A stretch of 41,479 bases of DNA. It comes from a candidate division SR1 bacterium. Its GTDB lineage: Bacteria; Patescibacteriota; JACMRA01. Positions within the stretch are counted from its first letter, which is position 1; each line of letters starts with the position of its first letter. The position numbers and the translations under genes were made by a program. Under the pieces are notes generated by a model that did not search any database, was not told the DNA's origin, and saw only the letters and a program-made list of their open reading frames with translations. The stretch spans positions 1 to 41,479 of the forward strand of contig JACMQI010000013.1 of NCBI GenBank assembly GCA_014377045.1, in the 5' to 3' direction. Shown here one piece after another: positions 1-41,479 of this stretch.

Positions 1-25
1 TAACTTATTTTAAAAATATTATCAT

Positions 26-1918
26 CTAAACTCCCTTCAAAAACTCGCTAAGCTCCTCTAATTTAGCCTTTTTCTCCTCTCCATTTACTCTTACTGATAC
101 CTCACCTGCTTCCATATCTTTAGGTCCTACGATAAATATTACTGGAACTTTTTCCAACTCGGCTTCGCGGATTTTTTTACCTAGACTTTCGGCTCTGCTG
201 TCTACAGTGTATAGAATATCATTGTGATTTAGTGGTAATTCTAACTGTGTATTCTGGATTTTGGCTGTGATTTGAGATACATAATCAAGTACCTTGTCAT
301 TTATAGTAAGTATACGGATTTGTTCTGGAGCTAGCCAAAATGGAAATCTACCACCGAAGTGCTCAATCAAAATACCCATAAATCTCTCAATAGATCCACT
401 TATCGCACGATGAATCACTAGAGGTCGTTCTTTCTCTCCAGATTCATTGATAAAACTAAGATCAAATCTTTCAGGTAAGTTAAAGTCACATTGGATAGTT
501 GCCAGTTGCCATTCTCGACCAAGCACATCTTTGAACATAAAGTCAAGCTTTGGACCATAAAACGCAGCTTCTCCCTCTACTTTTTTGTATGGCAAACTAT
601 TATCCTTTGCAGCATCTTCAAGGGCTTTTTCAGCCTGTTTCCATACTTCATCCTCGCCTAGATAAGCTTTACCGTCATCACCTCTTATACTGAGAGACAC
701 CCAGTAGTTTGTCATCATCCCCATCGTTTCATAAAACTCTTTAATGACCTTAACGATAGTAGCTACTTCCTCACCTATTTGATTAATACGGCAAAATAAA
801 TGACCGTCATCTTGAGTAATAGCACGCACACGAGTAAGTCCGCTGAGTTGACCACTTTTTTCATCGCGATATACAGTCGCGGGCTCGAAATACCGTATTG
901 GCATATCTCTATAGCTAAACTGATTATCGGCAAAGATCTGCATGTGATGCGGGCAGTTCATAGGCTTCATAATGAAACTTTCTTCTTTCCCCTGCACTCG
1001 AAACAACTCATCACCAAACTTAGCTGCGTGCCCACTGGCTTCATATAGTTCAACTTTTGCAATATGCGGAGTCCATACTCTACTATATCCACGATTTTTG
1101 TGGAGTTGCCAGAGATAATCTTCTAGACGCTTTCGAATAATCATTCCTTTTGGCTGCATAAGAGGTAACCCTGCACCAACGAGCTCACTTATAGTAAATA
1201 GTTTCATTTGTTGTCCAAGCACTCTATGATCTCTCTTTTTAGCTTCATTTCTCTGATACAAAAATTCTCCAAGTACTTCATCGTTTTCAAAAACTAAGGC
1301 ATAAATACGCTGCATTTGGATATTTCTTTTCTGATCTCCACGCCAATACGTACCACTAATTTTATCAAGCTTATAATCAATAGGTAATCCCTTTCCATCT
1401 TTTATAATTGGGCTATTTGGGCCTGGTTCGTCTCCATTTAGTTCTTTGATAGTAGTCACATGCGGACCTTTGCATAGATCTTCAAAAAGTACCTCGCCAG
1501 TCTGCTCATCTACAAGGCGATAAAGTGTGACTGTATTTGCACCACTAGAAACTATTTCGGATTCAATTTCATCTAGCTTGGTAGTCCCACGAATTTTGAG
1601 ATCAGTGAGCAACTCTACTTTAAGGGGTTGGTTTCGACTACTAAAAAAAGTTATTGCCTCATTTATACCCATTTCATGTTTTTTAAAGGCAAGATCACGC
1701 TCAAACATTTCTTTAATTTTTTCTTCTATCAGGCTTAAGTCTTCTGGTATCAAAGTACGAGGTAATATAAAATCATAGTAGCACCCATTTTCAATGACTG
1801 GCCCTACCCCAAACTGAGCTTCTGGAAACATCTCTTGAACAGCTGCTGCTAATATATGAGAAAATGAATGACGCTTTACATCGAGTGCAAAATTTGTTGT
1901 ATTTTTAGGTATAGACAT
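26..1918 (-). CDS. thrS: Threonyl-tRNA synthetase without TGS domain
   Basis: Charges tRNA-Thr with threonine in the cytoplasm. The 630-aa protein opens almost directly in the editing domain: HxxxH at H17-H21 and the second editing motif CKGPH near residues 149-153. The class II catalytic core follows, with zinc ligands C322 (in MNCPHH), H373 (DDGH) and H503 (VIHRA), and then a C-terminal anticodon-binding domain. The usual N-terminal TGS domain (about 60 residues) is absent. A stretch at 160-182 (rich in G, P and D) before YWRGD looks longer than in typical family members. The ATG at 1918 puts the editing motif at a sensible distance. Upstream lies a long AT-rich gap without a clear -35 box. 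Identity is certain; loss of TGS follows from length and motif positions. Confidence 0.97.
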   Translation of the reverse strand: MSIPKNTTNFALDVKRHSFSHILAAAVQEMFPEAQFGVGPVIENGCYYDFILPRTLIPEDLSLIEEKIKEMFERDLAFKKHEMGINEAITFFSSRNQPLKVELLTDLKIRGTTKLDEIESEIVSSGANTVTLYRLVDEQTGEVLFEDLCKGPHVTTIKELNGDEPGPNSPIIKDGKGLPIDYKLDKISGTYWRGDQKRNIQMQRIYALVFENDEVLGEFLYQRNEAKKRDHRVLGQQMKLFTISELVGAGLPLMQPKGMIIRKRLEDYLWQLHKNRGYSRVWTPHIAKVELYEASGHAAKFGDELFRVQGKEESFIMKPMNCPHHMQIFADNQFSYRDMPIRYFEPATVYRDEKSGQLSGLTRVRAITQDDGHLFCRINQIGEEVATIVKVIKEFYETMGMMTNYWVSLSIRGDDGKAYLGEDEVWKQAEKALEDAAKDNSLPYKKVEGEAAFYGPKLDFMFKDVLGREWQLATIQCDFNLPERFDLSFINESGEKERPLVIHRAISGSIERFMGILIEHFGGRFPFWLAPEQIRILTINDKVLDYVSQITAKIQNTQLELPLNHNDILYTVDSRAESLGKKIREAELEKVPVIFIVGPKDMEAGEVSVRVNGEEKKAKLEELSEFLKGV

Positions 1919-2261
1919 AATATTATTTATTAAAATTTGTTATATAAAAGTTTATATTTAGATTGCATGATAATTGTTAACATCCAATATTTGAGTCTTT
2001 AATTTATAAATGTACAAAAACTTGCCTTTAAATAGTTATAAATCTCAGAAAAATTGGTTTTATAATTAGATATCCATTATTAGTTTTTGATTTTTAAATA
2101 TAAACTTTGACTTTAGCTAATTACGTGTATTTTATCATATCATTATTTAGACATTAATAAACAGTATTAAGAATAGTTCAATTATTTTAATTTTATCGGT
2201 GAACTACCCTGTTTTATTCTAAGCTCTTAACATATAGTATATATAAAATAAAATATCAGTT
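1919..2261. other. AT-rich intergenic stretch, nothing recognised
   Basis: This stretch is very AT-rich. I see no tRNA, no convincing open frame and no clear TTGACA-type promoter in it. It must contain the thrS promoter on the minus strand, but I cannot place it. Confidence 0.5.
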
Positions 2262-2587
2262 TTAGGCAAGTATTTTAAGTACTTCTTTACAAATTGGTAT
2301 TAACTCATAACTATTTTCCAAACTTATTTCTGGTATATAGGCTAGATTTTAGATCCAGAATAGATAGGTATAGATAGATCTAATCTGCTCATTATACTAT
2401 CTTGGAGTTTCTTTTTTAAAGGATTTTTGCCTGCTGGTACTATCTTTGTAAACGCCATATCATGATACACTAATGCAAAATATTTCGTTGCAGTATATGT
2501 TATATTCCCCAAACATTTTCTTATATCTGATAATTCCAAAAAATCGTAATTACTCTGAGATATATTCCATTTGTGATTGTAGAGTAA
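2262..2587 (-). pseudogene. Decayed fragment of an unrecognised gene
   Basis: On the minus strand a frame open from about 2587 reads like real protein (…DFLELSDIRKCLGN…) without a start codon at its head and stops at 2342. After a shift of frame it continues sensibly (…AYIPEISLENSYEL…) to a TAA at 2262-2264. Together they make roughly 105 residues of protein-like sequence with no start codon and one frameshift, which suggests a gene remnant. I do not recognise the family. A chance open frame in AT-rich DNA is possible, but the amino-acid composition argues mildly against it. Confidence 0.35.
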
Positions 2588-2631
2588 TTATGCTAAAGTA
2601 TAAAATCATATATTAAAAATAAAGTGTCAAC

Positions 2632-2664
2632 AAAAAAGTACTCTGGATTAATTCCAAAGTACTT
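2632..2664 (-). terminator. Intrinsic terminator of the nitroreductase gene
   Basis: An inverted repeat AAGTACT (2636-2642) / AGTACTT (2658-2664), extended inward by TGGA/TCCA after one mismatch, is followed on the minus strand by a run of six T (complement of 2632-2637). It lies just after the nitroreductase stop codon. Confidence 0.75.
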
Positions 2665-2686
2665 ACATTAAAGGTTTGTTATTAAA

Positions 2687-3325
2687 TTAAATAGCTAAAA
2701 ATGCTTTTTCTTCTGATTTTCTCACTTTTGGAAGATCTGCATGGTGATCTGAAGCTAATCGATAGCCAATAGCAAGGACTACAGTACTTTTGAGATTTTT
2801 TTCTGTTAGACCTAATATCTTGTCCACAGTATCAGGCATGAAACCTTCTATAGGGCAAGCATCGATTCCTAAACTTGCAGTGGTTAACAGCCCAAAACCG
2901 AGAGCTATATAAGCCTGTTTTTGAGCCCAAGCAATAGCTTCTTCGTGAGTAAGTCTCTCAATAGTTCCAATTATCTGTTGTGCAAAACCATCAAGTGAAG
3001 ACCTTTCAACACTACGAACCTTAACCATATCAGACATATACTCTTCTACATATTTTGATGTGTTTTCTTTAATGTCTGTTGGAACTGCAAATACTATAAG
3101 AAGCGGAGCATCTACAAATTGCGATTGTCCCCAACCTGCCTTTTGAAGTTCTAGTCTTTTTTCTTTATCGTTTACTTCTATAAAGGACCAAGGCTGTAAA
3201 CCGTATGAAGACGGTGCAAGGCGTAATGAATCTTTAATATTTTGAACTTGATCGACAGTAAGAAATTTAGTGGTATCAAATGATTTTATTGATGTGCGGA
3301 AATTTAATATATCTTTAGTAATCAT
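2687..3325 (-). CDS. NAD(P)H-dependent nitroreductase family flavoprotein
   Basis: A 212-aa FMN enzyme of the NfsB/YdgI-like nitroreductase family, expected to reduce nitroaromatics or quinones using NAD(P)H. The N-terminal RxSIKxFD motif, the LRLAPSSYGLQPWSF segment (FMN binding, residues about 35-48) and the C-terminal LAIGYR segment (about 185-190) are typical, and the length is normal. The gene is divergent from an HxlR-type regulator, a common pairing for redox-responsive enzymes. Its likely promoter (-35 at 3373-3378 and -10 at 3351-3356, minus strand) overlaps the regulator's promoter, and inverted repeats lie between the -10 box and the ATG. An intrinsic terminator follows at 2632-2664. 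The physiological substrate cannot be told from sequence. Confidence 0.9.
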   Translation of the reverse strand: MITKDILNFRTSIKSFDTTKFLTVDQVQNIKDSLRLAPSSYGLQPWSFIEVNDKEKRLELQKAGWGQSQFVDAPLLIVFAVPTDIKENTSKYVEEYMSDMVKVRSVERSSLDGFAQQIIGTIERLTHEEAIAWAQKQAYIALGFGLLTTASLGIDACPIEGFMPDTVDKILGLTEKNLKSTVVLAIGYRLASDHHADLPKVRKSEEKAFLAI

Positions 3326-3330
3326 AATAT

Positions 3331-3356
3331 AACTATATTTAGTATAGTTACTATAT
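3331..3356. promoter_or_regulatory. Candidate HxlR operator: overlapping inverted repeats
   Basis: TAACTATA (3331-3338) and TATAGTTA (3344-3351) form a perfect 8-bp inverted repeat with a 5-bp spacer. It overlaps a second palindrome, TATAGT-T-ACTATA (3344-3356). The second covers the -10 box of the nitroreductase promoter (ACTATA at 3351-3356, TATAGT on the minus strand). The position between divergent regulator and target suggests an operator for the HxlR protein. Function is inferred, not shown. Confidence 0.5.
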
Positions 3357-3378
3357 AAAGTATATTGACAAATGTCAA
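3351..3378 (-). promoter_or_regulatory. Nitroreductase promoter
   Basis: Minus-strand -35 TTGACA (3373-3378) and -10 TATAGT (3351-3356), spaced 16 bp. The -35 box sits inside the forward HxlR promoter, in the palindrome TTGACAAATGTCAA, so the two divergent promoters overlap. Confidence 0.65.
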
Positions 3379-3393
3379 GAAAAAAAGTATGAT
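3365..3393 (+). promoter_or_regulatory. HxlR gene promoter, near consensus
   Basis: TTGACA (3365-3370), 17-bp spacer, TATGAT (3388-3393). Transcription should begin about 3400, at or next to the ATG at 3404. The TTG at 3365 that opens the longest frame is therefore part of the -35 box and not a start codon. Confidence 0.8.
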
Positions 3394-3403
3394 AGTATCT
3401 CTA

Positions 3404-3742
3404 ATGACTAAACAATCCCTTATTAATGAAAACAATATGAGTGTGGCATTAGCCGCAAATATTATTGGTGATACTTGGAGTCTCCAAATTATAAAAGAAT
3501 TAATAGAAAACAAAAAATTGCGGTTTAGTGAAATTCAAGATTTAGTAGCTAATATATGCCCAAGAACATTATCTCAGAGATTAGAAAAGCTAAAATCTCA
3601 AGGTATAATAAGTAAAAATATCGTCGATGCGCGTCCAATTTACTGCGAGTACACACTTACTAATTTAGGAGAGAAAACATCACCAATTATTCAGGCTATG
3701 GCTGCATTTAATCATTCCTTAAAAAAAGAAATTACTAGGTAA
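3404..3742 (+). CDS. HxlR-family winged-helix transcriptional regulator
   Basis: A 112-aa DNA-binding protein of the HxlR/DUF24 family. The family signature is clear: ALAANIIGDTWSLQII at the start of the winged helix, then F.EIQ…I.PRTLSQRL.KL as recognition helix, then the wing ending …YTLTNLG. Many redox-sensing members (YodB, HypR) have a Cys near the N-terminus; it is missing here, and the remaining Cys residues lie in NICPRT and IYCEYT. I chose the ATG at 3404 because the -10 box of a near-consensus promoter ends 10 nt before it; the longer frame would start inside the -35 box. It probably controls the divergent nitroreductase and itself. Confidence 0.88.
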   Translation: MTKQSLINENNMSVALAANIIGDTWSLQIIKELIENKKLRFSEIQDLVANICPRTLSQRLEKLKSQGIISKNIVDARPIYCEYTLTNLGEKTSPIIQAMAAFNHSLKKEITR

Positions 3743-3759
3743 GCGCACTTTTGAGTTTC

Positions 3760-4152
3760 CTATTTAGTTAGATTCGACAAATCTATATTTTGATCGGCCA
3801 AACCCAAACCGCTGTCAGCAGATTCTATTGAATTGTCTATATCTGATACAATAGTTTTTGTTTGAATAGAAGTAAAACTAGATTTTGTACTAGGTGTTTT
3901 AGAAGATTGCGATTTTACATCTGCATTCTGCAAATTTTTTATACTTATTTGAGACTCTTCATATTCACTATTTATATTCATCTTATCAATAACATTTAAT
4001 GATTGATCAAAACTTTGCTTTGATGTCTCTTTAGATTTAGAGGCATACTGCATTGCAAGGAGACCATTTATCAAAAGTAAAATTACGATAACAATAGAAA
4101 ACCCTATACCGATTTTTTGATTTTTTAAGAGATACCTCCATTTTAAAGACAT
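3760..4152 (-). CDS. Single-pass membrane-anchored protein, unknown function
   Basis: 130 aa. A short basic cytoplasmic N-terminus (KWRYLLKNQK) is followed by one transmembrane helix at about 15-33 and a Ser/Asp/Lys-rich exterior of low complexity, with no recognisable domain. It follows the coiled-coil protein gene after 25 nt on the same strand, with no promoter or ribosome-binding site of its own visible, so the two probably form a small operon. It ends close to the convergent HxlR gene. I do not recognise a family. The presence of a clean membrane segment and the operon position support a real gene. Confidence 0.65.
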   Translation of the reverse strand: MSLKWRYLLKNQKIGIGFSIVIVILLLINGLLAMQYASKSKETSKQSFDQSLNVIDKMNINSEYEESQISIKNLQNADVKSQSSKTPSTKSSFTSIQTKTIVSDIDNSIESADSGLGLADQNIDLSNLTK

Positions 4153-4177
4153 ACTAAAATTTTATTAGGGAAAAGGA

Positions 4178-4897
4178 TTAATTTTTTGTCTGATCTTTGA
4201 TTTTCTGAATTTCTTGCCGAACATTTTTCTGAACATAATCCTGTAAATCTTTCGCTACATCTTTAACTATTTTTAGTTTATTTTGCGAGTCTTGAAGAGA
4301 AGATTTAAACTCATTTTCAGATTTTGTGCATGTTGTAAACTTTGTGCTAGTAATACCTGAAACGTAGCTATCTTGAACCAAAATATAATTTTTCAATTTT
4401 TTATTGAGTATAATTAGCGAACTTTCTAAATTTTTTATATCAACTTTTTCTTCCTTAAGCTTTTTAATCAATTCTGCTACACTACTTGCTATTATTTGAA
4501 ATTTTTCTACACGAGGATTTTTTCCATCATTAAATTTTGTTATTTGTGTTTCAATATTTGTAGACACGGTAGTACAATTTGCTATAACACCATTCTTTAC
4601 TGATGCATTATTTACCGCTTTACTTGCTTCCTCTGAGACTTGCTTAGCTTGTGCTATAGCCTGATTTGCTAGATTTTTAGCTTGTTCAATTTGAAAATTA
4701 GCTTGATCTGATTGTGGGGTTGATTGTTCAGCCATTTTTTTAGCTTGTTGAGTTGATTCATTTGCTAATCTTTGAGCAGCTTGAATATCTTCACTACTTA
4801 TATCAGCAGCAAATAAATTAATTGAATAATAAGTAGTCAGGTTGCACGCAGATACAATTGATATTATGATAATTAAATATAGTGTTATTTTGGCCAT
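4178..4897 (-). CDS. Exported coiled-coil protein, possible lipoprotein
   Basis: 239 aa. An N-terminal hydrophobic segment (residues 4-17) ends in VSAC (C18), a fair lipobox, so it may be a lipoprotein; otherwise it is a signal-anchor protein. Residues about 35-95 are an Ala/Gln/Lys-rich coiled coil with loose repeats (QQAKKMAEQS, EQAKNLANQA, AQAKQVSEEA). The rest is helical and charged, with two further Cys that could form a disulfide. It has a promoter with the local leaderless layout: TTGACA at 4930-4935, minus strand, 32 nt before the ATG. It heads a two-gene unit with the 130-aa anchored protein. No enzymatic motif is visible; a structural envelope role is a guess. Confidence 0.75.
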   Translation of the reverse strand: MAKITLYLIIIISIVSACNLTTYYSINLFAADISSEDIQAAQRLANESTQQAKKMAEQSTPQSDQANFQIEQAKNLANQAIAQAKQVSEEASKAVNNASVKNGVIANCTTVSTNIETQITKFNDGKNPRVEKFQIIASSVAELIKKLKEEKVDIKNLESSLIILNKKLKNYILVQDSYVSGITSTKFTTCTKSENEFKSSLQDSQNKLKIVKDVAKDLQDYVQKNVRQEIQKIKDQTKN

Positions 4898-4906
4898 ATG
4901 GCATAT

Positions 4907-4935
4907 TTCTTATCTTGATTTTATGCTTTTGTCAA
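4907..4935 (-). promoter_or_regulatory. Promoter of the coiled-coil protein gene
   Basis: Minus strand TTGACA (4930-4935), 17-bp spacer, TAAGAA (4907-4912), then 9 nt to the ATG. This is the same geometry as the divergent SPFH promoter. Confidence 0.6.
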
Positions 4936-4974
4936 TAGCAAAATGTGCATAAATTTAGCGAAATAAAAATATCG

Positions 4975-5003
4975 TTGACACAAACTTCATTATTATTTAC
5001 ATA
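4975..5003 (+). promoter_or_regulatory. Promoter of the SPFH gene
   Basis: TTGACA (4975-4980), 17-bp spacer, TACATA (4998-5003), then 9 nt to the ATG at 5013. The expected transcript begins at or beside the start codon. Confidence 0.65.
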
Positions 5004-5012
5004 TCAAATATT

Positions 5013-5876
5013 ATGGCTACTTATACCACAAGTTCACAGTTTAAATTCGACGATTTACAAAAAAGTTTACAATCTTCTTCTAAATTCATACGAAACTTTT
5101 TAATTGCACTTACGTTATTTCTTCTTATTGCAGGCTCTATACGAGTTAACAGTCCTACACAAGTATCTATAGTCACAACTCTTGGAAGAATCTCATCAAC
5201 ACAAGGAAGTGGCCTATATTTAAAATTTCCATTGATATCAAAAGATTATATTTATGATACTTCTATCCAATCGATCGAATGTATTACGGGAAAAGGTAAA
5301 AATAACTGTCAAACTCTCGATGCAAGTACAAAAGACTTACAGGATGTCAAAACAGCAGTACAGGTAAGCTATCAAGTAGATGGAAATAAAGCAAATGATC
5401 TTTTTAAGTTAGTGCAAGACCAGCAAACGTTTAACGATATTATAGTTCCTTCTACAGTGGCCGAATCACTCAAAGTAGTTACAGCAAAGTATACTGGTGA
5501 AGAGCTTGTATTAAAACGAGGTGAAGTCAAAAATGCTATTGAAAAAGAGCTTCAAGATCGTTTAAATCAGTATTTTCTAATTATAAAAAGTATTAATATT
5601 GTTAATTTTGAGTTTTCTGCATCTTTTCAAAAAGAAATTGATCTTAAAGTAGCTACTCAGCAACAAACCCTACAAAAAGAAGAGGAACTAAAGCGTGTAC
5701 AGGCTGAAAGTAAAATCATCACAACTAAAGCGCAAGCCGAATCAGATGCTACGAATATTCAAGGTCAATCACTCAAAAACAATCCTGAAATATTGGAGCT
5801 AAAAAAGATCGAAAAATGGGATGGCAAATTACCTCAAGTTCAAGGTGGTGGGAGTCCAATAATTAATTTGAAGTAA
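5013..5876 (+). CDS. SPFH/prohibitin (Band 7) membrane protein
   Basis: 287 aa. Cytoplasmic N-terminus, one transmembrane helix at about 27-43, then the SPFH domain: a β-rich start (SPTQVSIVTTLGRISS, G.YLKFPLI), a helical middle, and a coiled-coil tail (KEEELKRVQAESKIITTKAQAESDA, about 215-245). Length and order match prohibitin-like proteins, which form ring assemblies on the membrane and often bind membrane proteases such as FtsH. It has its own promoter, divergent from the coiled-coil lipoprotein-like gene. The next gene downstream encodes a T4SS-type pilin with its own strong promoter. The role in this organism is unknown. Confidence 0.87.
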   Translation: MATYTTSSQFKFDDLQKSLQSSSKFIRNFLIALTLFLLIAGSIRVNSPTQVSIVTTLGRISSTQGSGLYLKFPLISKDYIYDTSIQSIECITGKGKNNCQTLDASTKDLQDVKTAVQVSYQVDGNKANDLFKLVQDQQTFNDIIVPSTVAESLKVVTAKYTGEELVLKRGEVKNAIEKELQDRLNQYFLIIKSINIVNFEFSASFQKEIDLKVATQQQTLQKEEELKRVQAESKIITTKAQAESDATNIQGQSLKNNPEILELKKIEKWDGKLPQVQGGGSPIINLK

Positions 5877-5993
5877 AAAATATCTAGAGTAAAAATTTTA
5901 ATGTCTTTACCACAGGCTTAAAATGCAAAATGTAGAAATCATTGAAATGTCAAAGCAATATATCATATTTTATGAATATATGCTCAAACTTAT

Positions 5994-6022
5994 TTGACAA
6001 CTACCCTGAGCTTACTTATAAT
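5994..6022 (+). promoter_or_regulatory. Consensus promoter of the T4SS_pilin-like gene
   Basis: A perfect consensus promoter: TTGACA (5994-5999), 17 bp, TATAAT (6017-6022). Start of transcription is expected at about 6029, only a few bases before the ATG at 6036. It is the best-matching promoter in the window, which suggests high expression. Confidence 0.88.
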
Positions 6023-6035
6023 AGATACAAAGCAT

Positions 6036-6479
6036 ATGCAGACAACCTTACCACGAATTAATAAAATCAAAAAAATTATCCTATGGTCTATAGTTATAGG
6101 CGGTATTATTTCACTTTTTATACCTACCTTCGTTCATGGAGCTAAACCTCTTGATCCATGTGGTCCAGGTGGTATAGATAATGATAGCTGCTTAGTAGGT
6201 ACAAGTACACTCAGCGGTACCAGCTCAGATTCTCTAGCAAAAACTATCATTGCATTTGCCCGCATCCTAACATATATATCTGCTGCACTTGCCATATTAT
6301 TTATCGTTATTGGTGGTGTTCGCATGATTGTTTCAAATGGTAACGATGCCCAGTATAAGAGTGCTTTGACTACTCTTCAATACGCAATAATCGGTTTAAT
6401 AGTCACAGTAGTTGCATATAGTGCTATTTCGTTAATATCATCATTTATTACTACAATTGACATATCTAGTGGCTCATAA
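6036..6479 (+). CDS. T4SS_pilin-like (VirB2/TrbC-type) membrane protein
   Basis: 147 aa from the ATG at 6036. The longer frame begins with TTG at 5994, but that triplet is the -35 box of a perfect promoter. Layout: signal or first helix at about 12-32, a Gly/Ser/Cys-rich loop (CGPGG…DSCLVG), then two hydrophobic helices joined by a short loop GG.RMI.SNGN, ending in a third-helix pattern IIGLIVTVVAYSAI. This matches the small two-helix subunits placed in the Pfam T4SS_pilin family and seen widely in CPR and Gram-positive genomes. They are related to VirB2 and are thought to form or line conjugation-type secretion channels. No other T4SS gene is in the window. tRNA-Ser follows with its own promoter. 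Confidence 0.8.
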   Translation: MQTTLPRINKIKKIILWSIVIGGIISLFIPTFVHGAKPLDPCGPGGIDNDSCLVGTSTLSGTSSDSLAKTIIAFARILTYISAALAILFIVIGGVRMIVSNGNDAQYKSALTTLQYAIIGLIVTVVAYSAISLISSFITTIDISSGS

Positions 6480-6501
6480 CAAAGTGTGTATGATATAAGA
6501 C

Positions 6502-6530
6502 TTGACAAAAAAAGCTTACTTAAGTTTGAT
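6502..6530 (+). promoter_or_regulatory. tRNA-Ser promoter
   Basis: TTGACA (6502-6507), 17-bp spacer, TTTGAT (6525-6530), 14 nt before the tRNA 5' end. Confidence 0.6.
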
Positions 6531-6544
6531 TTGAATATTCAATT

Positions 6545-6636
<92 letters not shown>

Positions 6637-6665
6637 ATAACATACCCCTTTAGAGGGTTATTTTT
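6637..6665 (+). terminator. Probable terminator after tRNA-Ser
   Basis: AATAA…CCC / GGG…TTATT hairpin (with a small bulge on the left arm) followed by TTTTT at 6661-6665. Confidence 0.6.
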
Positions 6666-6706
6666 ATATTAATAATCTAGTAAAAACGCTTTGGAATAGA
6701 TAATAC

Positions 6707-6735
6707 TTGACATTTGAAAAAAGATATGGTAGATA
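6707..6735 (+). promoter_or_regulatory. Promoter of the surface polysaccharide operon
   Basis: TTGACA (6707-6712), 17-bp spacer, TAGATA (6730-6735). There is no start codon at the leaderless distance, so the transcript carries about 50 nt before the first small open frame at 6793. Confidence 0.6.
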
Positions 6736-6792
6736 CAAACTATAAATTTATTATTTTGTAAATAATATTCTCCAATAAATCTAACTATTAAA

Positions 6793-6906
6793 ATGTACGA
6801 TATTATAATACTCATATTTGCAATCTCGTTTATTACTGTTATAGCGTTAAATATTTTTGCCGCAATACTAAATTTTGTCATCAATCTAATCTTCAAAAGC
6901 TATTAG
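6793..6906 (+). CDS. 37-aa hydrophobic peptide, possible first gene of the operon
   Basis: ATG to TAG, 37 residues, almost entirely one hydrophobic helix (IIILIFAISFITVIAL… through …ILNFVINLIF) with a charged tail FKSY. It ends 13 nt before the sortase-like gene, the same spacing as between the other genes of this unit (11-13 nt), and lies downstream of a good promoter. It could be a real small membrane protein, a leader peptide, or a chance frame. No family is recognised. Confidence 0.45.
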   Translation: MYDIIILIFAISFITVIALNIFAAILNFVINLIFKSY

Positions 6907-6919
6907 TAAAACAATATCT

Positions 6920-7555
6920 ATGCTAACAAAAATTAAGAATTTAATCATAAAACTTACTATACTTGTTTTTTCGCTCGGATTAACCTTTTTTATCCTCGCT
7001 AGTACTTATGAAGTTACAGCAAATACAGATCTTCCATATGTTCAATCCATCACACCAATATCAGCTCAGGATGCAGTAAATAAAATTGTAAAATATAACC
7101 AGGAAGCTGGGTTAAAGGATTTTGGAAACAAAAGATATGTATCTCTTGGTGCTCTAGATTATTTGTATTTTCCTGCTCAGCATGTTCGCATTTTTACTGG
7201 TAAAGATAGAAAAATACCCGAAACAAATGAAGGTAAATGGTATATGAAACCTAACAATGCTCATTATATCATCTTAAACAAAGATAAAAATGGAGTCGAA
7301 GGTGATTATTTATTTTATACAAACCAAAGCTGGAGAACTATACCAAATGCAGACCTTATAAACATTGGAGATAAAGTACAACTATCCAATATTCGTGGAG
7401 ATCTATACCAGTTTATAGTATCTGATCGCCAATTACTTACAAACTCAGATTCTTATATTTCCACCCAAACAAACGACAGACAGCTCATTTTAATAGTTGA
7501 TTATCCTGAGCAAAATGCGTATTTTGCTTTTGCTATCAGACCCGAAAACACATAA
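6920..7555 (+). CDS. Sortase-fold protein lacking the catalytic residues (pseudo-sortase)
   Basis: 211 aa. A membrane anchor or signal at about 7-28 precedes an extracytoplasmic β-rich domain. The order of segments resembles a sortase: a YVSLGALDYLYFPA strand, a GDYLFYTNQSW segment where sortases have the GH(R/N)xW catalytic His, NIGDKVQL (sortase LkkGD.I.l), YQFIVSDRQLL, and RQLILIVDYP where the TLxTC catalytic Cys should be. Neither the His nor the Cys is present, so cysteine transpeptidation is not expected. It is the second frame of a tight operon with a GT2 synthase and an exported barrel-like protein. Assignment to the sortase fold is by pattern only. A structural or polysaccharide-binding role is possible. 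Confidence 0.55.
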   Translation: MLTKIKNLIIKLTILVFSLGLTFFILASTYEVTANTDLPYVQSITPISAQDAVNKIVKYNQEAGLKDFGNKRYVSLGALDYLYFPAQHVRIFTGKDRKIPETNEGKWYMKPNNAHYIILNKDKNGVEGDYLFYTNQSWRTIPNADLINIGDKVQLSNIRGDLYQFIVSDRQLLTNSDSYISTQTNDRQLILIVDYPEQNAYFAFAIRPENT

Positions 7556-7566
7556 ATTTTAGTATT

Positions 7567-8847
7567 ATGTTCGATTTATTTATATTTTTTAAAAATTTGA
7601 TTTATATATTTGTAATATTAATGTGGGTAAAGTATTATTTATTTTTACTTATATCACCTTTTTACCCTATTCGTGAAAAGCTAAGAAAAGTGAAAGCTTT
7701 TAAAAAATTGGCGAAGGAAGGTAAGTTAGTCAATTTTAATCCTAAAGTTTCTGTAATTATTCCTGCTTGGAATGAAGAGGTAGGTATTTTAAAAACTATC
7801 AAATCTGTTCTTTCAAATGATTATGATAATGTTGAAATTATGGTAGTAAACGATGGTAGTACTGATAATTCAGATAAAATAATTAAAAACTTTATAAAAT
7901 ATCTTAAGACTAATAACATTCCTGGTCACGAAGATATAACATATATTTATAAGGAAAATGGAGGTAAAGGACACGCTCTAAACGCAGGAATAGAGAGATC
8001 TTCAGGTGATATCATATTGACTATGGACGCAGATTCTGCTATCGAAAGTGACGGTATTAGAAATTTAGTTAATTATTACGCAGATCCAGAAATTATGGCA
8101 GTAGTTGGAAATGTAAAAGTAGCAAATAATAATACTATCGTGGGATTATTACAACAATTAGAATACTACTTTGGATTTTATTTTAAGCGTGCTTACTCAC
8201 TACTTGGATCAGAGTATATTTTTGGTGGTGCATGCGCATCTTTTAGAAGAGAGGTGTTTGAAAAATTAGGTTTGTTTGATGTATCAAATAAAACAGAGGA
8301 TATAGAGATGAGTATGCGAACACGCTATGCGGGTATGAAATGCACGTATGCGGAAAATGTCATAACTTACACCGAAGGAGCTTCCAATATTTTTGGTCTC
8401 ATAAATCAACGTGTAAGATGGAAAAAAGGAAGATTTGATACATTCTGGCAATACAAATCAATTTTCTTTTCGACTCAAGATGACCACAATGCTACTCTAT
8501 CTTTCTTTATATTACCCCTCGCTATGCTTGCAGAAGCCCAACTTTTGATAGAACCACTTGCAATTTCTATGCTTATAACTTATAGCTTTATTTCTAGTGA
8601 CTATTTATCTCTAAGTTTAGGTATTTTCTTTATTTTTCAGACATATTTAGTAGCATGTATTTTTAATAATTCAAAGATTGAACTTACTAGACTTTTCTCT
8701 TTTATATATACTTGGCCATTATTTTACATACTTGTATGGATCGAATTTTTGGCTCTTTTAAAAAGTATTTCAATGTCTATAAAAGGTGAAGAAATAGAGT
8801 GGCAAAGATGGAAACGAACAGGTATTGGAAATGAAATAAATCTGTAA
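7567..8847 (+). CDS. Processive family 2 glycosyltransferase (PgaC/BcsA-like polysaccharide synthase)
   Basis: 426 aa membrane enzyme predicted to polymerise and export a polysaccharide. A first helix lies at about 12-32, followed by the cytoplasmic GT-A domain. Catalytic motifs are complete: VND-GSTD (D96), DAD (154-156), TED (E244-D245) and QRVRW (281-285), the signature of processive synthases such as poly-N-acetylglucosamine or hyaluronan synthase. Two to three C-terminal membrane helices follow (about 310-390). It sits 11 nt after the sortase-like gene and 12 nt before the exported barrel-like gene, with no ribosome-binding site. The product sugar cannot be read from sequence; no PgaA/PgaB-like or BcsZ-like gene is present by clear homology. 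Confidence 0.9.
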   Translation: MFDLFIFFKNLIYIFVILMWVKYYLFLLISPFYPIREKLRKVKAFKKLAKEGKLVNFNPKVSVIIPAWNEEVGILKTIKSVLSNDYDNVEIMVVNDGSTDNSDKIIKNFIKYLKTNNIPGHEDITYIYKENGGKGHALNAGIERSSGDIILTMDADSAIESDGIRNLVNYYADPEIMAVVGNVKVANNNTIVGLLQQLEYYFGFYFKRAYSLLGSEYIFGGACASFRREVFEKLGLFDVSNKTEDIEMSMRTRYAGMKCTYAENVITYTEGASNIFGLINQRVRWKKGRFDTFWQYKSIFFSTQDDHNATLSFFILPLAMLAEAQLLIEPLAISMLITYSFISSDYLSLSLGIFFIFQTYLVACIFNNSKIELTRLFSFIYTWPLFYILVWIEFLALLKSISMSIKGEEIEWQRWKRTGIGNEINL

Positions 8848-8859
8848 TAATAAATATTT

Positions 8860-10077
8860 ATGAAAAGAAAAGAAGTCGTCCTATTTACAATATTGTTTAT
8901 AATATCAGCATTATTTGGAGCATATCTTACATTCAATACTTTTTCAAATGAGAGTATTGGAAGTATCACAGAAAAAACTTTTGCAAAAAATTTAAACCCA
9001 AACATCGTTAAGCAAACACAAATATCAGACTCATCAAAAAATAATAACTTTAATACTGATGCTAAAAAATGCATGCAATTACAAAAAACTGATTTTACTG
9101 AAACAATAGATAAAAATTTGACTGTTTTAGAAAAATATCAAGATTTATGTGATTCCCTCGCGGTAAGTCAAATGATGTTTATTATTGATATGCCAACAAA
9201 CGAAGAAGGAGCTATTATCAAAGCAAAAAAAATAGCTCCTAAGCTTAAAGAATTTGCTAAGTACAGAGTACTGCCTCTTATTATTGCAGAGCCTACTGAC
9301 GGAGACAATAAAATTAGTTTTAAAGAATTTAGCTCTGGAAAATATAATGAAGTATTTGACTTGTATTTTAAAACTATAAAAGATGAAGGAGTAACAGATG
9401 ATCAAATTGGAATGTGGGTTCCTTTCCCTGAGTACAATGTGCCATACTGGAATTTTGATGGTACCCTCCCTAGCGATTTTGGTACAAATATAAATAATTA
9501 TATCACTCCTTTAAAAAAGTATTTTAAGGCAAAGACGGGAATCTTACTAAACTCACAGACCTATTATCCAGAAGACTCAAATTGGGAATATGGTAGTTAC
9601 GATAGTTTTATACCCTATTTGAAAGGTGTAAAAAAAGGATTAATTGATAGTTTTGGTGTGCAAGGTTTACCCTGGGTTTCACCAGCAAGTACAAAAAGAG
9701 TTGAGCAGTTTGATCCAAAAGAATATCTTGCTACTGACCTTATTATAGAGGCAGCAAAGTTTCTAAAAGTTAGAGAGGTTTGGGTGAATACTGGCACTTT
9801 TTCTGAAAAATATACTAATGATATAGTAAAAAAAACCAATGTTTCTATTAACAGTCGAAAAACAATGCTAAATGGAGTATTGTCTGAGGCTGAGAAATTG
9901 AAAAATGATAAGTTTCAAGTTACTATAAACCTATTTGCTCAAGACAAGAGTTATCTTGGAGAAAGTACAAACTGGTCATACTTTGGTAGTCAAGCATCAA
10001 AAAAAGTTTTGCGTGAGTTTTTTGCTACCAGTAATGATAAAGAAATAAAACTATCATTATTTGATAAAGATTTATAA
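8860..10077 (+). CDS. Exported protein, possible glycoside-hydrolase-like barrel
   Basis: 405 aa with a signal-anchor at about 7-25 and a Ser/Asn-rich linker to about 65. The remaining 340 residues alternate strands and helices. Segments such as VLPLIIAEPTDG, GMWVPFPEYNVPYWNF, FGVQGLPWV and EVWVNTGTF place aromatic and acidic residues at strand ends, as in (β/α)8 glycoside hydrolases. I cannot name a family or the catalytic pair (E in AEPTDG and in WVPFPEY are candidates). It is the last gene of the GT2 operon, so a role in trimming or releasing the polysaccharide is a reasonable inference. Its 3' end overlaps the convergent HhH-BRCT gene by 6 bp. Confidence 0.65.
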   Translation: MKRKEVVLFTILFIISALFGAYLTFNTFSNESIGSITEKTFAKNLNPNIVKQTQISDSSKNNNFNTDAKKCMQLQKTDFTETIDKNLTVLEKYQDLCDSLAVSQMMFIIDMPTNEEGAIIKAKKIAPKLKEFAKYRVLPLIIAEPTDGDNKISFKEFSSGKYNEVFDLYFKTIKDEGVTDDQIGMWVPFPEYNVPYWNFDGTLPSDFGTNINNYITPLKKYFKAKTGILLNSQTYYPEDSNWEYGSYDSFIPYLKGVKKGLIDSFGVQGLPWVSPASTKRVEQFDPKEYLATDLIIEAAKFLKVREVWVNTGTFSEKYTNDIVKKTNVSINSRKTMLNGVLSEAEKLKNDKFQVTINLFAQDKSYLGESTNWSYFGSQASKKVLREFFATSNDKEIKLSLFDKDL

Positions 10078-10497
10078 AATTTCTTCTAAACTCTGGGCTA
10101 TTTTTATTCCCATTTTCCTGGCTTTTTCAAGTTTACTGCCTGCTTTCTCACCTGCTAAAAGAGTTGTTGTAGATGAAGTAACTGAATCAATTACTTTTGC
10201 ACCATTTTCTTCCAGTTTTGACTTGATTTCGCTTCTGGAAACAAGAAAAGTTCCTGTAATACATATCACTTGCCCAGAAAGCAAAAAAATTTTACTATTA
10301 TTTTTAATTGTCTTTTCAATATTTATCTGTAAACCATCTTGTTCCATTTCTATAAATTTTGAAACTAATAACCCGTATCGTTTTGATTTAATAAAACTAC
10401 CATAATTTTGAGCTAAAGTCTCGCCAATACCTTTTATGGAGAGTAAATCGTCTTTAGATAAATACTGTAACTGATTCAAAAATTCTGATATTTTCAT
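10072..10497 (-). CDS. Stand-alone HhH-BRCT protein resembling the LigA C-terminus
   Basis: 141 aa. Residues about 11-45 form a helix-hairpin-helix region (LLSIKGIGETLAQNYGSF). Residues about 70-141 form a BRCT domain with the LigA-type pattern: LSGQVICITGTF, RSEIKSKLEENGAKV, DSVTSSTTTLLAGEKAGSKLEKARKMGIKI. This is the order seen at the end of NAD-dependent DNA ligase, but the adenylation, OB and zinc parts are absent and the frame starts cleanly. A TTGGAC box (10530-10535, minus strand) lies 32 nt upstream of the ATG, the distance typical here, so it seems to be an expressed small protein and not a broken ligase. The target could be DNA nicks or forks. It is divergent from ftsI. Confidence 0.8.
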   Translation of the reverse strand: MKISEFLNQLQYLSKDDLLSIKGIGETLAQNYGSFIKSKRYGLLVSKFIEMEQDGLQINIEKTIKNNSKIFLLSGQVICITGTFLVSRSEIKSKLEENGAKVIDSVTSSTTTLLAGEKAGSKLEKARKMGIKIAQSLEEIL

Positions 10498-10560
10498 GTA
10501 TACTAATTACAAAAGATTTGTTACTTTTTGTCCAATTATATTATCATAATACTAAATAGT

Positions 10561-10590
10561 TTGACATTTCGCCGATAGTTTATGATTATT
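10561..10590 (+). promoter_or_regulatory. ftsI promoter
   Basis: TTGACA (10561-10566), 18-bp spacer, ATTATT (10585-10590), then 6 nt to the ATG at 10597. The alternative ATG at 10582 would lie inside this promoter. Confidence 0.6.
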
Positions 10591-10596
10591 AAGTAT

Positions 10597-13008
10597 ATGC
10601 GTTCCAATGGTGTTTCAGACTATGCCTCTCGATATAAAAAACAACCTGGTAAATCAAGCAATTTACAATCAGGTACAAAATCATTTTCTTTCAAAAATCT
10701 ATTTAGTTTTGCCTCAAAATCAAATGAAAACCAATATAAATCTAAAAATTTGCATCACAAAGCTTCCTCAATAGCAAGAAATAAAAAAATAGATAAAATA
10801 AATGTAAAAGACGGGTATGAAACTAGCTTATCTTCAGCTCAGAATAAAACCAGCAGATTTATAATTAATTTTTTAAAATTTGTTTGGCTCGTCTTATCTG
10901 CTCCATTTATAATAACTGGAAAGTGGTTGTATTCACTACTATACAAACATATTTCTAGAGAATTTATTTTTAAATCTGTAATTTGTACATTATTTATAGT
11001 TGTAATTTTTCGGTTTGCTCAATTGCAAGTAATGACAAGTCAAGATACCCTACAGTCTACAAGTTTAGAAAGCGTATCTTCGCAACAAATAATAGAAGCA
11101 AAAAGAGGTCAAATATTTATTAATAACTACGAGAAGGGGAAAGATAATATTTCATTAACATCAACTAGTCCTACTTTTAATATATGGTTTAGCCCTCTTG
11201 ACTTAAAAAATCAAATAGATCCAACAAAAAATATCATTACACTTGAACAAGTTGCTGAAAAGCTATCCGGAAGCTTAAATATAGGCTACGACAATTTGTA
11301 TCAAATCTTAAAAAACGAAACAAACAAGAGTAGTGCCGACATAAAAAAATATGTTGTACTTAAAAAATATGTTTCTCCAGAATTGAAAAAATCAGTAGAA
11401 TATTTACGTAAACCTCCACAAAATGATTTAGGTATTAAAGAAAATTTTGTCGTTCCATTTGCAACTTGGCTTGGAATTGAGAATGTAGATATGCGAACAT
11501 ATCCTGAAAATTATTTACTTGCAAATACGCTCGGATATGTACCAAAATACTATATTAATAAGGCAGAATTAAAAGAAACTAAGTCACAGTGTTTAGATCT
11601 CGCAATTGAAAATGAGAGACGAGGAACATCTCTTAACCAATTTACTATCGGGTTATATGGCTTAGAACAAAAATACTGTAAAGAGTTAGGTGGTCTCAAT
11701 GGTAAAAAAGTCTACAATAGAGATAAAGGACTTGCAAAAGAACAAGAAAACAAAGTAATAAACGGATATGATATTCACTTGACTATCGATATTAATTTGC
11801 AAAAAAAAGCTGAAGACGTACTGCAAAATGCAATGAAAAAAAATACTTCAAAGCTTGGCCCACCATCAAATGGTTCTGTAACTATTATGGAAGCAAAAAC
11901 TGGTAAAATTGTAGCAATGGCATCTAATCCAACTTTTGACCCAAACGATCCCTCAAATCTTAATATAGATACGTTCAGTAGTCCACTTAGAAATGTAAGC
12001 TCAGGATTAGATTATGAAGTTGGCTCAGTAATGAAGCCATTAACTGTAGCAGCTGCATTAAATGAGTACAGGCTTGGAAATAAAGATAGTAATGGTAATA
12101 GAATTGGTGTTCCAACTGACTGGAAAGGCGGAAATTATAGTAAAATAGGCAAACCATACCCAGAAAGAGACGACATAAAATATATTAAAAACGCAGATGG
12201 TTACGAATATAAAGAGCCTCAATCACTCTCAAATATTTTGCGAGACTCCATAAATACTGGAATTGCTGATCTTGTGCCTACTATTAGTAATAAGGTTTTA
12301 CAAGGCTACCTTACTGATAAGTATCGCTTTGGTCAAGAAACAGCAATCAAACTACCGGGTGACACTACAGGGAATCTTATAAGTTTAAAAGAAAAAGAAA
12401 ATTTAAATTGTGATATCTGCTATGCAAACTATGGGTTTGGTCAAGGTTTTCAAATTTCTCCAGTGCAGCTACTTAGGGCATATACCACACTCGCAAATAA
12501 CGGTAAAATTATTGAACCATATTTAGTTTCTAAAATTACCGATGAAAATGGAACTATAATAGACGACGGCACTCAAGAAAAAAGTATTTTAAAAAGGGCT
12601 GCACCGGCACAAGTGCTAGATGAGCAAACTGCTCATGACGTAACTCAATATTTAGTAAATACGGCTGAACAAGGTTATCACGGTTTTTCTGAATATGGTA
12701 TAAAAATCGATGGTTATTACGTAGCTGCAAAAACAGGTACTTCACAAATTGGAAACAAAGCCAAATACACTGGTGACTGTCCAGGTCAAAATTGGATCGA
12801 TTGCAATACTGCGAAAGGTTTGTATGAGCACACATATGTAGGATATGGACCTAGCACCAACCCAGAATATATCATAGTAATAAAACTATCAGAACCTCAA
12901 CCAGGATCTGGAACCAAAAACTTTGCTGTTACTACACTTACTGAATCTTTTAAAGACATTATGGAATACACACTAAATTATATGAAATCACCAAAAGATA
13001 AAAAATAA
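10597..13008 (+). CDS. ftsI: Class B penicillin-binding protein (FtsI/PBP2-like transpeptidase)
   Basis: About 803 aa. Cross-links septal or lateral peptidoglycan at the outer face of the membrane. A long basic, Ser-rich cytoplasmic N-terminus (about 85 residues) precedes two hydrophobic stretches (about 90-110 and 125-142), then the PBP dimerisation domain with RGQIFINN, and the transpeptidase domain. Active-site motifs counted from ATG 10597: SVMK (Ser 477), SIN (Ser 551), KTGT (Lys 712). It is longer than E. coli FtsI (588 aa) owing to the N-terminal tail and linker; no PASTA domain is seen. The ATG at 10597 is preferred because the ATG at 10582 falls between the -35 and -10 boxes. A small membrane protein gene follows after 11 nt. 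FtsI versus elongation PBP2 cannot be decided from sequence alone. Confidence 0.9.
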   Translation: MRSNGVSDYASRYKKQPGKSSNLQSGTKSFSFKNLFSFASKSNENQYKSKNLHHKASSIARNKKIDKINVKDGYETSLSSAQNKTSRFIINFLKFVWLVLSAPFIITGKWLYSLLYKHISREFIFKSVICTLFIVVIFRFAQLQVMTSQDTLQSTSLESVSSQQIIEAKRGQIFINNYEKGKDNISLTSTSPTFNIWFSPLDLKNQIDPTKNIITLEQVAEKLSGSLNIGYDNLYQILKNETNKSSADIKKYVVLKKYVSPELKKSVEYLRKPPQNDLGIKENFVVPFATWLGIENVDMRTYPENYLLANTLGYVPKYYINKAELKETKSQCLDLAIENERRGTSLNQFTIGLYGLEQKYCKELGGLNGKKVYNRDKGLAKEQENKVINGYDIHLTIDINLQKKAEDVLQNAMKKNTSKLGPPSNGSVTIMEAKTGKIVAMASNPTFDPNDPSNLNIDTFSSPLRNVSSGLDYEVGSVMKPLTVAAALNEYRLGNKDSNGNRIGVPTDWKGGNYSKIGKPYPERDDIKYIKNADGYEYKEPQSLSNILRDSINTGIADLVPTISNKVLQGYLTDKYRFGQETAIKLPGDTTGNLISLKEKENLNCDICYANYGFGQGFQISPVQLLRAYTTLANNGKIIEPYLVSKITDENGTIIDDGTQEKSILKRAAPAQVLDEQTAHDVTQYLVNTAEQGYHGFSEYGIKIDGYYVAAKTGTSQIGNKAKYTGDCPGQNWIDCNTAKGLYEHTYVGYGPSTNPEYIIVIKLSEPQPGSGTKNFAVTTLTESFKDIMEYTLNYMKSPKDKK

Positions 13009-13019
13009 TACCTTAACTT

Positions 13020-13604
13020 ATGTTTAAACAACTTTATTTAGTAATTATAATTGGAGTTACGGTCCTAATAACAGGTTCTCTTGGTTTTGTAATTTATCAA
13101 CGAGTCCAAAACTCAGAAGTAAGTTGTGAAAAAATAGTATCTAAGTTTAAATCTTTAGCGTCCAATCCAACCAATGTGATAACCGGAAATGAAAAAATTA
13201 TTTTAAAATCTATAACACAGACTGGTCTTATTGAAGACATAAAATCTGAACAGCTCATACTAAAAATTCGTAAACTTAGTCCAAATTATACTCTACAATC
13301 AAACCCAGTAAACTACCTAAATCAAGATAAAAATTACGCATCGAGCAAATTGCACTTTGAAACCAAATCTCCAAATTTCAAATCATTTGATGTTATTTTA
13401 CAAATGGAAAATATACAAAACTTCTGGCTTAGTGATAAATGTGTTATATTTAAAGTAGAAACTCCAGCAAACTTTGAGACTGTAGATGAACCGCTCAAAG
13501 CAATTAAAGATAATGGGCTGATAGATAAGGCAAATCAAATCAAAGATGAAGGAGTTAAGGCTATCACTAACACCTTAAATGGTATCACAGGCGGGCAAAA
13601 ATAA
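13020..13604 (+). CDS. Single-pass membrane protein downstream of ftsI, unknown function
   Basis: 194 aa. One transmembrane helix at about 5-26, then an extracytoplasmic domain of some 165 residues with two Cys (C36 in EVSCEKI, and C142 or so in SDKCVIF) that could form a disulfide, and a C-terminal amphipathic stretch. No family is recognised. It begins 11 nt after the PBP stop codon with no promoter between, so it is very likely co-expressed, and it may be a partner or regulator of the transpeptidase. Confidence 0.75.
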   Translation: MFKQLYLVIIIGVTVLITGSLGFVIYQRVQNSEVSCEKIVSKFKSLASNPTNVITGNEKIILKSITQTGLIEDIKSEQLILKIRKLSPNYTLQSNPVNYLNQDKNYASSKLHFETKSPNFKSFDVILQMENIQNFWLSDKCVIFKVETPANFETVDEPLKAIKDNGLIDKANQIKDEGVKAITNTLNGITGGQK

Positions 13605-13662
13605 AAAATAAAAAAAAGAGGTGAACATAATTAAACTTTCACTCAAAAGATACATAAATAAA

Positions 13663-13968
13663 TTAGTTTTTATTATTGATAAATTTCAAATCATAACCTT
13701 TTTCAACAAGAACTGTTTGAAAATTTTGACTATGCTCTAATAGATTTCTATTTCCATAAGGAGCACCGAACCAAATCTAACTGCATGGATGACCTTTTTC
13801 GGTATCAAAATTGTTAATCTCTATAAAGCCATTTTCTTTAGCCAAATTCATCAACTTTAGTCCTTTTGGGGTATCGAGAGGATTCAAATCGAAATCGTGA
13901 AAATCCTGTTCACTTCCAATATATACAAATGGAATATCCACACCTCCTTGTTTAGTATAGCATACCAT
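13663..13968 (-). pseudogene. Small gene interrupted by an in-frame TAG, family unknown
   Basis: From an ATG at 13968 a minus-strand frame gives 63 residues ending …EKGHPCS at a TAG (13777-13779). The same frame continues past it with convincing protein (IWFGAPYGNRNLLEHSQNF…) for 37 more residues to a TAA at 13663-13665. The sequence on both sides of the stop has the same composition, and no frame change is needed. The simplest reading is a gene broken by one point mutation. Readthrough or a two-part product is less likely. I do not recognise the family. Confidence 0.5.
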
Positions 13969-14176
13969 AACTTCAAGCTCTTAAAAAAATAGCAATGTTT
14001 ATCTGCAACAACTGGCTTAGCGGATTTCACGATTAAATCTTTAATTTACTATAAGTCCGTACTCAATATAAAATATAAAACCGTATATGTCAATCATAGG
14101 CACTTGGTATAAAATTAAACTTAGGTTGATGTAAAACATTAATTGTAATATACAATATTTGATAATAAAAATAAAA

Positions 14177-15221
14177 ATGAACGAAAAATCTAAATCCCTA
14201 AAATCAAATCTATATCCAATTTCAGCACAGAAAGAAAAGCCAAAATATTCGATAGGTATTAAAAGTTTGCAACAACAAATAAATGAAATAAATAAGCGAA
14301 TTAAGAAAATAAAAAGTGATCCAATAGCAAATGCTAGTAAGGGTGCATTATTAACAATACTTTACACAAAATTAGATTCACAATCACTAAGCCTATCAAA
14401 GCTTGAAGAGTCCATTTCGCCAGTAAAAGTTAATAGTATCGAATAAGAATCAAATAAAGAAAAATTACTATTTAGAAAACTGGTTGAAAGACATAATATA
14501 GATTTAAAAAACACCTTTCGCCAATATAAGACGAGGAAAGATCAATTTGAAGATATGCATGTCCATGCCCTTTCAAATATTGTTCAAACCATATTAATTG
14601 ATAATACTAAAAAGCAAAAATATATTAAACAACTAGGAATTGATGATGATGCGATAGCGGCAAAATATACGAGAGATAGAGCTAAAAAAAAATTTGGGAT
14701 AAAATTATGCCTGAGGTGATAAATGAATGTCCTGAGATAGTTGCTTGTATCAAATCATCATGGTTTTCAGATTCAGATATCGCAGAAATGGATTCTCTGA
14801 TGATTAAGAAAGTTAGTAATTCTTTGAAATTAAGTGATGATGTAATACAGATACTCATAAAGTATATTGGATTGTTAAATGACGCCGAAGCCAGAGTTCT
14901 GCTAAAAAAAACATCAGCAGAAATGTTAGGTAAACAAAACCAAAAAGAAAAATATTCTCAGATCCTGGAACAAATTAATTGATTTTATCAGAATACATTA
15001 AAAAGCTAGAACCTAATTTAAGAGAAGACTTAACATATTCTAATATATACAGCGAACTCGAACGATTTGTAAAAAATTATTAAATACTCGGAATTAATGT
15101 AAGAGCAGCAAAAAATACCATTAATAATAAAACTATACCATAAATCAACATTGTCTATCCCGTATTTAAGAATGATGAACCTAGAAAAAAGAATCATAAG
15201 AAATTCTCAAAAAAACGTTAA
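14177..15221 (+). pseudogene. Multiply broken gene of about 340 codons, family unknown
   Basis: The ATG at 14177 opens a Lys-rich, probably coiled-coil protein (IKSLQQQINEINKRIKKIK). It stops at a TAA (14444-14446), yet the same frame continues for 88 protein-like residues (ESNKEKLLFRKLVERHN…) to 14720. A second frame takes over from about 14707 (MPEVINECPEIVACIK…) to 14982, and a third continues (LILSEYIKKLEPNLRE…) through two more in-frame TAA codons to 15221, near the end of the convergent ftsQ-like gene. Three stops and two frame changes over 1 kb mean decay. The pieces have no match I can name. A TACAAT -10-like box lies at 14151-14156. Individual pieces could still be expressed. Confidence 0.6.
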
Positions 15222-15232
15222 AAATATAACTT

Positions 15233-16474
15233 CTATTTATCACATTCCAGACCTCTTTCACAAATAAAAATACGTTTGGAAATACGAAAATCTATATATT
15301 TGAATTTATTGCTTTTTTGACCGTCAATAAAACTAGGATCTTTTAGATAACTAATGATTTTTTCTTCTTGAACATCTTTTGAAATTGACTCACTATTAAA
15401 TTTTAATTCTGTTCCATTTGATGTTGTCACGGTAACGTCAGTATCAAAAAGACTTGGAATATTTATTTTTACAAACTCAAGATTATTTTTTATCAGTACT
15501 TTCTTGAGCCAGTTTATGTACCAAAATCGATTAAATTGCTGTGAATTATTTACAAAACTAATATCTTGAAAAGTAATACCTGACTTATTGAAATACACTG
15601 GCTTGTCTACTACTATAAGATTTTCTCTTATTCCTGCGTCATCTTGAGTGACAACTGCACCCGTTTTACTGATTCTCCAATACTCATTACCATTTATACC
15701 TAAAGTTAACAATATTGGTTCGGTTTTGATTTTGATCTGTGCAGTATTCGGCCAAACTCGCTTTTGTACTTCAAACGAACTTATTTCAGGATTTATGGCA
15801 CTAGAAATATATGTAAGATTATTGCTATTTAAAAACCATAACTGATTAGATGGTAAAACTCCCAAAAACTTGTTATCCTTGATTTTCTTGAGAAGTGCAG
15901 CCGTATCTTTCTTGCTTAGATAAGAGGAGTCGTCAAAAGAAACAGTATAATTTTTTATTAAAAAATAAGTATCAAAAAGTGACAAATATGATATAAAAAT
16001 TAGGCTTACAATAGCTAAAGCACTTATTAATATTTGATTGAACCTTTCAAATATCCTCCATTTCGTAACGTAAAAATTAATATTGTACCAAATTGACTTA
16101 AATGAAAAAACTTGAAATTCTTGACGCAATTGTTTAAGATCTTTAAACCCTAAAGAGAAAGTTTTTTTTGATTTATTCCTTAAGCCAATTAGTGGAATTG
16201 CATTTTTAATATTCTCTTTTACAATCTCTTTAGCGGCAGGTTTAAAAATTTTGTATTCTGTATTTTTGTTAGATCGAATTTTAGGTCTACTAGTCTTGCT
16301 CGTCTCATTATTAAAATAGCTTGTTAGCTTCTTAAGAGAGAAAAGTTTAGATAGTAAGGCTTGCGGTACCAAAAAAAAATAAAAAAAGCTTGGTTGTGTG
16401 TTGTGTATCACTCTTTTATTGTGTACCGCTGACTTAGAAGACCAAATCTTATTTGGATTAAATTGTTTTTGCAT
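15233..16474 (-). CDS. ftsQ: FtsQ/DivIB-like cell-division protein (POTRA domain)
   Basis: 413 aa. An unusually long basic cytoplasmic N-terminus (about 145 residues) precedes one transmembrane helix (about 147-165), then a POTRA-type domain (YTVSFDDSSYLSKKDTAALLKKI…, with …FEVQKRVWPNTAQIKIKTEPIL) and a β domain (WRISKTGAVV…LIVVDKPVYF). The pattern R.WPN.. .I.I.E..P is characteristic of FtsQ/DivIB, which link the division ring to the septal synthases. Start: ATG at 16474; a TTG three codons upstream is less likely. Only 40 nt separate it from the 3' end of tRNA-Arg on the same strand and no promoter is evident between them, so it may be transcribed with the tRNA. Confidence 0.78.
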   Translation of the reverse strand: MQKQFNPNKIWSSKSAVHNKRVIHNTQPSFFYFFLVPQALLSKLFSLKKLTSYFNNETSKTSRPKIRSNKNTEYKIFKPAAKEIVKENIKNAIPLIGLRNKSKKTFSLGFKDLKQLRQEFQVFSFKSIWYNINFYVTKWRIFERFNQILISALAIVSLIFISYLSLFDTYFLIKNYTVSFDDSSYLSKKDTAALLKKIKDNKFLGVLPSNQLWFLNSNNLTYISSAINPEISSFEVQKRVWPNTAQIKIKTEPILLTLGINGNEYWRISKTGAVVTQDDAGIRENLIVVDKPVYFNKSGITFQDISFVNNSQQFNRFWYINWLKKVLIKNNLEFVKINIPSLFDTDVTVTTSNGTELKFNSESISKDVQEEKIISYLKDPSFIDGQKSNKFKYIDFRISKRIFICERGLECDK

Positions 16475-16514
16475 AACATACAAAACGTTGATGCTTTTGG
16501 TTTTTATCTATTTT

Positions 16515-16591
16515 TGGTGCAATCGGGAGGACTCGAACCACCGACCTTTCGGACCGCAACCGAACGCTCTAATCCACTGAGCTACGACTGC
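16515..16591 (-). tRNA. tRNA-Arg (anticodon GCG)
   Basis: 77 nt including encoded CCA. Acceptor GCAGTCG pairs with CGATTGC (one G·T), the D arm is GCTC…GAGC, and the anticodon stem is TTCGG/CCGAA with loop TTGCGGT, giving anticodon GCG for CGC/CGU arginine codons. Most bacteria use ACG (inosine-modified) here. The T stem GGTGG/CCTCC has one T·T mismatch at its middle pair. The promoter is upstream at 16604-16631 (minus strand). Confidence 0.92.
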
Positions 16592-16603
16592 TACTATTAC
16601 TAA

Positions 16604-16631
16604 TACTTAAGTTATTTAGTATTATTGTCAA
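16604..16631 (-). promoter_or_regulatory. tRNA-Arg promoter
   Basis: Minus strand TTGACA (16626-16631) with a TAAGTA -10-like box (16604-16609) after 16 bp, ending 12 nt before the tRNA 5' end. Confidence 0.55.
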
Positions 16632-16653
16632 GTTAACGGAAATGAAATAAATC

Positions 16654-18255
16654 TTATTTAGTCATAACTAATTGTTGGATGTCGAATGAAAGTGAATACA
16701 TTATTTCTTCACTAAATTCTGGACCGATAAGCTGAACTCCAGTAGGGAGACTTCTTATAGTCTTTTCATCTATATCAATAAATTTTAAAGGTATATTTAT
16801 TGCAGGAATGCGTGCTAGATTCGCTCCGTAAACTAAGGCATCGGACAGATACATTTTTATAGGATCTTTTATTTTTTCACCGAAATTGAAAGCAAATTCT
16901 GGAGTAGTAGGTGCAAGTAAAATATCGCAAATTTCAAAAACTTTAACAAATTCTCGCCTCATCATTTCTCTGATTTTTGTAGCAGTATTATAATAGGCAT
17001 CATAGTACCCACTTGATGAAGCAAACGTACCGAGCATAATACGCCTTTTAGGCTCATCGCCAAACCCCTTCTCCCGATGAGCGAAATATAGAATATTTTC
17101 TAAATGTTCAAACTGTGTACCATATCGAAGGCCATCATATCGCTGTAAATTAGTTGCAGCTTCAACAGTCATCACGGTGTAATAGACTGCGAGACCATAT
17201 TTAGTAAGTGGTAAATTAACATCTATTATTTCGTGTCCAAAAACCTTTAGCTTAATGATTATATCATCGATTTTTTCTTTGATCTCTGGGTCAAGACCAT
17301 CGCTAAAATACTCTGAAGGTATACCAATTTTGAGTTTCTTTGTTGTGGTGAGCAATTTTCTATAAGACTTAGATTTGTTATATATATTATATAGTTCTCC
17401 TAATAATATTGCAATATTTTTAGAATCTTTAGTCGTTTGATCTCCGCTATCTTTACCAGACAAAATCTTTAATACCAAAAGATTGTCCTCTACGGTATTA
17501 GTAAGTGGACCTGCTTGGTCAAGACTAGATGAAAGTGGCATAATTCCATATCGAGACACTATACCATATGTTGGTTTTATAGCGACTAGATCACAAAATG
17601 CTGCAGGTACACGAATACTACCCCCTGTATCAGTCCCAATACTGAAGACAGCTTGACCAGATGCGACTATAGCTGCTGGACCACCAGAAGAACCACCTGG
17701 AACTTTATCAAAGTCGAATGGATTATGAGTAAAACCGAATGCAGAATTTTCTGTACTAGCGCCAACAGCCCATTCGTCTAAATTAGATCGAGAAATAAGA
17801 ATACCACCAGCTTCTTTTAACTTCGTATAAACTGTAGAAGAGTAAGGCGCTACAAAATCTCTCATCATTTGCGAAGCACCTGTAACAATTTCATTTTCTA
17901 CTAAAATATTATCTTTAAGATCGTAAGGAATACCAAAAAGTGGATAGTCTTCAACAAGCTTATCAAACCAAATAGTACTAGGATTTATTGGTACAGATCT
18001 TACTAAATTACTTGAATCAAGTTCTACAGTAGATTTTGCTTTATATCTATTTTTATACTCAATAATGAGATCATCACAATCTTTGGCTTCTTTTATAGCT
18101 AAATCTTTAGTATATCGTAAAACTGAGTTAATCTCTATATCTATTTTAAGAGATCTATTAAGAAAAAACGTCATCACATCTGACGGCATCGCATCAGAAA
18201 GTAAATATAAATTGTGAATTTCACTAATTGTTGGTCTTTTTGACACAGCAAACAT
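16654..18255 (-). CDS. gatA: Aspartyl/glutamyl-tRNA amidotransferase subunit A
   Basis: 533 aa amidase-signature enzyme. It releases ammonia from glutamine for transamidation of misacylated Glu-tRNA-Gln (and Asp-tRNA-Asn) in the GatCAB complex. The Ser-cisSer-Lys triad is complete: Lys114 (YDLKDN), Ser189 in GGSSGG, and Ser213 in GTDTGGS. The 75- and 24-residue spacings are the same as in characterised GatA. About 30 residues longer at the N-terminus than usual; that part may correspond to an extended helical region. gatB and gatC are not in the window. A TTTACA box (18285-18290, minus strand) lies 29 nt before the ATG. Confidence 0.93.
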   Translation of the reverse strand: MFAVSKRPTISEIHNLYLLSDAMPSDVMTFFLNRSLKIDIEINSVLRYTKDLAIKEAKDCDDLIIEYKNRYKAKSTVELDSSNLVRSVPINPSTIWFDKLVEDYPLFGIPYDLKDNILVENEIVTGASQMMRDFVAPYSSTVYTKLKEAGGILISRSNLDEWAVGASTENSAFGFTHNPFDFDKVPGGSSGGPAAIVASGQAVFSIGTDTGGSIRVPAAFCDLVAIKPTYGIVSRYGIMPLSSSLDQAGPLTNTVEDNLLVLKILSGKDSGDQTTKDSKNIAILLGELYNIYNKSKSYRKLLTTTKKLKIGIPSEYFSDGLDPEIKEKIDDIIIKLKVFGHEIIDVNLPLTKYGLAVYYTVMTVEAATNLQRYDGLRYGTQFEHLENILYFAHREKGFGDEPKRRIMLGTFASSSGYYDAYYNTATKIREMMRREFVKVFEICDILLAPTTPEFAFNFGEKIKDPIKMYLSDALVYGANLARIPAINIPLKFIDIDEKTIRSLPTGVQLIGPEFSEEIMYSLSFDIQQLVMTK

Positions 18256-18412
18256 ACTAGATGTATGGATAAAATTTTAATTTTTGTAAAGTATTATTAG
18301 ATCATCACATAAATATCTAAAATATAAGTGAAATATTTGATAATTTATTACGTATAGTTTAGTGAAGAGTAATTTATTTACTTTTTTCTATTAATTTTAT
18401 TATATAATTACT

Positions 18413-18976
18413 ATGTCATTTATTAAAAAAATATCCACGTTATCACTTCTTGGAACATTAGCAATTACAGGATTGACTTCAGTGTCATCATATGCACAAA
18501 ATACCAACACTAAGAGTTCAAGCTATACCAAATCCTCTTTCAGGAGATTAAATAGACTAAATATCGTCGATCGTATCGCGTATTATGATGATATGAGCAC
18601 ACTGGTCACTGCTGTTTCAACTGCTGGACTTATTGACACACTAAGAGGGGGTGACTTTACAATATTAACTCCAAGTAACGATGCTTTTGCTAAACTACCA
18701 GCTGGAACATTGGAAACTTTAATCAAACCAGAAAATAAAACCACTCTCACCAACATTTTACTTTATCATGTAATTCCAGGAAAGGTAAATTTGGCAAAAC
18801 TGGAGGATGGTTCAAAAATTAAAACTGTTCTAGGACAAGAGCTTACCCTGTTAAACCATGAAGGAATGCTGCAAGTAACAACACAAGCTGGTAAAACATA
18901 CGATCTTTCCGATAGTTTTTACAAACAAACAAATGGAAATATCTATAGATTAGATGAAGTATTGATCCCATCATAA
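18413..18976 (+). CDS. Secreted fasciclin (FAS1) domain protein
   Basis: 187 aa. A cleavable-looking signal peptide (basic N-terminus, hydrophobic 7-24, cut expected after SYA at 28) is followed by a single FAS1 domain from about residue 52: STLVTAVSTAGLIDTL, the FTILTPSNDAFAKLP motif, LTNILLYHVIPGKV, and GNIYRLDEVLIP at the end. FAS1 proteins act outside the cell in adhesion or surface binding. It has a TATAAT box at 18403-18408, 4 nt before the ATG. It stands just upstream of an ECF sigma factor and a membrane protein, the arrangement known for FAS1 proteins under sigma/anti-sigma control. Confidence 0.9.
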   Translation: MSFIKKISTLSLLGTLAITGLTSVSSYAQNTNTKSSSYTKSSFRRLNRLNIVDRIAYYDDMSTLVTAVSTAGLIDTLRGGDFTILTPSNDAFAKLPAGTLETLIKPENKTTLTNILLYHVIPGKVNLAKLEDGSKIKTVLGQELTLLNHEGMLQVTTQAGKTYDLSDSFYKQTNGNIYRLDEVLIPS

Positions 18977-18983
18977 TAAAATA

Positions 18984-19006
18984 GATACATTGTATCAGAA
19001 TATTCT
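18984..19006. repeat. Two abutting palindromes between the FAS1 and sigma genes
   Basis: GATACA-T-TGTATC (18984-18996) is directly followed by AGAATATTCT (18997-19006). No T run follows, so a terminator is unlikely; a protein-binding site is possible. A further GACGTC palindrome is at 19014-19019. Confidence 0.35.
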
Positions 19007-19040
19007 TACCTCAGACGTCCAGTATGTTTGGGGTAAAATT

Positions 19041-19069
19041 TTGACATAATTGAATAAATAATACATATT
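19041..19069 (+). promoter_or_regulatory. Promoter of the ECF sigma gene
   Basis: TTGACA (19041-19046) lies 31 nt before the GTG start at 19078; the -10 region is CATATT/ATATTT (19064-19070). A housekeeping-type promoter is therefore available; an autoregulatory ECF promoter is not obvious. Confidence 0.5.
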
Positions 19070-19077
19070 TTAACCTT

Positions 19078-19641
19078 GTGAACTACACTAAACTCACAGA
19101 TCAAGAACTCATATTACTGATTCAGTCAGATCCTCAAGCTCATTTTGAGGCATTACTGTATCGATATGAAAACCAGGTTTTTGTATACGCTTGCAGGCTT
19201 CTTAATTACAATCAAGAAAATGCAGAAGATGTCTGTAGCGAGGTATGGTACAAATGTTACAAATCCATTTTAGCTTTCAATACAAAAAAGAAATTTATAT
19301 CTTGGGTTTATCAAATTACTCACAACCAAGCTATTGACTATATTCGAAAGCATCACAAAATTCAAATACAAAGTATAGATAAATCTTCAGAAGCTTTTTT
19401 TATAGAATCCAAATCTTATAGTAGTGAGGATAAATTAATTTATATACAACATATTTTGCAGCTCTTAAATCCCCAGGATCGATCTCTTCTTACACTCCAT
19501 TATCTTGAAGAAAAAACAGTTCCTGAAATTGCTGAAATATTTAGCCTACTTCCAAAATTGATCTCACTCAAATTATTTAGAGCTAAAAGAAGAGCACAAA
19601 AAATAGCCAAATTACACTATCCAACCCTAATATTTGACTAG
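19078..19641 (+). CDS. ECF-type RNA polymerase sigma factor
   Basis: 187 aa from a GTG. Region 2 is clear at about 20-95 (HFEALLYRYENQVFVYACRLL…AEDVCSEVWYKCY…FISWVYQITHNQAIDYIRK), and region 4 at about 128-180 (LQLLNPQDRSLLTLHYLEEKTVPEIAEIF…LKLFRAKRR). Region 3 is absent, so it is a group IV (ECF) sigma factor. The next gene begins one base after its stop codon and encodes a membrane protein, the usual place of an anti-sigma factor. Its targets may include the adjacent FAS1 gene; this is inferred from position. Confidence 0.9.
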   Translation: MNYTKLTDQELILLIQSDPQAHFEALLYRYENQVFVYACRLLNYNQENAEDVCSEVWYKCYKSILAFNTKKKFISWVYQITHNQAIDYIRKHHKIQIQSIDKSSEAFFIESKSYSSEDKLIYIQHILQLLNPQDRSLLTLHYLEEKTVPEIAEIFSLLPKLISLKLFRAKRRAQKIAKLHYPTLIFD

Positions 19642-19642
19642 T

Positions 19643-20323
19643 ATGATACAGACAGACACAAATCAAAATTTTTTGGATTCTCAGCACAAGCGAGTTTTAA
19701 ATCGTATTGGTACAGAGTACCCAACAAAAAAATGGATATTGCTTACAAGAAAATACGTATCTAATATCTTGTCTATTGCTTTTTTACTTTTAAGTACAGT
19801 AGTTTTTGTATGGTTTATAAATAACCTTATTAGAAACGAGCCTTTTCTTCGTCCATCATTGGTAGACATATCAGGTGTAGAATGGATTTGGTCTCCCGAA
19901 CTCCTTGGTCTCGCAGTATTGCTCTATTTTATAGGTATTTCACTTCAAAAATCCTTGAATACTTCTTTTTTGAAGCTTTCTGGTTTAGGTATAGTGATGG
20001 TATTTGCGATATTTATTAATATAGCACTTTCCAGTCCAGCTACCTTTGCCTTTCAAACTAATATTCAGCCACAATTTAACTCGCTTGCCTACCGTCAATT
20101 TTCCCGTGATAATCACATAAAAATACTTTTGGACAAGGATATATATTATGGTATTATTGTAGAGCAAACATCAAAGTCTGTAAGCATAAATCATGGTGGA
20201 ATAATAAAAACTTTTGTTGTAAGGCAACATATACCGAATATAGATAAAAATTCTGTGCAGATCACTTTTGATAAAAATCTCAATGTTTTAGGTTACACTA
20301 TTTTGGATAGCGAAACAAAATAA
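19643..20323 (+). CDS. Three-helix membrane protein, candidate anti-sigma factor
   Basis: 226 aa from the ATG directly after the sigma stop codon (a TTG at 19634 would overlap the sigma gene). A cytoplasmic N-terminus of about 36 residues (KRVLNRIGTEYPTKKW) is followed by transmembrane helices near 40-62, 84-101 and 112-134, then an extracytoplasmic C-terminal domain of about 90 residues rich in β-strand pattern. No zinc-binding anti-sigma motif (HxxxCxxC) is present, and I do not recognise a family. The tight coupling to an ECF sigma gene is the reason for the suggested role. It could instead be a sensor or effector regulated by the sigma factor. Confidence 0.6.
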   Translation: MIQTDTNQNFLDSQHKRVLNRIGTEYPTKKWILLTRKYVSNILSIAFLLLSTVVFVWFINNLIRNEPFLRPSLVDISGVEWIWSPELLGLAVLLYFIGISLQKSLNTSFLKLSGLGIVMVFAIFINIALSSPATFAFQTNIQPQFNSLAYRQFSRDNHIKILLDKDIYYGIIVEQTSKSVSINHGGIIKTFVVRQHIPNIDKNSVQITFDKNLNVLGYTILDSETK

Positions 20324-20377
20324 TAAATTAATAAAAAATTCTTTGTTAAGTAACTGTATAAATACTTTTTATGCTAC

Positions 20378-20407
20378 TTGACAAGACCGATTTAATGTGA
20401 AAATATA
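20378..20407 (+). promoter_or_regulatory. comM promoter
   Basis: TTGACA (20378-20383), 18-bp spacer, AATATA (20402-20407); ATG at 20425. The predicted leader is about 10 nt and has no Shine-Dalgarno sequence. Confidence 0.55.
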
Positions 20408-20424
20408 GGCACATTATTGCACTT

Positions 20425-21966
20425 ATGATTACTAAACTATACACCGCGACTACACTGGGGTTAAATGCTCAGTTGATAGAAGTTGAGGTTGACCTATCAC
20501 CTGCCCTGCCAACTATTATCGTTGTTGGACTTCCTGATAAAGCAGTTCAAGAAAGTAAAGAACGTGTACGATCTAGTATCAAGCAAGGCGGATTCGAATT
20601 TCCGCTAGGAAAAATCACCATAAATCTTGCTCCTGCTAATATCACCAAATCTGGCTCTGGTTTTGACTTACCTATGGCTCTTGGTATACTGCATGTTTCA
20701 GGCTTTTTAGAAAAACAATTACCTCAAAAAGCTCTATTTATTGGTGAATTATCCCTTGATGGTGGGCTTCGACCAGTCAATGGTATTCTTTCTATCTGTC
20801 TCTGGGCAAAGAAAAATGGTTTTACCGACATTTTTATTCCATATGACAATGCGAATGAAGCATCTCTAGTCAGTGGTATAAATATATATGGAGCGAAAAA
20901 TATTTTAGAAATCATCAATCACCTCAAAAATATCAAACTCATTGAGCAAGCAAAGCCTTTCGATTATCAAGGCAAAATAGACGAATCCGAGGTTTTGCAA
21001 GATGGTCTATATCTAAACGATATGGCTTATGTGCGCGGCCAAGGTGTTGCAAAGCGTGCTTTAGAAGTAGCAGCAAGTGGTGGACACAATGTGCTATTTA
21101 TTGGTACTCCTGGATCTGGAAAAACGTTACTTGCTCGCAGCTATCCAACCATCATGCCAAAAATGACAGAAAAAGAAATCTTGGAAACGACCCAAATTTA
21201 CTCTGTTGCTGGCATGCTTCGTGATGGAGAGATCATAACCAAAAGACCATTTCGTGCCCCACACCATACTTCAAGCCATATATCTCTAGTTGGCGGAGGA
21301 AGCAAAATCAGGCCTGGCGAAATAAGTTTGGCTCATCGCGGTGTACTTTTTCTTGATGAGTTCCCTGAGTTTTCACGCGAAACTATTGAAGTACTTAGGC
21401 AACCACTTGAAGACGGTTTTGTTACTATATCACGGGCATCCGGCACACTTACCTATCCATCTAAATTCTCTCTTTTAGCCGCAGCAAATCCAACACCAAG
21501 TGGCTTTGAAGCTAATGATATTCAGAATATTAATAAACCACAAAATAAATCTGCAAATAGTCGATATCAAGCAAAATTTAGTGGACCAATTTTAGATCGT
21601 ATTGATATTCAGGTCGAAGTCAATCAACCCAAAAAAGAAGAAATTCAATCTAATATTTTATCTGAAAAATCCATAGATATAGCTAAGCGAGTCCAAAAAG
21701 CACGAGACATACAAACTAAACGTTTTGAAAAAGAAGCTATCAGTACTAATAGTGAGATGAGACTGACTATGATTCAAGTTTATTGTCAATTAGATCAGGA
21801 TACCAAAAAGCTTATAGATACAGCTATGGATAAATACTCATTATCAGCGCGAAGTTACATGCGTATTTTGAAACTTTCACGAACTATTGCAGATCTCGAA
21901 GGAACAGCAAATATTCAAACAACCCATTTGGCAGAAGCGCTACAGTATCGAGGTAAATGGGGATAA
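20425..21966 (+). CDS. comM: ComM/YifB family Mg-chelatase-like AAA+ ATPase
   Basis: 513 aa. ComM is a hexameric helicase that promotes branch migration during integration of DNA taken up by natural transformation. The N-terminal ChlI-like domain is present (GLPDKAVQESKERVRSSI, INLAPANITKSGSGFDLP), followed by Walker A GTPGSGKT at 227-234, the HHTSSHISLVGGG segment, Walker B LFLDEFPEF, the arginine-finger region LDRIDIQVEV, and the C-terminal Mg-chelatase subdomain (SARSYMRILKLSRTIADL). Full family length, nothing missing. It is widespread in CPR genomes, where competence genes are common. Confidence 0.95.
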   Translation: MITKLYTATTLGLNAQLIEVEVDLSPALPTIIVVGLPDKAVQESKERVRSSIKQGGFEFPLGKITINLAPANITKSGSGFDLPMALGILHVSGFLEKQLPQKALFIGELSLDGGLRPVNGILSICLWAKKNGFTDIFIPYDNANEASLVSGINIYGAKNILEIINHLKNIKLIEQAKPFDYQGKIDESEVLQDGLYLNDMAYVRGQGVAKRALEVAASGGHNVLFIGTPGSGKTLLARSYPTIMPKMTEKEILETTQIYSVAGMLRDGEIITKRPFRAPHHTSSHISLVGGGSKIRPGEISLAHRGVLFLDEFPEFSRETIEVLRQPLEDGFVTISRASGTLTYPSKFSLLAAANPTPSGFEANDIQNINKPQNKSANSRYQAKFSGPILDRIDIQVEVNQPKKEEIQSNILSEKSIDIAKRVQKARDIQTKRFEKEAISTNSEMRLTMIQVYCQLDQDTKKLIDTAMDKYSLSARSYMRILKLSRTIADLEGTANIQTTHLAEALQYRGKWG

Positions 21967-22067
21967 AAATCTAACCGACCTATAAAATTAGGCTATGTAG
22001 TATGAAAGTTGAATTAATTATTTTAGGTGTTAAAAATCTTGCTTGCGAGCTTACTAAAAGAATCAAA

Positions 22068-22086
22068 AGCTAACTTTTTGTTAGCT
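22068..22086 (-). terminator. Inverted repeat, possible weak terminator
   Basis: AGCTAAC (22068-22074), TTTTT loop, GTTAGCT (22080-22086), a perfect 7-bp stem. On the minus strand only a short T run follows. It lies downstream of the decayed cfa gene. Apart from this, the 21967-22250 gap holds nothing I recognise. Confidence 0.4.
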
Positions 22087-22250
22087 AAATTAAGGTTTAC
22101 TCTAGAGTAATTCAATAAAGTTGAGGATATGTTCTAGCTTGATAGAAGCTCGCACAAAGTAGTAGGCAAGGTTCCCAGTTTTTTTCACTCTTCAATAATT
22201 ATAAAACTAGTTTGGTCTAAAATATCAGCAATATATGGTTCATAATGAAT

Positions 22251-23438
22251 TTAATCTGATTGAAAGTTTTCGTACCAAGCTATGAGAGTTAGAAAATAAT
22301 CGTAGTAGATATTATCCTTACTTACTAGCCAAAAATATCTGTCATACTCTATGATTTTACCAACTTGACCTGGACTCATAATCATAGTATTTGGAAATAT
22401 ATGCTTCCAAATATAAGGATCAAGCAGTGGTGTTGGATGTTCTGATCCAACAATTTGAATATATACTTTCGACATGGGCTTTATAACTTGTCGGATATTA
22501 GCAAAAATAGACTTATCATTAACATGACCTGCATGCCCTAAAGAACTAAGCAAAATTACACTTTCTACTTTTTCAGAACTAAAATGGGCTCAAAACGATC
22601 ATTAAATAAATGGTAGAGTATATTTTTTCTTGTCTTTAAATCGACGAATACTGCAATCAACTTGGTTTTGAGCGGCAGTAACTCTAATATATATAAAGTT
22701 ACCCTCACCTAATTTTTCAAGTAAATACTTTGGTATTGATCTCCAGCCACACTTACAATCAAATATAGCAGGCTTTTGTCGAGTTTTTGCAACACCAATT
22801 TAATCGATGATATACTTAAGACTCTCTTGTTGAGTAAAATCTAGCGCCTTAATTCAATTTAGACGACCGGGATTATTGTTCCAGTCTCCACGGGTTTACT
22901 TGATAGTGTTACCAAGTATACTATCAAATTCACCTTCAATACCAGTAAATAATATATCAGGCAAATTATAATATTTTTTAGCAACTTGAAATTTCTTTAA
23001 ATAGGGAAAATTAGAACTTTATTTAAAATTACTTAGTTTTTAAGACTTCAACTGTTAAGTATCTGATCTATAATTGGTAAATCACCAAACTCATTAGTTT
23101 GAGCTAGTCGATAAAGCGTTTCAAATAAACCTTATGATTCTTCATACTTAAAATATCCTTTGTAGTAGCTTTCACCAAGACTTTTTTATTTTAGTTTTTA
23201 AGATACTATCTAAAATAATAGTAAGTTTATCAGGTTCACAATAAATGTCTTGTAGATGAGATTTGATGGATACAGCTATTTTTTGACTCATCTTAACTAA
23301 ATAAACCAGTTCATTTTCACCAAAAACGAGAATATCAGCATTTGATAGCAAATCTACTAAATGTTACTGTCTATGATTTAATTTTTATCTCACGATTTTC
23401 TCTAAAATATTAATCCAACTGTAAATAAAAACTTTCAC
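22251..23438 (-). pseudogene. cfa: Decayed cyclopropane-fatty-acyl-phospholipid synthase
   Basis: Minus-strand fragments in different frames line up in order with Cfa, the SAM-dependent enzyme that adds a methylene to membrane unsaturated acyl chains. In order: an N-terminal part from a possible GTG at 23438; SLGESYYKGYF (E. coli Cfa GLGESYMDGWW); KKYYNLPDILF (HYDLGNDLF); IFDCKCGWRSIPKYL (SAM motif VLDIGCGWGGL); VTAAQNQ (VTISAEQQ); WKHIFPN (NKYIFPN); and YYDYFLTLIAWYENF (DYDTTLMAWYERF). The frame is broken by at least six stops (for example TAA, TGA and TAA within 100 codons of the methyltransferase core) and several frameshifts, and the SAM motif is degraded. A 100-residue intact piece remains at 22251-22553. 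Confidence 0.85.
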
Positions 23439-23524
23439 AGTCTGTGTTAGCTTATTTTGCCAAATCAAATATTTAGTTATTTGTCAAGCGTTTATTTAAA
23501 AAGTTAATTTTTAAATGGTTTTAT

Positions 23525-24889
23525 TTACTTTATTACAACACTTTTGATATTTACAAACTCTTTGATTCCATATTCGCCAAATTCACGACCGTATCCAGAT
23601 TTTTTGACACCTCCAAATGGTAATTTTGGATCACCTCTTACAATACTGTTAACGTATACATTTCCAGCTTCAATTTGTGGTATCATGCTTCTTGCTAGTT
23701 CGTAATTTGTAGTCCAAATACTTGCTCCAAGTCCAAACTCAGAGTCATTTGCCACATCTATAGCTTCTAAAAAATTATCAACTTCAATAACTGTAGCTAC
23801 AGGACCAAAAACCTCTTCATTATAAACACGCATTTTTTTTGTTACCCTAGTGATGATTGTTGGAGTGAAGAAATATCCAGCAGAGCCTATTCGTTTTCCC
23901 CCTGTGATAATCTTTGCGCCTAGGTTTATCGCATCCGCTATTTGAGCTTCGATTTCTTCTAGCGAGTTTTTAGTTGCAAGTGGACCTATGTCTGTCGTAG
24001 ATTCAAAAGGATCTCCAATTACTTGTTTTTCATACGCTATTTTTAACTTACCTACAAAATCATCAATCACAGCTTTATCTACAACATATCGTTTACTTGC
24101 ATTACAGCTTTGACCACAATTTCTAAGCCTACTTTGGACTGCACCAGCTATAGCATCATCTATATTAGCATCAGCTAAAACGATCATTGGGTCATTACCA
24201 CCAAGTTCTAAAATAGTCTTTTTTAAATATTTTCCAGCTGAGCTTGCTACAGCACTTCCAGCTTTCTCACTACCAATAACCGTAATTACAGACACTACTG
24301 GACTCTGGATAATTTTTTCTACCTCACTTGCACTTATTAATAATGTCTGAAAGACACCATCAGGAAAACCAGCTTCATCAAATATATCCTGAATCGCAAG
24401 CGCAACTTGAGGCACATTTGAGGCATGTTTCAAAAGTACAGTATTTCCAGCCATAATTGCAGGAATAACCGGACGGAGAGCAAGATAAAATGGATAATTC
24501 CAAGGTGCAACATGGAGCAAAGTACCAAGTGGTTCAAACGAGATATAGGAATCTATAGCCTTAATATCAACTTTTTGACTAACTAGCATTTCTTCACTTC
24601 GATATGCAAAAATTCCAGCCATAAAAGCACATTTTTCAATTTCAGTTTTAGCCTGTACAAAAGGTGTGCCCATTTCAAGACTTGCAAATTTTGCCCAAAT
24701 ATCTTTTTTAGCATGCAGTGTATCGCAAAGTTTAATCATGTATTTAGATCGCTCAGCGAAACCTAGCTTTTTCCAAGACATGAACGCTGATTTCGATAAT
24801 GCTATTTTTTGATCTACCTCATCACTCGTAAGTGAAGTAAAAGTTTTCAAAATTTCTTCTGTTGCAGGATTTTGTGATATTATAGCCAT
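23525..24889 (-). CDS. Aldehyde dehydrogenase, succinate-semialdehyde-dehydrogenase type
   Basis: 454 aa NAD(P)-dependent enzyme of the aldehyde dehydrogenase superfamily. Catalytic Cys262 (GQSC), general base Glu228 (LELGG), Lys154 (LLKHAS) for cofactor binding, and the PFGGVKKSGYGRE C-terminal motif are all present. The HAS.VP and RNCGQSC pattern and the 454-residue length are closest to the short GabD2/Sad-type succinate semialdehyde dehydrogenases, but substrate assignment is tentative. It is a monocistronic gene on the minus strand, with the decayed cfa next downstream. A TATTAC box lies 5 nt before the ATG; no clear -35 is seen. Confidence 0.92.
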   Translation of the reverse strand: MAIISQNPATEEILKTFTSLTSDEVDQKIALSKSAFMSWKKLGFAERSKYMIKLCDTLHAKKDIWAKFASLEMGTPFVQAKTEIEKCAFMAGIFAYRSEEMLVSQKVDIKAIDSYISFEPLGTLLHVAPWNYPFYLALRPVIPAIMAGNTVLLKHASNVPQVALAIQDIFDEAGFPDGVFQTLLISASEVEKIIQSPVVSVITVIGSEKAGSAVASSAGKYLKKTILELGGNDPMIVLADANIDDAIAGAVQSRLRNCGQSCNASKRYVVDKAVIDDFVGKLKIAYEKQVIGDPFESTTDIGPLATKNSLEEIEAQIADAINLGAKIITGGKRIGSAGYFFTPTIITRVTKKMRVYNEEVFGPVATVIEVDNFLEAIDVANDSEFGLGASIWTTNYELARSMIPQIEAGNVYVNSIVRGDPKLPFGGVKKSGYGREFGEYGIKEFVNIKSVVIK

Positions 24890-25212
24890 ATTATTAGTAA
24901 TACTTAGTTTATCATTATAATGATTTTTTTAATTTTAGTGTTGTTCTTTACACAAGAAATCCTACTTTAAGTTTAGAATTTATAACGATTCTAAGGTCAG
25001 ATAAAAATCAAATAAATATAATATATCACTGAGAAAGAAAATGCATACTATTGGTTTAACTGCAAATATCTTTAACATAAAGATATAGTCTAATACGCTA
25101 AAGTTTTTGTCAAGATTTTGTAAGTCAAAGTAGCGTTTAAAATAATTACATTTTATGATTAATGATTATCTAAAACTTATAATTCCACTTTTTCCTAAAT
25201 TAAAAACTACTC
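24890..25212. other. Intergenic stretch with one strong inverted repeat
   Basis: No gene is recognised here. It contains TATCTTTA-ACA-TAAAGATA (25067-25085), a perfect 8-bp inverted repeat with 3-bp spacer, and a minus-strand TTGACA near 25112-25117 without an obvious gene behind it. Confidence 0.45.
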
Positions 25213-25241
25213 TTGACAAAATACTAATTACTTATTATAAG
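25213..25241 (+). promoter_or_regulatory. tRNA-Lys promoter
   Basis: TTGACA (25213-25218), 17-bp spacer, TATAAG (25236-25241), 13 nt before the tRNA 5' end. Confidence 0.75.
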
Positions 25242-25254
25242 ATTAAATGCGTAT

Positions 25255-25329
25255 GGATGGGTAGCTCAGGGGTAGAGCAATGGACTTTTAATCCACTGGT
25301 CGTGGGTTCGAATCCCACTCCGTCCACCA
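25255..25329 (+). tRNA. tRNA-Lys (anticodon UUU)
   Basis: 75 nt including encoded CCA. Acceptor GGATGGG pairs with TCCGTCC (two G·T pairs). D arm GCTC…GAGC; anticodon loop CTTTTAA gives UUU, reading AAA/AAG; T arm GTGGG TTCGAAT CCCAC is perfect. Confidence 0.95.
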
Positions 25330-25342
25330 TCAATAAAGTTTT

Positions 25343-25367
25343 TCCCATTTGGGAGCTATTTTTTTTT
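25343..25367 (+). terminator. Probable tRNA-Lys terminator
   Basis: Short TCCC…GGGA hairpin (25343-25354) followed by a run of nine T (25359-25367). The stem is short, so the call is moderate. Confidence 0.5.
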
Positions 25368-25398
25368 GAAAAAAAATCGGCCATTCTAATTGACCGAT
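25368..25398 (-). terminator. Intrinsic terminator of the 111-aa gene
   Basis: AATCGG / CCGATT inverted repeat (25375-25380 and 25393-25398), followed on the minus strand by a run of T (complement of the A run before 25377). It stands back to back with the tRNA-Lys terminator. Confidence 0.65.
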
Positions 25399-25417
25399 TA
25401 TAATAATTTAAGAACTA

Positions 25418-25753
25418 CTAAGCATAATCAAGTTGTAAATTAACATATTCACTTTCTTTCATTACTTGCCAACCTGCATTTTGAAATCTTTTTTGCAAAC
25501 CGTACATTGTTCTAACCGCAGCAGCTTCAGTGTCAAAGCACCAGCTTTTTTCTAAACTCGAAGTAAGACTTAAATCTTGTATGACAATCCCACTACATGG
25601 GTAATCATTAACTAATTCTAAAAATTCTTTTTCGAATGACTGTTGAGTTTTTACATCAGGAAAATTTTCGGGAGCATAAAATATAGCAATACTTACATTA
25701 CATATTTCAGCTTCGTCTAAGTCTGATAATACAACACATTTTGTATTATTCAT
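25418..25753 (-). CDS. Small cytoplasmic protein, unknown function
   Basis: 111 aa, acidic, no signal or membrane segment. It alternates strands and helices (KCVVLSDLDEAEICNVSIAIFYAP…, SGIVIQDLS…, TEAAAVRTMYGLQKRFQNAGWQVM), which suggests a compact α/β fold. I do not recognise the family. The gene has its own promoter (TTGACA 25789-25794 and TATTTT 25767-25772, minus strand; the ATG follows the -10 box by 13 nt) and its own terminator, so it is a genuine single-gene unit. Confidence 0.65.
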   Translation of the reverse strand: MNNTKCVVLSDLDEAEICNVSIAIFYAPENFPDVKTQQSFEKEFLELVNDYPCSGIVIQDLSLTSSLEKSWCFDTEAAAVRTMYGLQKRFQNAGWQVMKESEYVNLQLDYA

Positions 25754-25766
25754 GAAATTATTTTTA

Positions 25767-25794
25767 AAAATAGACTGCTTTAGGTATCTGTCAA
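25767..25794 (-). promoter_or_regulatory. Promoter of the 111-aa gene
   Basis: Minus strand TTGACA (25789-25794), 16-bp spacer, TATTTT (25767-25772). Confidence 0.55.
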
Positions 25795-25827
25795 CTATTT
25801 TATCTTATGTCAAGATTAAATTTTACC

Positions 25828-26790
25828 TTACTTTTTTTCTTCAGTAGGGCTTTCATTAGTAACTAATGTGTATTTCTTGCATAGAAATCCTAGATTGTCT
25901 CGTTTTATCTTTTTTGTTAAGAGAAAAACAAAACTATCTTCGTGGGCAATATGAAATCCATTCTTATAAGACGCGTACATTTCACCTTTTTTAAGATGAT
26001 CACCAGTTTTAATGTCATCATTCATAAATTTAAAGTCCTCACTAACTTTGATTGATTCTCGCGGATAATAAATATCTATATAATGAGGAGTTTGAAGTAG
26101 CTCTTCTTTTTCAATTGAATTTTTTTCAATAATATCATTTTTTTCTAGAGCCGAAACCATCATATCAAATGTTACTGAAATACTTCGATTTATATTTTCA
26201 TTACCAAATGATATGGCATACGAAGGTATACTATTTTTATGACTTTCTAAAATTAAATTTCCTGGAAACATTTCAGCGTTGATATTTACATATAAACCGA
26301 ATCTACTAACCTTAGAAATCAGTTTAAGATCATCAAAATTATTAGATACATAAAATACAACTCGAGGTTTATTTTTAGTGGAAGTATAAATATCTAAAAA
26401 CAAATCAATTTCAGTGTTAGTCTTAAAATATTCACTAAGCTCTGCAACCCTTCTTGATTCTGAGCCATTTGTAACTTTTGGGGTAAATGACTGATTCAAG
26501 TCTGAATAAACAAATTTTTGGTCTCTCTTTAAAGCCTCTGGGTTACCTAAAACAAAACTAATCTTACCCGACTTGAGCAATTCAGGCTTTTCTAACAATT
26601 TCTTATGAAGCTTTTGTGCAGCCATAATAGCAGCTGGCTCATTACCATGCGCACCAATTACAAAAGCAATGTGTTTACCTAAGTTCTGGCTAGATATATT
26701 GATAATATACGGAATTACGTCGTTTTGATTATCTTTAAAATATTTATATAGTGCGAAAGAATTATGATTATTTGTTGCTCTTAAAGGCAT
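25828..26790 (-). CDS. AstE/aspartoacylase-like protein with altered zinc site
   Basis: 320 aa of the M14-related succinylglutamate desuccinylase/aspartoacylase family, zinc enzymes that hydrolyse N-acyl amino acids. The first zinc motif GAHGNE (H48, E51) is intact. The third ligand, normally His in a D-L-H segment, is Tyr here (IDLFLDIYTST, Y135), and the substrate-binding Arg of DLNR is Gln (DLNQSF, Q100). A β-rich C-terminal domain follows (about 225-310). Activity is therefore doubtful or altered. It is the second gene after an 84-codon frame (15-nt gap) with a consensus promoter in front. Confidence 0.8.
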   Translation of the reverse strand: MPLRATNNHNSFALYKYFKDNQNDVIPYIINISSQNLGKHIAFVIGAHGNEPAAIMAAQKLHKKLLEKPELLKSGKISFVLGNPEALKRDQKFVYSDLNQSFTPKVTNGSESRRVAELSEYFKTNTEIDLFLDIYTSTKNKPRVVFYVSNNFDDLKLISKVSRFGLYVNINAEMFPGNLILESHKNSIPSYAISFGNENINRSISVTFDMMVSALEKNDIIEKNSIEKEELLQTPHYIDIYYPRESIKVSEDFKFMNDDIKTGDHLKKGEMYASYKNGFHIAHEDSFVFLLTKKIKRDNLGFLCKKYTLVTNESPTEEKK

Positions 26791-26805
26791 GTTATGAAGT
26801 TTACT

Positions 26806-27027
26806 TTAGGTTTTTGTTTTTTTTGCTTTGTGAGCTATATTAGATTTCTGCAGAAAAAATGTTTCTTGTCTGGATTGAAATTTTTCTTCCATTTGCTCAA
26901 GTGAGATAAGTAGATTTATACCTTCTTTAAGATTTAATGTAGAAAATCCGTATCCGAAAATACTATTTGAATAATAAGCAGATTTAAGAGTTTTTATAGA
27001 CTTGTAAACAGGAAGGATAGTAGGCAT
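26806..27027 (-). CDS. Small basic protein ahead of the AstE-like gene
   Basis: 73 aa from the ATG at 27027; an upstream TTG at 27060 lies only 5 nt past the -10 box and so probably outside the transcript. The protein is Lys/Ser-rich, with a central helical segment (LKEGINLLISLEQMEEKFQSRQ) and a basic tail (HKAKKTKT). No family is recognised. It shares a promoter with the AstE-like gene 15 nt downstream. Confidence 0.55.
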   Translation of the reverse strand: MPTILPVYKSIKTLKSAYYSNSIFGYGFSTLNLKEGINLLISLEQMEEKFQSRQETFFLQKSNIAHKAKKTKT

Positions 27028-27065
27028 TTTTGTTTTGGTACTTTTGTTTTTATTGTACAATACTT

Positions 27066-27094
27066 ATTATATACCACTTATTCCGTTATGTAAA
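27066..27094 (-). promoter_or_regulatory. Promoter of the AstE-like operon
   Basis: Minus strand TTTACA (27089-27094), 17-bp spacer, TATAAT (27066-27071). Confidence 0.75.
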
Positions 27095-27120
27095 GTTTTA
27101 TTCCAAAACTACACCTAAGC

Positions 27121-27149
27121 TTGACTAAGTTTAAATTCTGATATACAAA
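27121..27149 (+). promoter_or_regulatory. Promoter of the O-antigen-ligase-like gene
   Basis: TTGACT (27121-27126), 17-bp spacer, TACAAA (27144-27149); ATG at 27163, leader about 6 nt. Confidence 0.55.
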
Positions 27150-27162
27150 TTTACTACTATAC

Positions 27163-28560
27163 ATGACTATTTTATTAGCAATTCTTGGCTTTTCTATTTT
27201 TGGCATTGCAAGTTATCTTTTATGGCATTTTGCTAAATTTGAGTGGCTCAATAAAGTTACTAAGTTATTGGTTTTATCTTTACCATTTGAAAGGATTCCT
27301 AGCATTTCTTTAGGTGGTTCAAATATCAGAATAAGCCAGATAATCGTAATATTTGGCATATGGATATTTGCGATTTTGTTCCTTAAAAAAGATATTAAAT
27401 TACTGAAAACTAACCTAAATCGTTTCAATTATTTTTTCTTTGGTTTTCTACTTTTTTCGATACCATCTTGGTTTATAAGCACTGATATAAAAAGATTTTT
27501 AGTTACTGAAGCTGCCACACTTTTGGTACTTTGTGGATTTTTTTTGATATCACAATTTACTACTAACTTAAAAGAAAAAATTAAAGACTTAATCAATGTG
27601 ATGATCTTAGTAACTCTTTTTGGTTATTACCAGTTTATTGGAGATTTGATAGGAATTCCATATTGGGCAACTGGCCTTCGTGAAACATATACTAAAATTG
27701 TATTTGGTATACCACGTATACACTCAACTGCAATTGAGCCACTATACTTTGCGGGTATGCTTTTTCTTTGTCTTTTTGTAAGTATTTCTTACTTTTTTCT
27801 CAATAAACAGCTTATTTGGGAAAGATTGCTTTTATTTCTTCGTTTACAAAACATAAGTAACTATCTAATAAATGGTTTACTGTTTGTTTACTTTCTCCTT
27901 GCTTTTTTACTTACTATCTCTAAAAGTGCGATAGTTATTTTTATTTTAATGTTACCATTTTTTGCTCTTTTTCTGATAAAAATATTTCAAATTAATTTCA
28001 CTAACATAATAAAAAAATCTTGGATCGGAGCTTTTGCTATAATAATAATCTTTTTAGGAATTTATAGTTTTAGTCCAGCCGTTCAAAATATATGGAAAGG
28101 GGTTTATGAAAACTTTGCTGCAACCGTTTATGGCGAATCTGCGAGCAGTAATGACAGATCTTTATTTCTACAAGCATTTTATGATATAATACCAAATAAT
28201 CAGGTTATTGGTATTGGCAGTGGTCAATTTGGTGTAAATGCTGGAAATTACATTCCGTTTCAGTCTGGCGGTGATAACTTCTTAATCGTAAATAATGTAT
28301 ATTTAGAAATTTGGCTAGAACATGGAGTTGTCTCTCTGCTTATTTTTATTGGCTTTTTGGCTTTTCTACTCTTAGTTTTTATGAAAAAGATAATTACAAA
28401 TCTAGATTCTGATCCCGAGTTGAGTTGTATAAATATATCGCTTTTTTTTGCATTATTAGGCTATTGTTTTCAATGGTTAACATTTTCTCCAATTTTTATC
28501 ATGCCTATTTTTATTATAGCTGGCTTGATTGCTAGCTCAATTAGTGCTTCAAAAATCTAA
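27163..28560 (+). CDS. O-antigen ligase/polymerase-like polytopic membrane protein
   Basis: 465 aa with about 11-12 transmembrane helices. A large extracytoplasmic loop lies around residues 305-390 and contains SSNDRSLFLQAFYDII, GIGSGQFGVNAGNYI and NNVYLEIWLEHGV. That loop pattern (R near its start, G.G.G, then N.YLE...E.G) is typical of the Wzy/WaaL O-antigen ligase family (Wzy_C), which joins lipid-linked glycan to an acceptor or polymerises repeat units. In a wall-bearing CPR-like cell the product may be a surface glycan or teichoic-like polymer; the substrate is unknown. It overlaps the convergent oxidoreductase gene by 20 bp. Confidence 0.82.
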   Translation: MTILLAILGFSIFGIASYLLWHFAKFEWLNKVTKLLVLSLPFERIPSISLGGSNIRISQIIVIFGIWIFAILFLKKDIKLLKTNLNRFNYFFFGFLLFSIPSWFISTDIKRFLVTEAATLLVLCGFFLISQFTTNLKEKIKDLINVMILVTLFGYYQFIGDLIGIPYWATGLRETYTKIVFGIPRIHSTAIEPLYFAGMLFLCLFVSISYFFLNKQLIWERLLLFLRLQNISNYLINGLLFVYFLLAFLLTISKSAIVIFILMLPFFALFLIKIFQINFTNIIKKSWIGAFAIIIIFLGIYSFSPAVQNIWKGVYENFAATVYGESASSNDRSLFLQAFYDIIPNNQVIGIGSGQFGVNAGNYIPFQSGGDNFLIVNNVYLEIWLEHGVVSLLIFIGFLAFLLLVFMKKIITNLDSDPELSCINISLFFALLGYCFQWLTFSPIFIMPIFIIAGLIASSISASKI

Positions 28561-29188
28561 TTGCATGTGTCCAGGTATTGTGTTTCATGCCATATTTTAT
28601 CCACAAACATGTAATAGGTTCTATAATCCTACACTCAGTTATATCGCCCAAATCTGTAATATCTTTCCATCCAAAATCTTTCAAAATCTGGGTTACTTGC
28701 TTTTTTGCATTTTCACTATTTCCACATAAAAACATAGAAGGTATACCCTCATTATACGTTGGATTGATCATGGTATGATTATTTACTATGTTTAAAGTTT
28801 TAACTATACAGGATTTAGGAAGTAATCTTTGAATTATTTCTCCACCAGAGTTTGTATGACCAATATAAAGGCTTGGCGGCATACCATTTGAAAAATTTAA
28901 AGGATTTGTCACGTCAATTACAGTTTTGTGAGATAAATTTTCAGGATTTGCTAAATGTATAGCATTTTCTACCCCATCCCATTTGATAGCCAGGACTATA
29001 ATATCTCCAAACGTAGCTGTTTTTTCGAAGCTATCAACCAATATCAAATCTTCTAACTCATTAGCCCATATTTTTAGTTTAGAGTTTTCAAAATCTCGCG
29101 ATCCGATTTTTACTTGATGACCTGAACTTGCAAACCCGATAGCGAGTGCTTTACCTACTTCTCCAGAACCTAAAATACCAATTTTCAT
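28541..29188 (-). CDS. NADPH-dependent F420 reductase-type Rossmann protein
   Basis: 215 aa. N-terminal dinucleotide-binding GILGSGEVGKAL (residues 4-15), SRD after β2 for the NADP phosphate, then IVLAIKWDGVENAI, VIDVTNPLNF and FLCGNSENAKKQV. This is the NADP_oxidoreductase, coenzyme F420-dependent (NPD) fold. Many bacterial members do not use F420; with no F420 genes here, NADPH-dependent reduction of another substrate is as likely. Its promoter is TTGACA (29236-29241) and TAGCAT (29213-29218), minus strand. Its 3' end overlaps the O-antigen-ligase-like gene. Confidence 0.82.
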   Translation of the reverse strand: MKIGILGSGEVGKALAIGFASSGHQVKIGSRDFENSKLKIWANELEDLILVDSFEKTATFGDIIVLAIKWDGVENAIHLANPENLSHKTVIDVTNPLNFSNGMPPSLYIGHTNSGGEIIQRLLPKSCIVKTLNIVNNHTMINPTYNEGIPSMFLCGNSENAKKQVTQILKDFGWKDITDLGDITECRIIEPITCLWIKYGMKHNTWTHAIRFLKH

Positions 29189-29212
29189 AGCTACTTGTTT
29201 AATGTAGAGTAT

Positions 29213-29241
29213 ATGCTAAAATATTGATATCGATTTGTCAA
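29213..29241 (-). promoter_or_regulatory. Promoter of the NPD-type oxidoreductase
   Basis: Minus strand TTGACA (29236-29241), 17-bp spacer, TAGCAT (29213-29218). The rest of the gap up to 29564 is AT-rich and shows nothing further. Confidence 0.65.
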
Positions 29242-29564
29242 TTTAATTCATTTTTTAACTGAGATTGATTAGTAGGATAATTTTGCATATATACGATAGG
29301 ACTTTTAATAAAATTAATAAAAAGACATATCAAAACTTAAATAAAAACCACAAACCAAGGGATCAAATTTTAGTTTTTTTAGTATCCCGAATATCGTTAT
29401 TATAGAAAATAGAGTCTACTTTTAACTTTAAAACTGTCAATTAATAATTATTACACTCATAATTACTTGCGTAAATTTTAAAAACTTATAATTCTATTTC
29501 ATAACTAATTAATGCTGTAAATATCGATTATTTTGTTATATTTTAAATCTAATTTATTTATTTT

Positions 29565-30224
29565 ATGTGTAGAATATTTGTACTTACGCCCGATGATATA
29601 AAAACTAGATTCAATATTTATGACGAAACTCTAAAACTCTTAGTAAATTGTAATGTATCTTCTCAAGCACTACCTATAACCGTGCTCAGTGATAGCCATA
29701 ATATTTTAGAATTTACGGAATAGGGAACTTTTGCCGCACTGGTCGAGAACATAAAATACCGGCTACTCTACGATAAATGCATGCATGGAAACACTGAGAG
29801 AAAAGCCAGCTTTCAAAAACTTATTTCAAAAGCATCGATGCATCACACCAGCAAACGGATTTTATGAGTGGGATACAAAATCTACAAATGGCAAACAACC
29901 CTATTATATAACTTTACTAAATAAAACTAACATTTGATATGCTGGTATTTATGACATTTGGCAAAATCCTACCACTAAAGAACTCAAAAAAAATGTAGCA
30001 TAATCACTACCAGCTCTAAAGCTGAATTAACTAAAATTAATGATAGATTGCCTATAATACTTAGAAAGAACAAAAAAGATGATTGGCTAATGGATAGTGA
30101 TGAAAATATACTACATGATATATTGAAACTCAACGAAACTAACTTAAAAATGTATACTGTAAGTAAGCTAGTCAACAAGCCCACAAATAATAATACTTCT
30201 TTTATAGGAACTATAAATATTTAA
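29565..30224 (+). pseudogene. Decayed SRAP (YedK/HMCES) gene, copy 1
   Basis: SRAP proteins cross-link to abasic sites in single-stranded DNA through Cys2 and protect them. The frame opens correctly at 29565 with M-C-R-I-F (Cys2 kept). It then runs into a TAG in place of the W of EWG, changes frame at LPHWSR, meets a TAA, continues through INACMETLREKPAF…CITPANGFYEWD (family motifs INARSET and C..PA.GFYEW), meets a TGA before YAGIYDIW, and changes frame again to SIITTSSKAELTKINDRLPIIL…NETNLKMYTVSKLVN, ending in TAA at 30222-30224. So it is full length but has at least three stops and two frameshifts. It resembles the second copy at 40200-40661. Confidence 0.85.
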
Positions 30225-30270
30225 GTTATTATCACCGCAGTGATTTGGAAGTCATTTATGTAAGAGACTC

Positions 30271-31286
30271 CTAGTAACTATCGATATTTTTTATAGATAC
30301 AGGCTCTTCACTCGCATCCAAAATCTTGCTAAAATCTAAGGCAAAAAGCTCTTTTGGAGTAATCTTTATACCAGTTTTTTCTTTCAAAAATTTGATGATT
30401 TTATAAGGTTGACCTGTAAGACGAGCCTCATACAAACAATCATAAAACTCTCCACTATTGTCTTCGTTTAAACTTGTGATTTTTTCATCGATATTAAATA
30501 ATCGTAATAAGGTGTATTTTCAATCAAATTGTTAAACTCTTACTCATCACTTGCACTCATATAAATAGCTAAAAATTCAGTTACGCCTTCATTTAGTTCT
30601 ACACCAAATTTTTTTGTTTCTACTCCTATAGGCAAGGAAGATCCTTTAAACTTAACATTATTTAAATATTTACCAACAAGTTCTTCACCCATTTCAAAAT
30701 AGTCCTTAAAATTTTTAGAGCGAGAATAATTTACTAAAAGTGATCTGGAGTCATCATTTAATTTCACAGTTCCAGTTTCATCTTTTAAAAACTCATTGAT
30801 ATTTTGTAACGAGTCAAAATTTATATCATATCTTAAATCTTTTCTTCTTTTATCAAAGGACAAACCAGAATTAAAATTGTTTAATCTCGGTGATATTTTG
30901 GTTACATTTTTACTTAAAAGACAGTGGCCAACTAGTTCATGAAATAATGTTTTAATAATGCCTATTTTATCTTCATCTTCAACAGTTTTATCTTTGATAG
31001 TAATATAATTTTCTCCACTTGTAAAATAATTAAACACTGCCATATTCGTATCACTATTTTTATTAAATTCAAAAAATATATCATAATCCTCAATTCGATC
31101 AAACCCAAGAGTCTTAGCCTTTTGCACAAAATCATCATAAGCCTCATAATACTTCTCTCTATTTTGCAATGCAAGAGTTTCAAACACAGCCTGGGACTCC
31201 TGCCTTTTTTGCTCCAGATTATCTACCTTCTGTATAGGATATTCTACGGTTTCATATTTTTTAGATTGATTTAAAGCTGCTTCCAT
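30271..31286 (-). pseudogene. Broken zinc-metalloprotease-like gene (HExxH)
   Basis: From the ATG at 31286, 248 codons are open. An N-terminal helical region is followed by FHELVGH (HELVGH, matching HExxH), with a downstream Glu in LNEGVTEFLAIY that could be the third zinc ligand, as in gluzincins. After a TAA at 30540-30542 the same frame gives EFNNLIENTPYYDY. A further 80 protein-like residues follow in another frame (LRLFNIDEKITSLNED…, …PKELFALDFSKILDASEE) to a TAG at 30271-30273. So the C-terminus is cut off by a stop and a frameshift. The protease core might still be made as a 248-aa protein. There is no signal peptide and no named family. Confidence 0.65.
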
Positions 31287-31349
31287 AAATACAGATTAAC
31301 TATAGCTTACTACAAAAACTATTTTTTAACAACCACTTTTCCCTTGCTA

Positions 31350-31379
31350 TTGACAAAATTTATCATAATACGCTAGTAT
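31350..31379 (+). promoter_or_regulatory. gyrA promoter
   Basis: TTGACA (31350-31355), 18-bp spacer, TAGTAT (31374-31379), 8 nt to the ATG at 31388. The transcript should begin at or next to the start codon. Confidence 0.75.
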
Positions 31380-31387
31380 ATACAGAT

Positions 31388-33979
31388 ATGTCAGACCCAC
31401 TAGATTTCATCGAAGGAAATACTCCCGCTGTCGATCCAGACGCTATAGATCGTACTAACGATACAGAAAGTCTTATTGAGACGCTGGAAGATAAGGTAGA
31501 TATCAAAGTTCTTGAGGAAACCATGCAAAGCTCGTATCTTACATATGCTATGAGTGTCATTGTATCTCGTGCTTTACCTGATGCCCGTGATGGACTCAAG
31601 CCTGTACATCGCCGTATCATCTACACCATGCACCGTATGGGACTTACTCCTGGCAGTAAATTTATCAAATGTGGACGTGTTGTTGGTGAAGTACTCGGTA
31701 AATATCACCCTCACGGTGACCAATCTATTTATAACGCTTTAGCTCGTCTTGCCCAAGAATTTAGTCTTCGCTACCCCCTTGTAGATGGTCAAGGTAATTT
31801 TGGTTCTGTAGATGGAGATCCTCCAGCAGCCATGCGTTATACAGAATGTCGTTTTGCTCGTCCTAGTACTTTTATGGTCAGTGATATTGATAAAGATACT
31901 GTAGACTTTGTAGATAACTATGATGGCAGTTTTCGCGAACCAACAGTGATGCCTACCCAGTTCCCTAACCTACTACTTAATGGACAAACTGGTATTGCTG
32001 TCGGTATGGCAACGGAAGTACCGCCACATAATTTATACGAGATCTGCACCGCTTTACAGCTACTTTTAGATAATCCAGAAGCTACTATCGATGAATTATG
32101 TCAGCATGTTAAAGGTCCAGATTTTCCAACTGGAGGTATCGTCTATGGTAAAGAAGGTCTAATCCAGGCTTATAAAACAGGACGTGGAAAAGCAACACTT
32201 CGATCTAAGGCAGAATTGCTAGAGAACTCAATTGTGATCACTGAAATCCCATATCAAGTTAATAAATCAGACTTACTTATCAAAATTGCTGAGCTTATCA
32301 AAGACAAAAAAATACTTGGAATCAAAGATATTCGAGATGAATCAAGTAAAGGTGGTATTCGCGTAGTAATCGAAACTAAAAGAGAAGGTAGTCCAGAGAT
32401 TATTCTCAACCAACTTTATAAAATGAGTGATCTTCAAACAAGCACTCACTTCAATATGGTAGCCCTTGTCAATCGTGGACGCCAACCAAAAGTAATGAAT
32501 TTAAAAGAAATTTTGCAAGAGTTTTTGACTCATCGAGATGAGGTTATCATGCGCAGAACTAAATTTGATTTAAAGAAAGCACAAGATGAACTTCATATTC
32601 TTGATGGTCTTAAAATTGCATTAGATTTTATCGATGAAGTTATTAAAATTATTCGTGCTTCGTATGACAAAGAAGAGGCTAGTAAAAAACTTCAAACCCG
32701 ATTTGAGTTAAGTGAGCGACAGGTTGAGGCTATTTTGCAAATGAGACTTCAGACTCTTACAAACTTAGATAAATCTAAAATAGAGCAGGAACGCGAAGCT
32801 AAGATCAAACTCATAGCTGAGCTTACAGAAATACTTGAAAATCCAGAGGTCAAAAAAACTATATTATCAAAAGAAATTTCAGATCTCAATGATAAATTTC
32901 CACCTGCAAGACGTACCCAAATTGTCGATGTTGCAATCGGCGATTATAATAAGGAAGACTATGTCGTGGACGAGGAAGTGCTAATTCAGCTTACCAATTC
33001 ACAGTATATTAAGGTATTACCTTCTGGAGAATTTCGTCAACAGGGTCGAGGTGGTCGCGGCGTTACAAGCTTTGATCCAAAAGACCAGGACTGGGTTAAA
33101 TCAACCTTACTAGCTAATTCGCATGACTTTTTATATGCCTTTACTTCGTTAGGAAGATGCTTCAAAATTCGCGTATTTGATTTGCCTAGTGGATCACGTA
33201 TAGGTCGAGGACAAGCCTTAATAAACTATTTAGAACTTCGAGAAGGTGAAAAAGTCACAAATGTTTTGACGATAACTAAAGACCAAGAATTAGACAAAAA
33301 TGGATCATTGATTTTCGCTACAAAAAAAGGTTTAGTAAAGCGAACAGAGCTTATAGACTTCCAAAATGTACGTAAAACTGGTATTATCGCTATCACACTT
33401 AATGATGATGATGAAGTTATGGATGTTTGCCCGTCGCTGCACGAAAATGATAAACTGGTATTATCGGGAAGTAACGGAAAAACATGTATCTTCGATCGAG
33501 ATAAGCTAAGCCCACTAGGTAGAACTGCCAAAGGTGTTAAAGGAATGAAACTTAAAAAAGGTGATTATTTGATTAGCTTACAAATAGCTGACTTTGATTT
33601 TGCAGAAGCTACAGATGAAGATAAGGAAGAGGAAGGCAGTGCGCTGATCAAAAATACTAACAAGAAACAAAAACAATATCCTTCACTATTAGTTATTACT
33701 GAAAATGGTTTTGGTAAACAGACACATCTTGCTGAGTACCGAAAAACAAACCGTGCTGCAAGTGGTGTCAAAACCTTAAATATGACTAAAAAAACTGGTA
33801 AGCCTGTATTAGTACAGATTTTAGGTGGAAACGAAGAAAGTTTAATCGTGACAACAAAAAATGGTATCACTATCCGTGTAGATCCAGCAGACATAAGTCA
33901 ACTAGGACGAAGTACACAGGGTGTAAAAATCATTCGAGTACTTACAAAAGACTTTGTAGTGGCAGGCAGTGTAAGCTAA
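31388..33979 (+). CDS. gyrA: DNA gyrase subunit A
   Basis: 863 aa. The A subunit of gyrase cuts and rejoins the DNA gate segment during negative supercoiling. The N-terminal breakage-reunion domain is intact, with catalytic Tyr151 in AAMRYTECR and the quinolone-pocket region [18 protein letters not shown]. After the coiled coil (about 365-500), the C-terminal β-pinwheel begins with the GyrA box QQGRGGRG (551-558), which marks gyrase and not topoisomerase IV ParC. The usual box is QRRGGKG, so this is a conservative variant. An acidic insert lies at about 738-757 ([11 protein letters not shown]). gyrB is not adjacent. The leaderless-type promoter directly precedes it. Confidence 0.96.
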
Positions 33980-34156
33980 TTTAGGTTCTAAATTAAAACT
34001 TGCCAAATTTGTTAAATTTAATCCAGAAATAAGTACTTAGACTTATATTTTCATAAAAAGTGCGTAAATTTTATGGTTTGAACAACTAAATTATTATGTA
34101 TTCATGATAAGCACTTTAACAAACTGGTAAATGAGGTATATTTAAAAGAACAAAAA

Positions 34157-34339
34157 CTATTTCACAAGCCAGATGTGATGGCCTAGATCTACTACCATCC
34201 AATGGCGATGCTTGCTAAAGATGATGTATAATAGTACCGAAACTGGCACTGATACCAAGAATATAAGCCCTAGATCTTTGCTATCTTTGCTCAAATTTTG
34301 TAGTATTTCCAGATTCAAAATGCTTTGTAATCGATTCAT
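34157..34339 (-). CDS. 60-aa single-pass membrane protein
   Basis: M-N-R-L… 60 residues, one transmembrane helix at about 26-41 (LIFLVSVPVSVLLYIIF), and a basic/aromatic tail (SKHRHWMVVDLGHHIW). The longer frame from 34423 would cover the promoter. A near-perfect promoter (TTGACC, 17 bp, TATAAT on the minus strand) ends 9 nt before the ATG at 34339, exactly the geometry of the larger genes in this window. That is the main reason to accept the gene. No family is recognised. Confidence 0.65.
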   Translation of the reverse strand: MNRLQSILNLEILQNLSKDSKDLGLIFLVSVPVSVLLYIIFSKHRHWMVVDLGHHIWLVK

Positions 34340-34348
34340 TATATTACA

Positions 34349-34377
34349 ATTATATCCAACGATTACGTTTTGGTCAA
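34349..34377 (-). promoter_or_regulatory. Promoter of the 60-aa membrane protein
   Basis: Minus strand TTGACC (34372-34377), 17-bp spacer, TATAAT (34349-34354), 9 nt to the ATG. Confidence 0.75.
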
Positions 34378-34455
34378 ATATTTTTTGGTGAATACAGACT
34401 TTAATAAAATAACTGCATAGCACAATCTAAGAGACTTGAATAAGAAAAATAGATA

Positions 34456-34484
34456 TTGACAATAACAAAAAGACGTGATAGTAT
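34456..34484 (+). promoter_or_regulatory. Promoter of the proline-rich protein gene
   Basis: TTGACA (34456-34461), 17-bp spacer, TAGTAT (34479-34484). The start codon at 34527 lies 42 nt further, so this transcript has a leader of about 35 nt. Confidence 0.65.
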
Positions 34485-34526
34485 GAATATACGTATCAAG
34501 ATATAAATCCTATCTAAGCCCTGTAT

Positions 34527-35219
34527 ATGTTACCAAATGTGTTAACACCCGAATCACCCACTCTATCAAGTGGGATGTCTGCAATAGCAAAATTAAATGC
34601 CCTTAAAGCATGTAAAATAGGAAATAGTAGCTCTATTTTACCCAAAATATCACAAATCGCATCTCCTATTGAATCTTTAGAAACTAACTTAGAATTAGTA
34701 GCAATTAACACTCCTAATCAAAAGAAGTTGTCTCCAATAGGTGTTACTGCTTTCGAGCCCCCTACTTTTAGCTTTAGCCAAAAAATACCAGATAATCAGC
34801 CTTCACTATCGACTTTTAGCGATATCGAACCATTGGCTCCTACTCAACCTGTCGTAATAGAACAAATTCCAGCTCAACCACCCATAAATCAATTCATTCA
34901 AAACCATGCGGAAATTCAGCCAATGGTCCCTGAACAAACCCCATGTATGGAGAAAATACCACCTATTATTTCTGATATTTCAAAACTATTGGTGGCAACA
35001 CCTCCAAGCTTAGAAGTCGTCCAAATCGATTTACCTACTATTAAAAGCAAAATAAATAATATTTTAAGTAAAATAAATTTGCCTTTTATGCGTAATAAAA
35101 AACTCAATGAAGCGGTTGAGCCTAGTTTAAAGTCGACTAGTAAGGGTGCTGTAAATGGAGCGTTTTCTTTAGAATTACATTTTATAAAGCAGTTAGGTGA
35201 GCACAAAGGTCAGCGTTAA
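34527..35219 (+). CDS. Proline/serine-rich protein, unknown function
   Basis: 230 aa, no signal peptide or membrane helix. The middle (about 75-150) is Pro/Gln/Ile-rich and probably disordered (PAQPPINQF, PMVPEQTPCMEKIPPI). The C-terminus has a basic helical stretch (IKSKINNILSKINLPFMRNKKLNEAV). It has its own promoter and ends overlapping the convergent WecA/MraY-type gene by 4 bp. No family is recognised. Composition and promoter suggest a real, fast-evolving gene. Confidence 0.6.
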   Translation: MLPNVLTPESPTLSSGMSAIAKLNALKACKIGNSSSILPKISQIASPIESLETNLELVAINTPNQKKLSPIGVTAFEPPTFSFSQKIPDNQPSLSTFSDIEPLAPTQPVVIEQIPAQPPINQFIQNHAEIQPMVPEQTPCMEKIPPIISDISKLLVATPPSLEVVQIDLPTIKSKINNILSKINLPFMRNKKLNEAVEPSLKSTSKGAVNGAFSLELHFIKQLGEHKGQR

Positions 35220-36241
35220 AGTTTCTTATTTTTATTTTGATAAGCTAAAATAGAAAATCCAAATACTGCAAACAAAAGAACGACTTGTGTTATGAGAACG
35301 TAAACTTTGAATTCGGTAGGAAAAATAAGGCCAAGCTGTGAAGTGATAATAATGATGATTGTAGTAAGTGACAATACTTGCAGCTTACTAAAGCCCATAT
35401 CTATAAGTCGAAAATGCCAGTGTAATCTATCCCCTTTGAAGGGATTTTTGTTTTGTAATAGCCTGATAATCATTACCAATATGATATCTAGTATAAACCA
35501 TCCTATAACTGTACTAGAAGTGGCAACTTTTGCACCTGATAATATAGATAAGACACCAATTATAAAACCTATAATTTCAGATCCACCCTCTCCTAAATAT
35601 AACTTAGCATCTGGAAAATTATATGGTAAAAAACCCACTAAGCTAGCTACCCAAATCATAGCAAAACCAAATACTAAAGGCTGATTTACATTTATAAAAA
35701 GACTAACAGAGCCTATACTAAATAGTGCGATAATTCCAACTGTAGTCACGAGTCCATCTAGTCCATCTAAAAATTTAGTGGCGGTAAGGCAAAAACCTAT
35801 CCAAACAAAAGCTAAAAATGAGTGAAGAAGTCCAATATTTGGTAAAATAGCAGTAAAAGGATAAGATAAAACTTCTATTTTGAGACCCCCTCCAATGACT
35901 GCAATAAGCAAGCTAATAAATATAAAAGGAAACATCTTTTTGGGTGGAAGATGTAGTTTATCGTCATAATAACCACCGATAACTAAAATCAAAATTGAAA
36001 GAGCTATCCAAAGCAAGTTAGGCCAAGATATACCAAGATTTAAGTTGATACCAAAATAGAATTGGTTTATAATCCACAATAAAGTGGTGCTAAAAAAACC
36101 ACATAAAATGAACCCTGTAGCTCCAATAAGCGGTATTGGCTCTTTTTGGCTTTTGCGGTGAGGTGCTGACAAAGGATCGTCTGTTATACCATTTTTTAGC
36201 GCAAACAAAGCTACTAATTTACTGAGAAAATAACTACCCAA
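35216..36241 (-). CDS. WecA/MraY-family undecaprenyl-phosphate sugar-1-phosphate transferase
   Basis: 341 aa polytopic membrane enzyme that moves a sugar-1-phosphate from a UDP-sugar to undecaprenyl phosphate, starting peptidoglycan or surface-glycan synthesis. Family motifs: GITDDPLSAPHRKSQKEPIPLIG (D.P..RK.H..PIP), KFLDGLDGL (catalytic Asp pair), LYLGEGGSEIIGF (G..GS) and the LHWHFRL loop (H.HHRL in relatives). The sequence fits WecA/TagO at least as well as MraY. The TTG start gives a short first helix; the frame stays open and hydrophobic upstream (SLFITALFLTNV) but without ATG, GTG or TTG. The promoter is at 36317-36346 (minus strand). Confidence 0.88.
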   Translation of the reverse strand: MGSYFLSKLVALFALKNGITDDPLSAPHRKSQKEPIPLIGATGFILCGFFSTTLLWIINQFYFGINLNLGISWPNLLWIALSILILVIGGYYDDKLHLPPKKMFPFIFISLLIAVIGGGLKIEVLSYPFTAILPNIGLLHSFLAFVWIGFCLTATKFLDGLDGLVTTVGIIALFSIGSVSLFINVNQPLVFGFAMIWVASLVGFLPYNFPDAKLYLGEGGSEIIGFIIGVLSILSGAKVATSSTVIGWFILDIILVMIIRLLQNKNPFKGDRLHWHFRLIDMGFSKLQVLSLTTIIIIITSQLGLIFPTEFKVYVLITQVVLLFAVFGFSILAYQNKNKKL

Positions 36242-36316
36242 AACATTGGTAAGAAATAAGGCAGTGATAAATAATGAATACTGATAAGTGATATGCTTTT
36301 AGTCTATTTATGCAAA

Positions 36317-36346
36317 AATAAAGGACCATCTTATAAACATTGTCAA
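36317..36346 (-). promoter_or_regulatory. Promoter of the WecA/MraY-type gene
   Basis: Minus strand TTGACA (36341-36346) with a CTTTAT/TTTATT -10 box (36317-36323) after 17-18 bp. It stands back to back with the recQ promoter. Confidence 0.5.
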
Positions 36347-36363
36347 ATATTAGAATAAAACAC

Positions 36364-36392
36364 TTGCTAAATTGCTATAGATTTGCTTTATT
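36364..36392 (+). promoter_or_regulatory. recQ promoter
   Basis: TTGCTA (36364-36369), 17-bp spacer, TTTATT (36387-36392), 7 nt to a GTG at 36400. Confidence 0.45.
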
Positions 36393-36399
36393 TAAAAAT

Positions 36400-38262
36400 G
36401 TGTCACCATCTGTTCTTAAAAATCTCAAGCAATACTTTGGCTATGATAGTCTGCGTCCTTCTCAAATACCTGTCATTAGCTCTATTCTTGCTAACCAAGA
36501 TACACTTGCTATCATGCCTACAGGAGGGGGGAAATCTATCTGTTACCAATTACCTTCTACACTGCTTTCCGGGCTTACAATAGTTGTTTCCCCTCTTATC
36601 GCACTTATGCATGATCAAGTAGAGTCGCTGAGCAAAAATGGTATAAATGCTATGTATTATAACAGTTCACAAAGTACTGAGGAACAGGCTGAAGTACGCG
36701 GAATACTTAATGAAATGGAAAAATATGGCCATACTAACTGGGAAGGAAGTATCAAAATGCTTTACACATCACCTGAAAGATTGCTAGCCAACGATGCGCA
36801 GTTTTTAAACTATCTTAAAAAAGTTCCCGTTTGCTTATTTGCTATCGATGAGGCACACTGTGTATCTTCCTGGGGACACGATTTTCGTCCTGAATACAGT
36901 CAACTTGGCAAAGTCAAAGATCTTTTTCCAACTATCCCAATCATCGCTTTGACAGCCACGGCTGATGAACTCACTCGAAGCGATATCCTTGTAAAGCTAA
37001 ATCTGGTAAACCCAAAAACCTTCATATCATCATTTGATCGGCCTAATATTCACTATCGAGTTGAGGCAAAAGCAGACGCATACACGCAGCTTGAAGAGTT
37101 TATTTCTGGATTTAAAGGACAGGCTGGTATCATCTATTGTCTTTCTCGTAAAAGCACTGAAGAAGTAGCAATAAAACTAACCAAAATGGGTATCAAAGCT
37201 CTACCTTATCATGCTAGTATTGACGGTTCACTAAAGCAAAAAGCTTACAAACAATTTATGGATGATAAGGTTCAGGTAATAGTGGCAACTATAGCTTTTG
37301 GCATGGGAATTGATAAACCAAATGTCAGGTTTGTAATCCACTGGAATCTACCAAAGAATATAGAGAGCTATTATCAAGAGACTGGACGTGCTGGACGAGA
37401 TGGATTACCAAGCGAAGCCTTACTTTTATATAATGCTGGAGATTCAGCTACTCTACGTAAATTTATAGATAATGGTGGGACTGCGGGACCAATGATAAGT
37501 ATCAAAGATCGTGATATGTTTAGAAGTATTCAGCATGATAAGCTTGATAGGCTATTGGAGTTTTGCCAGACTGGTCATTGTCGTCGCCGTGTTTTACTTC
37601 AATATTTTCGCGAGAGTATGATCAAAGACTGTGGTAACTGCGATCGCTGTACAAACCCGCCAGCCAAAATCGATGGAACTGAATTAGCCCAAAAAATTAT
37701 GTCAGCTATTTATAGGACAGATCAGAGATATGGGGTTGGATATATAGTAGATATACTACTAGGCGTCAGTAATGATAGAATGGTAAAAAATGGTCATATA
37801 AATCTCCCAACTTTTGGAATTGGAAAAGACTTGGAAAAGCAAGAGTGGATGAACTATGTAAACCAGCTTATTGACCTAGGTTTAGTAGATATAAAATACG
37901 ATGGTTTTATAAAAACTCTTAGTCTCAATGAAAAATCTAAAATCGTATTGACAGGTGGAGGCAACACTGATCTTGTCGAATATAAAGCCAAAATAGCTAC
38001 TCCAGCGAAAGCAAAAGATAAAAAACATAAGGATATATTAAGCGCAGATCAGCAAATAGTATTTAATAAACTTCGTGAATTACGAAAAGAAATTGCCACT
38101 CGTGAGGATGTACCTGCCTTTGTGATATTTGGAGATGCTGCACTAGTCGATATGGCTCAAAGTATGCCTAAAAATAAAAAAGAATTTGCTGAAATATCAG
38201 GAGTAGGAAAACTCAAACTTGAAAAATATGCTGATGAATTTTTAGAAGTGATAATTTTTTAA
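36400..38262 (+). CDS. recQ: ATP-dependent DNA helicase RecQ
   Basis: About 620 aa 3'-5' helicase for repair of stalled forks and recombination. Order: the RecQ opening FGYDSLRPSQ, Walker A TGGGKS, DEAH box (D in AIDEAHC, 150 residues from the GTG), FRPEYSQLG, HYRVEAK, ETGRAGRDG (motif VI), the RecQ zinc domain (CRRRVLLQYF…DCGNCDRC), a winged-helix RQC domain, and a C-terminal HRDC domain ending SGVGKLKLEKY. This is the full E. coli-like layout. I prefer the GTG at 36400 because it starts close to the conserved FGYDSLRPSQ and follows the promoter at the usual distance; a TTG at 36340 (640 aa) would overlap the neighbour's -35 box. Confidence 0.93.
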   Translation: MSPSVLKNLKQYFGYDSLRPSQIPVISSILANQDTLAIMPTGGGKSICYQLPSTLLSGLTIVVSPLIALMHDQVESLSKNGINAMYYNSSQSTEEQAEVRGILNEMEKYGHTNWEGSIKMLYTSPERLLANDAQFLNYLKKVPVCLFAIDEAHCVSSWGHDFRPEYSQLGKVKDLFPTIPIIALTATADELTRSDILVKLNLVNPKTFISSFDRPNIHYRVEAKADAYTQLEEFISGFKGQAGIIYCLSRKSTEEVAIKLTKMGIKALPYHASIDGSLKQKAYKQFMDDKVQVIVATIAFGMGIDKPNVRFVIHWNLPKNIESYYQETGRAGRDGLPSEALLLYNAGDSATLRKFIDNGGTAGPMISIKDRDMFRSIQHDKLDRLLEFCQTGHCRRRVLLQYFRESMIKDCGNCDRCTNPPAKIDGTELAQKIMSAIYRTDQRYGVGYIVDILLGVSNDRMVKNGHINLPTFGIGKDLEKQEWMNYVNQLIDLGLVDIKYDGFIKTLSLNEKSKIVLTGGGNTDLVEYKAKIATPAKAKDKKHKDILSADQQIVFNKLRELRKEIATREDVPAFVIFGDAALVDMAQSMPKNKKEFAEISGVGKLKLEKYADEFLEVIIF

Positions 38263-38421
38263 CAAAAGATAGAAAGTTTATAAGCACAGTCAGCGTAAGC
38301 AATAATTGATATTTGGGAAAAAAATAATTATTATAAACAAATACTGTAAGTAAAGTATTTAAAAAATATTTGTGCCTTACTAGGACTAAATTATTTATAT
38401 AAATACATTCTTATGCCTTAT

Positions 38422-39717
38422 TCACCTAACCCCCAATAACTCCTCCCAAACCGTAGTATACCTACCTGAGCGCATGTTACTTTGAATTTTCCAGGCAGGG
38501 TTAAATCCTAAAGATGCTAACTTTAGAGTATTTCTGCCATATTTTTTGTTGGTATTATCCATGCTTTCCATGATAGTTTGTTTTTTCTTTCTCATTACTT
38601 CTATTTCTTGTTTGTCTTCAAAGAGACTAAAGGGCGCTTCTCCTACTAGTGATAAATCTGTCACCATAATCCCTGCTTTTTTGTACTCAAGTCCTGGGCG
38701 AAAAAGTTTTTCTAGGCATTTAAGAGCTGGATTGATAAGCTCAGGGGTGTAGTTTGTTCTATCATACAAGGTAACACCGGTTGAACTATAATAGTAACCT
38801 ACTTGAAATCTGTTAGTCATTACAAATACATAGAGATGTGAGGCAACCAACCCTTCTTTTCTAAGCTTTTCTCCTACTATACTGCAATAACTTGATACCG
38901 CTTCTTGTAATTCTTTAAGGTTTGTTACCGGCTTTCCAAATGACCTAGTAGAAGCTATTCCTTTTTTTGGATCTGGTTGGATCACTAGATTATGACACTG
39001 TATTTCTCGCAGTTCATTGACCATACGGAGCCCTTGAATTGTAAGTTGCTTTTTGATCCACTCATCATTTTGCTCTGTTAGCTGATAAGCATTTTTGATA
39101 CCATATTTATTAAGTTTTTTAGCATATTTTCTTCCAACTCCCCACAAATCACCTACCTCATAGTGACTTAAAATATATTTCATTTCCTCAACAGGTCTAC
39201 TTACTGTACTGTATACACCACCAAATCGATTCGTCTTTTTACTATCACTTTTGGCTATTTCGTTAGCCACTTTAGCTAGGGTCTTTGTTTGGGCAATACC
39301 TATCGAAACTGGTATGCCAGTACACTGCAATACTTTAGCACGGATTTGTTTGGCTACTTTAACTAATTCGTTTTCTGGTATACCATCAAAACTTAAAAAG
39401 GCTTCATCTATAGAATATACTTCCATCCCTTCACAGTACTCACTAAGGATTTGCATTACTCTTGCTGACATATCTCCATATAGTGCATAATTTGATGACA
39501 GGGCCACACCATCAGCTTTTTCTAATATTTCTTTGATCTTAAAATATGGTTCACCCATACCAATGCCAAGAGCTTTAGCTTCGTTACTTCTTGCTACCGC
39601 ACAACCATCATTATTAGATAAGACAATTACCGGTATTCCTTCAAGCTTAGGATTAAAGGCCCGCTCACAAGATACATAAAAGTTGTTGCAATCAACTAGG
39701 GCAAAGGTTTTGGGCAT
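38422..39717 (-). CDS. umuC: Y-family DNA polymerase UmuC
   Basis: 431 aa translesion polymerase (catalytic subunit of Pol V). Catalytic acids: Asp9 ([16 protein letters not shown]) and Asp104-Glu105 (YSIDEAF). The little-finger part and the UmuC-specific C-terminal domain (AGIMVTDLS…[31 protein letters not shown]) are present, which separates it from DinB. Length is close to E. coli UmuC (422). It starts 7 nt after the umuD stop codon and ends in TGA. Together they form the SOS mutagenesis operon. No LexA gene is in the window. Confidence 0.96.
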
Positions 39718-39724
39718 ATGTTTG

Positions 39725-40147
39725 TTACCTTTTCATGCTCCTAACAGTATGCACCACTACACCCCAAATAGTTAGTTCTTGCTCATTAGTAAAACTGATT
39801 GGTTCAAAGTTTGGATTTTCTGCACAAAGTGTAATACCTTTTTTAGTTTTTACAAGTCTTTTTATAGTGATCTCTTGATCCACTACGGCTATTACAATAT
39901 CTTGATTTTTTGGCTGCAGCGATCTATCAACTACCGCTAAATCTCCACTGTAGATACCTGCTCCTATCATAGAGTCCCCTTCTATCCTTACCATGTAGGT
40001 ACTGCTTGGATGCTGAATAAGATAGGAGTTTAAATCTAATTTAGCTTCGATATATTCTTCGGCAGGAGAAGGAAAACCAGCTTTTACCCTAGACATGAAA
40101 AGTGGAATAGAGATTTTGGTTGTATGTGTAGATTTGTAAATTTTCAT
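39725..40147 (-). CDS. umuD: UmuD, self-cleaving SOS mutagenesis protein
   Basis: 140 aa S24 peptidase-like protein. RecA-stimulated self-cleavage at A23-G24 gives UmuD', the partner of UmuC in Pol V. Catalytic Ser59 (EGDSM) and Lys96 (ITIKRL) are present, with spacings nearly the same as in E. coli (C24-G25, S60, K97). No DNA-binding domain, so it is not LexA. An AT-rich upstream region contains a TATAAT -10-like box 4 nt before the ATG. I could not identify an SOS box with confidence. Confidence 0.94.
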
Positions 40148-40199
40148 AAAAATTATATAATATATTAGTTGCTAAATTTGGTTTAAAGAAAATCAAATA

Positions 40200-40661
40200 G
40201 GATACTCTATGATAAATGTGAGAATGGAAACTCTATTAGAGAAACTAACTTACAAACATCTTTTTAAAAGTAATAAATGTATTATTCCAGCAAATGGATT
40301 TTATGAATGGCAAAAGACTGATCACGGGAAACAGCCCTACTACATTACTCTAAGAGATTAACCCCTACTTGGATTTGCAGGGATATTTGATATATGGGAA
40401 GATAAAACCACAGGAAGTACTGTTAAGTTATACAGCATTATTACAACTGCGTCAAGAGAGATTATGGAAAAAATTCACGATAGGATCCCAGTAATTTTAA
40501 ACCTAGATACTGAAAAAGATTGGCTATAAGAAACAGAAGAAACAAAGCTTTATCATATTTTAAAACATAACGAAACAAATTTAGAAATGTACACCGTGAG
40601 TCGATTAGTGAATATGGTGAAGAATAATGATAGAAGTTTGATTAAGGTTGTGCAGATTTAG
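40200..40661 (+). pseudogene. Decayed SRAP (YedK/HMCES) gene, copy 2, 5' truncated
   Basis: One plus-strand frame gives INVRMETLLEKLTYKHLF, CIIPANGFYEWQ, KQPYYITL, then a TAA, GFAGIFDIWED, SIITTASREIMEKIHDRIPVIL, a second TAA after KDWL, and NETNLEMYTVSRLVN to a TAG at 40659-40661. These are the SRAP motifs for the INARSET and PA.GFYEW regions and the catalytic H.RMP region (IHDRIP). The first 70 or so codons, including the active-site Cys2, are missing. It is clearly paralogous to copy 1 at 29565-30224 and lies beside umuDC. Confidence 0.83.
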
Positions 40662-40688
40662 AGTGGTTGGGTAGAGGGTGATAATTTC

Positions 40689-40716
40689 TTGACAAAAAAT
40701 AACAGGTATATAAAAT
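40689..40716 (+). promoter_or_regulatory. Promoter of the 128-aa gene
   Basis: TTGACA (40689-40694), 16-bp spacer, TAAAAT (40711-40716). The start codon is 39 nt further, behind a GAGG sequence. Confidence 0.6.
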
Positions 40717-40755
40717 TGTGCGTAAAGGAGTATTTTTTATTTTGAGGATTGAATA

Positions 40756-41142
40756 ATGACAATCAAAATTACCAATTACCATGAAAAAAAATTTCTAGGT
40801 ATTGGCGCGTCTTTGGTTATGGATCAAATCAGCGGTTGTTTACTTATATTGTACTTATCAAAACAAGATAATATCGAGCTAGAAGGTCAATACAAAAAAG
40901 GACTGAATTATAATGAAGATATAATCGAAGTTATCGAAACTTTTGATAAATATCTTAGTATAATTGATATGATTAATATAACAACGGTATATATAGGTAG
41001 TGATAATATTATGATTTTAGGCTATCTTATACGTAAATATTGTCACTTGAATATAGCGATTTGCAGTAACCAAGAATACTATCTGCTGAGTGCAGATAAT
41101 CCAATTCCTACAATTATACAACCTCCTAATGATAGTTGGTAA
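40756..41142 (+). CDS. Protein of unknown function with a true ribosome-binding site
   Basis: 128 aa, no signal or membrane helix. The α/β-like pattern (SGCLLILYLSKQDNIEL…, IDMINITTVYIGSDNIMILGYLIRKYCHLNIAICS) resembles no family I can name. Unusually for this window it has a proper leader and a GAGG Shine-Dalgarno-like sequence (40744-40747) 8 nt before the ATG. It also has a clean terminator. It may be more recently acquired or differently regulated; this is inference. Confidence 0.65.
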   Translation: MTIKITNYHEKKFLGIGASLVMDQISGCLLILYLSKQDNIELEGQYKKGLNYNEDIIEVIETFDKYLSIIDMINITTVYIGSDNIMILGYLIRKYCHLNIAICSNQEYYLLSADNPIPTIIQPPNDSW

Positions 41143-41160
41143 GTCTATAAAATTATCTTA

Positions 41161-41186
41161 ACTCTCTACACAAAGAGAGTCTTTTT
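41161..41186 (+). terminator. Intrinsic terminator of the 128-aa gene
   Basis: ACTCTCT (41161-41167), 6-nt loop, AGAGAGT (41174-41180), then CTTTTT. Confidence 0.85.
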
Positions 41187-41226
41187 ATAACCCTATCTCG
41201 ATCCAATATTAAATATCAAATATTAT

Positions 41227-41479
41227 TTACATTCCCATCATCATTCCCTGATCACCAAACTTACTAGAAAGCCATTCACTTAGTACTATAATTTCAGCTT
41301 GTTGGTTCTTAATGATATTGTTTGCTAATGTTTTAACCCGTGCATCTTTAGCAATTTTGAGCACTGAATTTGACATTATGATAGCCATTTGGTGGTGCAT
41401 TACCATACCGCTCACGTATTCTTTATCAATATCAGTTCCAGTTTTACCATACATGCTAGACATCATAGGTGTATATGTA
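41227..41479 (-). CDS. DUF305 protein (partial, cut by the window edge)
   Basis: The C-terminal part of a DUF305 family protein; the frame runs off the right edge. The visible 80 or so residues hold the family core DKEYVSGMVMHHQMAIIMS, with its HH pair, followed by ARVKTLANNIIKNQQAEIIVLSEWL and a Met-rich end (GMMMGM). DUF305 proteins are ferritin-like four-helix proteins, often exported and linked to copper handling; the Met/His content fits metal binding. The N-terminal part and any signal peptide are outside the window. Confidence 0.85.
   Translation of the reverse strand, partial: TYTPMMSSMYGKTGTDIDKEYVSGMVMHHQMAIIMSNSVLKIAKDARVKTLANNIIKNQQAEIIVLSEWLSSKFGDQGMMMGM

Follow-up and report, generated by a model that had tools for sequence, protein, structure and literature searches.

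How could a sortase-fold protein without its catalytic residues serve a polysaccharide synthase? The question is raised by a locus on a 41,479-nt contig of an uncultivated CPR bacterium from candidate division SR1 (the window, meaning the whole stretch of DNA analyzed). An initial annotation had described a three-gene surface polysaccharide operon, in which a processive glycosyltransferase (GT2) is flanked by a membrane-anchored sortase-fold protein lacking the catalytic His and Cys and by an exported barrel-like protein. Joint function was read from the tight spacing, and the dead sortase was proposed to guide or hold the chain in a distinct synthesis and export system.

Organization of the unit

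The tightly spaced triplet is present. Three open reading frames on the plus strand encode a pseudo-sortase (positions 6920 to 7555; 211 aa, with an N-terminal transmembrane [TM] helix and an extracytoplasmic sortase-fold domain), the GT2 (7567 to 8847; 426 aa, PF00535, PgaC/IcaA-like), and an exported, TM-anchored, glycoside hydrolase-like (beta/alpha)8 barrel (8860 to 10077; 405 aa), with gaps of 11 nt and 12 nt, respectively. The unit has four genes rather than three: its first gene, overlooked in the initial annotation, lies at 6793 to 6906 on the same strand and encodes a 37-aa mini-protein with a single TM helix (MYDIIILIFAISFITVIALNIFAAILNFVINLIFKSY). The start assigned earlier, 6707, falls in sequence upstream of this gene. 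Just upstream of the unit are a gene for a T4SS_pilin family protein (PF18895; 5994 to 6479, plus strand) and a tRNA-Ser (6545 to 6636). Convergent with the barrel gene is a minus-strand gene (10072 to 10497) for a stand-alone HhH-BRCT protein of 141 aa that resembles the tail of bacterial DNA ligase, and a PBP-type gene comes next; an HhH-BRCT gene also flanks the unit in genome G001 (L008, 5045 to 5509). Promoter-like sites around the four-gene unit did not exceed their frequency in shuffled sequence.

A sortase fold with an empty active site

The 211-aa protein carries a single TM helix at its N terminus. Its AlphaFold2 model, built from an alignment with eight relatives, has a pLDDT of 85.5 and a pTM of 0.80, and in a Foldseek search against the PDB all 50 matches listed were sortases (best E = 1.2e-7). 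The structure check proposed with the initial annotation thus returned the sortase barrel that had been claimed, not another fold. Sequence comparisons point the same way: 17 of the 18 matches of the family profile to PDB sequences were sortases (best E = 5e-4), the 211-aa protein alone gave a partial match to the sortase model TIGR03784 (E = 9e-4), and weak Pfam Sortase matches were obtained for three of the nine family members (best, 4e-4). A nucleotide-pattern scan of genome contigs with the 211-aa protein alone as the probe gave no match.

When aligned with catalytically complete (live) CPR sortases, the IYGHN motif of the live enzymes corresponds to FYTNQ, and an Asp occupies the position of the catalytic Cys; therefore, the catalytic His has been replaced by Asn and the Cys by Asp. 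H115 is conserved but aligns with a noncatalytic His ("AHY") that live sortases also have. The loss of the catalytic residues is therefore as first described, and it extends to the C-terminal catalytic Arg. The His/Cys pair is missing from all nine pseudo-sortases, those of the window and its eight relatives, which share only 18 to 38% identity with the window protein, yet E31, P85, N112, H115, Y133, W138, R139, and T140 are invariant in all nine, and so is the signature N..H...Y....WRT, suggesting that these proteins are under constraint rather than decaying. On a phylogenetic tree, the pseudo-sortases form a single clade (support, 100/100) separate from all sampled live sortases; the branch is long, and the tree singles out no nearest live relative. 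The family resembles class D/E/GN sortases (PF04203, TIGR03784) in its fold, its single N-terminal TM anchor, and its weak but specific sequence similarity. Unlike them, it lacks the His, the Cys (TLxTC), and the Arg, forms its own clade, and has no LPxTG-type substrate gene within 4 kb at any of the nine loci.

The synthase, the barrel, and the polymer

The GT2 matches PF00535 (E = 2e-37) and carries the full set of catalytic motifs claimed for it, NDGS-D, DAD (DAD154), TED (TED243-245), and QRVRW (QRVRW281); the DxD, TED, and QxxRW motifs together with TM segments at both ends identify it as a processive synthase. Its best match among all NCBIfam models is TIGR03937 (PgaC/IcaA), with 162.5 bits against an equivalog cutoff of 422.3, and it also matches TIGR03111 (XrtG-associated glycosyltransferase) below the cutoff.

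The predicted model of the 405-aa protein (AlphaFold pLDDT, 83.7) bears out an exported barrel: an N-terminal TM helix and a low-confidence linker precede eight strands that alternate with helices to form a TIM barrel. Its nearest folds in Foldseek are GH53, GH113, GH26, and GH5, the best being a GH53 galactanase (E = 4.6e-6), and the GH113 and GH26 structures are mannanases. In clan GH-A, the catalytic Glu residues sit where strands 4 and 7 end; all 13 homologues lack them, and in the register of the predicted model, strand 4 ends in ILLN-S and strand 7 in NLF-A. Because the dyad positions carry no Glu, we rejected an ordinary GH-A enzyme as a reading of this protein. Three other Glu residues, E144, E191, and E368, are invariant across the 13 homologues. 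A Pfam search of the barrel family gave no convincing match, and its profile found a chance match alone among PDB sequences.

CE4 polysaccharide deacetylases are encoded near the barrel gene at four loci (L021, L029, L030, and L032), and TFDDG-type deacetylase reading frames adjoin the sortase and GT2 genes of the live modules L106 and L107 described below; both observations suggest that the polymer is N-acetylated. The PgaC-like character of the GT2 and the deacetylases found with the barrel at those four loci make a polymer rich in N-acetylhexosamine, of the PNAG or chitin type, probable. The window contig itself had no CE4 match; four CE4 deacetylases are found on other contigs of the genome. 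Deacetylase-GT2 fusion reading frames make up a second polysaccharide system in this genome (contig G000:C16; L069, 3116 to 6424) and in its relative (G001:C18; L072, 2715 to 5600 and 6134 to 8032).

The unit recurs across CPR genomes

The barrel family proved a productive probe for finding loci. Of 380 genomes sampled from the phylum, 6 carry this family, and it occurs at 14 loci in a large species collection. The order pseudo-sortase, GT2, barrel, all on one strand, was found in nine genomes of widely different CPR lineages (the window, L027, L028, L025, L024, L021, L022, L033, and L023), with Gracilibacteria, WS6, Moraniibacteriota, Shapirobacteria, Woesebacteria, and Saccharibacteria among the lineage labels of the other loci. 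Identity to the window is 53 to 60% for the GT2s at the eight other loci and about 36 to 41% for the other intact barrel genes. The neighborhoods otherwise differ, with common flanks only in the window and G001, which belong to the same family. In G001 (RU_4_5), the barrel gene (L027; L008, 5480 to 6653) is frameshifted and spans two frames, reflecting either an assembly error or a pseudogene.

A homologous small open reading frame lies directly upstream of the pseudo-sortase gene at all nine loci, so that the full order, mini-protein first, holds in nine of nine cases. Each encodes one TM helix bearing a conserved N-I/L, and its stop codon lies anywhere from 13 nt ahead of the pseudo-sortase gene to about 35 nt into it. 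In a leave-one-out HMM test, each of the nine mini-proteins ranked first among ~4450 small reading frames, with E values of 1e-11 to 3e-4 (1.6e-8 for the window).

The survey of gene order suggested by the initial annotation thus finds the triplet conserved, and the conserved spacing supports the joint function that had been read from a single locus. The triplet could in principle be a chance neighborhood of three unrelated surface genes. The rarity of the system (the 6 of 380 genomes above) and the barrel genes that lie away from any pseudo-sortase (L029, L030, and L032) would fit such an origin, but order and strand are kept in nine genomes with mostly different flanks, and adjacent genes overlap or lie a few nucleotides apart. 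Three genes in one order in nine distinct genomes are not a product of chance, and we regard this explanation as refuted and highly improbable.

Live sortases beside related synthases

The pseudo-sortase profile also finds catalytically complete sortases encoded immediately upstream of a processive GT2 (L078/L106 and L082/L107). A second search added L113 and L114, the latter with a divergent GT2, and the live sortase of L112 has a putative GT2-like neighbor. Thus, the window operon is not alone in having a sortase-family protein next to a processive GT2. Part of the claim of a distinct system stands, in that the dead form is conserved; the association as such extends to live sortase-GT2 modules in other CPR families.

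The GT2-linked live sortases keep the catalytic motifs IYGHN and QTC. Among nine live sortases examined (L106, L107, L108, L030, G054, L112, L113, L114, and L115), seven are preceded, 71 to 188 nt before the sortase start, by an LPxTG-type signal, and five of these seven LPxTG proteins are only 52 to 65 aa long. The contrast with the pseudo-sortase loci (7 of 9 against 0 of 9) does not represent nine independent events, since each group is mostly one clade. Several of the LPxTG mini-proteins, of ~50 to 65 aa, consist almost only of the sorting signal (L106, 6829 to 7026; L108, 7380 to 7562; L113, 1263 to 1448), and in L106 and L113 the GT2 gene lies directly downstream of the sortase gene. Homology between the TM mini-proteins of the pseudo-sortase loci and the LPxTG mini-proteins was not significant; the G054 mini-protein reached E = 0.75.

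Like the window unit, the live modules (L106, L107, and L113; compare G054) place a sortase-family gene beside a related processive GT2 and a small membrane protein just upstream, with a deacetylase nearby in L106 and L107. They differ in their intact IYGHN and QTC motifs, in the LPxTG type of their mini-proteins, and in the absence of the barrel everywhere except G054. On the GT2 tree, whose sampling is limited and which includes some long branches, the pseudo-linked and live-linked synthases group together against the CE4-fused GT2s (100/97).

The gene order in G054 (L009) runs barrel, 57-aa protein, GT2, sortase. The sortase is intact, with IYAHN and LLTCNG kept, and no pseudo-sortase is detectable in this genome. 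Thus, the same GT2/barrel pair can accompany a dead or a live sortase. The G054 GT2 falls inside the pseudo-linked clade, and the sortase groups with the other GT2-linked live sortases; retention of an ancestral live sortase is therefore unsupported, and replacement is more likely. The G054 GT2 gene (L009, 7710 to 8983) is frameshifted near 8363, through an assembly error or as a pseudogene.

What the dead sortase may do

We favor, at a probability of roughly 55%, a four-gene surface polysaccharide module in which the dead sortase is a noncovalent extracytoplasmic subunit of the synthase and which descended from a sortase/LPxTG-mini-protein/GT2 module. That gene order is conserved and spacing is tight suggests that the products work in a single complex. 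The GT2 would make the polymer and pass the chain across the membrane, and the mini-protein and pseudo-sortase may form a membrane-bound accessory assembly with it. The dead sortase domain would be positioned extracellularly, where the chain leaves the synthase, and would hold either this chain or the mini-protein noncovalently; the TM-anchored barrel may bind or trim the chain. The module probably derives from one that is still catalytically complete in other CPR bacteria; both proteins would have been retained, with simultaneous loss of the active site from the sortase and of the LPxTG motif. Given the long pseudo-sortase branch, on which the nearest live relative is not placed, descent specifically from GT2-linked live sortases remains a matter of inference. 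The recurrence of the dead-sortase/GT2 set in nine CPR genomes suggests that an enzyme of protein anchoring has become a structural component of a surface polysaccharide machine.

The role first proposed for the pseudo-sortase is that of a chain guide, whose groove would take up the growing polysaccharide itself, not the mini-protein or the synthase. An extracytoplasmic protein encoded beside a GT2 and a glycoside hydrolase-like barrel is well placed for this task, and the conserved aromatics Y133 and W138 of the predicted model could stack on sugars. Sortase grooves, however, bind peptides, and the small TM protein encoded directly before the pseudo-sortase at every locus offers a simpler ligand. 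We therefore consider a chain guide somewhat unlikely, and a dead sortase that binds the mini-protein or the synthase is at least as likely as one that guides or holds the chain. Alternatively, the 211-aa protein may not be dead at all, with N112, H115, Y133, and WRT forming a rebuilt active site for another reaction, for example, on a glycan or the mini-protein. Seven polar or aromatic residues are invariant in nine divergent proteins, and several adjoin the former His position, as a new active site would predict; but none is a nucleophile such as Cys or Ser, H115 has its noncatalytic counterpart in live sortases, and the residue pattern fits a binding pocket too, which makes a new catalytic activity quite doubtful.

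A broader interpretation takes in both forms: sortase-family proteins may be standing partners of one clade of CPR synthases, with the live form anchoring the polysaccharide covalently and the dead form being structural. The live sortase would join the LPxTG mini-protein to the nascent polymer or the wall; after catalysis and the sorting motif were lost together, the pair would persist as a purely structural synthase subunit. We advance this interpretation tentatively and think it unlikely, but it would amount to a novel way to anchor or export a surface polysaccharide.

Relation to known systems and significance

Among described systems, close parallels include the PNAG synthases PgaCD and IcaAD, which also combine a processive GT2 carrying DxD, TED, and QxxRW with small membrane subunits; by analogy, the mini-protein and pseudo-sortase may support their synthase as PgaD, IcaD, and BcsB do theirs. 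The window unit differs in the score of its GT2 (162 bits against a PgaC/IcaA cutoff of 422), in having no deacetylase PgaB/IcaB on the contig as a pga or ica operon would, and in a sortase-fold subunit and a TM mini-protein in place of PgaD/IcaD. Exosortases, in turn, are multi-TM enzymes unrelated to sortases. The XrtG/exosortase-associated glycosyltransferases (TIGR03111) and the PEP-CTERM/EpsH system (PMC1569441) resemble the window unit in that a sorting enzyme is tied genetically to polysaccharide synthesis, whereas the partner in the window is a catalytically empty protein of the sortase fold.

In PNAG systems, deacetylases and small membrane proteins accompany the GT2 (PMC7112194), and PgaB of Gram-negative bacteria includes a glycoside hydrolase domain (PMC5933820); the operon survey (PMC7112194) nowhere uses the word "sortase". 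PMC6744442 describes a sortase family in more than half of CPR genomes; the portion consulted mentions no link between sortases and polysaccharide synthases. The literature searched, outside which most subscription journals and preprints lie, holds no report of inactive sortases or sortase-GT2 links in CPR. Since PNAG systems lack a sortase, we conclude that the unit is, within that literature, a previously undescribed form of synthase-dependent polysaccharide system.

For many members of the CPR, the presumed way of life is attachment to other cells, and the construction of their surfaces is largely obscure. A conserved, widespread unit that pairs a synthase with a sortase-derived pseudoenzyme offers a specific candidate for one component of such a surface. 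In it, a transpeptidase would, unusually, have been co-opted as a structural subunit of glycan machinery, and the existence of both live and dead sortase forms allows the two to be compared directly.
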